The notes below the pieces were generated by a model that was given only the letters and a program-made list of their open reading frames with translations, did not search any database and was not told the DNA's origin. The position numbers were made by a program, and so were the translations under genes. 36,879 nt of DNA from a virus: the IMG/VR virus record IMGVR_UViG_3300034019_000442, positions 1 to 36,879 of that record. The stretch is one strand, 5' to 3'. This document shows, one piece after another, positions 1 through 36,879 of the stretch. The first letter of the stretch is position 1; each line of letters begins with the position of its first letter.

Positions 1-142
1 GAACGGCAACGACGCCAGCTTGCGCACCGTGCGGTCGTAGATGGGGAACAGCACCGTGCGCGCGAGCCGCTGCGCGTAGCGGTCGCGCGTCTTGGCCTCC
101 TTCTTCGTCGCCGGCGTGAACTTGCCTCCGGCGGCTCGCATT
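1..142. repeat. Terminal direct repeat, left copy (assembly overlap)
   Basis: Bases 1-142 match 36738-36879 with a single difference (t at 127, g at 36864). Both copies lie inside the portal reading frame, and joining them once restores one continuous gene. This is what a circular or circularly permuted genome looks like when linearised with an overlap. It does not look like a biological terminal repeat, because it sits inside a coding sequence. Confidence 0.93.
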
Positions 143-234
143 GCGCGGGTGCCGCTGCGCAGGACGCGCACCAGCTCCCAGCTGTCTTCCATCTCGCGGC
201 GCACGCCGCTCCAGGTTCCTACGTCGTTGGCCAT
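1..234 (-). CDS. Portal protein, N-terminal part (continues at the right end)
   Basis: This is the first part of the portal gene; the rest lies at 35430-36879. The ATG at 234-232 lies 4 bases after the large-terminase stop (239-241), the usual terminase-portal arrangement. It encodes MANDVGTWSGVRREMEDSWE and continues in frame through the 142-bp overlap, where RAAGGKFTPATKKEAKTRDR appears in both copies. The complete product would be 513 residues. The portal forms the dodecameric ring at one capsid vertex through which DNA is packaged. The single-base difference between the copies is silent (third position of a Gly codon). Only the first 31 residues (143-234) are unique to this end. Confidence 0.88.
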   Translation of the reverse strand, partial: MANDVGTWSGVRREMEDSWELVRVLRSGTRAMRAAGGKFTPATKKEAKTRDRYAQRLARTVLFPIYDRTVRKLASLPF

Positions 235-238
235 GTCG

Positions 239-1540
239 TCACTCGTCGAAGCTGGAGACGCGCGCCGCGATGCTGTGCGCCTCCGAGATGTAGTAGCCGA
301 TCGCGTCGGTGAGGTGCGTGAGGCCCTTGGCCTCGCTGCCCTTCTTGTCGATCTCGCCCGAGCCGCCCTTGAGCAGCGTCACGCCCTCGAAGTCCTTGAC
401 CACGTTGGGCGCGCGCGCAGGGTCCACCAGCAAGCGCACCACGCCGCTCGAGGAACGCAGCCGGGAGTTGACGGCGTTAAGGCGGTCGCGCACGTAGGGC
501 GGCTTCTTGGCCACGCGCCAGCGCAGGCGCTCGCCGAAGGCCGGTACGAGGACCTGCCGCACCAGCTCCCAGTCGGTGCCCTCGGTCTGGCTTGTGTGCC
601 GCGCGCCGCCGGCGGGGTCGCCGTAGAGGTACACGTCGGCGGGATGCTTGCCCCAGTCGGCGACGATCTTGCGGCAGACGGCGGGCGTGTTGCTGTTGCG
701 CGGGATGTGCACCTCGCCGACGACGCACGTGCGCGTCTCGCCGTCGAGGTACTGCTCCTGCATCACGACGGCGGTGCCAGGATCGACGTTGAAGTCGAGG
801 GCGAAGATGAGCGGCTTGGACGGGTCAACGGCCAGCTTGCGCAGGTGGTCGCGCGGGTTCCACGGGTAGTAGGCCAAGCCCTCGAAGCTGACCCACTGCG
901 CTTCGTACTCCTGCGCGAACGTCAGCGGGTCGAGGTCGGCGCGCGCCTGCTCGATCTCGGCAGGGTCCACGACCGTGGCGCTGGTCCACGTGAACGACTC
1001 CCAGCCGGCGCGAGTGCCGGACAGCGAGTAGAGGTCGTAGAACAGGCCGCGACCCTTGGGGCGGCCCGTGAACCATGCCCAGCCAGGCGGGCGCCCTTTC
1101 GTGGACAGCGCAGGCCGGATGCTCTGCTCCCAGCTCTCGCGCTTCACCTCGGCGATTTCGTCGACCACGATGCCGTCGAGCGGCACGCCTTCGATGCGCT
1201 GCGGGCGGTCGAGGCCGACGACCATGAGCTGGCTACCCACCTTGTAGCGGATGGTGAGTTCCGACTCGGACACGCCGGCGACCCACTCGCGCGGCGACAG
1301 TGCCTTCAGGTCGTTCCAGAAGATCCGCTTGGCCTGGTCGCGCGTTGGCGCGGCGGCGACGAAGGTCGGGCGCGCTACGCCGGTGATGCCGGCGAGGGCA
1401 CAGCGGACGAGGTGCCGCTTGCCGCGCTCGGTCTTGCCGCTGCGGCGGCCTGCGGCGACGACGCGGAAGCGCGCCGGTGAGCGGATGAGGCGCAGCTGCT
1501 CGACGTGCGCGTCCAGCGGCGTCCAGCGGTCAGTCAGCAT
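239..1540 (-). CDS. terL: Terminase large subunit
   Basis: This is the ATPase-nuclease that packages DNA into the prohead through the portal. The 433-residue product has a Walker A motif (AAGRRSGKT, residues 29-37) and a Walker B followed by the catalytic acid (GIVVDE, 123-128). The C-terminal RNase H-like nuclease half has its first Asp in FALDFNVDPG (D249), a second near D308 (YGDPAGG) and a third in THLTDAIGYY (about D412). Length and motif order fit the family. The ATG start overlaps the end of the small-terminase gene by 11 bases, and the portal follows after 4 bases. Its subfamily, and hence the packaging mode (cos or headful), cannot be assigned by eye. Confidence 0.95.
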   Translation of the reverse strand: MLTDRWTPLDAHVEQLRLIRSPARFRVVAAGRRSGKTERGKRHLVRCALAGITGVARPTFVAAAPTRDQAKRIFWNDLKALSPREWVAGVSESELTIRYKVGSQLMVVGLDRPQRIEGVPLDGIVVDEIAEVKRESWEQSIRPALSTKGRPPGWAWFTGRPKGRGLFYDLYSLSGTRAGWESFTWTSATVVDPAEIEQARADLDPLTFAQEYEAQWVSFEGLAYYPWNPRDHLRKLAVDPSKPLIFALDFNVDPGTAVVMQEQYLDGETRTCVVGEVHIPRNSNTPAVCRKIVADWGKHPADVYLYGDPAGGARHTSQTEGTDWELVRQVLVPAFGERLRWRVAKKPPYVRDRLNAVNSRLRSSSGVVRLLVDPARAPNVVKDFEGVTLLKGGSGEIDKKGSEAKGLTHLTDAIGYYISEAHSIAARVSSFDE

Positions 1541-1934
1541 TGCGGCCCTCCAGACGGTCGATCGCGTCGAGGTCCGCGCGCAGGCGCGTGGCGTCGTCCA
1601 TGGTTCCGTCCTCGATCGCCTCGGCCTCCATCAGCAGGCGCGTGCGGTCCAGGTCGTTCTTCTCCAGGCTGGCGATGGCCTTGACCACGGACGCGATCTC
1701 GCGCGGCGACTCGCACGCCGGCAGGCTGTCGATCAGCTTCCGGCTGATCTGCTCGCGCTGCTCGTCGGTCAGGCTGTCTGTCCAGGCCTTCTGCTTGGCC
1801 AGGCTGGCAATCATGCGCGCCGCGGCCCTGGGCTTGGGCTGCTTCTCGAAACCCCCTCCCTTTGCCTCGGGGTCCGTCACTCGTCCACCGTGCAGGCGCA
1901 CGTCGTCATCATCACGCACCCGCAATGTCTGCAC
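1530..1934 (-). CDS. terS: Probable terminase small subunit
   Basis: This 134-residue protein, with a GTG start at 1934-1932, lies immediately before the large terminase and overlaps it by 11 bases. A basic, Gly/Lys-containing N-terminus (to about residue 40) precedes a helical region rich in charged residues and then an acidic C-terminal helix, compatible with DNA-binding and oligomerisation parts of a small terminase. The assignment rests mainly on position, since no diagnostic motif is visible. The start is uncertain: there is no clear Shine-Dalgarno sequence before 1934, and in-frame GTG codons occur slightly downstream. It would recognise the packaging site and load DNA on TerL. Confidence 0.65.
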   Translation of the reverse strand: MQTLRVRDDDDVRLHGGRVTDPEAKGGGFEKQPKPRAAARMIASLAKQKAWTDSLTDEQREQISRKLIDSLPACESPREIASVVKAIASLEKNDLDRTRLLMEAEAIEDGTMDDATRLRADLDAIDRLEGRNAD

Positions 1935-1980
1935 GTAGTCTGCACCGTCATGGAACTGTGGTCGGCATGCTAGCGCGAGG

Positions 1981-2388
1981 TCAAGCCCTACGCGACCGAA
2001 GGACGTGCGCTATCCACGCTGCATGCTCGGCTGGGTCGTTGCGGACCCACGCTGGCGCAGTCTCCAGGACGATAGCCTCGATGAGCGCGGCGTCGATCTG
2101 CGCCGGCGTCCTGGCACGCTCGCCGCGCGTGACGTGACGGCACGGGCCGCAGTAGGCGCGGGCGTCGCCGTACTTGGTCTTGCCGCACCGCTGGCACTCG
2201 TCGAAGTACGGGTCGAGCGACTTGCGGCGATCGGCGTAGCGCCGGCGCGCGTCGCGCAGGCACTGCCTGCAGACCATGTTGCCCTTGTGCTCGACGAGGG
2301 CCGACGGCTGCGCCACGTCGTGCCCGTTGCGGCAGTGGTTGTTCTGCCGGAAGTTGCCGGCTCCGGGCCGGTAGTGACCGTCGGGCAC
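1981..2388 (-). CDS. Zinc-finger protein with two Cys/His clusters
   Basis: The 135-residue product has two likely zinc-binding clusters. The first is CRNGHD followed about 20 residues later by CRQCLRDARRRYADRR, and the second is CQRCGKTKYG followed by YCGPCR. The first resembles the Cys/His framework of phage HNH-like or zinc-ribbon proteins (compare 4704-5219, which has CPRGHD then HCKVC), but no HNH catalytic triad is recognisable. The Arg/Lys-rich linker suggests nucleic-acid binding. It lies between a small unknown gene and the small terminase. The GTG start at 2388 has no strong ribosome-binding site, so a different start is possible. It could be a regulator or a degenerate nuclease. 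Confidence 0.7.
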   Translation of the reverse strand: MPDGHYRPGAGNFRQNNHCRNGHDVAQPSALVEHKGNMVCRQCLRDARRRYADRRKSLDPYFDECQRCGKTKYGDARAYCGPCRHVTRGERARTPAQIDAALIEAIVLETAPAWVRNDPAEHAAWIAHVLRSRRA

Positions 2389-2406
2389 GCAAGGCGTATC
2401 GGCTGG

Positions 2407-2658
2407 TCAGGCGCCGTCGGTCTCGGTCGGCTCCTTGGCCGGGATCGCCTCGGGCGGCAGGCCTGCGCGCAGCTCGGCGTCGATGCGCGCGAGGCCGCCG
2501 AAGACGATGGCGACGATCTGGCTGAGCTGCGTGTTCACGCGCGCGAACTCGGCCAGCTCCTTGCCCAGCTTGGCGATCGACGCCGGCAGGTCGGCCTCGT
2601 CGATGGTGTACTCGGGGAAGGCCGCGCGCAGGGCGTCAGCTATCGAAGTCGTCGTCAT
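2407..2658 (-). CDS. Small hypothetical protein (83 aa)
   Basis: I do not recognise this family. The ATG at 2658 overlaps the end of the sigma-region-2 gene by 23 bases, indicating translational coupling. The product is acidic and mostly helical: a segment around AKLGKELAEFARVNTQLSQI looks amphipathic and could form a short coiled coil. It is followed by a hydrophobic stretch (VAIVFGGLARID) too short and mixed for a confident membrane segment, and a Pro/Glu-rich tail. No Cys or His cluster is visible. Its position between the sigma-like gene and the zinc-finger gene suggests a regulatory or accessory role, but that is inference only. Confidence 0.65.
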   Translation of the reverse strand: MTTTSIADALRAAFPEYTIDEADLPASIAKLGKELAEFARVNTQLSQIVAIVFGGLARIDAELRAGLPPEAIPAKEPTETDGA

Positions 2659-3037
2659 CGTCGGGAGTCTCGGGTGCCGGCGGGTCGAACGCTAGGTACT
2701 CGTGCGCGGCGTGGTCGTGCAGCGGGCGGCCCTTGCGCGGCTTGCCGTACATCGCGCGCTCGATCGCGTCGTGGAGGTGCCAGTAGACGTGCTGGGTGGC
2801 GTGCGTGGCCAGGACGCAGCCGAGGGACGGGTCGAACGTGAGGCAGGCCCGCCAGAGGCCCATGCGGGCGGCCTGCATCAGGTCGTCGCGCTCGATGCCG
2901 GCCCGCCGTGCCCGCCAGACGCCGAACCGGGCGACGTGCCAGCCGAGGTGCTGCTCGTACGAGGCGTAAGCGGCGAGCTGCGCCTCGGTGGGAGGTGGTA
3001 GCTGTTCCCTGCGTCTTACGGTGCGGCGACGGCCCAC
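2636..3037 (-). CDS. Sigma-70 region-2-like protein
   Basis: Residues about 28-97 follow the sigma-70 region 2 pattern: HVARFGVWRARRAGIERDDLMQAARMGL, then FDPSLGCVLATHATQHVYWHLHDAIER. This parallels the family consensus (DLiQeG.iGL..A...FDp..G..FsTyA...I...i..Ai), which contacts core RNA polymerase and the -10 element. No region 4 follows. The product, 133 residues from the chosen GTG (3037-3035), ends in an acidic tail (ETPDDDDDFDS). The start is uncertain: the frame is open further upstream, and the chosen GTG overlaps the secreted-protein gene by 22 bases. Its position just before the terminase genes is where many phages encode late-transcription activators of the RinA/ArpU type. A late-gene activator role is therefore likely but unproven. 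Confidence 0.75.
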   Translation of the reverse strand: MGRRRTVRRREQLPPPTEAQLAAYASYEQHLGWHVARFGVWRARRAGIERDDLMQAARMGLWRACLTFDPSLGCVLATHATQHVYWHLHDAIERAMYGKPRKGRPLHDHAAHEYLAFDPPAPETPDDDDDFDS

Positions 3038-3741
3038 AGTGCGCGGGAGTGTACCGCCCGCGCGGTGTCCATCTGCGACGGTGTTGCCAGCAGCGGCCAG
3101 ACCATCGTCGATCGGCGCGTTTGGACCTGCCCGGACACGTAGCGCGTGCCGCCGGGGATGAGCGTTCCGCCGCCGGTCCACAGGGAGCCATGGCCCCAGG
3201 TCATGGACACGGACTTGCGCAAGATGTCGACCGTCGGCCACGCCGAGATCGAGGTGTGCACCGATCGCGTGGTGATCTCGGCCAGGTACGACATTTCGGC
3301 GCACCAGCGGGCTTCGACGACGACGACCAGCCACGGCTGCGGCCGCACCACGGCGCGCAGGACAAGGTACGGGCCGTCGACGGTCTCCGACTCCCAGAAC
3401 AAGGCACCGCCGTCAACCTGCGCGATGCCGCCGTGCGTGGTCTGCCAGTCGGGCTGCAGGCCGACCGGGCGCCAGGACGGGACGCAGGAGACGAGGTTGA
3501 TCGACGCCGAGCCGCCCGGTGGCAGGGTCATCCAGACGTACACCGGGGCCTCGCCGGGTTCGGGGTCAGCGCCGGCGACGTAGCACTCCAGGCCGCCAGG
3601 AAGGAAGCCGCTCTGCGCCGGCGGCAGCACCGTCGAGACGGCGCGGTGCCAGCACGACACCGGCCAGCCGGTGGGGTTGTGCGCGGTGACGAGCTGCGCG
3701 GGGAGTGAGTAGGTGAGGAGGGCTAGGAGGAGGTGGCGCAT
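3016..3741 (-). CDS. Secreted protein with signal peptide, function unknown
   Basis: The 241-residue product begins with a classical signal peptide: MRH, a Leu/Ala-rich core (LLLALLTYSLPAQL), then VTA before HNPTGW as a plausible cleavage site. The mature part is Trp-, Pro- and Gly-rich, with four cysteines (SCWH, LECYV, VSCVP, RWCAE) that could form two disulfides, consistent with a periplasmic or extracellular beta-rich protein. No lipobox or second membrane segment is seen. The gene lies 6 bases after the ParB-like gene and overlaps the sigma-like gene, so it belongs to the non-structural region. I do not recognise the family. Superinfection exclusion or envelope modification are possible roles; a cell-wall hydrolase is not supported by any motif. 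Confidence 0.72.
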   Translation of the reverse strand: MRHLLLALLTYSLPAQLVTAHNPTGWPVSCWHRAVSTVLPPAQSGFLPGGLECYVAGADPEPGEAPVYVWMTLPPGGSASINLVSCVPSWRPVGLQPDWQTTHGGIAQVDGGALFWESETVDGPYLVLRAVVRPQPWLVVVVEARWCAEMSYLAEITTRSVHTSISAWPTVDILRKSVSMTWGHGSLWTGGGTLIPGGTRYVSGQVQTRRSTMVWPLLATPSQMDTARAVHSRALWAVAAP

Positions 3742-3747
3742 GGTGGG

Positions 3748-4635
3748 CTACGAAGCCTCGAAGCGGTGATCGGGGAAAGCCTCGGCCTTCGGGCCAACCG
3801 ACATCCACTTCAGTTGCGTCACTTCCCGACCTTCGTTCCATGCCACCCACGCCTTGATGAAGACGGCAGCGAGGGACTGCCGGTCGCGCTTGCGCGTGGC
3901 CATCTTCTCGGCATGCAGCAGCTCGCGCAGCACAAAGATCGGATCACGACGGGCCAGCCCTGAACCATCCATGAGCTTCTGCGCGAACTCCACCGCCTGC
4001 TTTGGGTACAGCTTGTGCAGCTGGTACAGCAATGCGCACAGCAACAGCGCCCTCGGGTAGCCGCTAGTTCGCATCTTCGTGCCGATGCCAGCCCAATATT
4101 GCATGGACTTGCTGTTGCCTCGGTAGATGTCGAGCACTTGGCCGTTGGTCACGTCCTTTTGCGCATGACCGACTACGCAGTACAGGTTCGCGTCCTCGCC
4201 TGCCGCGACACGCCGCGCCGCAGCCGATGCAATCGACGCGATTTCCTTGGCATTGGCAATGCCCTCATGTTGCAGGAACTCGACAACCTTGCGGTTGCGG
4301 CCCTGGTCCATGCTTTCGACTGCGACCTCCGAGACGTTGCGAGCCACCCAGAACCACAACAGCCGGCCCGTTTCCTCTTGGACGATGCGGGCTGCGGCCA
4401 GTCGGTGTTGGCCGTTGACGCAACGGCCCTTGCCGTCGAAAGCCAAGCACTCGCCGTTGCCTGAATCCCACTTCCCGACGCGCATGGCGTTCGCGTACTT
4501 CATGGTCGGCCCGTCCATCTGCTGGCGCCAGTTGTTGCTGCGTTCGAGGATGCGGTCGATCACGTCGTTGGGGAACTGCGACAGCTCGAAAGTCAGGTGT
4601 GAGGGCTTGAGGAACGTCTTGTTCTGGTTGGTCAC
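3748..4635 (-). CDS. ParB-like domain protein
   Basis: The 295-residue product carries the ParB/sulfiredoxin-fold signature NGQHRLAAARI at residues about 74-84, preceded by a region (MRVGKWDSGNGECLAFDGKG) that fits the strand before it. In the ParB superfamily this motif binds a nucleotide (CTP in true ParB). The rest (DQGRNRKVVEFL, then a helical C-terminal half) is typical of phage and mobile-element ParB-like proteins, and no obvious ParB helix-turn-helix is seen. The GTG start at 4635 is chosen for its strong ribosome-binding site, AAAGGAGACCGACC directly upstream; an open frame further upstream only shadows the preceding gene. Base composition appears somewhat less GC-rich than its neighbours, hinting at separate acquisition. 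Its function here is unknown. Confidence 0.82.
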   Translation of the reverse strand: MTNQNKTFLKPSHLTFELSQFPNDVIDRILERSNNWRQQMDGPTMKYANAMRVGKWDSGNGECLAFDGKGRCVNGQHRLAAARIVQEETGRLLWFWVARNVSEVAVESMDQGRNRKVVEFLQHEGIANAKEIASIASAAARRVAAGEDANLYCVVGHAQKDVTNGQVLDIYRGNSKSMQYWAGIGTKMRTSGYPRALLLCALLYQLHKLYPKQAVEFAQKLMDGSGLARRDPIFVLRELLHAEKMATRKRDRQSLAAVFIKAWVAWNEGREVTQLKWMSVGPKAEAFPDHRFEAS

Positions 4636-4683
4636 GGTCGGTCTCCTTTCGTTGTGTGGCCTAGGATACGTCCGGCGATCGGC

Positions 4684-4698
4684 CACGCCGCCGGCGTG
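4684..4698 (-). other. Short inverted repeat after the zinc-finger gene
   Basis: The bases CACGCCGCCGGCGTG form a perfect 6-bp stem (CACGCC/GGCGTG) with a 3-base loop just downstream of the stop of the 4704-5219 gene. No U-rich run follows on the transcript, so an intrinsic terminator is not supported. The gap 4636-4703 otherwise holds only the ribosome-binding site of the ParB-like gene. Confidence 0.35.
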
Positions 4699-4703
4699 TT
4701 CGG

Positions 4704-5219
4704 TCAGTTCGGCCCCGTCTTCAGGGCTGCAATCCTCGCGTCCATCTCCGCCCGCTCCCAGTGCGTTGAGCACCGGTCGCGCGCCTCGTACAGCTCCAGC
4801 AGCGCCGCCGAGCGCCGCAGCTCGTCCTGCTCCCACTGCACGCCGTTGCGCACCGGCTTCGGCTTCGGCGTCGCCGTCTGGGTCTTCCGGCGAAGTTGGT
4901 AGGTGCACTTGCGGCTGCAGGTCGTCGCGCGGTCGTGGGCCAGGAACGCCATGCCGCAGTGCACGCACTCGCGCAGCTTGCTGCGGTGTTCGCGCTTGGC
5001 CTTCTGGCGCCCGTTGTTCTCGTCCGTGCAGACCTTGCAGTGGACCCTGACGCCGAACTTGGTCTCGTACACGCGCCGACGGCCTGGCAGGGTCAGGTCG
5101 TGACCGCGCGGGCAGGTCGTGCGCTCCAGGGCTTTGACTCGGCTGCGCATGTACAGGTCCAGGCTCTCGTGCTGCAGGGTGCGTCGCTTGGCGTCGGGGA
5201 TGCCCAGCCGCTCTAGCAT
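4704..5219 (-). CDS. Zinc-finger protein (HNH-like framework)
   Basis: The product has two Cys/His clusters. The first is CPRGHD followed by RVHCKVCTDEN, and the second is CVHCGMAF followed by CSRKCTYQLRRKTQ. These resemble the zinc-binding scaffold of phage HNH-type proteins, but no catalytic HNH triad is clear. The C-terminus is helical and charged. The chosen ATG (5219-5217) gives 171 residues. Protein-like sequence in the same frame (GEETAALRRLIWDAPQ...FARLL) extends back to the RecT stop, where only a CTG overlapping that TGA could serve as start, so the true N-terminus may be about 25 residues longer. Its position directly after RecT suggests a role in DNA metabolism. Confidence 0.75.
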   Translation of the reverse strand: MLERLGIPDAKRRTLQHESLDLYMRSRVKALERTTCPRGHDLTLPGRRRVYETKFGVRVHCKVCTDENNGRQKAKREHRSKLRECVHCGMAFLAHDRATTCSRKCTYQLRRKTQTATPKPKPVRNGVQWEQDELRRSAALLELYEARDRCSTHWERAEMDARIAALKTGPN

Positions 5220-5296
5220 GAGCAGCCGGGCGAACGGGTGCGGCTGCGGCGCGTCCCAGATGAGCCGCCGCAGCGCCGCCGTCTCCTCGCCGGTGG

Positions 5297-6175
5297 TCAG
5301 TCGCCGGCGTACCGCGAACTCGGCGGGTAGACCGAGTCCATCGGCGGCGTCGCGGGCGTCGCCGGCGGCGTCGTCATGGCGAGGTGCGCCTCGATCGCGC
5401 CCTCGATCTGCTGCAGTTCGACGAGGGTGCATTCGGACAGCCTTTGGCGCGTGATCTCCTGCTCGCGCATCAGGGCGAACAGCTCGTCGCGCTTGACGCC
5501 GGCGGCCTTGCACCGGTCGGCGATGCGGCGGGCGAGGTTGGCGACCTCGACGGCCTCGGGGTCCGCCGGCGTCGCCGTGATCAGCGCGGGCTTCGGCTCG
5601 GCGGGCGCCTGCGCGACCGGCGCGGCCTGCGGCTCGCGCGCCAGCTCGTGCATCTCGTCCTGCTCGTAGCAGCCGAACATCACCTCGCCGGCGAACGCGC
5701 GGCCAGCGGTGGCGACGCAACGGGCCTGCAGCATCGTCTGCGGGTACTTCCTCCACGGGTCCTTGCCGCCCCACAGGCCGGCGGCCTGCGCGCGGGCCTT
5801 GTCCCAGGTCTCGACGTGGACCTCGCCAGCAGGCGACGTGAGGCGCAGCGTGACGGCCTCGGTCGTGAGCTGCGGCCACTCGACGCGGTAGCCGGCGGCG
5901 CGCAAGCGCGCGATCCAGAAGTCATAGCTGGCCACCGGCTTGCCCTCCACGATGTGGAAGGCGCGCAGGCTGGCCATCGGGCCGACGCCCAGCTCCTGGC
6001 CGGCGAGCACGCACGCCAGGATCTTGCCCGGGTTGCCGAGGTAGGCCCTTGGGATCATGCCGTCGGCCTTCGCCACGGCAGCCGCGAACGTCGTCGCGTC
6101 GGAGATCGTCAGGGGCTGGAAGTCCCGCGCGCGCGGCTGGCGCACGACAGCGGGAACGCTGGTTGCATCGGTCAT
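5297..6175 (-). CDS. recT: RecT-family single-strand annealing protein
   Basis: This protein would anneal complementary single strands and promote strand invasion, working with the adjacent exonuclease. The 292-residue product matches the RecT pattern in IPRAYLGNPGKILACVLAGQ, ELGVGPMASLRAFHIVEGKP and ASYDFWIARLRAAGYRVEW, then WRKYPQTMLQARCVATAGRA and FGCYEQDEM. The C-terminal part (Pro/Ala-rich linker, then a helical segment, then Pro-rich) is variable. The ATG (6175-6173) overlaps the stop of the YqaJ gene by one base, so the two are translationally coupled. With YqaJ this forms a RecE/RecT-like two-component recombination system. No single-strand-binding protein is recognised nearby. Confidence 0.88.
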   Translation of the reverse strand: MTDATSVPAVVRQPRARDFQPLTISDATTFAAAVAKADGMIPRAYLGNPGKILACVLAGQELGVGPMASLRAFHIVEGKPVASYDFWIARLRAAGYRVEWPQLTTEAVTLRLTSPAGEVHVETWDKARAQAAGLWGGKDPWRKYPQTMLQARCVATAGRAFAGEVMFGCYEQDEMHELAREPQAAPVAQAPAEPKPALITATPADPEAVEVANLARRIADRCKAAGVKRDELFALMREQEITRQRLSECTLVELQQIEGAIEAHLAMTTPPATPATPPMDSVYPPSSRYAGD

Positions 6176-7068
6176 CAGAGGTCTCTCCAGTTCTTGGCCA
6201 CCGTGAGGGAACGGTAGCTGGTGGGCTGCACCGACGTGGTGTAGCCCGCACGGGTCACGACTCTACTGCTCACGATCGGCTTTCCGCTCAGAAATCCGAT
6301 CGCGTGCTCGGCGTCGCCGAGCGTGTTGCGGATCTGCAGCTCGACGGCCTCGACCTGCGCGTCGAGCGTGCCGATCTGCTCCTTGAGCTGCTCGCGCTGG
6401 CCGAGCAGCTCGACGATGGCGTCCGTGGCCGGGATCGTCTTGCCCTCGGCGGCGTAGGCGTTGCGGCGCGCGTCGGCGAGGTCGGTCGCCGGCGGCGGCG
6501 TCATGGTCACGACGTACTGCCGCCACCACGCTTCGACCTGCGAGTGCAGGCGTCGGCCTAGCTCCGCGTCATGGCGGAACGGCACGGCCTCGACGCCGAG
6601 GTACTCAACGATCTCGCGCGGCGTCAGGCCGACGATGGCGCGCATGTCCTCGGGCCACGTCAGGACGAGGAACTCGCCCTCCTCCAGGTCGAGCACGTCG
6701 AGGTACCACTGCGCCTGGACGCGGTAGTAGTCGGGGATCGTGCCACCCCAGGCCTTGCTGGTCGTCTTGACCTCCAGCAGCGTCTGCCAGCCGTCGGCGT
6801 TGGTCGCCAGAGCATCGGGCGAGGCGTGGCGCCATCCGGCGATGGTCGGCCCTGGTGCCACCTGCAACTCGTGCGTCCGGTGCGTCTCGGCCCATGCGTC
6901 GAGGATGGGCAGCTCCATGCGCAGGCCGGCGCGCATCGCCGGCGTGTCGCGCTCGTCGCGGACGCCGAGGGCCTTCTCGCGCCACACGTCGAGCGGCGTG
7001 CGCCAAGGCGACAGGCCGAGGATGGCGGCGACATCGCTGCCGCCGACGGTCTTGGTGCGGTCGAGCAT
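6175..7068 (-). CDS. YqaJ-family recombination exonuclease
   Basis: The 297-residue product is a PD-(D/E)XK nuclease of the lambda-exonuclease/YqaJ type. It starts with VGGSDVAAILGLSPWRTPLDVW, the N-terminal family signature. E52 (RMELPI), D86 (ASPDAL), E99 and K101 (LLEVKT) and Gln 118/120 (RVQAQWY) form the catalytic set. A C-terminal coiled coil (about 225-255, LGQREQLKEQIGTLDAQVEA) follows. The ATG at 7068-7066 is chosen because the frame upstream only shadows the preceding small genes; it begins 2 bases after the stop of a membrane micro-protein gene. It would resect double-stranded ends for RecT. Such pairs commonly support recombination-dependent replication and concatemer formation. 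Confidence 0.9.
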   Translation of the reverse strand: MLDRTKTVGGSDVAAILGLSPWRTPLDVWREKALGVRDERDTPAMRAGLRMELPILDAWAETHRTHELQVAPGPTIAGWRHASPDALATNADGWQTLLEVKTTSKAWGGTIPDYYRVQAQWYLDVLDLEEGEFLVLTWPEDMRAIVGLTPREIVEYLGVEAVPFRHDAELGRRLHSQVEAWWRQYVVTMTPPPATDLADARRNAYAAEGKTIPATDAIVELLGQREQLKEQIGTLDAQVEAVELQIRNTLGDAEHAIGFLSGKPIVSSRVVTRAGYTTSVQPTSYRSLTVAKNWRDL

Positions 7069-7070
7069 GG

Positions 7071-7169
7071 TCAGGCCGTCGGGGTCAGGAGGTAGAGGAG
7101 GAACAGCAGGACGGCTAGGAGGCCAGCGCAGACGGCCTCCAGCGTCGCGGGATCGCGGCGGCGGCTCAC
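7071..7169 (-). CDS. 32-residue single-pass membrane peptide
   Basis: The GTG at 7169-7167 overlaps the stop of the upstream gene (GTGA), and the TGA at 7073-7071 lies 2 bases before the YqaJ start, so the frame fills the gap exactly. The peptide is VSRRRDPATLEAVC followed by a run of hydrophobic residues (AGLLAVLLFLLYLLT) and a short PTA tail. A positively charged N-terminus followed by one transmembrane helix predicts an N-in orientation. I know no family for it. It resembles in layout the 41-residue peptide at 11083-11208. The coupling signals support a real gene; no function can be given. Confidence 0.6.
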   Translation of the reverse strand: MSRRRDPATLEAVCAGLLAVLLFLLYLLTPTA

Positions 7170-7414
7170 GGCTTGGCCTCCTGCTCCAGCCTGGTCGGAA
7201 GCGTTTCGCCCAGCACGCGCAGGCAGTACCACGACCAGGCCGAGTACAGATCCTGACGCGCTTGGGCGATCTGCCCCAAGTCGAACGCCTCGCACTTCGA
7301 CATTGCGTCTCGGGCATCGCCGTAGAGCGACGGCAGGTCGCGGATCAGCGGCCACAGCTCGCGCAGGGCCTTGGCCGCGTCGAGGTGCTTCTGCATGTTG
7401 GGCGTGTCGATCAC
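7166..7414 (-). CDS. Small hypothetical protein (82 aa)
   Basis: The GTG start (7414-7412) overlaps the stop of the upstream gene as GTGA; an in-frame ATG (NMQKHL) lies six codons later. The product is helical (MQKHLDAAKALRELWPLIRD, then an Ala/Gln/Arg-rich segment) with two cysteines and several tryptophans, and no recognisable domain. It lies in the coupled run of small genes that leads to YqaJ and RecT, under the promoter at 7612-7640. I do not recognise the family. Confidence 0.68.
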   Translation of the reverse strand: MIDTPNMQKHLDAAKALRELWPLIRDLPSLYGDARDAMSKCEAFDLGQIAQARQDLYSAWSWYCLRVLGETLPTRLEQEAKP

Positions 7415-7587
7415 AGCTCGCCCTCCTGCAGGTGCCAGTACAGGCGGCGCACTTCGGACACGCCGGCGCGCGCGTCCTTCTCGGCTGCGATCTCGCAGGC
7501 GATGCGCAGCGTCTCCTCGTCGCCTTCGTCCAGCGCCAGATGGCGCAGCTCGTCGAACATCTCCGCTTCGGTCATTCGCTTCAGCAT
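7411..7587 (-). CDS. Small hypothetical protein (58 aa)
   Basis: The ATG at 7587-7585 is chosen because AAGGAGACCGACC, a strong ribosome-binding site, lies directly upstream; the frame remains open further up only through the promoter sequence. The product is acidic and helical (MTEAEMFDELRHLALDEGDE, then ETLRIACEIAAEKDARAG). It is the first gene after the promoter at 7612-7640, with a predicted leader of about 18 bases. No family is recognised. Confidence 0.7.
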   Translation of the reverse strand: MLKRMTEAEMFDELRHLALDEGDEETLRIACEIAAEKDARAGVSEVRRLYWHLQEGEL

Positions 7588-7611
7588 GGTCGGTCTCCTT
7601 GAGGGGTGGTC

Positions 7612-7640
7612 GGTATACGGAATCGGAATCGGCATCGCAA
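7612..7640 (-). promoter_or_regulatory. Sigma-70-like promoter with hexamer-repeat spacer (P2)
   Basis: On the minus strand TTGCGA (7640-7635) and TATACC (7617-7612) are separated by exactly 17 bases. The spacer and its edges consist of CGATGC, CGATTC and CGATTC repeats. The same architecture recurs at 8479-8507 and 10948-10976. Transcription should begin near 7605 and run into the small genes, YqaJ and RecT. The -35 region overlaps the stop codon of the diguanylate cyclase gene. Confidence 0.72.
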
Positions 7641-7642
7641 GC

Positions 7643-8206
7643 TTAATCGGCGAGCGTCGCGCGGGCGTCGGCGTGCAGGCCGTAGCGGGCCTTCGCGTCG
7701 GCCTTGTCGAGCTGCATGCGGCGCTGGGCCTCGGCGATGACGGGCGCCAGGTCCTGGTACTTCATCGCGCCGGTGCGCGTCGGCCACGCGACGCCGATGG
7801 CGGCGAAGACCGCGATGCCGGGCGAAACGTGCGTCAGGCCGAACACGTCGCGGATGCGGTCAGCGACTGCCATGGCCATGCTGTGCCCGCTCTGCTTCTG
7901 CAGCACGACGACGAACTCGTCGCCGCCGACGCGGAAGGCGTGGTCGTAGTCGCGGATGCTGGCTGCCAGCCGACGCAGCGCGGCGTCGCCGGCGTCGTGG
8001 CCGAGGTGGACGTTGGCGGCGTGCAGGTTGGCCACGTCGATCGCCAGGACGGCGTAGTCGCGCACCGCGCCGGCGACCAGCTCGGCGGCCAGGCCGTCCA
8101 GGCTGCGGCGGTTCGGCAGCCCGGTCAGGTGGTCGGTGCGCGCCGCGCGGCGCTCGGCCTGCAGCAGCTCGCGCAGGCGGATGATCTCGCGTTGGTAGGG
8201 GTTCAT
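7643..8206 (-). CDS. GGDEF-domain diguanylate cyclase
   Basis: This small enzyme should join two GTP molecules into cyclic di-GMP. The 187-residue product is a short N-terminal helix plus a GGDEF domain: DHLTGLPNRR (25-34), GHDAGD (69-74) and RVGGDEF (92-98). In terms of PleD-type enzymes, the metal ligands (D57 and D96 of GGDEF) and guanine-binding residues (N65, D74) are present, and RDYD (85-88) sits at the exact position of the RxxD inhibitory site. Departures from consensus are A59 for the second Asp of DxD, L61-H62 for Phe-Lys and V66 for Asp. No sensor, receiver or membrane domain is attached. The gene starts one base after the 75-residue gene that follows promoter 8479-8507, so early expression is expected. 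Activity is likely but not certain. Confidence 0.9.
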   Translation of the reverse strand: MNPYQREIIRLRELLQAERRAARTDHLTGLPNRRSLDGLAAELVAGAVRDYAVLAIDVANLHAANVHLGHDAGDAALRRLAASIRDYDHAFRVGGDEFVVVLQKQSGHSMAMAVADRIRDVFGLTHVSPGIAVFAAIGVAWPTRTGAMKYQDLAPVIAEAQRRMQLDKADAKARYGLHADARATLAD

Positions 8207-8207
8207 C

Positions 8208-8435
8208 TCAGCGCCCCTGCGTCATGTAGATGATTTCGCCGCTCTCGTGGACGACGAGCCAGTCGTTGTCGCCCTCCAGCGCCGCCGCTAGATCGGCCAC
8301 CGTCTCGACGCGCGCACGGATGCGCTCTAGGCGCTGGTACTCGCGCGCGGCCTCGTCGGCCGTGGCCGCGAGGATGGTGCGGCTGCCACTGCTGTCTGCG
8401 ATGCGGTAGGCCTTCTGCGTCGTCTTCTTCGTCAT
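8208..8435 (-). CDS. Small hypothetical protein (75 aa)
   Basis: The ATG at 8435 is preceded by GGAAACCTGACC, a variant of the leader used by other early genes, and is the first start after promoter 8479-8507. The product has a basic N-terminus, then a helical segment rich in Glu and Arg (DEAAREYQRLERIRARVETV) and a short strand-like end (DWLVVHESGEIIYMTQ). No known family is recognised. It is co-transcribed and closely spaced (1 base) with the diguanylate cyclase, so the two proteins are made together. Whether they interact is unknown. Confidence 0.72.
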   Translation of the reverse strand: MTKKTTQKAYRIADSSGSRTILAATADEAAREYQRLERIRARVETVADLAAALEGDNDWLVVHESGEIIYMTQGR

Positions 8436-8478
8436 GGGTCAGGTTTCCGTGTAGGTCCGGCACTGCGCCGGTGCGCCT

Positions 8479-8507
8479 ACTATCGGCATCGGCATCGTAA
8501 ATGTCAA
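8479..8507 (-). promoter_or_regulatory. Sigma-70 promoter with hexamer-repeat spacer (P1)
   Basis: On the minus strand a consensus TTGACA (8507-8502) lies 17 bases before GATAGT (8484-8479), with CGATGC repeats in the spacer. This is the best -35 match of the three related promoters. Transcription should start near 8472 and cover the 75-residue gene and the diguanylate cyclase. The remainder of the gap 8436-8546 holds the ribosome-binding site and a 5-bp inverted repeat (GGGAA/TTCCC) after the RusA stop. Confidence 0.8.
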
Positions 8508-8546
8508 GCGAGCGTGCGAGAATCCGGGCGGGAATCTTTCCCTGGT

Positions 8547-8951
8547 CTAGATCCGGTCGATGACGACGGCGCAGCCTGGGGCCTCGGTGCCCTGGACGTA
8601 GATCTTCTGCACCACCATCCGGGCAACCTGCGCATCGTCGCACCAGATGCCGGCGTCGCCCAGCGCGTCCAGGACGGCCTTGGCCAGGTTGTCGGCGTCG
8701 GGCTTGGTCGTGTGCCACACGTCGACCTTGCGCGACTTGGGGCGCGGCATCAGGAACGTCAGATGCACCGACAACGGACCACGCAGCGGCTCCGGCGTCG
8801 AGCACTTCGCCAACGCTGCGCGCCGCACCTCGGCCTTCCAGCCGTCGGCCGTGTCCGGCGTGTAGACGCCCGCGTGCCGGCCTCGCGCGAACGCCTTGAC
8901 GCGCGGCTGCGCCTTCGGCGTGCCCTCGACCCAGAACTCCAGGGCGCTCAC
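8547..8951 (-). CDS. rusA: RusA-family Holliday junction resolvase
   Basis: This enzyme cuts four-way DNA junctions produced by recombination. The 134-residue product has the RusA core: FWVEGTPKAQPR near the N-terminus, then TTKPDADNLAKAVLDALGDA (81-100) and WCDDAQVARM (103-112). The acidic residues D85, D87, D95 and D105/D106 and K91 correspond to the metal-binding and catalytic set. The GTG start (8951-8949) overlaps the stop of the upstream gene as GTGA; the open frame further upstream only shadows neighbours. It complements YqaJ and RecT in processing branched replication intermediates before packaging. Confidence 0.92.
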   Translation of the reverse strand: MSALEFWVEGTPKAQPRVKAFARGRHAGVYTPDTADGWKAEVRRAALAKCSTPEPLRGPLSVHLTFLMPRPKSRKVDVWHTTKPDADNLAKAVLDALGDAGIWCDDAQVARMVVQKIYVQGTEAPGCAVVIDRI

Positions 8952-9358
8952 GTCACCCTCCAGACGATCGCGTGGCGCCCGCTGCTGCGCTGCCGCCGCA
9001 TGCCGCTGTCCTCGACCAGGCCGCACAGCACCAGCTCGGCGCGGCGCGTGCGGATGCCGCTGGCCGACTGCATCGGCGCGCTGCTGCTGCGGTAGGCGTC
9101 GATGATGTCCTCGTCGCTGCCGCCGCCGATCGCGCGGATGATGTCGAGCACGGCCTGCCGCTTCTCGGTCATCTCGCCGATCGATCGCGCGGCATCGTGC
9201 GAGGTGTCGGGGTCGGTGCTGCGCGCGCGGGCTTCGAGCTGCTGGTGAATCCAGCCGGCCATGGCCTGCACCTCGTCCTGCGTCGCCAGCTCGGGGTAGC
9301 GGGCCAGCGTCTGCAGGCGGAACGGCGACGGCAGGCGGATGCGGTCGGCGGTGGTCAC
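8948..9358 (-). CDS. Winged-helix-like phage protein
   Basis: The 136-residue product includes STDPDTSHDAARSIGEMTEK and SGIRTRRAELVLCGLVEDSG. This pair of motifs is common in small phage proteins with a winged helix-turn-helix fold: RTRRAELV.CGLV is the recognition-helix region, and GRHAIVWRV the wing strand. It lies just before RusA, overlapping it by four bases, in the early operon. It may bind DNA as a regulator, but no operator can be inferred. The start ATG overlaps the upstream gene's stop. Confidence 0.72.
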   Translation of the reverse strand: MTTADRIRLPSPFRLQTLARYPELATQDEVQAMAGWIHQQLEARARSTDPDTSHDAARSIGEMTEKRQAVLDIIRAIGGGSDEDIIDAYRSSSAPMQSASGIRTRRAELVLCGLVEDSGMRRQRSSGRHAIVWRVT

Positions 9359-9723
9359 GGCGTCTCCTTGGCGTAGGGATGTTGCAGCGCCCGCCGCACG
9401 ATGGCGACAAGGGCTTCGGCTTGCTGTCGCTGTGCTTCAACTACGGCGGGCGTCCAATCGACTTCGCACCGTGAATCGGCGGCGCGTGCAGCCGCCCAGC
9501 ACAGCCAGACCTCGGCCCGGTTTCGGTCGACAACGGCACCGCGAAGCAACGGTTGCGCTCGCATCCGGGCTGCGTACTGCGCAGTGCCCTGCGACACGAT
9601 CGCGCGCTCAACGAGCCGCTCGCACTCGGCGATCCACTCGTCGCGGATGGCGTCGAAGTCGATGGCCGTGGAACCGCGCATCGTGAGGGCGTCGCAGAGC
9701 CACTGCGGAAAGGCGGTGGTCAC
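9355..9723 (-). CDS. Hypothetical protein (122 aa)
   Basis: The GTG at 9723-9721 overlaps the stop of the upstream gene as GTGA and is preferred to an upstream in-frame start that only reads through the neighbour. The product (VTTAFPQWLCDALTM...) is helical and charged, with tryptophans in WLCWAAARAAD and a helix near the C-terminus (VVEAQRQQAEALVAIVRRAL). I do not recognise the family. It sits within the coupled early operon between an Ea22-like gene and the winged-helix gene. Confidence 0.68.
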   Translation of the reverse strand: MTTAFPQWLCDALTMRGSTAIDFDAIRDEWIAECERLVERAIVSQGTAQYAARMRAQPLLRGAVVDRNRAEVWLCWAAARAADSRCEVDWTPAVVEAQRQQAEALVAIVRRALQHPYAKETP

Positions 9724-10088
9724 GGCGTATCCTTCGCCGCGAGCGCGGCCTTGAACGCCGACCACTCCTCACGCGACGGCTGCACGACGACGCAGCCCAA
9801 CAAGCTGTCGCTGTCGTCCTCGACGTTCGCGGCGACTTCCCTCGCCGCCGCCTCGATGGCGCGCAGCCGACGCACCTCGGCGAGCAGCGCGGGGGCGGCG
9901 TTGCGCAGTACTGCGAGGAAAATGCAATCGTCTGTCCTCGCGGCGTCTGCGCCGAATGGCCCGACAGTCTCCGGGCGCGCCCGGTGCTGCGTGTGCTCGT
10001 CTTGCTCGATGCCGTCGTCGTACACCCACGGCGCGGGCGTCGCGGCGCGTTCGAGGGCTTCCAGCTTGTCGATGTCGATGTCGGTCAC
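9720..10088 (-). CDS. Ea22-like hypothetical protein
   Basis: The 122-residue product has LEALERAATPAPWVYDDG near the start and FLAVLRNAAPALLAEVRRLR in the middle. This is the pattern of the widespread phage Ead/Ea22-like accessory proteins, whose role is not known. The GTG at 10088-10086 is chosen because TCAAGGAGACCTGACC, a strong ribosome-binding site, precedes it. The C-terminal third (PSREEWSAFKAALAA) is helical. It overlaps the next gene by four bases. Confidence 0.78.
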   Translation of the reverse strand: MTDIDIDKLEALERAATPAPWVYDDGIEQDEHTQHRARPETVGPFGADAARTDDCIFLAVLRNAAPALLAEVRRLRAIEAAAREVAANVEDDSDSLLGCVVVQPSREEWSAFKAALAAKDTP

Positions 10089-10107
10089 GGTCAGGTCTCC
10101 TTGAGGG

Positions 10108-10623
10108 TCAGAACTTGTCGGCGACGCCTTGCCCGCGGAGTGCAGTGCAGCACTCGCAGGCGCAGGTGTGGTAGGGCGAGGGAAAGCCGGGGTAGTGCGT
10201 CGCGCTGCGGCTGCTGGCCGCTGCGGTGCGCCGGCGCTGGAACTCGCGCAGGCCGTCGAGGGCCTCGCGCGTCCGCTTCGGGTCCATGACGATGGAGCAC
10301 AGGTAGCGACGGGCGAGGGCCTCGTCAGGCTCGTTGCTGCCGATGTACGCGCGCAGCAGCTCCAGGTCGTCGACCGTGACGCCGGCAGCGGCGAGCTGCT
10401 CGGCCACCTGCAGGCGCTTGGGCGGGGCCAACAGCAGCACGCCGGCGGTCAGCAGAGCATCCGCTAAGGTTCCCGCATCCGCTCTGCTTTCTGGGAGAGG
10501 AGAGAGGGAAACCTTCTTCTCCTCCTCCTCAGAAGAAGAACCAGAAGGCAGACCCCCCCTACCCCCCCGGCTCTCCACAGCTGGGGAAACAGCGGGCGTC
10601 CCGATGTAGCGGCGCGTGGTCAC
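10108..10623 (-). CDS. Hypothetical protein with low-complexity N-terminus
   Basis: The 171-residue product (GTG at 10623-10621, overlapping the upstream stop) has a disordered N-terminal part (SRGGRGGLPSGSSSEEEEKK), a helical middle (PPKRLQVAEQLAAAGVTVDD...YIGSNEPDEALARRYL) and a C-terminal cluster of three cysteines with a histidine (YHTCACECC). The middle part resembles small helical domains of phage replication-associated proteins, and such acidic, Ser-rich linkers are common in those genes, but I cannot assign a family. Since no other initiator is recognised, it is a candidate replication protein by elimination only. Confidence 0.7.
   Translation of the reverse strand: MTTRRYIGTPAVSPAVESRGGRGGLPSGSSSEEEEKKVSLSPLPESRADAGTLADALLTAGVLLLAPPKRLQVAEQLAAAGVTVDDLELLRAYIGSNEPDEALARRYLCSIVMDPKRTREALDGLREFQRRRTAAASSRSATHYPGFPSPYHTCACECCTALRGQGVADKF
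10513..10567. repeat. Purine/pyrimidine tract with inverted repeat
   Basis: Within the gene at 10108-10623, an 8-bp perfect inverted repeat (CTTCTTCT at 10513-10520, AGAAGAAG at 10531-10538) flanks CCTCCTCCTC. Two runs of seven cytosines (10553-10559 and 10562-10568) lie just beyond. On the minus strand this is a G-rich and purine-rich tract. It encodes the Ser/Glu/Lys linker and the Gly-rich part before it. Strand asymmetry this strong is unusual for the genome and could mark an origin or simply low-complexity coding. Confidence 0.5.
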
Positions 10624-10940
10624 GGGTCAACCACCTTGGCGGGATTCTGCGGCGGCGCGCTAGGAGCCGATCTGCGGCCCGATCGCCGCCGAGGCTGTGG
10701 TGGCACACCCCCCTCGTCGATCGTGGCAGGCGCGGGCTTCTGGCGGCGTTTCCGGCCCTTCCGCGCCGCCCGCAGCTTCCGGGCGATGGCTTCCTGCCGC
10801 TTGCTGGCCCTCGCGCGCTGGCAGGGCACGCACTGCCCGTGCGCGGTGTACCTCCACGGACTCCCGCAGACGCGGCAGGGGTGGACACCTTCGTACACAA
10901 CCAGACCGCTTGCGGCGGCCTCCATGCGACTCATCGGCAT
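10620..10940 (-). CDS. Zinc-ribbon basic protein
   Basis: The product has one zinc-binding motif, CRVCGSPWRYTAHGQCVPCQ, followed by a very basic helix (RARASKRQEAIARKLRAARK) and a Pro/Arg-rich tail. This layout fits a nucleic-acid-binding protein. Three in-frame ATGs lie close together at 10940, 10934 and 10925. The promoter at 10948-10976 would start transcription near 10941, so the first would be almost leaderless. The last is preceded by GATGAG at a suitable distance and may be the real start. It is the first gene of the early operon. No family is assigned beyond zinc ribbon. Confidence 0.7.
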   Translation of the reverse strand: MPMSRMEAAASGLVVYEGVHPCRVCGSPWRYTAHGQCVPCQRARASKRQEAIARKLRAARKGRKRRQKPAPATIDEGGVPPQPRRRSGRRSAPSAPPQNPAKVVDP

Positions 10941-10947
10941 GCCGGAC

Positions 10948-10976
10948 CCTCTACGGGATCGGCATCGGAATCGCAA
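10948..10976 (-). promoter_or_regulatory. Sigma-70-like promoter with hexamer-repeat spacer (P3)
   Basis: On the minus strand TTGCGA (10976-10971) and TAGAGG (10953-10948) are 17 bases apart, with CGATTC, CGATGC and CGATCC repeats filling the spacer. It is the outermost of three related promoters and precedes the first gene of the early region, so it should drive the long early operon. The -10 element is the weakest of the three, which may imply dependence on an additional factor. Confidence 0.68.
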
Positions 10977-10999
10977 GCGTAAACTGCCGAGGCCGCCTT

Positions 11000-11017
11000 C
11001 GCCGGCCCTCACCGGCG
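11000..11017 (-). terminator. Inverted repeat between lysis-like and early regions (possible terminator)
   Basis: A perfect 6-bp GC stem (CGCCGG/CCGGCG) with a 6-base loop lies between the 41-residue membrane peptide gene and promoter P3, where late transcription should stop. No U-run follows, so it is not a textbook intrinsic terminator and may need Rho or another factor. The rest of 10977-11082 shows no supported gene. Confidence 0.35.
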
Positions 11018-11082
11018 ACCGACCGACCTACTGATGCACAGCATGAACTGGAGACCTTACTGCGGCTGCGACCTCGGCGTCA

Positions 11083-11208
11083 TCAGCATGCCGCGCGGAC
11101 GAGAAGCGTCAACACCACGCCGCATGTCACGATCGCGGCAGCCGTGACGGCCAGGCCGAAGGCGGCCATCGGGTCACGCGGGAGGAGAGTGCGGCGGCGT
11201 CGAGCCAT
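11083..11208 (-). CDS. 41-residue single-pass membrane peptide
   Basis: The ATG at 11208-11206 opens a frame to a TGA at 11083-11085. The peptide has a strongly basic N-terminus (MARRRRTLLPRDP), then one hydrophobic helix (FGLAVTAAAIVTCGVVLTLL) and a short end (VRAAC), predicting one membrane pass with the N-terminus in the cytoplasm. It is the last gene of the late run, downstream of the lipoprotein and the other small membrane protein, so a lysis accessory role is conceivable. The ribosome-binding site is weak, although CTGACC before the ATG resembles other leaders here. Bases 11209-11301 upstream hold no supported gene. Confidence 0.45.
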   Translation of the reverse strand: MARRRRTLLPRDPMAAFGLAVTAAAIVTCGVVLTLLVRAAC

Positions 11209-11301
11209 GGTCAGTGGCAGCTAGCGTGCAGCGGGGATGGGCGGGACACCGCAGCGTCCTCGCCGCCGCGACGGCAACGTACCGCCGACGGGCGCCAGAC
11301 G

Positions 11302-11703
11302 CTACGGCGGCGTGTCGCCCTGCCAGATCACGCGCACCGTGCGGCCGCTCCAGCCGTCGCCGTACACCGAGCTGCCGGCGATCGTCACCTGCTGCACCGA
11401 CACCACCGGCGACGCGATGCGCAGGCCTCGGTAGGCCGTGGCGAGCTGGCCCACGAACGCCAGCAGCGCGGCGTCGCCCTGCTCGCGCGGCGCGTACACG
11501 TCGGCCAGCAGCGTGCCCGTCCAGCGGTAGCGGTCGCCGTTGTTGACCGCGGCGCATCCGTCCACCGACGTGAGTACGCGCATCCACAGCGCGCCGAAGT
11601 CCGGCACCGGGCCGTTGTCGATGACATACGGCACCGAGGCCGCCGCCGCCGCCGTGATGGCCGGCTGCCGCACCGCTTCCAGCAGCTGCTGGTGCGTGGT
11701 CAC
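11302..11703 (-). CDS. Tail-terminator-like protein, second copy
   Basis: The 133-residue product resembles the tail-terminator-like protein at 27467-27880. REQGDAALLAFVGQLATAYR and GLRIASP correspond to RERGDAAVLTLAETVVGAFR and GVELSSP, at similar positions, and both end with a strand segment (TVRVIWQGD; VVRVPFQADY). The family (DUF4128-like) normally caps the tail tube. Here it lies after the lipoprotein and helical genes, far from the tail tube gene. It starts with a GTG overlapping the upstream stop. It may be a duplicated terminator or a protein of related fold with another role. Confidence 0.68.
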   Translation of the reverse strand: MTTHQQLLEAVRQPAITAAAAASVPYVIDNGPVPDFGALWMRVLTSVDGCAAVNNGDRYRWTGTLLADVYAPREQGDAALLAFVGQLATAYRGLRIASPVVSVQQVTIAGSSVYGDGWSGRTVRVIWQGDTPP

Positions 11704-12002
11704 AGCGCGGCGATGACCAGGTGCAGGATGCGGACCACGGCGCGCTGCCAGGCTTCCAGCACCGCTTGCTGCACGCGCACGCGGTGCGTCAGCGCGCGGT
11801 TGGCGGCCTCGGCCTTCAGCGCCGCCAGCAGCGGCGCGACATCCTCACCACGCGCGATGCGCACCGGGATCAGTGCGGCGTCCTCGGCCATGGCGAGCAG
11901 GTCGGCGCGCACCTGCGGGTCGGTGATCTCGGCCTGCAGACTGCCGAGCAGCGCGTGCAACTCGTCCTTGACGATGCTCTCGACCTGGTTGGGCACGGCC
12001 AT
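11700..12002 (-). CDS. Helical hypothetical protein (100 aa)
   Basis: The ATG at 12002-12000 (or the GTG codon just before it) overlaps the stop of the lipoprotein gene. The product is almost entirely alpha-helical by residue pattern, with acidic and Ala/Leu-rich segments (VAPLLAALKAEAANRAL, then VRVQQAVLEAWQRAVVRIL), ending in a short hydrophobic stretch (HLVIAAL). No catalytic motif or signal peptide is seen. It lies between a lipoprotein and a tail-terminator-like protein. I do not recognise a characterised family. Confidence 0.68.
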   Translation of the reverse strand: MAVPNQVESIVKDELHALLGSLQAEITDPQVRADLLAMAEDAALIPVRIARGEDVAPLLAALKAEAANRALTHRVRVQQAVLEAWQRAVVRILHLVIAAL

Positions 12003-12244
12003 CACTTCACCCCGGCGGCGAGCTCGTCGGCGGTGATGCGGTCACCCCACGCGCGCAGGCCGCGCAGGTGCGTCGCCTTGGCGGCCTCGTCGAGCTTCGT
12101 GTCGGCGGCGAGGTACGCGACCATCATCGGCGAAAACCAAGCGTAGGTGGCGCGGTCGGCGGCGATGCGCTGGTGGTCAGGGCCACAGCAGCCGGCGACG
12201 AGCAGGGACGCCGCAAGCGCGGCACGACGGGCGAGGGTGTTCAT
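12002..12244 (-). CDS. Small outer-membrane lipoprotein, possible o-spanin
   Basis: The 80-residue product starts with a lipoprotein signal: MNTLARRAALAASLLVAGCC, with a lipobox ending at C19 (VAGC). The mature part has AADRATYAWFSPMMVAYLAA and a C-terminal RGLRAWGDRI, a layout I associate with small phage lipoproteins near lysis genes. The ATG at 12244 overlaps the stop of the upstream membrane-protein gene as ATGA. It could act as an outer-membrane spanin partner, but it lacks the Pro-rich character of Rz1, so this is tentative. Confidence 0.75.
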   Translation of the reverse strand: MNTLARRAALAASLLVAGCCGPDHQRIAADRATYAWFSPMMVAYLAADTKLDEAAKATHLRGLRAWGDRITADELAAGVK

Positions 12245-12588
12245 CGTTTGCTCAGGATCTCGATCAACCGTTGTTCGCGCTGCTGGTACTCGGCGCGATT
12301 TTCGGCAAGGATGCGATCGACGGTCTGGCTGAAGGTGCCGCTGATCTTGCTGGCTGCGTCGAGGTGCTGCGACACGACGCGCTCGTGCGCGGCGCGCATG
12401 GCTTCCTCGCGTTTCAAGAAGTACCACGCGACGCCGAATGCGAGACCTCCGGAACCGACGCCGAGGAACTTGTCCCACGGGATCGAGACGAGGTCTTGCG
12501 CGGGCATTCCTGCTTGGGTGACGATGGCGACGCTGCCGCCGGCGACGATGCCGGCGAGGGTGGATAGAACGCTGTGGGCCATGTTCAC
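12241..12588 (-). CDS. Small membrane protein, holin- or spanin-like
   Basis: The product, 115 residues from GTG 12588 or 113 from the ATG at 12582, has two hydrophobic segments (STLAGIVAGGSVAIVTQ and FLGVGSGGLAFGVAWYFL) and a long charged C-terminal helix with coiled-coil character (residues about 70-115, EEAMRAAHERVVSQHL...RAEYQQREQRLIEILSK). Two membrane passes fit a class II holin; the long charged tail also recalls inner-membrane spanins or LydA-type holins. It is followed by a lipoprotein gene, supporting a lysis cassette. No endolysin is adjacent. Confidence 0.68.
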   Translation of the reverse strand: MNMAHSVLSTLAGIVAGGSVAIVTQAGMPAQDLVSIPWDKFLGVGSGGLAFGVAWYFLKREEAMRAAHERVVSQHLDAASKISGTFSQTVDRILAENRAEYQQREQRLIEILSKR

Positions 12589-12660
12589 GGGTGTAGCCTG
12601 CTCGTCATGGTCGCTGCACTTTCTGTGGGGTGATCCATTTTCGCGCTAAGGCCGGTCGAA

Positions 12661-12705
12661 CTACTTCCAGACGCCGGACACTTTCAGGAACGGCGTGCGA
12701 TACGG
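12661..12705 (-). other. In-frame 14-codon extension beyond a TGA stop
   Basis: Directly after the TGA (12708-12706) of the gene at 12706-13491, the same frame reads PYRTPFLKVSGVWK and then TAG. This short sequence resembles the C-terminal ends of some phage structural proteins. The TGA is followed by C, a leaky context. It may be a readthrough extension, a remnant of a former C-terminus, or chance. The rest of 12589-12660 contains no supported gene. Confidence 0.3.
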
Positions 12706-13491
12706 TCATGGCGTCACGTTCAAGGTGATTGTCGTGCGTTCGCTGCCCGTCATGCCAGCAGAGACGCGGTCCTTGGTGTCCGCGAGGTCGCGGAACGTCA
12801 CAGTCGCGCTTCCACCGCCACCAGCGACGATGTCAGACTTGCCAGCCGCGACCGATGTCAGCACGCGCATGATCTGTTCGGCAGAGTACCCCGACTCGAT
12901 GACGTACTGCCAGACCTTCTGCGCGAGGTTCTCCGGCGACAGCGTCGTGAACGGCGTGATGTCGCCAGCAAGACTTCCCGTGGCGCGAACCGTGGCCGAG
13001 CCGACGAACGTGACCGGCGAGGTGCCGAGCGCGTCGATGATCGCGCCGAGCGTGGTCGGTCCGACGGTGAACGTGATCGACGAGGCGCCAGTCAGGCCAA
13101 CGGCTGCCGCAAGCGTGCCCGACAGCGTCCAGGTCGCCGTGGCCGATCCGCTGGCCGAGACGATCAACTCCAGCTGCGACGGGCCGATTGTGAACGTGAT
13201 CGAGCTCGAGCCGACGACGTTGCGGCCTGCGGCGACGATCAGCGGCGAGACGGTGAGTTGCACCTGCGACGAGACGAACGCCGACAGCGCGCCCGGCGAC
13301 TGCGGAAGCAGCCACGCGGACGGATGCCGGTGGCCAGAAGGGATGCCGCCGAGGTTGTCGGCGAGTCCTTGGCCTGCGGTGATGTTGCGCAGTTCGGTGC
13401 GGCCCCAGAACGCCCGCTGCATGCCCAACGCGCCGCCGCGAAAGCGCAGCGGCAGCGAGGCGATCGTCGAGGTGTTCTGTTTCAGAGCCAC
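12706..13491 (-). CDS. Putative structural protein with internal repeat
   Basis: The 261-residue product (GTG at 13491, 3 bases after the preceding stop) has an internal duplication. VGSSSITFTIGPSQLELIVS and TGASSITFTVGPTTLGAIID head two units of about 45 residues, each followed by Gly/Ser/Thr-rich strands (SGSATATWTLSGTL; GTSPVTFVGSATVRATGSLA). The C-terminal part (AEQIMRVLTSVAAGKSDI, then VTFRDLADTKDRVSA) matches a module often found at the end of phage tail or baseplate proteins. It closes the fibre/decoration gene block. A tail-associated or decoration role is likely. Confidence 0.65.
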   Translation of the reverse strand: MALKQNTSTIASLPLRFRGGALGMQRAFWGRTELRNITAGQGLADNLGGIPSGHRHPSAWLLPQSPGALSAFVSSQVQLTVSPLIVAAGRNVVGSSSITFTIGPSQLELIVSASGSATATWTLSGTLAAAVGLTGASSITFTVGPTTLGAIIDALGTSPVTFVGSATVRATGSLAGDITPFTTLSPENLAQKVWQYVIESGYSAEQIMRVLTSVAAGKSDIVAGGGGSATVTFRDLADTKDRVSAGMTGSERTTITLNVTP

Positions 13492-13494
13492 GGA

Positions 13495-14361
13495 TCAGCC
13501 CCAGCCAAGTTCCAGATGGCCGTAGAAGTTGGTGCTCGCCGCCGTCGCCGTGCCCGCAAAGTACAGCCACACGAGACACGCGCCGTCGATCACGCGCGGC
13601 ATCGACGGGAGTTGGTTCACCAAGTCGCGCTCGACGGCCACCGCAGCCGTGGTGAGCGGGATCGTCAGCAGCGGACGAGCAAGGCAGAGCGCGCCAGTGC
13701 CTGTGTTGGCTGCCGAGAACGTCACCGTCGCCACCGTGCTGACGCCAGTGTCACCAGACGCCAGCGGGAGGAACGGCCCGTAGTTGTTCGCCGCCAGACC
13801 GCTGTGCGAGATGTGCGGCGTGATCGCGCTCGCCGTCATCGCGACCGTGACCGGTAGCGTGCGGCCCGCAGTCGGCACCGTGTTGCTGTAGCTGCAAGCG
13901 ATGTTCTGCGCGGTGCCGCCTGCCGTCGCCGTCTGCACCCAGTAGAGGCGGCATCCCACACCGTTGGTGTAGCGCAACGTCGGCGTGCCGGTCAGCGTCT
14001 GCGCGCTCGTGGTGTTGTTGTTGATGCCGGGCCAGTAGCCCTGGAGGTCCACCAGCATCAGTTGCGCCGGTACACCAGTCGCCACCGCCGTCACTGCGCC
14101 GACGTTGAGCACGTGCTTGGTGTCTGCCGAGACGTTGCCGCCGTGGTAGAGGCTGAAGCCGTTGGCCTCGCTGGTGCTCTGCCACGCGAGCGCGGTGCCG
14201 CTGAAGGCGTTGGCGACCGGCGTGCCAGCCAACGGCGAGAAGTCGTACCAGCGTCCAGCGGTGTACGCCGCAGCACCGGTGATCTTGTTCCAGTCGTTGC
14301 GGTGGAACTTGCCGTTGGCGGTGATTTCCGAGATCAGATCGTCGAGTGAAGAAAAGCCCAT
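13495..14361 (-). CDS. Structural protein, tandem paralogue B
   Basis: The 288-residue product is a paralogue of the preceding gene (14363-15229, also 288 residues). Shared landmarks in order are AGRWYD, a Gly/Pro-rich segment, a strand region ending in SYSNT.PTAGRT, PFLPLASGDTG, RPLLTIPL and a C-terminal LELGWG. No signal, transmembrane or enzyme motif is seen; it is rich in Ser, Thr, Ala and Gly, as expected for a beta-rich fibre or decoration protein. Its ATG begins 1 base after the paralogue's stop. The function is inferred only from composition and position among tail genes. Confidence 0.72.
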   Translation of the reverse strand: MGFSSLDDLISEITANGKFHRNDWNKITGAAAYTAGRWYDFSPLAGTPVANAFSGTALAWQSTSEANGFSLYHGGNVSADTKHVLNVGAVTAVATGVPAQLMLVDLQGYWPGINNNTTSAQTLTGTPTLRYTNGVGCRLYWVQTATAGGTAQNIACSYSNTVPTAGRTLPVTVAMTASAITPHISHSGLAANNYGPFLPLASGDTGVSTVATVTFSAANTGTGALCLARPLLTIPLTTAAVAVERDLVNQLPSMPRVIDGACLVWLYFAGTATAASTNFYGHLELGWG

Positions 14362-14362
14362 G

Positions 14363-15229
14363 TCAGCCCCAGATGAACTCCAGTTGTCCGTGGACGATCG
14401 ACTCGCCCGTATTGTTGCCCGCCAGTGCCAGCCACTGGACGAATGCGCCGTTTTCGATCTTTGGTAGCGGCATCGTCTCGCGCCCGAAGTTGCGTTCGAC
14501 GTTGGTAACGCCTTCCCAGATCGGAAGCGTGAACAGCGGCTTGCACAGCACGATGTTCACAAACCCGCCGATCGCCGCCGACAGCGTGACGCTCTCGATG
14601 CTGCGGATGCCTCGATCGCCAGATGCCAGCGGGATGAACGGCGACAAACCGTTGATGCTTGCGCTCGTGTTGGTGACGCTCACGCAAGTGCCGATCACGC
14701 CGCTGCCGTAGAGCGAGAACGTGCTTGTCCGACCGCTTGTGCCCGCGTGGTTCGTGTACGAGACCGTGCAGGTTGCGGTTGCAGCGAGCGTGCCAGGAAC
14801 CTGCACCACGACGAACGCCTGCACGCCCATCCCATCGGTGTAGCGCGTCAGGCTCGCAGGGTTCGTCGTGACCTGCGGGTCTACCGAGTCGCCGTCGATC
14901 AGCGGGTACAGGCCCAGGTAGTCCGCGAACAGGCAGGTCAGCGGTGCCTGGTTCGCCGCGCCGACGCGCATCTGCGCGGCGAGCACGTGCTTGCTCATGC
15001 CAGAGCCAGGAGTCGGCCCGGCGTAGATAGACAAGTTGCGCTGCCCGATCAGCGGCGTGAACTCCAGCACGTTGCCGATGTACGCATTGTAGCTCGGGTG
15101 CCCCGCGCCGATGCTGCGGTCGTACCATCGGCCCGCGCCCGTCGTGTTGAACGCAGGCTTGTAGATCTGCTGCGCGTGGTAGCGGCCCTGCTCGACCGCC
15201 GTAGCGATGTCTGTGACGCTACGGATCAC
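14363..15229 (-). CDS. Structural protein, tandem paralogue A
   Basis: The 288-residue product shares its whole layout with the next gene: AGRWYD near residue 33, SYTNHAGTSGRTSTFSLYGS, PFIPLASGDRGIRSIESVTL, KPLFTLPIWEG and the C-terminal LEFIWG. The GTG start (15229-15227) overlaps the end of a 40-residue zinc-knuckle gene and is preceded by GGAGGAG, one of the strongest ribosome-binding sites in the window, suggesting high expression as for a virion component. It is beta-rich, with no enzymatic motif. A tail or capsid surface protein is likely. Confidence 0.75.
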   Translation of the reverse strand: MIRSVTDIATAVEQGRYHAQQIYKPAFNTTGAGRWYDRSIGAGHPSYNAYIGNVLEFTPLIGQRNLSIYAGPTPGSGMSKHVLAAQMRVGAANQAPLTCLFADYLGLYPLIDGDSVDPQVTTNPASLTRYTDGMGVQAFVVVQVPGTLAATATCTVSYTNHAGTSGRTSTFSLYGSGVIGTCVSVTNTSASINGLSPFIPLASGDRGIRSIESVTLSAAIGGFVNIVLCKPLFTLPIWEGVTNVERNFGRETMPLPKIENGAFVQWLALAGNNTGESIVHGQLEFIWG

Positions 15230-15341
15230 GAGGCTCCTCCATCAGTAGAACCTGCCCAGACTCGTGCGTGCTGCACGGCCCGACCTGCCCGGTGGCTTCG
15301 TCGTAGGAAAGTAGCTCGTGACAGTGCGCGCAGACGTACAT
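15219..15341 (-). CDS. 40-residue zinc-knuckle micro-protein
   Basis: The ATG at 15341-15339 begins 1 base after the stop of the upstream structural gene and the frame ends at TAG 15221-15219, overlapping the next gene by 11 bases. The peptide has CAHCH near the start and CSTH about 15 residues later (YVCAHCHELLSYDEATGQVG), a compact Cys/His set able to bind one zinc ion. Its last codons contain the GGAGGAG ribosome-binding site of the next gene. Exact filling of the gap between two structural genes supports a real gene. The function is unknown. Confidence 0.62.
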   Translation of the reverse strand: MYVCAHCHELLSYDEATGQVGPCSTHESGQVLLMEEPRDP

Positions 15342-15342
15342 G

Positions 15343-15789
15343 TCAGTCCAGGGTGATGACCAGCGCGCCCGCCGCGAACTGCGGCTGCACGCCGCTGACG
15401 ATGGTGAGCGGCGAAGCCAGCGCGCCGAAGGCGATCATGGTGTTGACGCCGAGAGTCACGCCGTCATCGACGCCCACGCTGAAGTGCGTCACCGTCGCTG
15501 TGCCGCCAGTCGAAGTCGGGAACTGCACTGCGGCGGCGTTCGTCACTTGGTTCGCCGCCACCGTCCAGCTTGCGTTGCGAGAAACGGAGACGCGAGCGTA
15601 GCCGGTGTACGCGGCTTCGCTCGTGGTCTGGTCACCCGCCTCGCCAGGGCTGGCAGTGTGCAGCGCGACCCACAGGGCGCCATTGGTCGTAGACTTGTCC
15701 AGCCCCGTGACGTCTCCGATGTTGATGATGGCAAGGTTTTGGAACAGGTGCGCCAGCACCGCGTTCTCGTAGTAGTCCGAGAAGCTCAT
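15343..15789 (-). CDS. Structural protein, tandem paralogue D (148 aa)
   Basis: The product parallels the preceding gene along its whole length. LWVALHTASPGEAGDQTTSE, AYTGYARVSVSR, a Ser/Thr-rich middle and TVTHFSVG correspond to FYISLHTADPGEAGSQTTNE, SYTGYARVAVNR and TVTHFGIG, and both end QPQFAAGALVITLD or QPQFAAAQLTVTVD. The LHTA.PGEAG..T.EA.YTGYAR pattern recurs in small phage tail-fibre-type proteins. The ATG (15789-15787) shares one base with the upstream stop. It is probably a beta-sandwich virion protein. Confidence 0.78.
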   Translation of the reverse strand: MSFSDYYENAVLAHLFQNLAIINIGDVTGLDKSTTNGALWVALHTASPGEAGDQTTSEAAYTGYARVSVSRNASWTVAANQVTNAAAVQFPTSTGGTATVTHFSVGVDDGVTLGVNTMIAFGALASPLTIVSGVQPQFAAGALVITLD

Positions 15790-16229
15790 CAGTCCACCGT
15801 CACGGTGAGCTGGGCAGCGGCGAACTGCGGCTGGATACCGGCACTGATCGACAGCGACGCGGTGAGCGCGCCCTTGAAGACGAGGTTGCCCGCGCCCGTC
15901 GAGTCCGTGCCGATGCCGAAGTGCGTGACCGTCGAGCTGCCCGCCGTGCATTGCGCGAACTGCACCAGCGCGGTGTTGCTGACCGTGCTCGTCGAGCGAG
16001 TCCAACCGCCCGCCGTGCGGTTGACGGCGACGCGCGCGTAACCGGTGTACGACGCTTCGTTGGTGGTCTGGCTTCCTGCCTCGCCTGGGTCTGCGGTGTG
16101 CAGCGAGATGTAGAACGACCCAGCCGCCGCCGAGTTCTGGAGGCCACTGGCGTCGCCGATGTTCGCCCAGTCGGTGTTCAGGAAGACGAGGTCGAGAAGA
16201 GCGGCTTCGGCCGCGTTGGTCATGCTCAT
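15789..16229 (-). CDS. Structural protein, tandem paralogue C (146 aa)
   Basis: This is the first of the second tandem pair in the fibre block. The ATG at 16229-16227 (MSMTNAAEAALLDLVFLNTD) is chosen because it lies 4 bases after the preceding stop; longer frames upstream shadow that gene. The core is YISLHTADPGEAGSQTTNEA, YTGYARVAVNR and STVTHFGIGTDS. Many siphoviruses encode one such protein near the tail fibres; two adjacent divergent copies suggest duplication followed by specialisation, or assembly as a hetero-oligomer. Confidence 0.78.
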   Translation of the reverse strand: MSMTNAAEAALLDLVFLNTDWANIGDASGLQNSAAAGSFYISLHTADPGEAGSQTTNEASYTGYARVAVNRTAGGWTRSTSTVSNTALVQFAQCTAGSSTVTHFGIGTDSTGAGNLVFKGALTASLSISAGIQPQFAAAQLTVTVD

Positions 16230-16233
16230 GTTG

Positions 16234-17079
16234 TCACCATCCGCTCGGGAAGTACGTGTTGCCGCCACCGCCGCCACCGCCGCCGCCGCCCGTGGCCGAC
16301 AACGTCGTGCCAGACAGCGACAAGCCACTGCCGACGGTGATCTCCTGCGCCGCGCCTGCGCTGGCCGTACCACGACCCAGCAGGCGGCCAGCCGTGTAGT
16401 TCGGCACGTCGTTGGTTCGGCCTGCGCCCAGCACCAGGATCTCGCCGTTGCTGCCGTTGACTCGAAGCACGCGGCCGATGTTCTGGACCAGCTCAGTCGG
16501 TGCCGTCGGCCGTGTCCCGGTCAGGCCACCACCGGAAGCCACGAACACCGTTTGGTTGATCGAGTAGCCGGTCGTGTTCAGACCACTCAGCACGCCGACA
16601 GCGACAACGCGGCCGAACTGGTTGGCGACCAACGTTTGCTCGAGCAGGCCGATGGACGGCATCTTGGCGGCGTTGGCGGCATCCGATGCGGCAACCTCCA
16701 CCGTCGTGGTCGCGCCGACGCTGCCAGTGACGTAGACCGGCGTGCCCTTCGTGAGGGTGCCGCCGCTCGTGTTCTTGCAGACGAGGTGAACGTCCACCTC
16801 CGCGAAGAATCGCATGCCGCCGTCGGTGTCGCGCGTGACCTGCACTTCGGCCAGGCCGTTGCTTTGGCTGTCGACGCCGCCGACGACGTTCAGGAAGTCC
16901 TTCTGCAGTACGACCTTCTCCAGGTCCTCCTCGAGCAACGTCGCTCGCTGCGCGACGAAGCGCCGATGGCCGTCGCGCACTTCCTGCGCGCGCCGCCGGC
17001 GGAACGCATCGACGGTGTCCTCGTGCCGCACCCGCAGTGCGACAATCGCGGCAACCGTGCGTGCGCTCAGGCTCGTCAT
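16234..17079 (-). CDS. Putative tail fibre or tail structural protein
   Basis: The 281-residue product has a charged helical N-terminus (about 1-65, VRHEDTVDAFRRRRAQEVRD), then beta-rich sequence with KNTSGGTLTKGTPVYVTG, a segment that recurs in phage tail and decoration proteins. It ends with a run of nine glycines before NTYFPSGW. The N-terminal helix may form a trimeric coiled coil that anchors a fibre. The ATG (17079-17077) shares one base with the preceding stop. The assignment as a fibre is based on composition, motif and position. Confidence 0.68.
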   Translation of the reverse strand: MTSLSARTVAAIVALRVRHEDTVDAFRRRRAQEVRDGHRRFVAQRATLLEEDLEKVVLQKDFLNVVGGVDSQSNGLAEVQVTRDTDGGMRFFAEVDVHLVCKNTSGGTLTKGTPVYVTGSVGATTTVEVAASDAANAAKMPSIGLLEQTLVANQFGRVVAVGVLSGLNTTGYSINQTVFVASGGGLTGTRPTAPTELVQNIGRVLRVNGSNGEILVLGAGRTNDVPNYTAGRLLGRGTASAGAAQEITVGSGLSLSGTTLSATGGGGGGGGGGNTYFPSGW

Positions 17080-17585
17080 CAGGCTTCCTGGAACGTCACC
17101 GTCGCGTGCCAGTTGCTCGTGCCCGTCGGGGCCGTCGGCACGCGCATGACGAACGCCTCGGCGCTGCCGGCGGCGAACACCAGCTGCTCATCGACCGACG
17201 GCAGCCAGACGAAGCCGTTGATGTTGTTGAAGGCCTCGTCGATGACCGGCGTGAAGCCGCCAGCGCCTTCGGTCGTGCTCGCCGTGCCAGCCGTGCCAGC
17301 CGCCGCCGACGTGCCGCCGGTGATGGCCGAGGCCGCGTCGCTCTCGCTGTGCTTGGCCAGCAGCGGCTGCGTCGAGCCGCCGACGTTGACCGCGGTGAGG
17401 CCGGTCGCGTAGGCGCTCGCCTTGCGGCCGAGCTGCACGCGCACCTGTTCGCTCGTCGTCGTGCCGCGCTGCGTGAGCGTCGCGCGCACGACCGACATGG
17501 CCTGCGAGGTGTTGGGGCGGATGCAGATGAGCGTCGTCGCGGCCGAGATGGTCACGGCTCCGGTGCTGATGGTGTAGGTGCGCAT
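17079..17585 (-). CDS. Putative structural protein (168 aa)
   Basis: The ATG (17585-17583) overlaps the stop of the tail-tip gene by one base. The product begins with strands (MRTYTISTGAVTISAATTLI), includes a Gly/Ala/Thr-rich flexible linker (ITGGTSAAAGTAGTASTTEG) and ends in a domain with GFVWLPSVDEQLVFAAGSAE and HATVTFQE. It resembles small virion proteins with a beta-sandwich and a disordered loop. It has no known catalytic motif. Its position directly after the tail-tip gene supports a tail or capsid-surface component. Confidence 0.68.
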   Translation of the reverse strand: MRTYTISTGAVTISAATTLICIRPNTSQAMSVVRATLTQRGTTTSEQVRVQLGRKASAYATGLTAVNVGGSTQPLLAKHSESDAASAITGGTSAAAGTAGTASTTEGAGGFTPVIDEAFNNINGFVWLPSVDEQLVFAAGSAEAFVMRVPTAPTGTSNWHATVTFQEA

Positions 17586-20500
17586 TAGTAGAGGCCTTTG
17601 CGAGATGGGCTGAGACCGAACTGTCCGACCTGCTGCACGTCCACCCAGAACGTGGCCGAGGTACTGGGCGTGTAGCCGTCAGCAGACTGCTGCGCCGAGG
17701 TGTAATCAATCCAGCGGTCGCGCAGCGAGTTGCTGCCGGTGAGCGACGCCGTGATGGTGCGGACGCGCCGAACCTGCGTGCCCGTCGGGTCGTAGATCGT
17801 GAAGCGGTAGCTCTCGACCTCCTCGTCCATCGGGTGCGGCGGCTGCGCGTTGTACGGCAGCACCTGCCGGCACCACTGGTACTGCACCGTGAACCGGGCC
17901 GTGAGGCTGGTGCCGTCGATCGTCTTGATGACCTGCCGCACCGGCAGCGGCGAGGCGTTGCGGCGCTCGTTGACCACGCTGATGGGTTCCACGTCGTCGA
18001 GCGTCAGGCCAGCCGGGACGATCTTGTACGCCAGGGCCGTCGGCGTGATCTCGCCGATGAACTCCCGCCAGAACGGCGAGCCGTCGAGCAGGACCATCCT
18101 GGCGCCCGCCGGCCAGGTCTGCGGCGTCGTCCCGCGCAGGCCTCGGTAGTAGTCCTGGATCGTGAAGCGACCGCCGCCCAGTGCCGTCACGGTGCGGAAG
18201 CTGACGATCTCGGTGGGCTGGCCCGGTGCGACGATCGCCGCCCAGTTGCTGCCGCGCTCCGTGCGGGCCTGCGTCGTGCTCAGTACCCGGCTCGCCGCGC
18301 TGTCGCTGAACTGCCAGACGATGGCCTGGAGGTCGGTCGGATTCACCGGCGAGAACAGCGGGTTCGGGTCGATGATCGCTTCCGCCGACGGCCAGAAGTC
18401 GAGCTGCGCCTCGCTGGTGCCGACCACGCTGCGCTTGTCCGTGGTGCCGACGAGGTCGAAGTTGGTGCCGTCCGTGCTCTCGTAGACCGCCGCGCCGGCC
18501 CATTGGCCGCCGGTGTGGTCGATGGCGATGTGCAGGCCGGGGATGTAGGCCGTGCTGTCCGTGACCGCCGGCGCGTCCACGATCGTGGTCTCGATGCCCG
18601 AGCTGCCGCCCGGCAGCCCTGGGACGAAGCTCGACGCCGACTGCGCCGGCGAGCCGGCCACGGTCAGGTCGAGGTCCTCGGCCAGCGCGGTGATGCTCAC
18701 GCGGAAGTCGTTGCCAACGTCGCGCTGAATGATGCGCGCGACGTGCGGCCGCCCCTCGTCGTCGGTCCAGGTCACGAGATCGCTTTCTAGCAGGTGCAGG
18801 TACGCCGCCGGCAACACGAAGCGGTACGTCCGGCGGTTGACCCACGCTCTCCGCAGCATCGTCGCCGCGAGGTTGGTCGCCTCGCGCCGCGTCATCACGA
18901 GCTGCCGCAGGTCCACGTCCTGCTCATTCTGCTCGTCGGTGCTCTCCGGAGAGCGCAAGCCGAACGACTGCATGCCGGCGAGCAGCAGGTTGTCCGCGTC
19001 CTGGTGCCGCACGTTGACCTGCTTGGGCAGGTCGCCCTCGCCCTTGTCCTCGATCGTCCACTTGTCGTCGGCGGCCTTGTCGCCGTCCAGGCGCGTGCCG
19101 AAGTGCGAGATGACCGCGCCGTTGTCGACGGCGACGCTGTCGGCGTTGCGGAACTCGGAGAACGCCAGCACGCCGTCGCGGTCCTGCACCGTGATCTGGC
19201 CGGCGATCAGCAGCGGCTGCAGCGCCTGCACACACGGCACCGCGCCGCGCAGGAAGTAGCCCTGGAAGGGCCGGCTGGTGACGCCGTTCACGTCGATCGC
19301 CGGCGACAGCAGGTTGCCGCGCTCCCGCAGCAGCGTCTCGATCGCCTGCGGCCAATCCATCTGATTGTCGACTTCGAGGATGGCCTCGCACGAGTACGGC
19401 AGCTGATCGCCGAACAGCGTGGAGACGAACCTGTCGAGCACTTGGTACGCCAGGCCGCGATAGGCGGGCACGTTGGCCGTGCCAAGCGCGGCGTCGAGGA
19501 TTGGGTCTGTGAGCTGCGAGTCGCTGCCGGTGTAGTAGTAGGCGTCTGGGTTCCAGGTGGCGGCGAAGACGCCGAAGTAGAAGCTTGAACCGGAGCCGTA
19601 GATTTCCAGCGGAGCTGTGAACGTAATGGTGCCAGGATTGGCTCCCGAGGTTCCCGTTCCAGGCCCATTGAAAGCATTAATGACTCCGTTAAACAAGAAC
19701 CCAGGCACTGGGTTGTTTAGCGTCAGTTGCCGTGTTTCGGTGCTTCTGTAGGTCAGAGGCGTCGATGGGTTCGGATACCAGATGCCTCCTGCATTGGGAC
19801 TATTGTCGCTGCGAAATACTACAGGCTCATTCGCAATAAAGATAAAGTTGCCTTCTAGATGGCTTGCACGCTTTGCAAAGCTAGTGGCACCAACGCTTAC
19901 AAAGTTGTCGGAATAGAGACGATCATCGATGCGCTCAATAGATGCAGGCTGGAACGGCGTGCCTGCAGATGCTTGCACAGAAGCCAACGGCGTCGTTGCA
20001 CCGAATCGCCGCGACAGAACCATGTTGCTAGGAGTCGTGGCGCTATGGTCAAAGATCGCCGTTACCTGGAACGGTTTCAGAAGAACTAGCGTGCCGGCAG
20101 TTTGCACCCAGTCTCGCAACTGCACGAAGTCATTGAGCTTGAACTTCTCCGTGAAGGCCGGCTGCAGCGTGTCGGCCATGGTTACGCGAATCTGATTTCC
20201 GTCTAGCAGTTCCAGCGTCATCAGATGCGTTCGGATCTGCAGCTGGTTTCGCGTGCGGAACAGCATCAGCCGTCCGTTGCCGTACAGCGTGACGAGGCGC
20301 TGCGTCGGGCGGTCGTTGAGCGCCAAAGCGGCGTCAAAGATCACTCGGCGCAAGCTGGTCTGCGTGCCGGCCTTGCTGCTGCCGCTGGTCTCCTCGCGCG
20401 TCTTGCTGTCCTGGAACATGATGTGCGTCGGGACGCGAATGCGCGTGCCGATCGCCCAGACCCGTGGCGCTCCTACGTCGTTGGAGCCGATCGGCGCGTC

Positions 20501-20665
20501 GAGCAGACGCTCCGGTTCGCTCCTGTCGCCGGGCTTCTTCTTGAGCGCCGGCATGATGTAGTAGTAGTCCACCAGCGCCGCGCCAATGCCGACGGCCCAG
20601 CCGACCACAGGCACAGCCGCGAACACGCCGGCGGCTGCTGCTCCTTGTGCTGCTGCGGAAGCCAC
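17585..20665 (-). CDS. Tail-tip / host-specificity protein
   Basis: This 1026-residue protein is the largest in the window and ends the tail-tip cassette. The N-terminus is hydrophobic (FAAVPVVGWAVGIGAALVDY), as in many tail-tip (gpJ-like) proteins. The middle has the phage-tail module: KQVNVRHQDADNLL, then RREATNLAATMLRRAWVNRR and LLESDLVTWTDDEGR (about residues 560-680). The remaining C-terminal part looks like beta-rich host-binding domains (GRFTIQDYYRGLRGTTPQTW). The GTG start overlaps the NlpC/P60 stop by one base. Residues about 180-355 are encoded by markedly less GC-rich DNA (see 19600-20130), suggesting domain exchange. It should complete the tail tip and contact the receptor. Confidence 0.82.
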   Translation of the reverse strand: MASAAAQGAAAAGVFAAVPVVGWAVGIGAALVDYYYIMPALKKKPGDRSEPERLLDAPIGSNDVGAPRVWAIGTRIRVPTHIMFQDSKTREETSGSSKAGTQTSLRRVIFDAALALNDRPTQRLVTLYGNGRLMLFRTRNQLQIRTHLMTLELLDGNQIRVTMADTLQPAFTEKFKLNDFVQLRDWVQTAGTLVLLKPFQVTAIFDHSATTPSNMVLSRRFGATTPLASVQASAGTPFQPASIERIDDRLYSDNFVSVGATSFAKRASHLEGNFIFIANEPVVFRSDNSPNAGGIWYPNPSTPLTYRSTETRQLTLNNPVPGFLFNGVINAFNGPGTGTSGANPGTITFTAPLEIYGSGSSFYFGVFAATWNPDAYYYTGSDSQLTDPILDAALGTANVPAYRGLAYQVLDRFVSTLFGDQLPYSCEAILEVDNQMDWPQAIETLLRERGNLLSPAIDVNGVTSRPFQGYFLRGAVPCVQALQPLLIAGQITVQDRDGVLAFSEFRNADSVAVDNGAVISHFGTRLDGDKAADDKWTIEDKGEGDLPKQVNVRHQDADNLLLAGMQSFGLRSPESTDEQNEQDVDLRQLVMTRREATNLAATMLRRAWVNRRTYRFVLPAAYLHLLESDLVTWTDDEGRPHVARIIQRDVGNDFRVSITALAEDLDLTVAGSPAQSASSFVPGLPGGSSGIETTIVDAPAVTDSTAYIPGLHIAIDHTGGQWAGAAVYESTDGTNFDLVGTTDKRSVVGTSEAQLDFWPSAEAIIDPNPLFSPVNPTDLQAIVWQFSDSAASRVLSTTQARTERGSNWAAIVAPGQPTEIVSFRTVTALGGGRFTIQDYYRGLRGTTPQTWPAGARMVLLDGSPFWREFIGEITPTALAYKIVPAGLTLDDVEPISVVNERRNASPLPVRQVIKTIDGTSLTARFTVQYQWCRQVLPYNAQPPHPMDEEVESYRFTIYDPTGTQVRRVRTITASLTGSNSLRDRWIDYTSAQQSADGYTPSTSATFWVDVQQVGQFGLSPSRKGLY
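19600..20130. other. Low-GC insert inside the tail-tip gene
   Basis: This stretch reads visibly richer in A and T than its flanks (for example gcattaatgactccgttaaa near 19673 and tcgcaataaagataaagttg near 19831), near half GC by eye, whereas neighbours are roughly two-thirds. It encodes about 175 residues of a beta-rich segment in frame. The sharp change within one gene suggests acquisition from a phage of different base composition. Confidence 0.65.
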
Positions 20666-21075
20666 TACGCCACCCCCCGGATGCGCCAGAACGCCGCCGG
20701 CTCGTAGGCCAGCCTCGTGCGCTCCACCACCTTGGCCTTCGCCCAGGCGTGGACGACCCAGACCAGGCCGTCGGCGTCGAGCTGCACAGGCACCACGACG
20801 TGCCGCGCGTGCCGGCCGATCATCACCTGCATCATGTGGGCGTCCTCCATGCGCTCGCAGCGGTCAGCATAGCCGGCGAGGCCGCTCGCCAGCTCGTCGC
20901 CAGTCGGGTGGCTGCCGTAGACCTGCGTGGCCGGCAGCACGAGGCCGCAGGCCGTCGCCGCCGCCCAGGGCACGCCCACGCAGTCGAGCGCGCCGCCGAT
21001 CGTGCGGCCTCGGTGGCCGACCGGCGTGCCGATGCAGCTCGCCACTGCATCCAGGTACTGCTGTCGTGCGATCAC
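20665..21075 (-). CDS. NlpC/P60 tail-associated peptidase
   Basis: The 136-residue product is a papain-like peptidase that should cut peptide stems of the cell wall during DNA entry. The catalytic Cys is C32 in GGALDCVGVPWAAA, and the likely catalytic and supporting His residues are H92 (GRHARHVVVP) and H109 (VWVVHAWAKAKVV). The GTG start overlaps the upstream stop as GTGA. The order DUF2460, DUF2163, NlpC/P60, tail tip matches the gene-transfer-agent type of tail-tip cassette, apart from an inserted glycine-rich gene. It is not a signal-bearing endolysin. Confidence 0.85.
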   Translation of the reverse strand: MIARQQYLDAVASCIGTPVGHRGRTIGGALDCVGVPWAAATACGLVLPATQVYGSHPTGDELASGLAGYADRCERMEDAHMMQVMIGRHARHVVVPVQLDADGLVWVVHAWAKAKVVERTRLAYEPAAFWRIRGVA

Positions 21076-22211
21076 ACTTCCTCGGGCGGTGAAATGATGG
21101 CCTGCGCCGACGGCGCGTACGGGTCGCCGCCGAAGTTCAAGACGTTGTTGAACTTGTCCCGGCAGGTGCTGAGCAGGCCGTCGCAGCCGACCAGCACGAT
21201 TGCCTTATCGCCCGCCTGCACGTCGAACGGCGTCGGCGTCAGCAGCGTCAGCTTGCGGTCGCTGCTGCGGTAGTCCGCGATGGCGAAGGTGCGGCCGATG
21301 TTTGCGCCGCTGGCGAAAATGACCGCGCCGTCGCGGAACCACTGGTCGACCTCGGCGGCCATCGTCGCAACCTTGAACTCGTACCGCGCGCGGCCGCTGA
21401 CGATCGTCGACACCGCGAAGCCCTGACCAAGCCGGTATCCGATCGTCTGCGCCGGCGTGGTCTCAAACGGCTCGTCGAGTGCAACCGTCGTGGCCGTGTT
21501 GCTCAGGATCTTCCGAAGCTGGCCGCTGCCCTGGTTGATCGTGCCCGTGATGGAGTTGGGCCGCAGCAGGACGTAGTAGTGCTGGCTGGCCGTGCTCTGG
21601 TAGCCGTTCACCGCCCAGCTCTGCGTGCTGTCGGTGACGCTGTCGATCGTCGAGCTGGTGGCGTTGCCCGTGTTCGTCGGGTCCAGCTGCGTCCACTGCC
21701 CGATGTCTTTCTTGCAGTAGCGACCGCCAAGCCGGTAGGGGCACTTCGGCGTGAACACGCCGCCGAAGCGGCCGCCCTGCGGTCGCTGGAGCTGCTGCGC
21801 GCGGCCTTCGAGGGTCGCCGTAAAACTGGCGCCAGTCCGCAGCATCTGCCGGATCCACCGGCGATGCCTGGCCAGCACGATCCAGGGCCGTACCCAGTCC
21901 ACGATGACCTGCCGCACCTCGGACCCGACGTAGTTCTGCGCGTCGATGTCGCTGGCCGTGATGCTGATGCTGTCGATGACGCCCTTCGCTTCCTGGCTGC
22001 CGGTGCGGAGCGCGGCCTCGCGGCGATCGGCGGACAGCTCGCCCAGGACGATCGGGCGGTACACGTCGCCCTCGAACGTCACCTGCCGGTCGTGGTCCGT
22101 GACCGCGAGCCGCTGGCCGTCGGGCCGGATGATCAGGAGCAGGTGGCACAGGCCCTTCGCGCGCGTGTACGCGAGCGAGTCCAGGCCGACGATGCCGGGG
22201 CGAGTCGTCAC
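21072..22211 (-). CDS. DUF2163/BR0599-family tail-tip hub protein
   Basis: This is a structural hub protein of the distal tail. The 379-residue product has an N-terminal DUF2163 part (HLLLIIRPDGQRLAVTDHDR, then ASDIDAQNYVG) and the typical C-terminal ending GCDGLLSTCRDKFNNVLNFG. A module near residues 180-260 (TINQGSGQLRKILSNTATTV) resembles similar Gly-Gln-Arg strands in other proteins here. The GTG (22211-22209) overlaps the stop of the glycine-rich gene as GTGA; frames further upstream shadow that gene. It bridges the distal tail ring and the tip, with the NlpC/P60 enzyme beside it. Confidence 0.88.
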   Translation of the reverse strand: MTTRPGIVGLDSLAYTRAKGLCHLLLIIRPDGQRLAVTDHDRQVTFEGDVYRPIVLGELSADRREAALRTGSQEAKGVIDSISITASDIDAQNYVGSEVRQVIVDWVRPWIVLARHRRWIRQMLRTGASFTATLEGRAQQLQRPQGGRFGGVFTPKCPYRLGGRYCKKDIGQWTQLDPTNTGNATSSTIDSVTDSTQSWAVNGYQSTASQHYYVLLRPNSITGTINQGSGQLRKILSNTATTVALDEPFETTPAQTIGYRLGQGFAVSTIVSGRARYEFKVATMAAEVDQWFRDGAVIFASGANIGRTFAIADYRSSDRKLTLLTPTPFDVQAGDKAIVLVGCDGLLSTCRDKFNNVLNFGGDPYAPSAQAIISPPEEV

Positions 22212-23314
22212 AGCGCCACCGTGGTCCCGACGATGGACCCGCCTGCCGCGACGACCGAGTACGGCACGCCCGTGACGTAGCCGAGCGCGTAGCCTGCCGC
22301 GCCGCCCGCCGCGCCGGCGACGCCGCCGAGACCCGACTGGCCAGCCGAGCCAGCCGCGCCGGGTGCGCCGCCGCTGCCGCCGACCGGCGTGCCGGTAGTG
22401 CTCTGGCCACCCGTTCCCGCCGTCAGCAAGGTGCCTGGCTGCCCGCCAGTGCTCGGATCGGGCGGAACCCCTAGTGCCGGGCCGCCCTTGCCCGCCGGCG
22501 CGCCTGCGCCGCCGCCACCGCTGCCACCGGGCCGGTTGACGCTGGACGCCTGCCCGCGCGCCGCGCCGCCGCCGCCGCCGGCACCGCCCTGAATGCGCCC
22601 GCCGTTCACGATCGTGGTCGGCGTGGCGATCCGCAGGGCCGGCCCGCCAGCCGCGCCCGCCGTCATGCCGGCACCAAGGTCGGACATGCCCTGGCCGCCG
22701 TTGCCACCGCTGCCGGCGATGTACGCGCCGGCCTCCAGCGTCAGCAGGATCGTCGAGCCGGTCGGGAAGGTGCCCGTGTCGAGGCTCGGGCCGGCCGCCG
22801 CCGTGCCGCCGCCGATGACCACGTCGCGCTCGACGACCACGTCCAAGGCCACCGGGCCGTCGGTCGCCGTGTAGCCGAACAGGGCCGCCACCTCCTCGCG
22901 CAGGCTGACCCGGTTCAGCCGCGACGCCGTGAACCGCAGCTGCAGCGGCTTGCGGCTGTCGTTCAGTCCAGACAGCACGCCGGCGACCGATCGCTTGATC
23001 CATCGCCAGACTTCCGATGTCTGGGTGATCGGCCACAGTTCGGCAGACTCGCCGGCGGCGAGCGACACGACGTTCGCCGCCGTCGAGGTCCGCACCTGGG
23101 TCGTGCCGATGCCGAGGTTGATCACGGTTACGTTCGGATGAGCACCAATGCGCACCTGTGCCGTGCTCGGCAGGTCGGTGTTGTAGTTTCCGCTGCGCTG
23201 GACAACGTAGAGCCGCGCGCCGCCCTCGGCGCTGTCCAGCCTGCAGCGGTAGTCGGCTTCCGCATTGACGAACACCGCGTCGCCGCGCATCTCCTGCTGG
23301 GCAGTGCGCGCCAT
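22208..23314 (-). CDS. Glycine-rich putative adhesin in the tail-tip cassette
   Basis: The 368-residue product has an N-terminal domain (about 1-165, including WRWIKRSVAGVLSGLNDSRK) and a C-terminal half of glycine repeats (GAYIAGSGGNGGQGMSDLGA, GGRIQGGAGGGGGAARGQAS, GAPGAAGSAGQSGLGGVAGA). Such repeats can fold as packed polyglycine-II helices, as in T4-like gp38 adhesins, and the NGGRIQGGGGG pattern occurs at the ends of several phage tail-tip proteins. The ATG (23314-23312) is chosen for its one-base overlap with the upstream stop. The gene interrupts the usual DUF2460-DUF2163 order. A receptor-binding role is likely but inferred. Confidence 0.75.
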   Translation of the reverse strand: MARTAQQEMRGDAVFVNAEADYRCRLDSAEGGARLYVVQRSGNYNTDLPSTAQVRIGAHPNVTVINLGIGTTQVRTSTAANVVSLAAGESAELWPITQTSEVWRWIKRSVAGVLSGLNDSRKPLQLRFTASRLNRVSLREEVAALFGYTATDGPVALDVVVERDVVIGGGTAAAGPSLDTGTFPTGSTILLTLEAGAYIAGSGGNGGQGMSDLGAGMTAGAAGGPALRIATPTTIVNGGRIQGGAGGGGGAARGQASSVNRPGGSGGGGAGAPAGKGGPALGVPPDPSTGGQPGTLLTAGTGGQSTTGTPVGGSGGAPGAAGSAGQSGLGGVAGAAGGAAGYALGYVTGVPYSVVAAGGSIVGTTVAL

Positions 23315-24264
23315 CAGTACGACACCCAGAAGACAGAGCCGCCGGAACGGTAGAGGCCGAGCCGCACAATCGTTGCGGCTGCAAGCGTGGCCACGTTTGC
23401 GCCTGCATCGTCCTTGATCTGAATGCTTTGCGGTCCGCCGCTGTGAATCAGCGTCATCACTTCTGGTCCGCTGGCTTGGTACGTCGGCACAGGCAGAAAC
23501 ACGTTGACGCCAACCGTGTTGCTGCCGAGGACGTGCAGCGCGCCGTCGTTCCACGCCAGACGGATTGAGCTGGTCAGCAGACCGTGGAACTTCGCGCCGC
23601 CGTTGTGCCACCGCTCTGGCTGCTCGACCTCGTTCAGCACCTCGACCACGTCGAGCTGCGGCAGGCTCCACACGTTGTAGGCGTCGGCCTGCAGCCGCGT
23701 CCATGCGTCCACGTCGGACGTGAACCGCACCGGCACGTCGAAGCGACAGCCCGCAGTGATGACGGTTCCGTTGGCGGGAGCCGTGTTGAACACGATCTGC
23801 CCCGTGCTGTTGACCGTGAACGCCGTCGTCGGCGTGCCGTCGATCGCCGCCAACACCGTGCCCGACACCGGCAGCGTCAGCGTGCGGATGTACTCGTTCG
23901 GGCCGGTGATCTCGTACCGCTTCACGAGCTGGTACGTGGTCTGCGTGCCGGTGCCGCTGCCGATGAGCTGGTCAATCGCCGTCGGTGCCGTCTCGCCGTC
24001 GGCGTTGGTCGTGTAGTCCGACCAGTCCTTGATGCGGAACGAGTGCAGCGCGCCGCGACGCGCGAGCGCGAACGCCTTCAGCGCCTTGGCTTCGCTGCTG
24101 TTCCGCAGCTCGCTGCGCAGGCTCATGCGATGCTGGCTCTGCGCCTGCCGCGCGACGCGGAACTCGTGGCCCGTCGCCGTCTGCTGGATGATCGTCGCGA
24201 AGCCCGCGCCGGCGCTGCTGCCGTACTGGAAGGCGTCGGGGAGCGTGATGTCGTGAAAGGCCAT
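23314..24264 (-). CDS. DUF2460-family distal tail protein
   Basis: The 316-residue product matches the DUF2460 pattern: MAFHDITLPDAFQYGSSAGA, RVARQAQSQHRMSLRSELRN, FALARRGALHSFRIKDWSDY and FDVPVRFTSDVDAW. The family forms the ring at the distal end of the tail tube and follows the tape measure in gene-transfer-agent-like clusters. The C-terminal third (SSIRLAWNDGALHVLGSNTV, then IHSGGPQSIQIKDDAGANVA) extends beyond the usual DUF2460 length and may be an added carbohydrate-binding or fibre-docking domain. The ATG lies 3 bases after the tape-measure stop. Confidence 0.88.
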   Translation of the reverse strand: MAFHDITLPDAFQYGSSAGAGFATIIQQTATGHEFRVARQAQSQHRMSLRSELRNSSEAKALKAFALARRGALHSFRIKDWSDYTTNADGETAPTAIDQLIGSGTGTQTTYQLVKRYEITGPNEYIRTLTLPVSGTVLAAIDGTPTTAFTVNSTGQIVFNTAPANGTVITAGCRFDVPVRFTSDVDAWTRLQADAYNVWSLPQLDVVEVLNEVEQPERWHNGGAKFHGLLTSSIRLAWNDGALHVLGSNTVGVNVFLPVPTYQASGPEVMTLIHSGGPQSIQIKDDAGANVATLAAATIVRLGLYRSGGSVFWVSY

Positions 24265-24267
24265 GGG

Positions 24268-25470
24268 TTACCCGCCGCCGGGGGTGTTCATCGGGACGCC
24301 TGCGTTGGCACCGCTCTGCGTCGGCGTCAGGCCGCTGACAGCTCCGCGGAAGATCGCCGCGCCGATGTCCGACAAGCCCTGGCGCGCGATGCTGGCGACG
24401 ATGCCGGCGAACGCCTGCCGCAGCGTGGTCGTCTTCATGAGCACGTCCGCGAACGCCGCGCCGACCGTGCTGCCGATGTTGCCCGCGTAGTTGGCCGCGC
24501 GCTCCATGTTCTCGGCGACGACGCGCGCGTTGTCCGCCTCGCGCTGCTTGTAGTTGGCAATGATGGCCGCCGACTGAACGGCACGCTGCATCGCCTCGCT
24601 GGTGCCAGTCGTGCCGACGCCCATCTGGCTCGACACCTCCTGCGGCTGCAGCGAGCGGTAGCGCATGCGCAGCACCTCCTGCGTCTGCTCCTGCGACAAC
24701 TGCAAGTTGGGCAGGCCGCGCTCAAACTGCGTGACCTGCGTTCCCTGCATGCCGGCGGCGTAGTACCGCGTCACGTTCTGGCCGCCGGTGCGCATGTACT
24801 CGCGCGCCGCCGCCTGCTGCGCCTCAGTGCCGCGAGTGGCGAGGTAGCGCGCCACGTCCGCACCGCCGCCGACGCCGCCAGGGCCGAACTGCTGCAGGTT
24901 CATCCCCTGCCCGGTGCGCTGCACGTCTTGGATGGCCTGGAACAGGGCCTGCTGCTGGCCGCCGGCTTCCTGTGGCAGGCCCAGGTAGGCGCGCGTCGAG
25001 GCGTCCAGCTTGGCCTTCTGCATCGCGGCCGCGAGCTGGTCGAAGCTGCTGGCAGCCTCCTTGGTGTTCCGAGAGAACAGCGACATCAGGCCGCCGATCG
25101 TGGACAGCACCGTCACCAGCGTCATCAGCGGGTGCGCGCGCAGGATCGTGCCCAGCACCGAGAACGCGCTGCCGCTTGCGCCGACCGCGCCGCGCAACTC
25201 GCGGAAGTCCTGCACGGTCTTGCCAATCTCCAGCAACGCCCGCGACGCGCCGAAGGCACCAGCCGAGACGTTCAGCTCGGAGAACGCCTTGGCGGTCTGC
25301 GCGATGCCGCCGGCGACCTGCACAGCGCCGCCAGTCGTCTGGAACGCCTTGCTGATGGCCGCCTGCGACTTGAGGGCCGAGTCACTGACCGAGTCGATCG
25401 CCCGCTTCGCCTGCGCCGCGCCCTGCTCCATCGGGCGAGCGTCCAGACCCAGTTCGAGTACCTCGGCCAC
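24268..25470 (-). CDS. Tail tape measure protein (short)
   Basis: The 400-residue product is helical and Ala/Gln-rich. It begins MAEVLELGLDARPMEQGAAQ (GTG start at 25470-25468, with GAGGTG upstream) and continues with AISKAFQTTGG, the phage tape-measure style. The C-terminal part (TTTLRQAFAGIVASIARQGL, then GAAIFRGAVSG) resembles the lambda tail-length C-terminal module. At about 0.15 nm per residue it would allow a tail tube of at most about 60 nm, so the virion should have a short siphovirus tail. The start overlaps the 3' end of the GT chaperone frame by 89 bases. Confidence 0.8.
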   Translation of the reverse strand: MAEVLELGLDARPMEQGAAQAKRAIDSVSDSALKSQAAISKAFQTTGGAVQVAGGIAQTAKAFSELNVSAGAFGASRALLEIGKTVQDFRELRGAVGASGSAFSVLGTILRAHPLMTLVTVLSTIGGLMSLFSRNTKEAASSFDQLAAAMQKAKLDASTRAYLGLPQEAGGQQQALFQAIQDVQRTGQGMNLQQFGPGGVGGGADVARYLATRGTEAQQAAAREYMRTGGQNVTRYYAAGMQGTQVTQFERGLPNLQLSQEQTQEVLRMRYRSLQPQEVSSQMGVGTTGTSEAMQRAVQSAAIIANYKQREADNARVVAENMERAANYAGNIGSTVGAAFADVLMKTTTLRQAFAGIVASIARQGLSDIGAAIFRGAVSGLTPTQSGANAGVPMNTPGGG

Positions 25471-25819
25471 TATGCACCTCGCTGATGTGCGCCACGTAGG
25501 CGCGGTCCATGGCCTTCAGCAGCCGGCACCACCGCCGGCGACTGGCGCCCTCGATGCCATGATCCTCGCACCACCGCGACAGCTCCAGCCATGACAGGCC
25601 CTCGCCGTCGCTGACGTTGCGGCCGTCCATCAGCACCGCCCAGGCTTCCCAGACGGGCACCAGGTCGGCGTCGAGCGTCGGCGGCTGTGTCGGTTCCTCG
25701 CGCAGCTCGTCGGGGATCTTCCGGCCCTTGCGCCGCAGCCATTCCCGCAGGCCCGCCTCGGCGGCCTTCTTCTGCGGGTCGTGGTTGCGTGTGAGCTGCC
25801 ATCGCAGGGCCTGAATCAG
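25382..25819 (-). CDS. Tail assembly chaperone GT extension, made by -1 frameshift
   Basis: This frame has no start of its own. It is entered from the G gene by a -1 shift at GGGAAAC (25825-25819), just before the G stop at 25818-25816, and continues LIQALRWQLTRNHDPQKKAA for 145 codons. The joined G-GT protein would be 293 residues. In lambda-like phages this longer chaperone coats the tape measure and recruits tail-tube subunits. The sequence is charged and helical (RRKGRKIPDELREE, WLELSRWCEDHG). It ends 89 bases inside the tape-measure gene. Confidence 0.82.
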   Translation of the reverse strand: MIQALRWQLTRNHDPQKKAAEAGLREWLRRKGRKIPDELREEPTQPPTLDADLVPVWEAWAVLMDGRNVSDGEGLSWLELSRWCEDHGIEGASRRRWCRLLKAMDRAYVAHISEVHSGRGTRTGSGRSPDGAGRGAGEAGDRLGQ

Positions 25820-26262
25820 TTTCCCGCGGCGCGGGCTTCCTCGTCGGCCAGCAGGGCCGCGCGGTCTTGGGCGATCCGCAGGATGCACTCCAGCAGGTTC
25901 GTCCACTCGGGCCGCGCCAGCATCTGCGCCGCCTCGGCGACGCGGTACACCAGCGGCTGACCGCCCACGGTGAGGTTGCGCGCGCCTTTCCAGAGCGTCT
26001 GGGCGACCGCCTGGGCGAGGATCGCCCGCTCATCGGCTGGCGACAGCCGGCGGTCCCGGATCTCCAGCAGGTAGGGCCTGCGGGCTTCCTCGAGGGCGCG
26101 CTCGTACTCGACGCCGATCGGGCAGACCAGCACCGCCGGCCGGTCCTCGTGCTCGCCGCGCGAGGCGACGGCAGACAGCGTCCCGTCCGGCTGGCGCGAC
26201 AGCAGCCACCAGACACCGCCGGACAGCTTGCCGGCGTCGAGCTTGCAGGTGTTGAGGTCCAT
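25816..26262 (-). CDS. Tail assembly chaperone G
   Basis: The 148-residue product lies between the tail tube gene and the tape measure, where lambda gene G sits. It begins MDLNTCKLDAGKLSGGVWWL, has a strand-rich N-terminal half and a helical C-terminal half (SPADERAILAQAVAQTLWKG), and ends ARAAGN. The final codons GCG GGA AAC form the slippery site for the GT extension. The ATG at 26262 has AAGG 5-8 bases upstream. It should act with GT in tail tube polymerisation around the tape measure and not remain in the virion. Confidence 0.85.
   Translation of the reverse strand: MDLNTCKLDAGKLSGGVWWLLSRQPDGTLSAVASRGEHEDRPAVLVCPIGVEYERALEEARRPYLLEIRDRRLSPADERAILAQAVAQTLWKGARNLTVGGQPLVYRVAEAAQMLARPEWTNLLECILRIAQDRAALLADEEARAAGN
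25819..25825 (-). promoter_or_regulatory. -1 programmed frameshift site GGGAAAC
   Basis: On the minus strand the heptamer G GGA AAC is correctly phased with the G reading frame and lies immediately before its TGA. It fits X XXY YYZ and is close to the lambda G-T site (GGGAAAG). Slipping back one base continues translation into the 145-codon GT frame. A downstream pseudoknot was not evaluated. Confidence 0.85.
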
Positions 26263-26279
26263 GCGACCTTGCTACTGGC

Positions 26280-27464
26280 TCAGTCCCACCGCTGCAACCG
26301 GAGCGTGCAGTCCTGGGCCTGCGACCGGTAGCCGCTGACCGTCATGGTGCGGAAGATGTCGCTGCCCGGACCCTGCACCGGCACCGACAGGTCGGTGATC
26401 TTGGCCTGCGGGATGGCGAACGACCATCCGCGGCTGTTCGCGTCCACCGTCGCCAGCCAGAAGTCCGTCGCCGTGTTGCCAAGGAACGTCGTCTGGTCGT
26501 CCTGGGTGTCGAAGTAGGCCGACAGGTTGGCCGAGGCCGTGAACAAGCCGCGCGGCATGCCGACCGGGCCGAGCGCGGCAAGCTGCTCGCGCGGGCGGAT
26601 GTTGTTGCTGATTGCCAGCGCCACCGACTGCGCAGGCACGTCCTGGCCGACGCCGCTGGCGTTCGACAACTGCACCTCCTGCACGCCGATCGGGTCGAGC
26701 GTCGGCGCGAAGGTCGGGGCAGCGTAGGTCGCGCCGGCGATGAAAACGTCCGTCGTGCCCGTGTTGCCAGTGACGATGCTGTCCTTGGCCTCGCACTGGA
26801 ACGAGATGGTGGCGAGCTGGTTGACGGCGAGGTTGATCGACGCCGAGTTGAACACGACGCCCCGGTAGATGTGCGCCCGCTGGAGGTCCAGGTGCGCGAC
26901 CTCGACGGTGAAGCTCTGCTCGCTCAGGGCGTTGGTCGCCCGCACGCCGCGCGTCACGGTCACGTTGCTGGGCGAGCCGGTGAAGTTGGCGACGCGGTCG
27001 ACGGTCAGCGAGGTCGTGCCGACGGTGGTCACGCGCAGGTAGCCCATGTCGGCGGCGAGTCCGCCTGACAGCCGGATGATGTCGCCGACGGCGATGCCGT
27101 CGCCGGAGAAGCTGCCCGAGCCACGGGTTACGGTCTTTGCACCCGTGGTCGTCGTGCAGCTCGGAACCGACACCGTCGCCGTCACGAGCGAGTTGCTCAT
27201 CAGCGCGAACATGGCCGCGCTCAGGCCCTCGCCGCTGGGCGAGTGCCGCAGCTCGCACGTCAGCGACCCCGTCGCACCGCGGCCGACACGGACCATGTCC
27301 TCGATGTTGCGGGTCTGGTTGATGACGTTGGACGGCGACTGCGGCACGCGGTCGGCCATTGCGTGAGCCGTCACCGGCAGCCGAAGCATCGCAGGAGTGG
27401 CGGGAGTCGTGCCGAAGGTGCCCTCGGCAACGATGGAGACGCGAGTACGGAAGCCGTCGGCCAT
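26280..27464 (-). CDS. Major tail tube protein
   Basis: The 394-residue product forms the tail tube by stacking hexameric rings. It shows the tail-tube pattern of this phage group: MADGFRTRVSIVAEGTFGTT, PATPAMLRLPVTAHAMADRV and TGSLTCELRHSPSG in the N-terminal part, with further strand-rich sequence after an inserted Gly/Thr-rich module (about 120-175, GDIIRLSGGLAADMGYLRVT). The ATG at 27464 lies 2 bases after the upstream stop and is preferred to a TTG six bases earlier. Its position before the G/GT chaperones supports the assignment. Confidence 0.85.
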   Translation of the reverse strand: MADGFRTRVSIVAEGTFGTTPATPAMLRLPVTAHAMADRVPQSPSNVINQTRNIEDMVRVGRGATGSLTCELRHSPSGEGLSAAMFALMSNSLVTATVSVPSCTTTTGAKTVTRGSGSFSGDGIAVGDIIRLSGGLAADMGYLRVTTVGTTSLTVDRVANFTGSPSNVTVTRGVRATNALSEQSFTVEVAHLDLQRAHIYRGVVFNSASINLAVNQLATISFQCEAKDSIVTGNTGTTDVFIAGATYAAPTFAPTLDPIGVQEVQLSNASGVGQDVPAQSVALAISNNIRPREQLAALGPVGMPRGLFTASANLSAYFDTQDDQTTFLGNTATDFWLATVDANSRGWSFAIPQAKITDLSVPVQGPGSDIFRTMTVSGYRSQAQDCTLRLQRWD

Positions 27465-27466
27465 GG

Positions 27467-27880
27467 TCAAATCGTGTAGTCAGCCTGGAAAGGAACGCGC
27501 ACCACGCGCGTCACAGTGGCCGCCTCAATGTCCAGCGCACCGGACACCGTAGGCGGTGGGAAGAAGCGGATGAGGAACGGCGAGGACAGCTCGACGCCTC
27601 GGAAGGCACCGACCACCGTCTCGGCCAGCGTCAGCACGGCGGCGTCGCCACGCTCGCGCGGCTGCTGCAGGCGTACCTCCATCTCGCCGACCGTGCGCCA
27701 GCGGCGCGGGCGCCCGAGCGTGAGCTGCCGCTCCTCGCGCACCGTGACCGTCACGCGCGCCACAGGCTGGTCGCCGGCAAGGGCCGGGCCGTTGTCGTAG
27801 ACGGTGTCGATGCCGCCCGGCGTGGCCACCTGGGCCATGTAGCGGCCTCGCACGGCCTCGATGGTCTGGGCCTGACTCAT
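27467..27880 (-). CDS. Tail terminator protein (DUF4128-like)
   Basis: The 137-residue product starts at an ATG (27880-27878) overlapping the upstream stop as ATGA. It has MSQAQTIEAVRGRYMAQVAT, RERGDAAVLTLAETVVGAFR, GVELSSPFLIRFFPPP and VTRVVRVPFQADYTI, the layout of tail-terminator-like proteins. These cap the tube and join it to the head. It sits just before the tail tube gene. A divergent relative is encoded at 11302-11703. Confidence 0.78.
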   Translation of the reverse strand: MSQAQTIEAVRGRYMAQVATPGGIDTVYDNGPALAGDQPVARVTVTVREERQLTLGRPRRWRTVGEMEVRLQQPRERGDAAVLTLAETVVGAFRGVELSSPFLIRFFPPPTVSGALDIEAATVTRVVRVPFQADYTI

Positions 27881-28368
27881 CGCAGGCCCCCGAAGACCTG
27901 GCGCAGGACGGCCAGCGTCGGGCCGACGACGCCGTTGGGTGCCTGACGGCTCCACGGCTTCTTGCCAGGGCCGCCGAACTCGATGACCTGGCCGTACGGC
28001 ACAGGGCACGAGAACCACACCAGCGACGGCTGCATGAGCTGGCCGACGGTGGCCATCAGCTCCTGCACGACCTTGGTCCCGTTCGGGTCGACGCCTGGCA
28101 GCTCGCCGCGCGCCGGCACGTTGAAGGACGCCTGCCAGTTGCGGCGCATGTGGCCGCCGAGGTAGCCGCGCCGGCGCAGGATCGGTAGGCCGCGAGCGCG
28201 CCGCCCTGCGTTCATTGCCCAGCCTTCTTCGTTGCCGACCGGCGTGTTGAGCACGAGCTGCCGGATGGCCTCGGCGCAGACGCGCTTCTGGAACTCGACC
28301 GGCTTGCGGCGCAGGTTCTCGTCGGCCCAGTCGTTGAGCCGCGCCACGAACTGCTGCGGGCTGCTCAC
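27877..28368 (-). CDS. Head-tail connector protein (HK97 gp10-like)
   Basis: The 163-residue product starts at GTG 28368-28366, overlapping the preceding stop (GTGA). It has VARLNDWADENLRRKPVEFQ, AIRQLVLNTPVGNEEGWAMN and YGQVIEFGGPGKKPWSRQAP. The P-V..G.(L)...W motif and the later VIEFG with a short C-terminal helix match the HK97 gp10 / neck-protein family. These proteins form the head-tail interface. Its neighbours, a stopper-like protein upstream and a terminator downstream, agree. Confidence 0.8.
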   Translation of the reverse strand: MSSPQQFVARLNDWADENLRRKPVEFQKRVCAEAIRQLVLNTPVGNEEGWAMNAGRRARGLPILRRRGYLGGHMRRNWQASFNVPARGELPGVDPNGTKVVQELMATVGQLMQPSLVWFSCPVPYGQVIEFGGPGKKPWSRQAPNGVVGPTLAVLRQVFGGLR

Positions 28369-28742
28369 GCGATCACCTTCCCGCAGTCGCAGCGGTAGGC
28401 GGTCGTGACGCCCTCCACCTGGTACTCCTCGACCTCGATGATCTGGTACGGGTTCGAGGTGTCGAGGCCAACAACGATGCGGTCGCCCTTGTCCGGCACG
28501 ACGGCGAGGCCCTGCGCCGGAAGGTAGAACGTGCCCGTGATGCTCTGGTCGATGCCCTGCGCGGCGTAGCGGTTGATGTCGCGCACCGGCCCCTCGGCAG
28601 TCCACGCCGTGGACGTGACCGTCTGCGTCACCGTGCCGTTGGCCGCGTAGCCCGTCGCCGTTCGCGTCTCCAAGGTGATGGCCTGGCCGAACGTCGCCGC
28701 CAGCTCCGTCTCCAGCGCGAGGAACTCGTCGGCGAGCGTCAC
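28365..28742 (-). CDS. Head-tail stopper-like protein
   Basis: The product (VTLADEFLALETELAATFGQ onward, 125 residues) resembles the small beta-barrel stoppers that close the connector after packaging: LETRTATGYAANGTVTQTVT, TGTFYLPAQGLAVVPDKGDR and NPYQIIEVEEYQ. The GTG at 28742-28740 is chosen because it overlaps the preceding stop as GTGA, like many junctions here; an ATG at 28754 in the same frame is the alternative and would add four residues. A pair of cysteines (YRCDCGK) lies near the C-terminus. The identification rests on pattern and gene order. Confidence 0.72.
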   Translation of the reverse strand: MTLADEFLALETELAATFGQAITLETRTATGYAANGTVTQTVTSTAWTAEGPVRDINRYAAQGIDQSITGTFYLPAQGLAVVPDKGDRIVVGLDTSNPYQIIEVEEYQVEGVTTAYRCDCGKVIA

Positions 28743-31003
28743 AGGTCCATCCATCCCCAGCTCGACGACCCGCTGATCAGGCCGGACGTGGCGAGCATTC
28801 GCTCTGCCTCAACGAGCTGCGTCTCGGCGGGCTTCGTGCCGGCGTAGGTCACGGACTTGGACGAGCCGGACGCCGAGGACAGCGACTCGGACTTGATGTC
28901 GCCCGTCGTGCGCGTGGTCGGGTTGATCGTGACGCCCTGGACGTGCAGGGCCGCAAGCACCGCCGTCGCCTGCTGCACCCGCAGCGGCACCACGTCGCTG
29001 GCGATCAGCTCGCCGGCGGCGTCGTAGGCGTAGTCGCGCGGCCAGTCCAGGGCCTGCGTCGTCGAGTAGCGGTAGCCCACCCAGCGACCGCCGTAGCGCA
29101 GGTCGAGCGCGCGGGTGGCCGCCATGAGTGCCGTCTCCTTCGTCGCGTTGGTCGCCGCAGTCCAGGCCGCCGGCGTGCCGTAGTTCGTCAGGTAGGCGTT
29201 GGCGAACGCGATCGTGCAGTAGCTCGTCGCCGTGCTCAGGCCACTGCCAGTCTCCGCAACCAGCCCCGGTGCGTCCCAGGTGAGGTTGTAGGGAAACTGG
29301 TTGACCGTGACGAACTCGTCGAAGTTGTCGGCGTCGACCTGCGTGCCGCCGATCACCAGATCGCGGAACGTCAAGTCGTGCGGCGTGCTGATCGAGTCAC
29401 GGCCCAGGATCAGCGACACCTGTTCCGGCACCGCCTCGGTCTGCACGTCATCGAACACAACGTCGAAGATCTGGCCTGCGGCGTCCTGCGGCGTTACTCC
29501 GAGGAACGGGTACTGCACGTTCTGGAGGCAGAACAGGCGCGAGTACATGCGGCCCCAGACACGCAGGCCCGTGACGCTGATGTTGTAGTAGCCGTCGTTC
29601 GCTTGCGCGTTCGGCTTGTCGACGAACCCAGAGACGATGCACTGGATGCCTCGGTTCGGATAGACGAGCGGGCCGTTGGTGTCAGCATCTGCGTCGCCGA
29701 GGTTCATCGCATCGCAGTCGACGATGCTCGCACCGCTGGAGTCGTTGACCGTGTTGCCGAAGTAGCCGATCTTGAAGCAGTTCGCGCGAGCCGCGACGAT
29801 GAACGTGTTCTGGATCGTGATTCGGTGCGTCGGCCAGAACAGCTTGACTCCGTCATCCGCGCAGTAGCTGAAGCTGTCGCAGACCAAGCCAGCGTTGTCA
29901 GACAGGCTCTTGCGCCCAGGCTGGAACCCGTCCGAGTTGTACGTCCACGGGTTCAACCACTGCACGTTGCGCAGGTAGTGCGCGCCGCCGTACTGCAAGT
30001 AGAACGGCCACCGCACAAACGTCGGGCCGATGACGCGGCAGTTGACGGGCGAGGTGTTGACCGTGTCCGTGGCGATCGGGCAGTAACGGACCTGATTGGC
30101 GAACGCCAGCACCTGCTCTGCGTTCGCGCGCTGGGCGAGGCTGGTGAACACGCCGTGCCCTTGGATCGTGACGCCGGCCGTGTTTGCGCTGGTCAGCGTG
30201 CTGAGGTCGAAGCCCGCGCGCCTTGCCGACAGGATCGTGAACGTCGAGCCTGCCGTCGGGTTGGTCGTCCAGTTCGGCGTGACGTTGAGCGTGTTGGCCG
30301 TGCTGGTCGTGATCGTGCGGACCTGACCAACGCCCGTGCCACCCGAGATGCGCACCTCAAGGGTGTTGTACGCGCCTACCACCCACGGGGTGCCGCTGAC
30401 GGTGATGGAGCTGGCCGTCGCGCTGGCAGCGGTGCCCGTCACGTCAGGGTCGGTAAAGATGACGACTGCCCCGCCCTGCGCCGTCACCGTGCAGTTGTCG
30501 CCCAGCACTAGGCCAGGAGTGACCAAGTGGACGCCCGGAGGGAAATGCAGCGCCGCTCCAGCCGCGACGCTCGTTTGCGCCACGTAAGCGGAGCTGCCGA
30601 CAGGCAGGGCTGCTTGCGGCAGGCTGACGAACAGATTGAGCGGGTTGCGCCGGTCGCCGTTGACCTCGATGCGCAGCCGCCGGTTGCTGGGCACCACGAG
30701 GCGCAGCTGGCCGTCCACGATGGTCTGCGTGACCCCGACATCGGCCGGGTAGACATTGGCGCTGAAGATCGGGCCGTCGATCAGGTTGATGCGCACGTCG
30801 GCCGGCTCGTCGGCCCCGATCGTGATCCAGTCGCACTGGACTTCCTGACCGATGTCCCAGACCTCGTTCTCGCCCTGCGCCGTGAACGATTGCCCGTAGA
30901 CGAAGCCGCTCGTCTGCGCTCCTGACACAGCCGCAGCCGTGACCAGGTACTTCTGGCTGCGCAAGCTGTCGAGGCCGGGGCTGGCGTAGATGGTGACGGT
31001 CAT
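28739..31003 (-). CDS. Fusion: polysaccharide-hydrolase-like beta-helix plus head-tail connector
   Basis: One 754-residue frame joins two unrelated parts. Residues 1-576 look like a glycoside hydrolase of GH49/GH28 type: an N-terminal sandwich (RRLRIEVNGDRRNPLNLFVS, 109-128), GVHLVTPGLVLGDNCTVTAQ, then the right-handed beta-helix with NSDGFQPG (D358) and CADDGVKLFW (D383-D384), matching the three catalytic acids of those families. A Gly/Thr-rich module (about 188-258) is inserted. Residues 577-754 (GSGLSTATSYCTIAFANAYL, RALDLRYGGRWVGYR, ALDWPRDYAYD) are a DnaT-like/Ad1-type head-tail connector, normally a separate gene. No ATG, GTG or TTG start was seen at the junction. It could be a capsule- or dextran-degrading enzyme mounted at the neck. 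Confidence 0.82.
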   Translation of the reverse strand: MTVTIYASPGLDSLRSQKYLVTAAAVSGAQTSGFVYGQSFTAQGENEVWDIGQEVQCDWITIGADEPADVRINLIDGPIFSANVYPADVGVTQTIVDGQLRLVVPSNRRLRIEVNGDRRNPLNLFVSLPQAALPVGSSAYVAQTSVAAGAALHFPPGVHLVTPGLVLGDNCTVTAQGGAVVIFTDPDVTGTAASATASSITVSGTPWVVGAYNTLEVRISGGTGVGQVRTITTSTANTLNVTPNWTTNPTAGSTFTILSARRAGFDLSTLTSANTAGVTIQGHGVFTSLAQRANAEQVLAFANQVRYCPIATDTVNTSPVNCRVIGPTFVRWPFYLQYGGAHYLRNVQWLNPWTYNSDGFQPGRKSLSDNAGLVCDSFSYCADDGVKLFWPTHRITIQNTFIVAARANCFKIGYFGNTVNDSSGASIVDCDAMNLGDADADTNGPLVYPNRGIQCIVSGFVDKPNAQANDGYYNISVTGLRVWGRMYSRLFCLQNVQYPFLGVTPQDAAGQIFDVVFDDVQTEAVPEQVSLILGRDSISTPHDLTFRDLVIGGTQVDADNFDEFVTVNQFPYNLTWDAPGLVAETGSGLSTATSYCTIAFANAYLTNYGTPAAWTAATNATKETALMAATRALDLRYGGRWVGYRYSTTQALDWPRDYAYDAAGELIASDVVPLRVQQATAVLAALHVQGVTINPTTRTTGDIKSESLSSASGSSKSVTYAGTKPAETQLVEAERMLATSGLISGSSSWGWMDL

Positions 31004-31034
31004 GGCGACGGCAGAGCTGCTGGGGTGAGTGTGT

Positions 31035-31071
31035 GACCCTGCCGCACGCCCCTAGGACGCGCAGCAGGGTC
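31035..31071 (-). promoter_or_regulatory. Stem-loop between cement gene and hydrolase-connector gene
   Basis: GACCCTGC (31035-31042) pairs perfectly with GCAGGGTC (31064-31071) and the stem extends inward by about six further pairs on the minus-strand RNA, including two G-U pairs. It fills most of the gap 31004-31080. No U-run follows, so it may be a processing or stabilising hairpin or a partial terminator reducing expression of the fusion gene. Confidence 0.55.
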
Positions 31072-31080
31072 GGGCGCCGA

Positions 31081-31578
31081 TCAGATCGGGGCGATCCACG
31101 CGCCGACGAGCTGCAGGTTCGCCGTGCCTGCGGAGTAGGTCGCAACCACCTGCAGACGGATGAACCGCTTGGTGTTCTGCGTCGGGCCTGCGCTGCCGAC
31201 GCTCACGTTGTCCACGTAGAACACTTCGCGCCCGTTCGCCGGCGTGGCGAACTCGTTGCCGGTCTGCGCGGCCGACCCCAGGATCAGCACGCCGAGGCGC
31301 GTTGCTCCAGTCGTGAACGCCGCGTCGTCTGCGCCCTGGATGATGACCTGGTAGGTGCCGGTGATGCCCGTGTCGATCCCGCTCCAGTCGACCACGACGG
31401 CGAACCGCGCGTAGGGCGCGGTCGACGACGTGTTGACGTTGTACGCCGGGGCCACTTGGCCGAAGTCGATGCTGCTGACGGTGCCGTTCGTGGCGATGCC
31501 GGTCGCAGCTGTGTGCGACAGCGCTGCCGTGAGTCGGCTACCCTCTTCGAGGGCGAAGTTGTGGCACTGGTGGACCAT
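31081..31578 (-). CDS. Capsid cement protein, second copy (Bbp16-like)
   Basis: The 165-residue product is related in layout to the previous gene. NTSSTAPYARFAVVVDWSGI, TGTYQVIIQGADDAAFTT, RLGVLILG and KRFIRLQVVATYSAGTANLQ fit the cement-protein pattern (variable strand, then IQGaDD.AFTT, then RYIRLn......AG). Cement proteins bind the outer capsid surface and stabilise it. The ATG (31578-31576) shares one base with the preceding stop. Both copies begin with an M-x-HQ segment. Confidence 0.78.
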   Translation of the reverse strand: MVHQCHNFALEEGSRLTAALSHTAATGIATNGTVSSIDFGQVAPAYNVNTSSTAPYARFAVVVDWSGIDTGITGTYQVIIQGADDAAFTTGATRLGVLILGSAAQTGNEFATPANGREVFYVDNVSVGSAGPTQNTKRFIRLQVVATYSAGTANLQLVGAWIAPI

Positions 31579-32024
31579 CAGCGCCTCTGGTAGGTGGCGA
31601 AGATGCCCGCCGTGCAGCTGCCGGCCGCGCCGCCGCGCACCCAGCTGATGCGCATGTACCGAACCGTCTCCTGCTGCGACGCCACCGACGCGCTGGGGTG
31701 CACGACGTTGTTGACGTGCACGACGTGGCGAGTGCCAGGGCAGGTGTCCACCGGCTGGCCGATCGAGGCCGTGTCGCCGAACGTGATGGTGCCCAGCCGG
31801 TACGGCGTGGTGAACGCCGTGTCGCTGGCGCCCTGGATGCTGTAGGCGATGAACTCGCCGGTGCCGACGGCGACTGCCGACACGTCGAAGACGACTTCGA
31901 CTTCCTGGTAGCCGCTGCCGAGGTCCACGAAGAGCGAGCCGTTGCCCGTCGTCGTGTTCGTCGTGCCAGCCGCCTGCAGGACCATTGCCGAGTCCTGCAG
32001 GAACTGCATGTTCTGATGTGCCAT
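31578..32024 (-). CDS. Capsid cement protein (Bbp16-like)
   Basis: The 148-residue product follows the major capsid gene. It contains NGSLFVDLGSGYQEVEVVFD, YSIQGASDTAFTTPYRLGTI, HVVHVNN and VRYMRISWVRGGAAGSCTAG, in the order seen in Bbp16-family capsid cement proteins. The ATG at 32024 is preferred to longer frames because AAGGAG lies 7-12 bases upstream in the 16-base gap after the capsid stop. It is expected at many copies on the capsid. It may differ in site from its paralogue. Confidence 0.8.
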   Translation of the reverse strand: MAHQNMQFLQDSAMVLQAAGTTNTTTGNGSLFVDLGSGYQEVEVVFDVSAVAVGTGEFIAYSIQGASDTAFTTPYRLGTITFGDTASIGQPVDTCPGTRHVVHVNNVVHPSASVASQQETVRYMRISWVRGGAAGSCTAGIFATYQRR

Positions 32025-32040
32025 GTTGGTGCTCCTTGGA

Positions 32041-33009
32041 TCAGGCGATCGCCGTGGCGTCCTGGATGTCGTAGAGGCGAGCGACGCAACGCGGGTGGAT
32101 GTCCACGAGGTTGCAGTACCACTCGACGCGGGTGCGGAACACCGGCTTGCTGTCCTGCTCGCCGAGGTCGCGGACGTCGATGCCGCCGTTCTGGACCATC
32201 TGCAGGCCCATGTCCGACATGGACAGGACGTAGATCGAGGTCGAGCTGTCGGCGTTCTCGTTGAAGCCGATCTGCTGCAGACCGGCCGACGTGCCGAGGA
32301 CATCGGCTTCCAGGATCGGCAGGCCGGCGTAGCTGGTGACGATGCGGCCGAACTCGTCGCGGCTGGTCGAGATCGACGCGCTGCTGCGCAGGAAGGCCGT
32401 CATGTTGACCTTCGTCTTCTTCGCCATCAGCAGGTGCGTCGGGTTGTCCACGGCCTGGATGGCCTCGTCCAGCGACTTGAGCGACAGCGCCGCGCCGCCG
32501 CTGTTCTGGATGATCTGATCGGCGTTCTCGCCGTTGTCCTGCACGGCGTTGCCGCCGAAGCCAGCGCCGAAGCGCGCCTGGAGACCGTCGAAGCCGTTGG
32601 CGTTCGCGGTCGCGCCGCCGATCGCCGTCGTGCTGCCCTTGATGATCTGATGGGCGATGGTCTGCGCGAGCAGAGTCGCCTTCATGGTCTCGTGCGCCGA
32701 ACGCGCTTCCGGGCCGTGCGTCTGGACCAGGAAGCGGTCGACATCGAGGTCACCGCCGATGATCTTCAGCGCCACGCTGCGCTGCTCGACCGAGCCTGCG
32801 GCCTCGGTGTACGAGCCGTTGACCGCGCGGAACTCGACGCTGCCGAGGTTCGACTCGCGGGTCCACGCGAAGCTGTTGCCCTGGATGGAGACCAGAGGCA
32901 TGGCCGCGAGAAGCGGCGACGCCTGGGCGAAGGTCTGGAGGATCGCGGCGCGCTTGTCCTCGCCGTTGTTCTGCGCGATCAGCGCAGACTGATAGAGACT
33001 GACTGCCAT
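32041..33009 (-). CDS. Major capsid protein (HK97-like fold)
   Basis: The 322-residue product starts MAVSLYQSALIAQNNGEDKR, with no long cleaved delta domain; assembly is likely guided by the separate scaffold gene just upstream. Recognisable elements are a spine helix region (SAHETMKATLLAQTIAHQII), HLLMAKKTKVNMTAFLRSS, GLPILEADVLGTSAG and the C-terminal strands (RTRVEWYCNLVDIHPRCVAR). These fit coat proteins of the HK97 fold in this phage group. The ATG has no good Shine-Dalgarno sequence; a stem-loop (33011-33050) lies directly before it. This should be the most abundant virion protein. Confidence 0.85.
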   Translation of the reverse strand: MAVSLYQSALIAQNNGEDKRAAILQTFAQASPLLAAMPLVSIQGNSFAWTRESNLGSVEFRAVNGSYTEAAGSVEQRSVALKIIGGDLDVDRFLVQTHGPEARSAHETMKATLLAQTIAHQIIKGSTTAIGGATANANGFDGLQARFGAGFGGNAVQDNGENADQIIQNSGGAALSLKSLDEAIQAVDNPTHLLMAKKTKVNMTAFLRSSASISTSRDEFGRIVTSYAGLPILEADVLGTSAGLQQIGFNENADSSTSIYVLSMSDMGLQMVQNGGIDVRDLGEQDSKPVFRTRVEWYCNLVDIHPRCVARLYDIQDATAIA

Positions 33010-33010
33010 T

Positions 33011-33050
33011 GGTGTTTCGTGTTGCGGTTGTTAGCCCGCAACGGAACACC
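33011..33050 (-). promoter_or_regulatory. Stem-loop directly before the major capsid start codon
   Basis: GGTGTT (33011-33016) pairs with AACACC (33045-33050) and TTGCGG (33022-33027) with CCGCAA (33036-33041), around a small internal loop and an 8-base terminal loop. The structure ends 2 bases before the capsid ATG and replaces a normal ribosome-binding site. It may protect or process the capsid mRNA or control its translation. Confidence 0.6.
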
Positions 33051-33069
33051 AAATGCCGACAGCCCAGAG

Positions 33070-33825
33070 CTAGCGCGGTGCCGTGTTTGCACGGTTCAGC
33101 AGTTCCCTTGCGGGCAGAAGTGTCTGCCCTGGGTTCGCTGCGCGACCGGCACCGCCGGTCTGCGAGCCGCCACCGGATCCCCCGGTGCCTTGTGCTACGA
33201 ACAAGCCGCGCGTCGAAGGTGCTTCCCGCATCTCCGTGATCAGCTCGTCGAATCCCATCGGGTCGCTTGATCCCGACTTCTTCGTGACGCGAGGCTTCCC
33301 GCCCGCGTCAACGATGGAATGCTTGAGGTTGCCATCCGCGTCCTCGTCGACGCGGATGTACTGCTTGGCCAGCGTCAGGATCGCGTCCATCGACTGCGAC
33401 CCTCCGAGCTTGGCCACGACCGGGGCGAGTTCGCCCGCCACCATGCGCTCGCGCAGCGCGGCCGTCCGGGCCGTCAGCTTGCCTTCGAGCTTGGCGCGCT
33501 CCTCGGCCATCTTCGCGTTCACGGCGGCCTTGTAGTCGTCGATCTCCTTGCTGCCCTTGAGCTGGCCAGCCTGGAGCTTCTCCAGCGCCTCGCGCGCCTC
33601 AGAGGCCTTGGCCGGGTCGATGCCCTCGTACGCCTTGACTGCGGCCTTGGCCGCGTCGCGCTCGCTGCGCGCCTCGGTCAGCGCCCGCTTCAGCCCGCCC
33701 ACGTCCTCGACGCCCCAGCCTTCCTTGAGCGCCTCGACGACGAACTTGTCGCCGTTCTGCTTGGCGGCGTCGCGGAGACCCTCGGGCAGGTCATTCAGGC
33801 TGTCGGCGATGATGCGGAACGGCAT
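33070..33825 (-). CDS. Scaffold protein
   Basis: The 251-residue product has the layout of phage scaffolding proteins: an N-terminal segment (ADSLNDLPEGLRDAAKQNGD), a long charged coiled-coil-like middle (about 45-125, LKRALTEARSERDAAKAAVK), and a basic or Gly-rich C-terminus (KKSGSSDPMGFDELITEMRE, then GGSGGGSQTGGAGRAANPGQ). It lies immediately before the major capsid gene. The ATG at 33825 has GAAAGG upstream. It would direct prohead assembly and then be expelled. The gap 33826-33872 shows a TATACA-like sequence but no convincing -35 element. Confidence 0.85.
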   Translation of the reverse strand: MPFRIIADSLNDLPEGLRDAAKQNGDKFVVEALKEGWGVEDVGGLKRALTEARSERDAAKAAVKAYEGIDPAKASEAREALEKLQAGQLKGSKEIDDYKAAVNAKMAEERAKLEGKLTARTAALRERMVAGELAPVVAKLGGSQSMDAILTLAKQYIRVDEDADGNLKHSIVDAGGKPRVTKKSGSSDPMGFDELITEMREAPSTRGLFVAQGTGGSGGGSQTGGAGRAANPGQTLLPARELLNRANTAPR

Positions 33826-33872
33826 AGTGCCTTTCGGTGTATATCGGCAGGCGCACCCGCGCTAGGGGGTCG

Positions 33873-34109
33873 TCAGTTCGCGGATGCCTCGTCGGCCATC
33901 TGCGCGATGCGCTTGGCGACCGCCGCGCCGAGGTCGCGCACCGTGTCCGAGGCGTAGCCCGTGGCGTAGATCACCGTCGCCTCGACGCCGTTGGGCGCCG
34001 TGCCGCCGGCGACGGCGATCGACAGGCCCTTGCGCGTCATGTACGCGACCAGGTCGCCGGCGCGCGCCATCATCGCCTGGGTCAGGTCGGGGTCGGAATG
34101 CGGCTTCAT
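33873..34109 (-). CDS. Small hypothetical protein in the head operon (78 aa)
   Basis: The ATG (34109-34107) overlaps the MuF-like gene's stop as ATGA. The product (MKPHSDPDLTQAMMARAGDL) has a strand region (GVEATVIYATGYASD) and a C-terminal helix (LGAAVAKRIAQMADEAS). No family is recognised. Genes of this size between the minor head protein and scaffold are common and usually of unknown function. Confidence 0.7.
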   Translation of the reverse strand: MKPHSDPDLTQAMMARAGDLVAYMTRKGLSIAVAGGTAPNGVEATVIYATGYASDTVRDLGAAVAKRIAQMADEASAN

Positions 34110-35212
34110 GCGTCCTCGGGGTCAGGGATGCGGTCGAGCTGGCGGAGGCGGTCGATCGACAGCGGCTGCAGGTCCTTGCCGACCATCTGGGCGAAGGTCA
34201 GGTCGCCGGCACGCCACGCCGCGGCGCGCGTCGGGCCGAGCATCTCGTCCTGCACGCTGCGCGGCTGGCCTTCCAGCCACTCGGGGAAGGTCGTCGAGGC
34301 AGGCACCGGCCCGTCCACGCTGGCGCGGTTGCCCACCTCGTTGCCCGTCCACGGGACGATGCTGCTGCGGCAGTTCGGGTGCAAGGGAGGCATCGGACCC
34401 TTGCCCATCTCGAACACCTTGCCATCGTTGGCCGCGCAGATGATCGAGGTCTTGGAGTCGAGCGTGGCGACGAACTGGTACTGGTCCACGCCGAGGTCGG
34501 CAAACGTCTCGGCGCGGGTCGTGGCGCTGGCATGAGCCGCCGCCGTGCGCACCATGGCCCGGAGCTGGTCGACGTTGGAGCCGCTCAGCAGGCCGTCCTC
34601 GAAGTCGCCGGCGCGGGTGCCGCGCAGGGTGCGCACAATCTCGTCCGTGGTCAGCCCGCGCTGCACGCCGGTCTGGACGGCGTAGCGCACGTTGTCGACC
34701 GCGCCGTTGTCGCCGCCCACCAGCGAGCCGAACCACTCCTCAGTGGTCGCGCCGAGGTAGGGCCGCTGCTCGACGGCGGCCTCGATGCGCGGCAGGCTGA
34801 CCGGTCGCGCCGTCTCGATGCGCAGCACCTTGCGGGCGCTCTCCTGCACCCAGTCGGCTTCTTGCTTCACGAGCTGGCCGAGGTTGGCGCGCGCCTGGTC
34901 CTGCACCCGCCGCATGCCCTGCCGCACCAGCGCCTCGGCCTCGGCGATCAGCCGGCGCAGCTCGGGCGTCGTGGCGATGGTCACGTCCTGGCCGCGCCGC
35001 TGGAACGTCGCCATGCCGGCGGCGACGCGCTCGACGACGGGGCGCACGACCGTGCGACGGAACTCCTCGGCGGCGTCGTCCTGGATGCCCCTGACGGCCC
35101 GCGCGACGAGGATCTCGTGCCGGTAGAACCGTTGGAGCCACGTGTCGGCATGCTGCCGCAGCGCGGCTCGTAGGCGTTCCTTGACCCCAGGCGGCAGGCG
35201 GGAGCTGGTCAC
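34106..35212 (-). CDS. Phage minor head protein (MuF/SPP1 gp7-like)
   Basis: The 368-residue product has a helical N-terminal half and the C-terminal MuF-type signature: TTRAETFADLGVDQYQFVAT, DSKTSIICAANDGKVFEMG and MPPLHPNCRSSIVPW (LHPNCRSS at 277-284), where Cys and His residues probably bind zinc. The GTG start (35212-35210) overlaps the preceding stop. These proteins sit inside or near the portal and can be ejected with the DNA. The gene order portal, zinc ribbon, MuF, scaffold, capsid supports it. Confidence 0.9.
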   Translation of the reverse strand: MTSSRLPPGVKERLRAALRQHADTWLQRFYRHEILVARAVRGIQDDAAEEFRRTVVRPVVERVAAGMATFQRRGQDVTIATTPELRRLIAEAEALVRQGMRRVQDQARANLGQLVKQEADWVQESARKVLRIETARPVSLPRIEAAVEQRPYLGATTEEWFGSLVGGDNGAVDNVRYAVQTGVQRGLTTDEIVRTLRGTRAGDFEDGLLSGSNVDQLRAMVRTAAAHASATTRAETFADLGVDQYQFVATLDSKTSIICAANDGKVFEMGKGPMPPLHPNCRSSIVPWTGNEVGNRASVDGPVPASTTFPEWLEGQPRSVQDEMLGPTRAAAWRAGDLTFAQMVGKDLQPLSIDRLRQLDRIPDPEDA

Positions 35213-35433
35213 GGCTCGATCACGTCATGGGTGCTGGGACAGCGGCGCTCCAGCCACGCCGCCCGGGCAAGCGCGAACGTGCGCAGGACGCCGGTGGACG
35301 CGCCGCAGATCTCGCACTTGGCGAGGTAGCCGGTGTGGATCATGCCACCTTCGCGCAGCGGTTCGTAGGTCTTGAACATGAACCCCGTGCCGCCGCAGCG
35401 GCAGGCCTGGTTGAGCTTGCCGTCGCCGATCAC
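35209..35433 (-). CDS. Small zinc-ribbon protein after the portal
   Basis: The 74-residue product has CRCGGTGFMFKT and KCEICGASTGVL, two Cys-x-x-Cys-type pairs about 25 residues apart that can bind one zinc ion, then a helix (TFALARAAWLERRC). The GTG start (35433-35431) overlaps the portal stop as GTGA. Small zinc-ribbon proteins occur between portal and MuF genes in several phages; the role is unknown. Translational coupling suggests a packaging or head-assembly role. Confidence 0.75.
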   Translation of the reverse strand: MIGDGKLNQACRCGGTGFMFKTYEPLREGGMIHTGYLAKCEICGASTGVLRTFALARAAWLERRCPSTHDVIEP

Positions 35434-36879
35434 GTCTCGGCCTCGGCTTCGTCCTCGGCCTCATCGGCTTCGTCCTCCTCGTCCTCCGCCTCGGCGGCTG
35501 GCGCCTGCCGGTCGCGCTCGACGCTGGCGAGCATCGCCTGCATCTGCGCCTCGACGGTGCGCTCGCGGCCCAGCTCGACCTGCGCGGCCAACGCCTCGGG
35601 GTCGTCGACCGTGGACAGGACGCCGCGCACCGCGAGCTCGCGCAGGCCGACGGCGAGCGGGATCTGGCCGGCGGTCATCAGGCCCTGGATCACCGGCACG
35701 TCCTGCGCCTTGCCCGACAGCAGCGACGAGTCCCGGTAGAGCGTCCAGTCGAAGTCCTCGGGCAGCTCGACGCCGGCGGCCTCGGCGGCCAGCTCGATGC
35801 CGGCGTAGATGGCCCACTCCAAGCCTTCGATCCACCGCTGCGCCTCGGACTTCTCGTTGGAGTCCGCGCGCACCTCGCCCGTGGCCGTCGCCGGGCCGCC
35901 GACCGCCATCATGGGCTGCATGCCCAGCGCCATGCAGCGTTCCTCGATGCGCTTGATCTCGACCTCGCCGGCGGCCAACGACGTGCCGGCGATCTCGACG
36001 AAGCTGATGTCGAGGTCGCTGCTCGTGTCCGTGAACGTCGAGCCGGGGCCGACCTCGGGCCGCGCCTCGGCGACCGTCGACGACGCGCCGGCGACCTTGA
36101 GGATGGGCGAGCGGCAGTAGTGCAGCGCCTCGCCCTGCATGCTGAGGCTGTTCCAGTGGGCGACGTTCTGCCAGCCCAAGTCCTCCATCGGCGGTTCCCC
36201 GTGCAGCGTCCCGATGCGCTTGGTGTAGCACGCCACGACGGGCACGCGCCCGAATCCGTGCTCGATCGTCTCGCCGAGGCGGTAGCCGCTCAGGTACTCG
36301 CGCGCGGCGTTCTGCTCGCGGTCGGGGTCGTGCTCGCTGCCGCTGCGGTACCAGCGCTCCACGCGCTCAGGCGTCCACCGCTCCACCATGTCGGCCAGCA
36401 CGTCGCCGCCGCCGACGGGCGAGGACTCGTAGTACCAGTTGCGGATGCGCAGCTCGACGACCTCCTCGACGCCGTTCCGCATCCGGGTGCGGCAGCCGAC
36501 GAGGTTGTCCGGGTGCACGCGGCGGAAGTACGGGCGCGCGTCCATGGCGTCGGCCTCGGGCAGCGTGAGGCCAGCCGTCGGCACGTTGTCCACGAGGAAC
36601 AGGCCGAGGCCTCGGTCGATGGCGTCCTCGTAGATCGCCTGGGCGAACGACGACAGCGACGTGCCCTGCCGGTCGGCGTTGGACACCAGGCGGTCCAACG
36701 GCTCCGGCAGCTCGCCGCTGATGGTCGGCGGCTTCATGAACGGCAACGACGCCAGCTTGCGCACCGTGCGGTCGTAGATGGGGAACAGCACCGTGCGCGC
36801 GAGCCGCTGCGCGTAGCGGTCGCGCGTCTTGGCCTCCTTCTTCGTCGCCGGCGTGAACTTGCCGCCGGCGGCTCGCATT
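35430..36879 (-). CDS. Portal protein, main part (DUF4055-like)
   Basis: This holds the last 482 residues of the 513-residue portal; the first 31 are at 143-234. The sequence after RAAGGKFTPATKKEAKTRDR has RTVLFPIYDRTVRKLASLPF, the family's N-terminal helical region, then YFRRVHPDNLVGCRTRMRNG, HWNSLSMQGEALHYCRSPIL and RIEERCMALGMQPMMA, all in DUF4055-like order. A long acidic C-terminal tail (EAEDEEDEADEAEDEAEAET) is unusual. It ends where the zinc-ribbon gene begins (GTGA). An internal Met at 36878 is not the start, since the frame continues across the contig ends. Confidence 0.92.
   Translation of the reverse strand, partial: MRAAGGKFTPATKKEAKTRDRYAQRLARTVLFPIYDRTVRKLASLPFMKPPTISGELPEPLDRLVSNADRQGTSLSSFAQAIYEDAIDRGLGLFLVDNVPTAGLTLPEADAMDARPYFRRVHPDNLVGCRTRMRNGVEEVVELRIRNWYYESSPVGGGDVLADMVERWTPERVERWYRSGSEHDPDREQNAAREYLSGYRLGETIEHGFGRVPVVACYTKRIGTLHGEPPMEDLGWQNVAHWNSLSMQGEALHYCRSPILKVAGASSTVAEARPEVGPGSTFTDTSSDLDISFVEIAGTSLAAGEVEIKRIEERCMALGMQPMMAVGGPATATGEVRADSNEKSEAQRWIEGLEWAIYAGIELAAEAAGVELPEDFDWTLYRDSSLLSGKAQDVPVIQGLMTAGQIPLAVGLRELAVRGVLSTVDDPEALAAQVELGRERTVEAQMQAMLASVERDRQAPAAEAEDEEDEADEAEDEAEAET
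36738..36879. repeat. Terminal direct repeat, right copy (assembly overlap)
   Basis: This is identical to bases 1-142 except for g at 36864 against t at 127. It lies within the portal gene and marks the point at which the circular sequence was opened. Removing one copy gives a unit of about 36,737 bases. Confidence 0.93.

Follow-up and report, generated by a model that had tools for sequence, protein, structure and literature searches.

A Putative Minimal Diguanylate Cyclase With an L-H Active-Site Change, Encoded by a Probably Lytic Phage

Introduction

Stand-alone GGDEF proteins are already known from phages, namely YuA (gp44), the Bordetella Vojvodinavirus phages, SP-15 and phage G, and GGDEF domains also occur within polyvalent proteins of phages and plasmids (Iyer et al., 2017, PMC5512222). 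YuA gp44 and its homologs of Yuavirus and Vojvodinavirus (FP1, CN1, CN2, MW2, LK3) have ∼156 aa, and the gp44 gene, annotated as a diguanylate cyclase with a "putative role in host cell conversion", lies upstream of the terminase and near an exonuclease. LK3 is reported to be temperate, and Bordetella lysogens of this phage over-produce biofilm, an increase that, as far as the available part of that report goes, is not tied to the GGDEF gene by deletion (PMC8471281). SP-15 (SP15_150) and phage G (gp350) are large phages whose GGDEF proteins carry canonical HFK/GFK..ND and GRN/GKN motifs and hydrophobic N-termini. A literature search for phage-encoded cyclases by name returned no paper describing an assay of a phage-encoded GGDEF protein. 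The product of such enzymes matters to phages, as cyclic di-GMP (c-di-GMP) decides susceptibility to some of them: N4 infection requires it (PMC8669472).

The bacterial reference enzymes are PleD, WspR, SiaD, and DgcB, which are regulated by sensor, receiver or stalk parts. Residues D327, N335, and D344 (PleD numbering) are reported as essential in GGDEF domains, N335 and D344 having a guanine-binding role (PMC7288161), and PleD K332 has been called a transition-state stabilizer (PMC12943098). Here we analyze a viral record from IMG/VR (36,879 bases, hereafter the window), in which an earlier note made from the sequence alone had pointed out a diguanylate cyclase gene.

Results and Discussion

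The Protein and Its Locus

The gene reads from 8206 down to 7643 on the minus strand, with an ATG start directly after the stop codon of the upstream ORF (Table 1). Its product matches Pfam PF00990 with 74.2 bits (E 1.3e-20, residues 22-170), above the curated cut-off of 23.8 bits, and a sequence search of solved structures returned 46 chains (best E 4.5e-15) with names that nearly all refer to GGDEF or diguanylate cyclase; judged by these matches, its GGDEF identity is far beyond chance. The AlphaFold model (pLDDT 87.8, pTM 0.82) shows the GGDEF fold and gave 95 PDB matches at E<=0.001 with cyclases on top. The nearest solved folds are SiaD, WspR, GCN4-WspR, a T. maritima GGDEF, DgcB, and PleD, the best matches being small or coiled-coil cyclases (SiaD, WspR, GCN4-WspR, DgcB).

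The architecture is limited to one N-terminal helix and the GGDEF domain, with neither a sensor nor a membrane part, in agreement with the stand-alone, sensor-free protein of 187 residues described before. PleD, WspR, SiaD, and DgcB have the fold, the GGDEF motif and the equivalents of D327, N335, D344, and K442 in common with the phage protein and differ from it in their sensor, receiver or stalk regulation. Residues 1-30 are invariant in an alignment of five close sequences, and the helix is a probable dimerization stalk that would replace the sensor domain.

Table 1. Features of the GGDEF gene and its surroundings in the window.
Feature	Position	Strand	Basis
Stand-alone GGDEF-domain protein, 187 aa	7643..8206	-	ORF, Pfam, solved-chain matches, AlphaFold
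N-terminal helix, residues 3-22	8141..8200	-	DSSP of AlphaFold model
D57-V-A-N-L61-H62: metal Asp D57 and L-H for usual F/L-K (PleD F331-K332)	8021..8038	-	alignments
N65, guanine-binding Asn (PleD N335)	8012..8014	-	alignment; role PMC7288161
D74, guanine-binding Asp (PleD D344)	7985..7987	-	alignment; role PMC7288161
R85xxD88, I-site-like motif	7943..7954	-	sequence; kept in close relatives
GGDEF motif, residues 94-98	7913..7927	-	sequence and alignments
K168...K172, aligned with PleD K442...R446; GRN lost	7691..7705	-	alignment
RusA-type Holliday junction resolvase ORF	8547..9440	-	PF05866, phrog_140; match C-terminal
Upstream small ORF, only in near-identical L002 (variable position)	8208..8435	-	synteny
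Small ORF just downstream of GGDEF	7411..7635	-	conserved position in five related contigs (85-100% identity)
Second small ORF of same block	7166..7414	-	synteny
YqaJ/RecE-type exonuclease ORF, N-terminal start uncertain	6175..7317	-	PF09588, phrog_434
RecT-like ssDNA annealing protein	5297..6175	-	phrog_561
Terminase large subunit, end of same leftward gene series	239..1540	-	phrog_2

Close relatives of the protein (87-100% identity) are encoded on the viral contigs L002, L003, L004, and L005 and on a contig binned with Phycisphaerales (L013). In the related contigs the gene order, where covered, is RusA, a variable gene, GGDEF, two small ORFs, the YqaJ exonuclease, RecT and, further on, the terminase, and the GGDEF gene occupies the same operon place in all those that cover the locus. 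The gene directly upstream (8208-8435) is exchanged among otherwise syntenic relatives while the two downstream ORFs are kept. The start of the RusA ORF is probably overcalled, the match being confined to the C-terminal part. No Pfam, PHROG or PADLOC match was found for the flanking small ORFs tested, and the idea of a partner gene or a defense role for the neighbors was dropped. With RusA, YqaJ, and RecT around it, the GGDEF gene belongs to an operon of DNA metabolism that is probably early in infection, which fits the early-operon placement made in the earlier note.

Among five variants, residues 68-102 show zero amino-acid changes, and pN/pS is 0.08-0.49 over residues 1-102 versus 0.44-0.75 over 103-187: the catalytic half is the most conserved part and the C-terminal half is weakly constrained. 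GC3 of the gene is 96%, like that of other (structural) genes of the phage, and purine-rich, ribosome-binding-like sequences precede the gene in L003 and L004. This pattern of conservation, together with the unchanged place in related contigs, shows that the gene is real and under selection. A GGDEF profile search of records with a terminase <=55% identical gave no match, several of these records being fragments, and no close relatives of the protein were found among isolated phages or plasmids.

Active Site and I-Site

Alignment with PleD bears out the assignment of the GGDEF motif, the two metal-binding positions (D57 for D327, D96 for E370) and the guanine-binding Asn and Asp. D57, N65, D74, and the GGDEF motif are invariant among close relatives, and the equivalents of D327, N335, and D344 are kept as well in a relative of 46% identity (L117) and in eight further phage proteins. 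The departures from PleD near the active site, correctly listed before, are A59 for D329, L61 for F331, H62 for K332, and V66 for D336. The K332 equivalent is thus absent, the histidine in its place being common to the L-H group described below; no equivalent of H62 was seen in solved structures among the few alignments examined. Toward the C-terminus, K168 aligns with the phosphate-binding K442 and K172 with R446, a conservative change, and the usual GRN motif is lost. PleD differs from the phage protein in having K332, GRN and the full I-site.

The inhibitory site had been described as intact. The RxxD motif does stand five residues (HAFRV) before GGDEF and is kept in the 87-100% identical relatives, and R117 aligns with the PleD I-site residue R390. 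Nevertheless, the I-site as read from the alignment is incomplete, because the position of R313, the arginine contributed by the second subunit, is occupied by G46, and the spacing is broken to RxxxD in L117. Feedback control is therefore not to be assumed, and the proposal that activity would be limited by product feedback is weakened. Among the relatives on whose GGDEF and RxxD residues the earlier note had staked its claim, GGDEF is kept, and RxxD fails in part, in L117, which bears on the I-site only.

A Group of Phage Proteins With the L-H Signature

The L-H pair is found in 18 of the ∼99 distinct GGDEF sequences that we collected, 16 of them phage-type, the other two bacterial-looking (L102, L120), so that in these sequences the pair is not strictly phage-specific. 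All 16 phage-type proteins are stand-alone, have at most 200 residues and lie on viral contigs. From this recurrence, the departures near the active site read as a signature common to many stand-alone phage GGDEFs and not as random decay. Bias from the search was checked on loci whose search pattern leaves out the L-H site: L-H occurs there in 11/15 stand-alone proteins versus 1/17 others (Fisher p 1e-4, overstated since the proteins are related).

A tree calculated without the L-H columns places the window clade on one side of a branch together with the other L-H proteins; the support, 81/84, is not strong, but suggests that they form one group. The stand-alone status, the L-H motif and the length of the window protein fit this group. 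Its nearest outside relative, L117 (46% identical), joins the window clade at 97/90 and keeps D..NLH..N and GGDEF, and the phage carrying it is otherwise unrelated: there the GGDEF gene follows a primase and precedes a small terminase. Nine proteins (L071, L073, L078, L080, L117, L122, L139, L143, L144; 148-200 aa) resemble the window protein in having a short N-terminal helix, L-H and the GGDEF motif. Those other than L117 are <30% identical to it, and in them a segment that lies before the C-terminal helix and after GGDEF is missing.

Phage GGDEFs fall into (a) domains of polyvalent proteins, (b) YuA gp44 and Vojvodinavirus homologs, (c) proteins with the canonical FK, e.g., of SP-15 and phage G, and (d) stand-alone L-H proteins including the window clade. 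Such genes had been called uncommon in phages, a view that is not supported: a homologous gene covered >=80% of gp44 in 47 isolated-phage records (YuA-like and Vojvodinavirus), and more occur in polyvalent proteins. The gp44 family, which keeps SLK..ND and has SGDEF/AGDEF, is also stand-alone but distant from the window protein (no tblastn match at E 1e-3), and in the tree it clusters with the polyvalent GGDEFs, apart from the window clade. Kinship to gp44 through phrog_5594 was dropped, as the window protein scores 97 bits, below bacterial controls (155-201 bits), and the tree separates the two. Of the viral proteins, those of phage G and SP-15 match the predicted structure best (TMq 0.72, and TMq 0.64 at 28% identity, respectively), and their canonical motifs and hydrophobic N-termini set them apart from the window protein.

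Polyvalent GGDEFs, in most of which GDEF and the guanine-reading residues are intact as in the window protein, differ from it in belonging, as single domains, to proteins that mostly have 1000-3700 aa, and in carrying SLKWVND and a C-terminal HKxxREAxGxRA. Twelve of our loci (L067, L069, L070, L074, L077, L079, L081, L084, L086, L088, L007, L012) have the GGDEF within polyvalent phage proteins of 1500-3700 aa, many with SLKWVND, [H/R]xSGDEF, and HKxxREAxGxRA where GRN is expected. A C-terminal likeness of the window protein to these domains (DKADxKAR) was seen, but the tree does not back it. Three further small stand-alone GGDEFs on viral contigs (L141, L142, L146; 143-154 aa) have the canonical FK motif. 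A single clade of all phage GGDEFs is not rejected (p-AU 0.123), yet not shown either. The window gene is therefore of a known kind, a stand-alone phage GGDEF, in a variant with a common active-site change; what appears new, going by the alignments, is that many such phage proteins have L-H where F/L-K is usual.

The Phage

The genome encodes a terminase, portal, head morphogenesis protein, scaffold, major head protein, tail and baseplate hub. The two termini of the record (1-142 and 36738-36879), which lie in the portal gene, share 142 bases that differ only at position 127, and terminase and portal follow each other across this junction as they do in L014; the genome therefore looks complete and circularly permuted, although the record lists no end repeat. 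The portal ORF may extend further N-terminally than 35430-36878. The tail-terminator family phrog_179 is matched by two separate ORFs, 11302-11703, which sits among non-structural genes (E 7.5e-9), and 27467-28018 (E 3.2e-12).

No tyrosine integrase, resolvase or HTH_3 repressor was found in the genome, nor any PilZ, EAL or other c-di-GMP domain. A strictly lytic life is likely, unlike that reported for LK3, and for a complete-looking genome without integrase a role in the lytic phase is likelier than lysogenic conversion. L013 (JADCJE010000176.1) belongs to this phage group; the contig, 5.5 kb long and assigned by binning to a Phycisphaerales genome, is probably a misbinned phage contig and possibly a host hint. 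We do not claim Phycisphaerales as the host: the tetranucleotide usage of the contigs of that genome correlates with that of the window at 0.52, versus 0.71 between the halves of the window.

Function

On balance, we consider it probable that the protein is a minimal diguanylate cyclase with which the phage would set host c-di-GMP in a probably lytic infection. As a conserved stand-alone GGDEF with nearly all catalytic residues, it is most likely a working cyclase, c-di-GMP synthesis being the most likely function predicted from its residues. The enzyme would be made early, and its N-terminal helix would hold two copies together, bringing their GGDEF domains, each loaded with GTP, face to face to fuse the two nucleotides into c-di-GMP. 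D57 and the acidic GGDEF residue would hold the metals, N65 and D74 would read the guanine, and K168 and K172 would hold the phosphates, with H62 replacing the usual lysine. Having no sensor, the cyclase would be active whenever made and host c-di-GMP would rise, which may turn the host away from motility or toward surface polysaccharide, or may disturb nucleotide-based signaling, to the benefit of the phage. The nearest phenotypic precedent is the biofilm over-production of the LK3 lysogens (PMC8471281). Points against this function are the changes K332 to H, D329 to A, and F331 to L, the lost GRN, the weak C-terminal constraint and the incomplete I-site.

Several of these points, namely K332 to H and the loss of GRN, would together with the RxxD motif and the kept R117 suit a protein that binds GTP or c-di-GMP instead of making the latter, acting as a sponge or disturbing host cyclases via mixed dimers. 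Degenerate GGDEFs are known c-di-GMP receptors, but these typically lose the GGDEF motif, which is invariant in the window clade, L117, and the L-H relatives. The equivalent of R313 is missing, and RxxD is not kept in L117, so that what is conserved is not binding at the I-site; we regard such a binder as unlikely.

We find it very unlikely that the enzyme makes another guanine-containing product (hybrid cGAMP or a linear dinucleotide) against host nucleotide-based defense, in the way that mCpol/OptS palm enzymes supply the host with decoy dinucleotides. The L-H change does recur among stand-alone phage GGDEFs, palm-fold relatives switch product by single residue swaps (PMC12657218), and an interference of phage GGDEFs with host nucleotide responses has been suggested (PMC5512222), but the guanine-reading N65 and D74 are both canonical and no defense family matches the GGDEF gene or the neighbors tested. 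Least probable is a captured bacterial cyclase in decay and no longer working, as the departures near the active site and the weak constraint past residue 103 might suggest, given the conserved place, the intact frame, the ribosome-binding sites and the strongest constraint in the catalytic half across related contigs.

Beyond the single gene, the stand-alone L-H GGDEFs might represent a phage lineage of nucleotide cyclases in which the changed phosphate site brings a different product or regulation, and which would let a lytic infection overrule the host's control of c-di-GMP or its nucleotide-based defense; we hold this to be quite unlikely. If the cyclase is active, the phage would set the main lifestyle signal of its bacterium while growing lytically, and the recurrent replacement of lysine by histidine would make it easy to test which residues of its active site a cyclase really requires.
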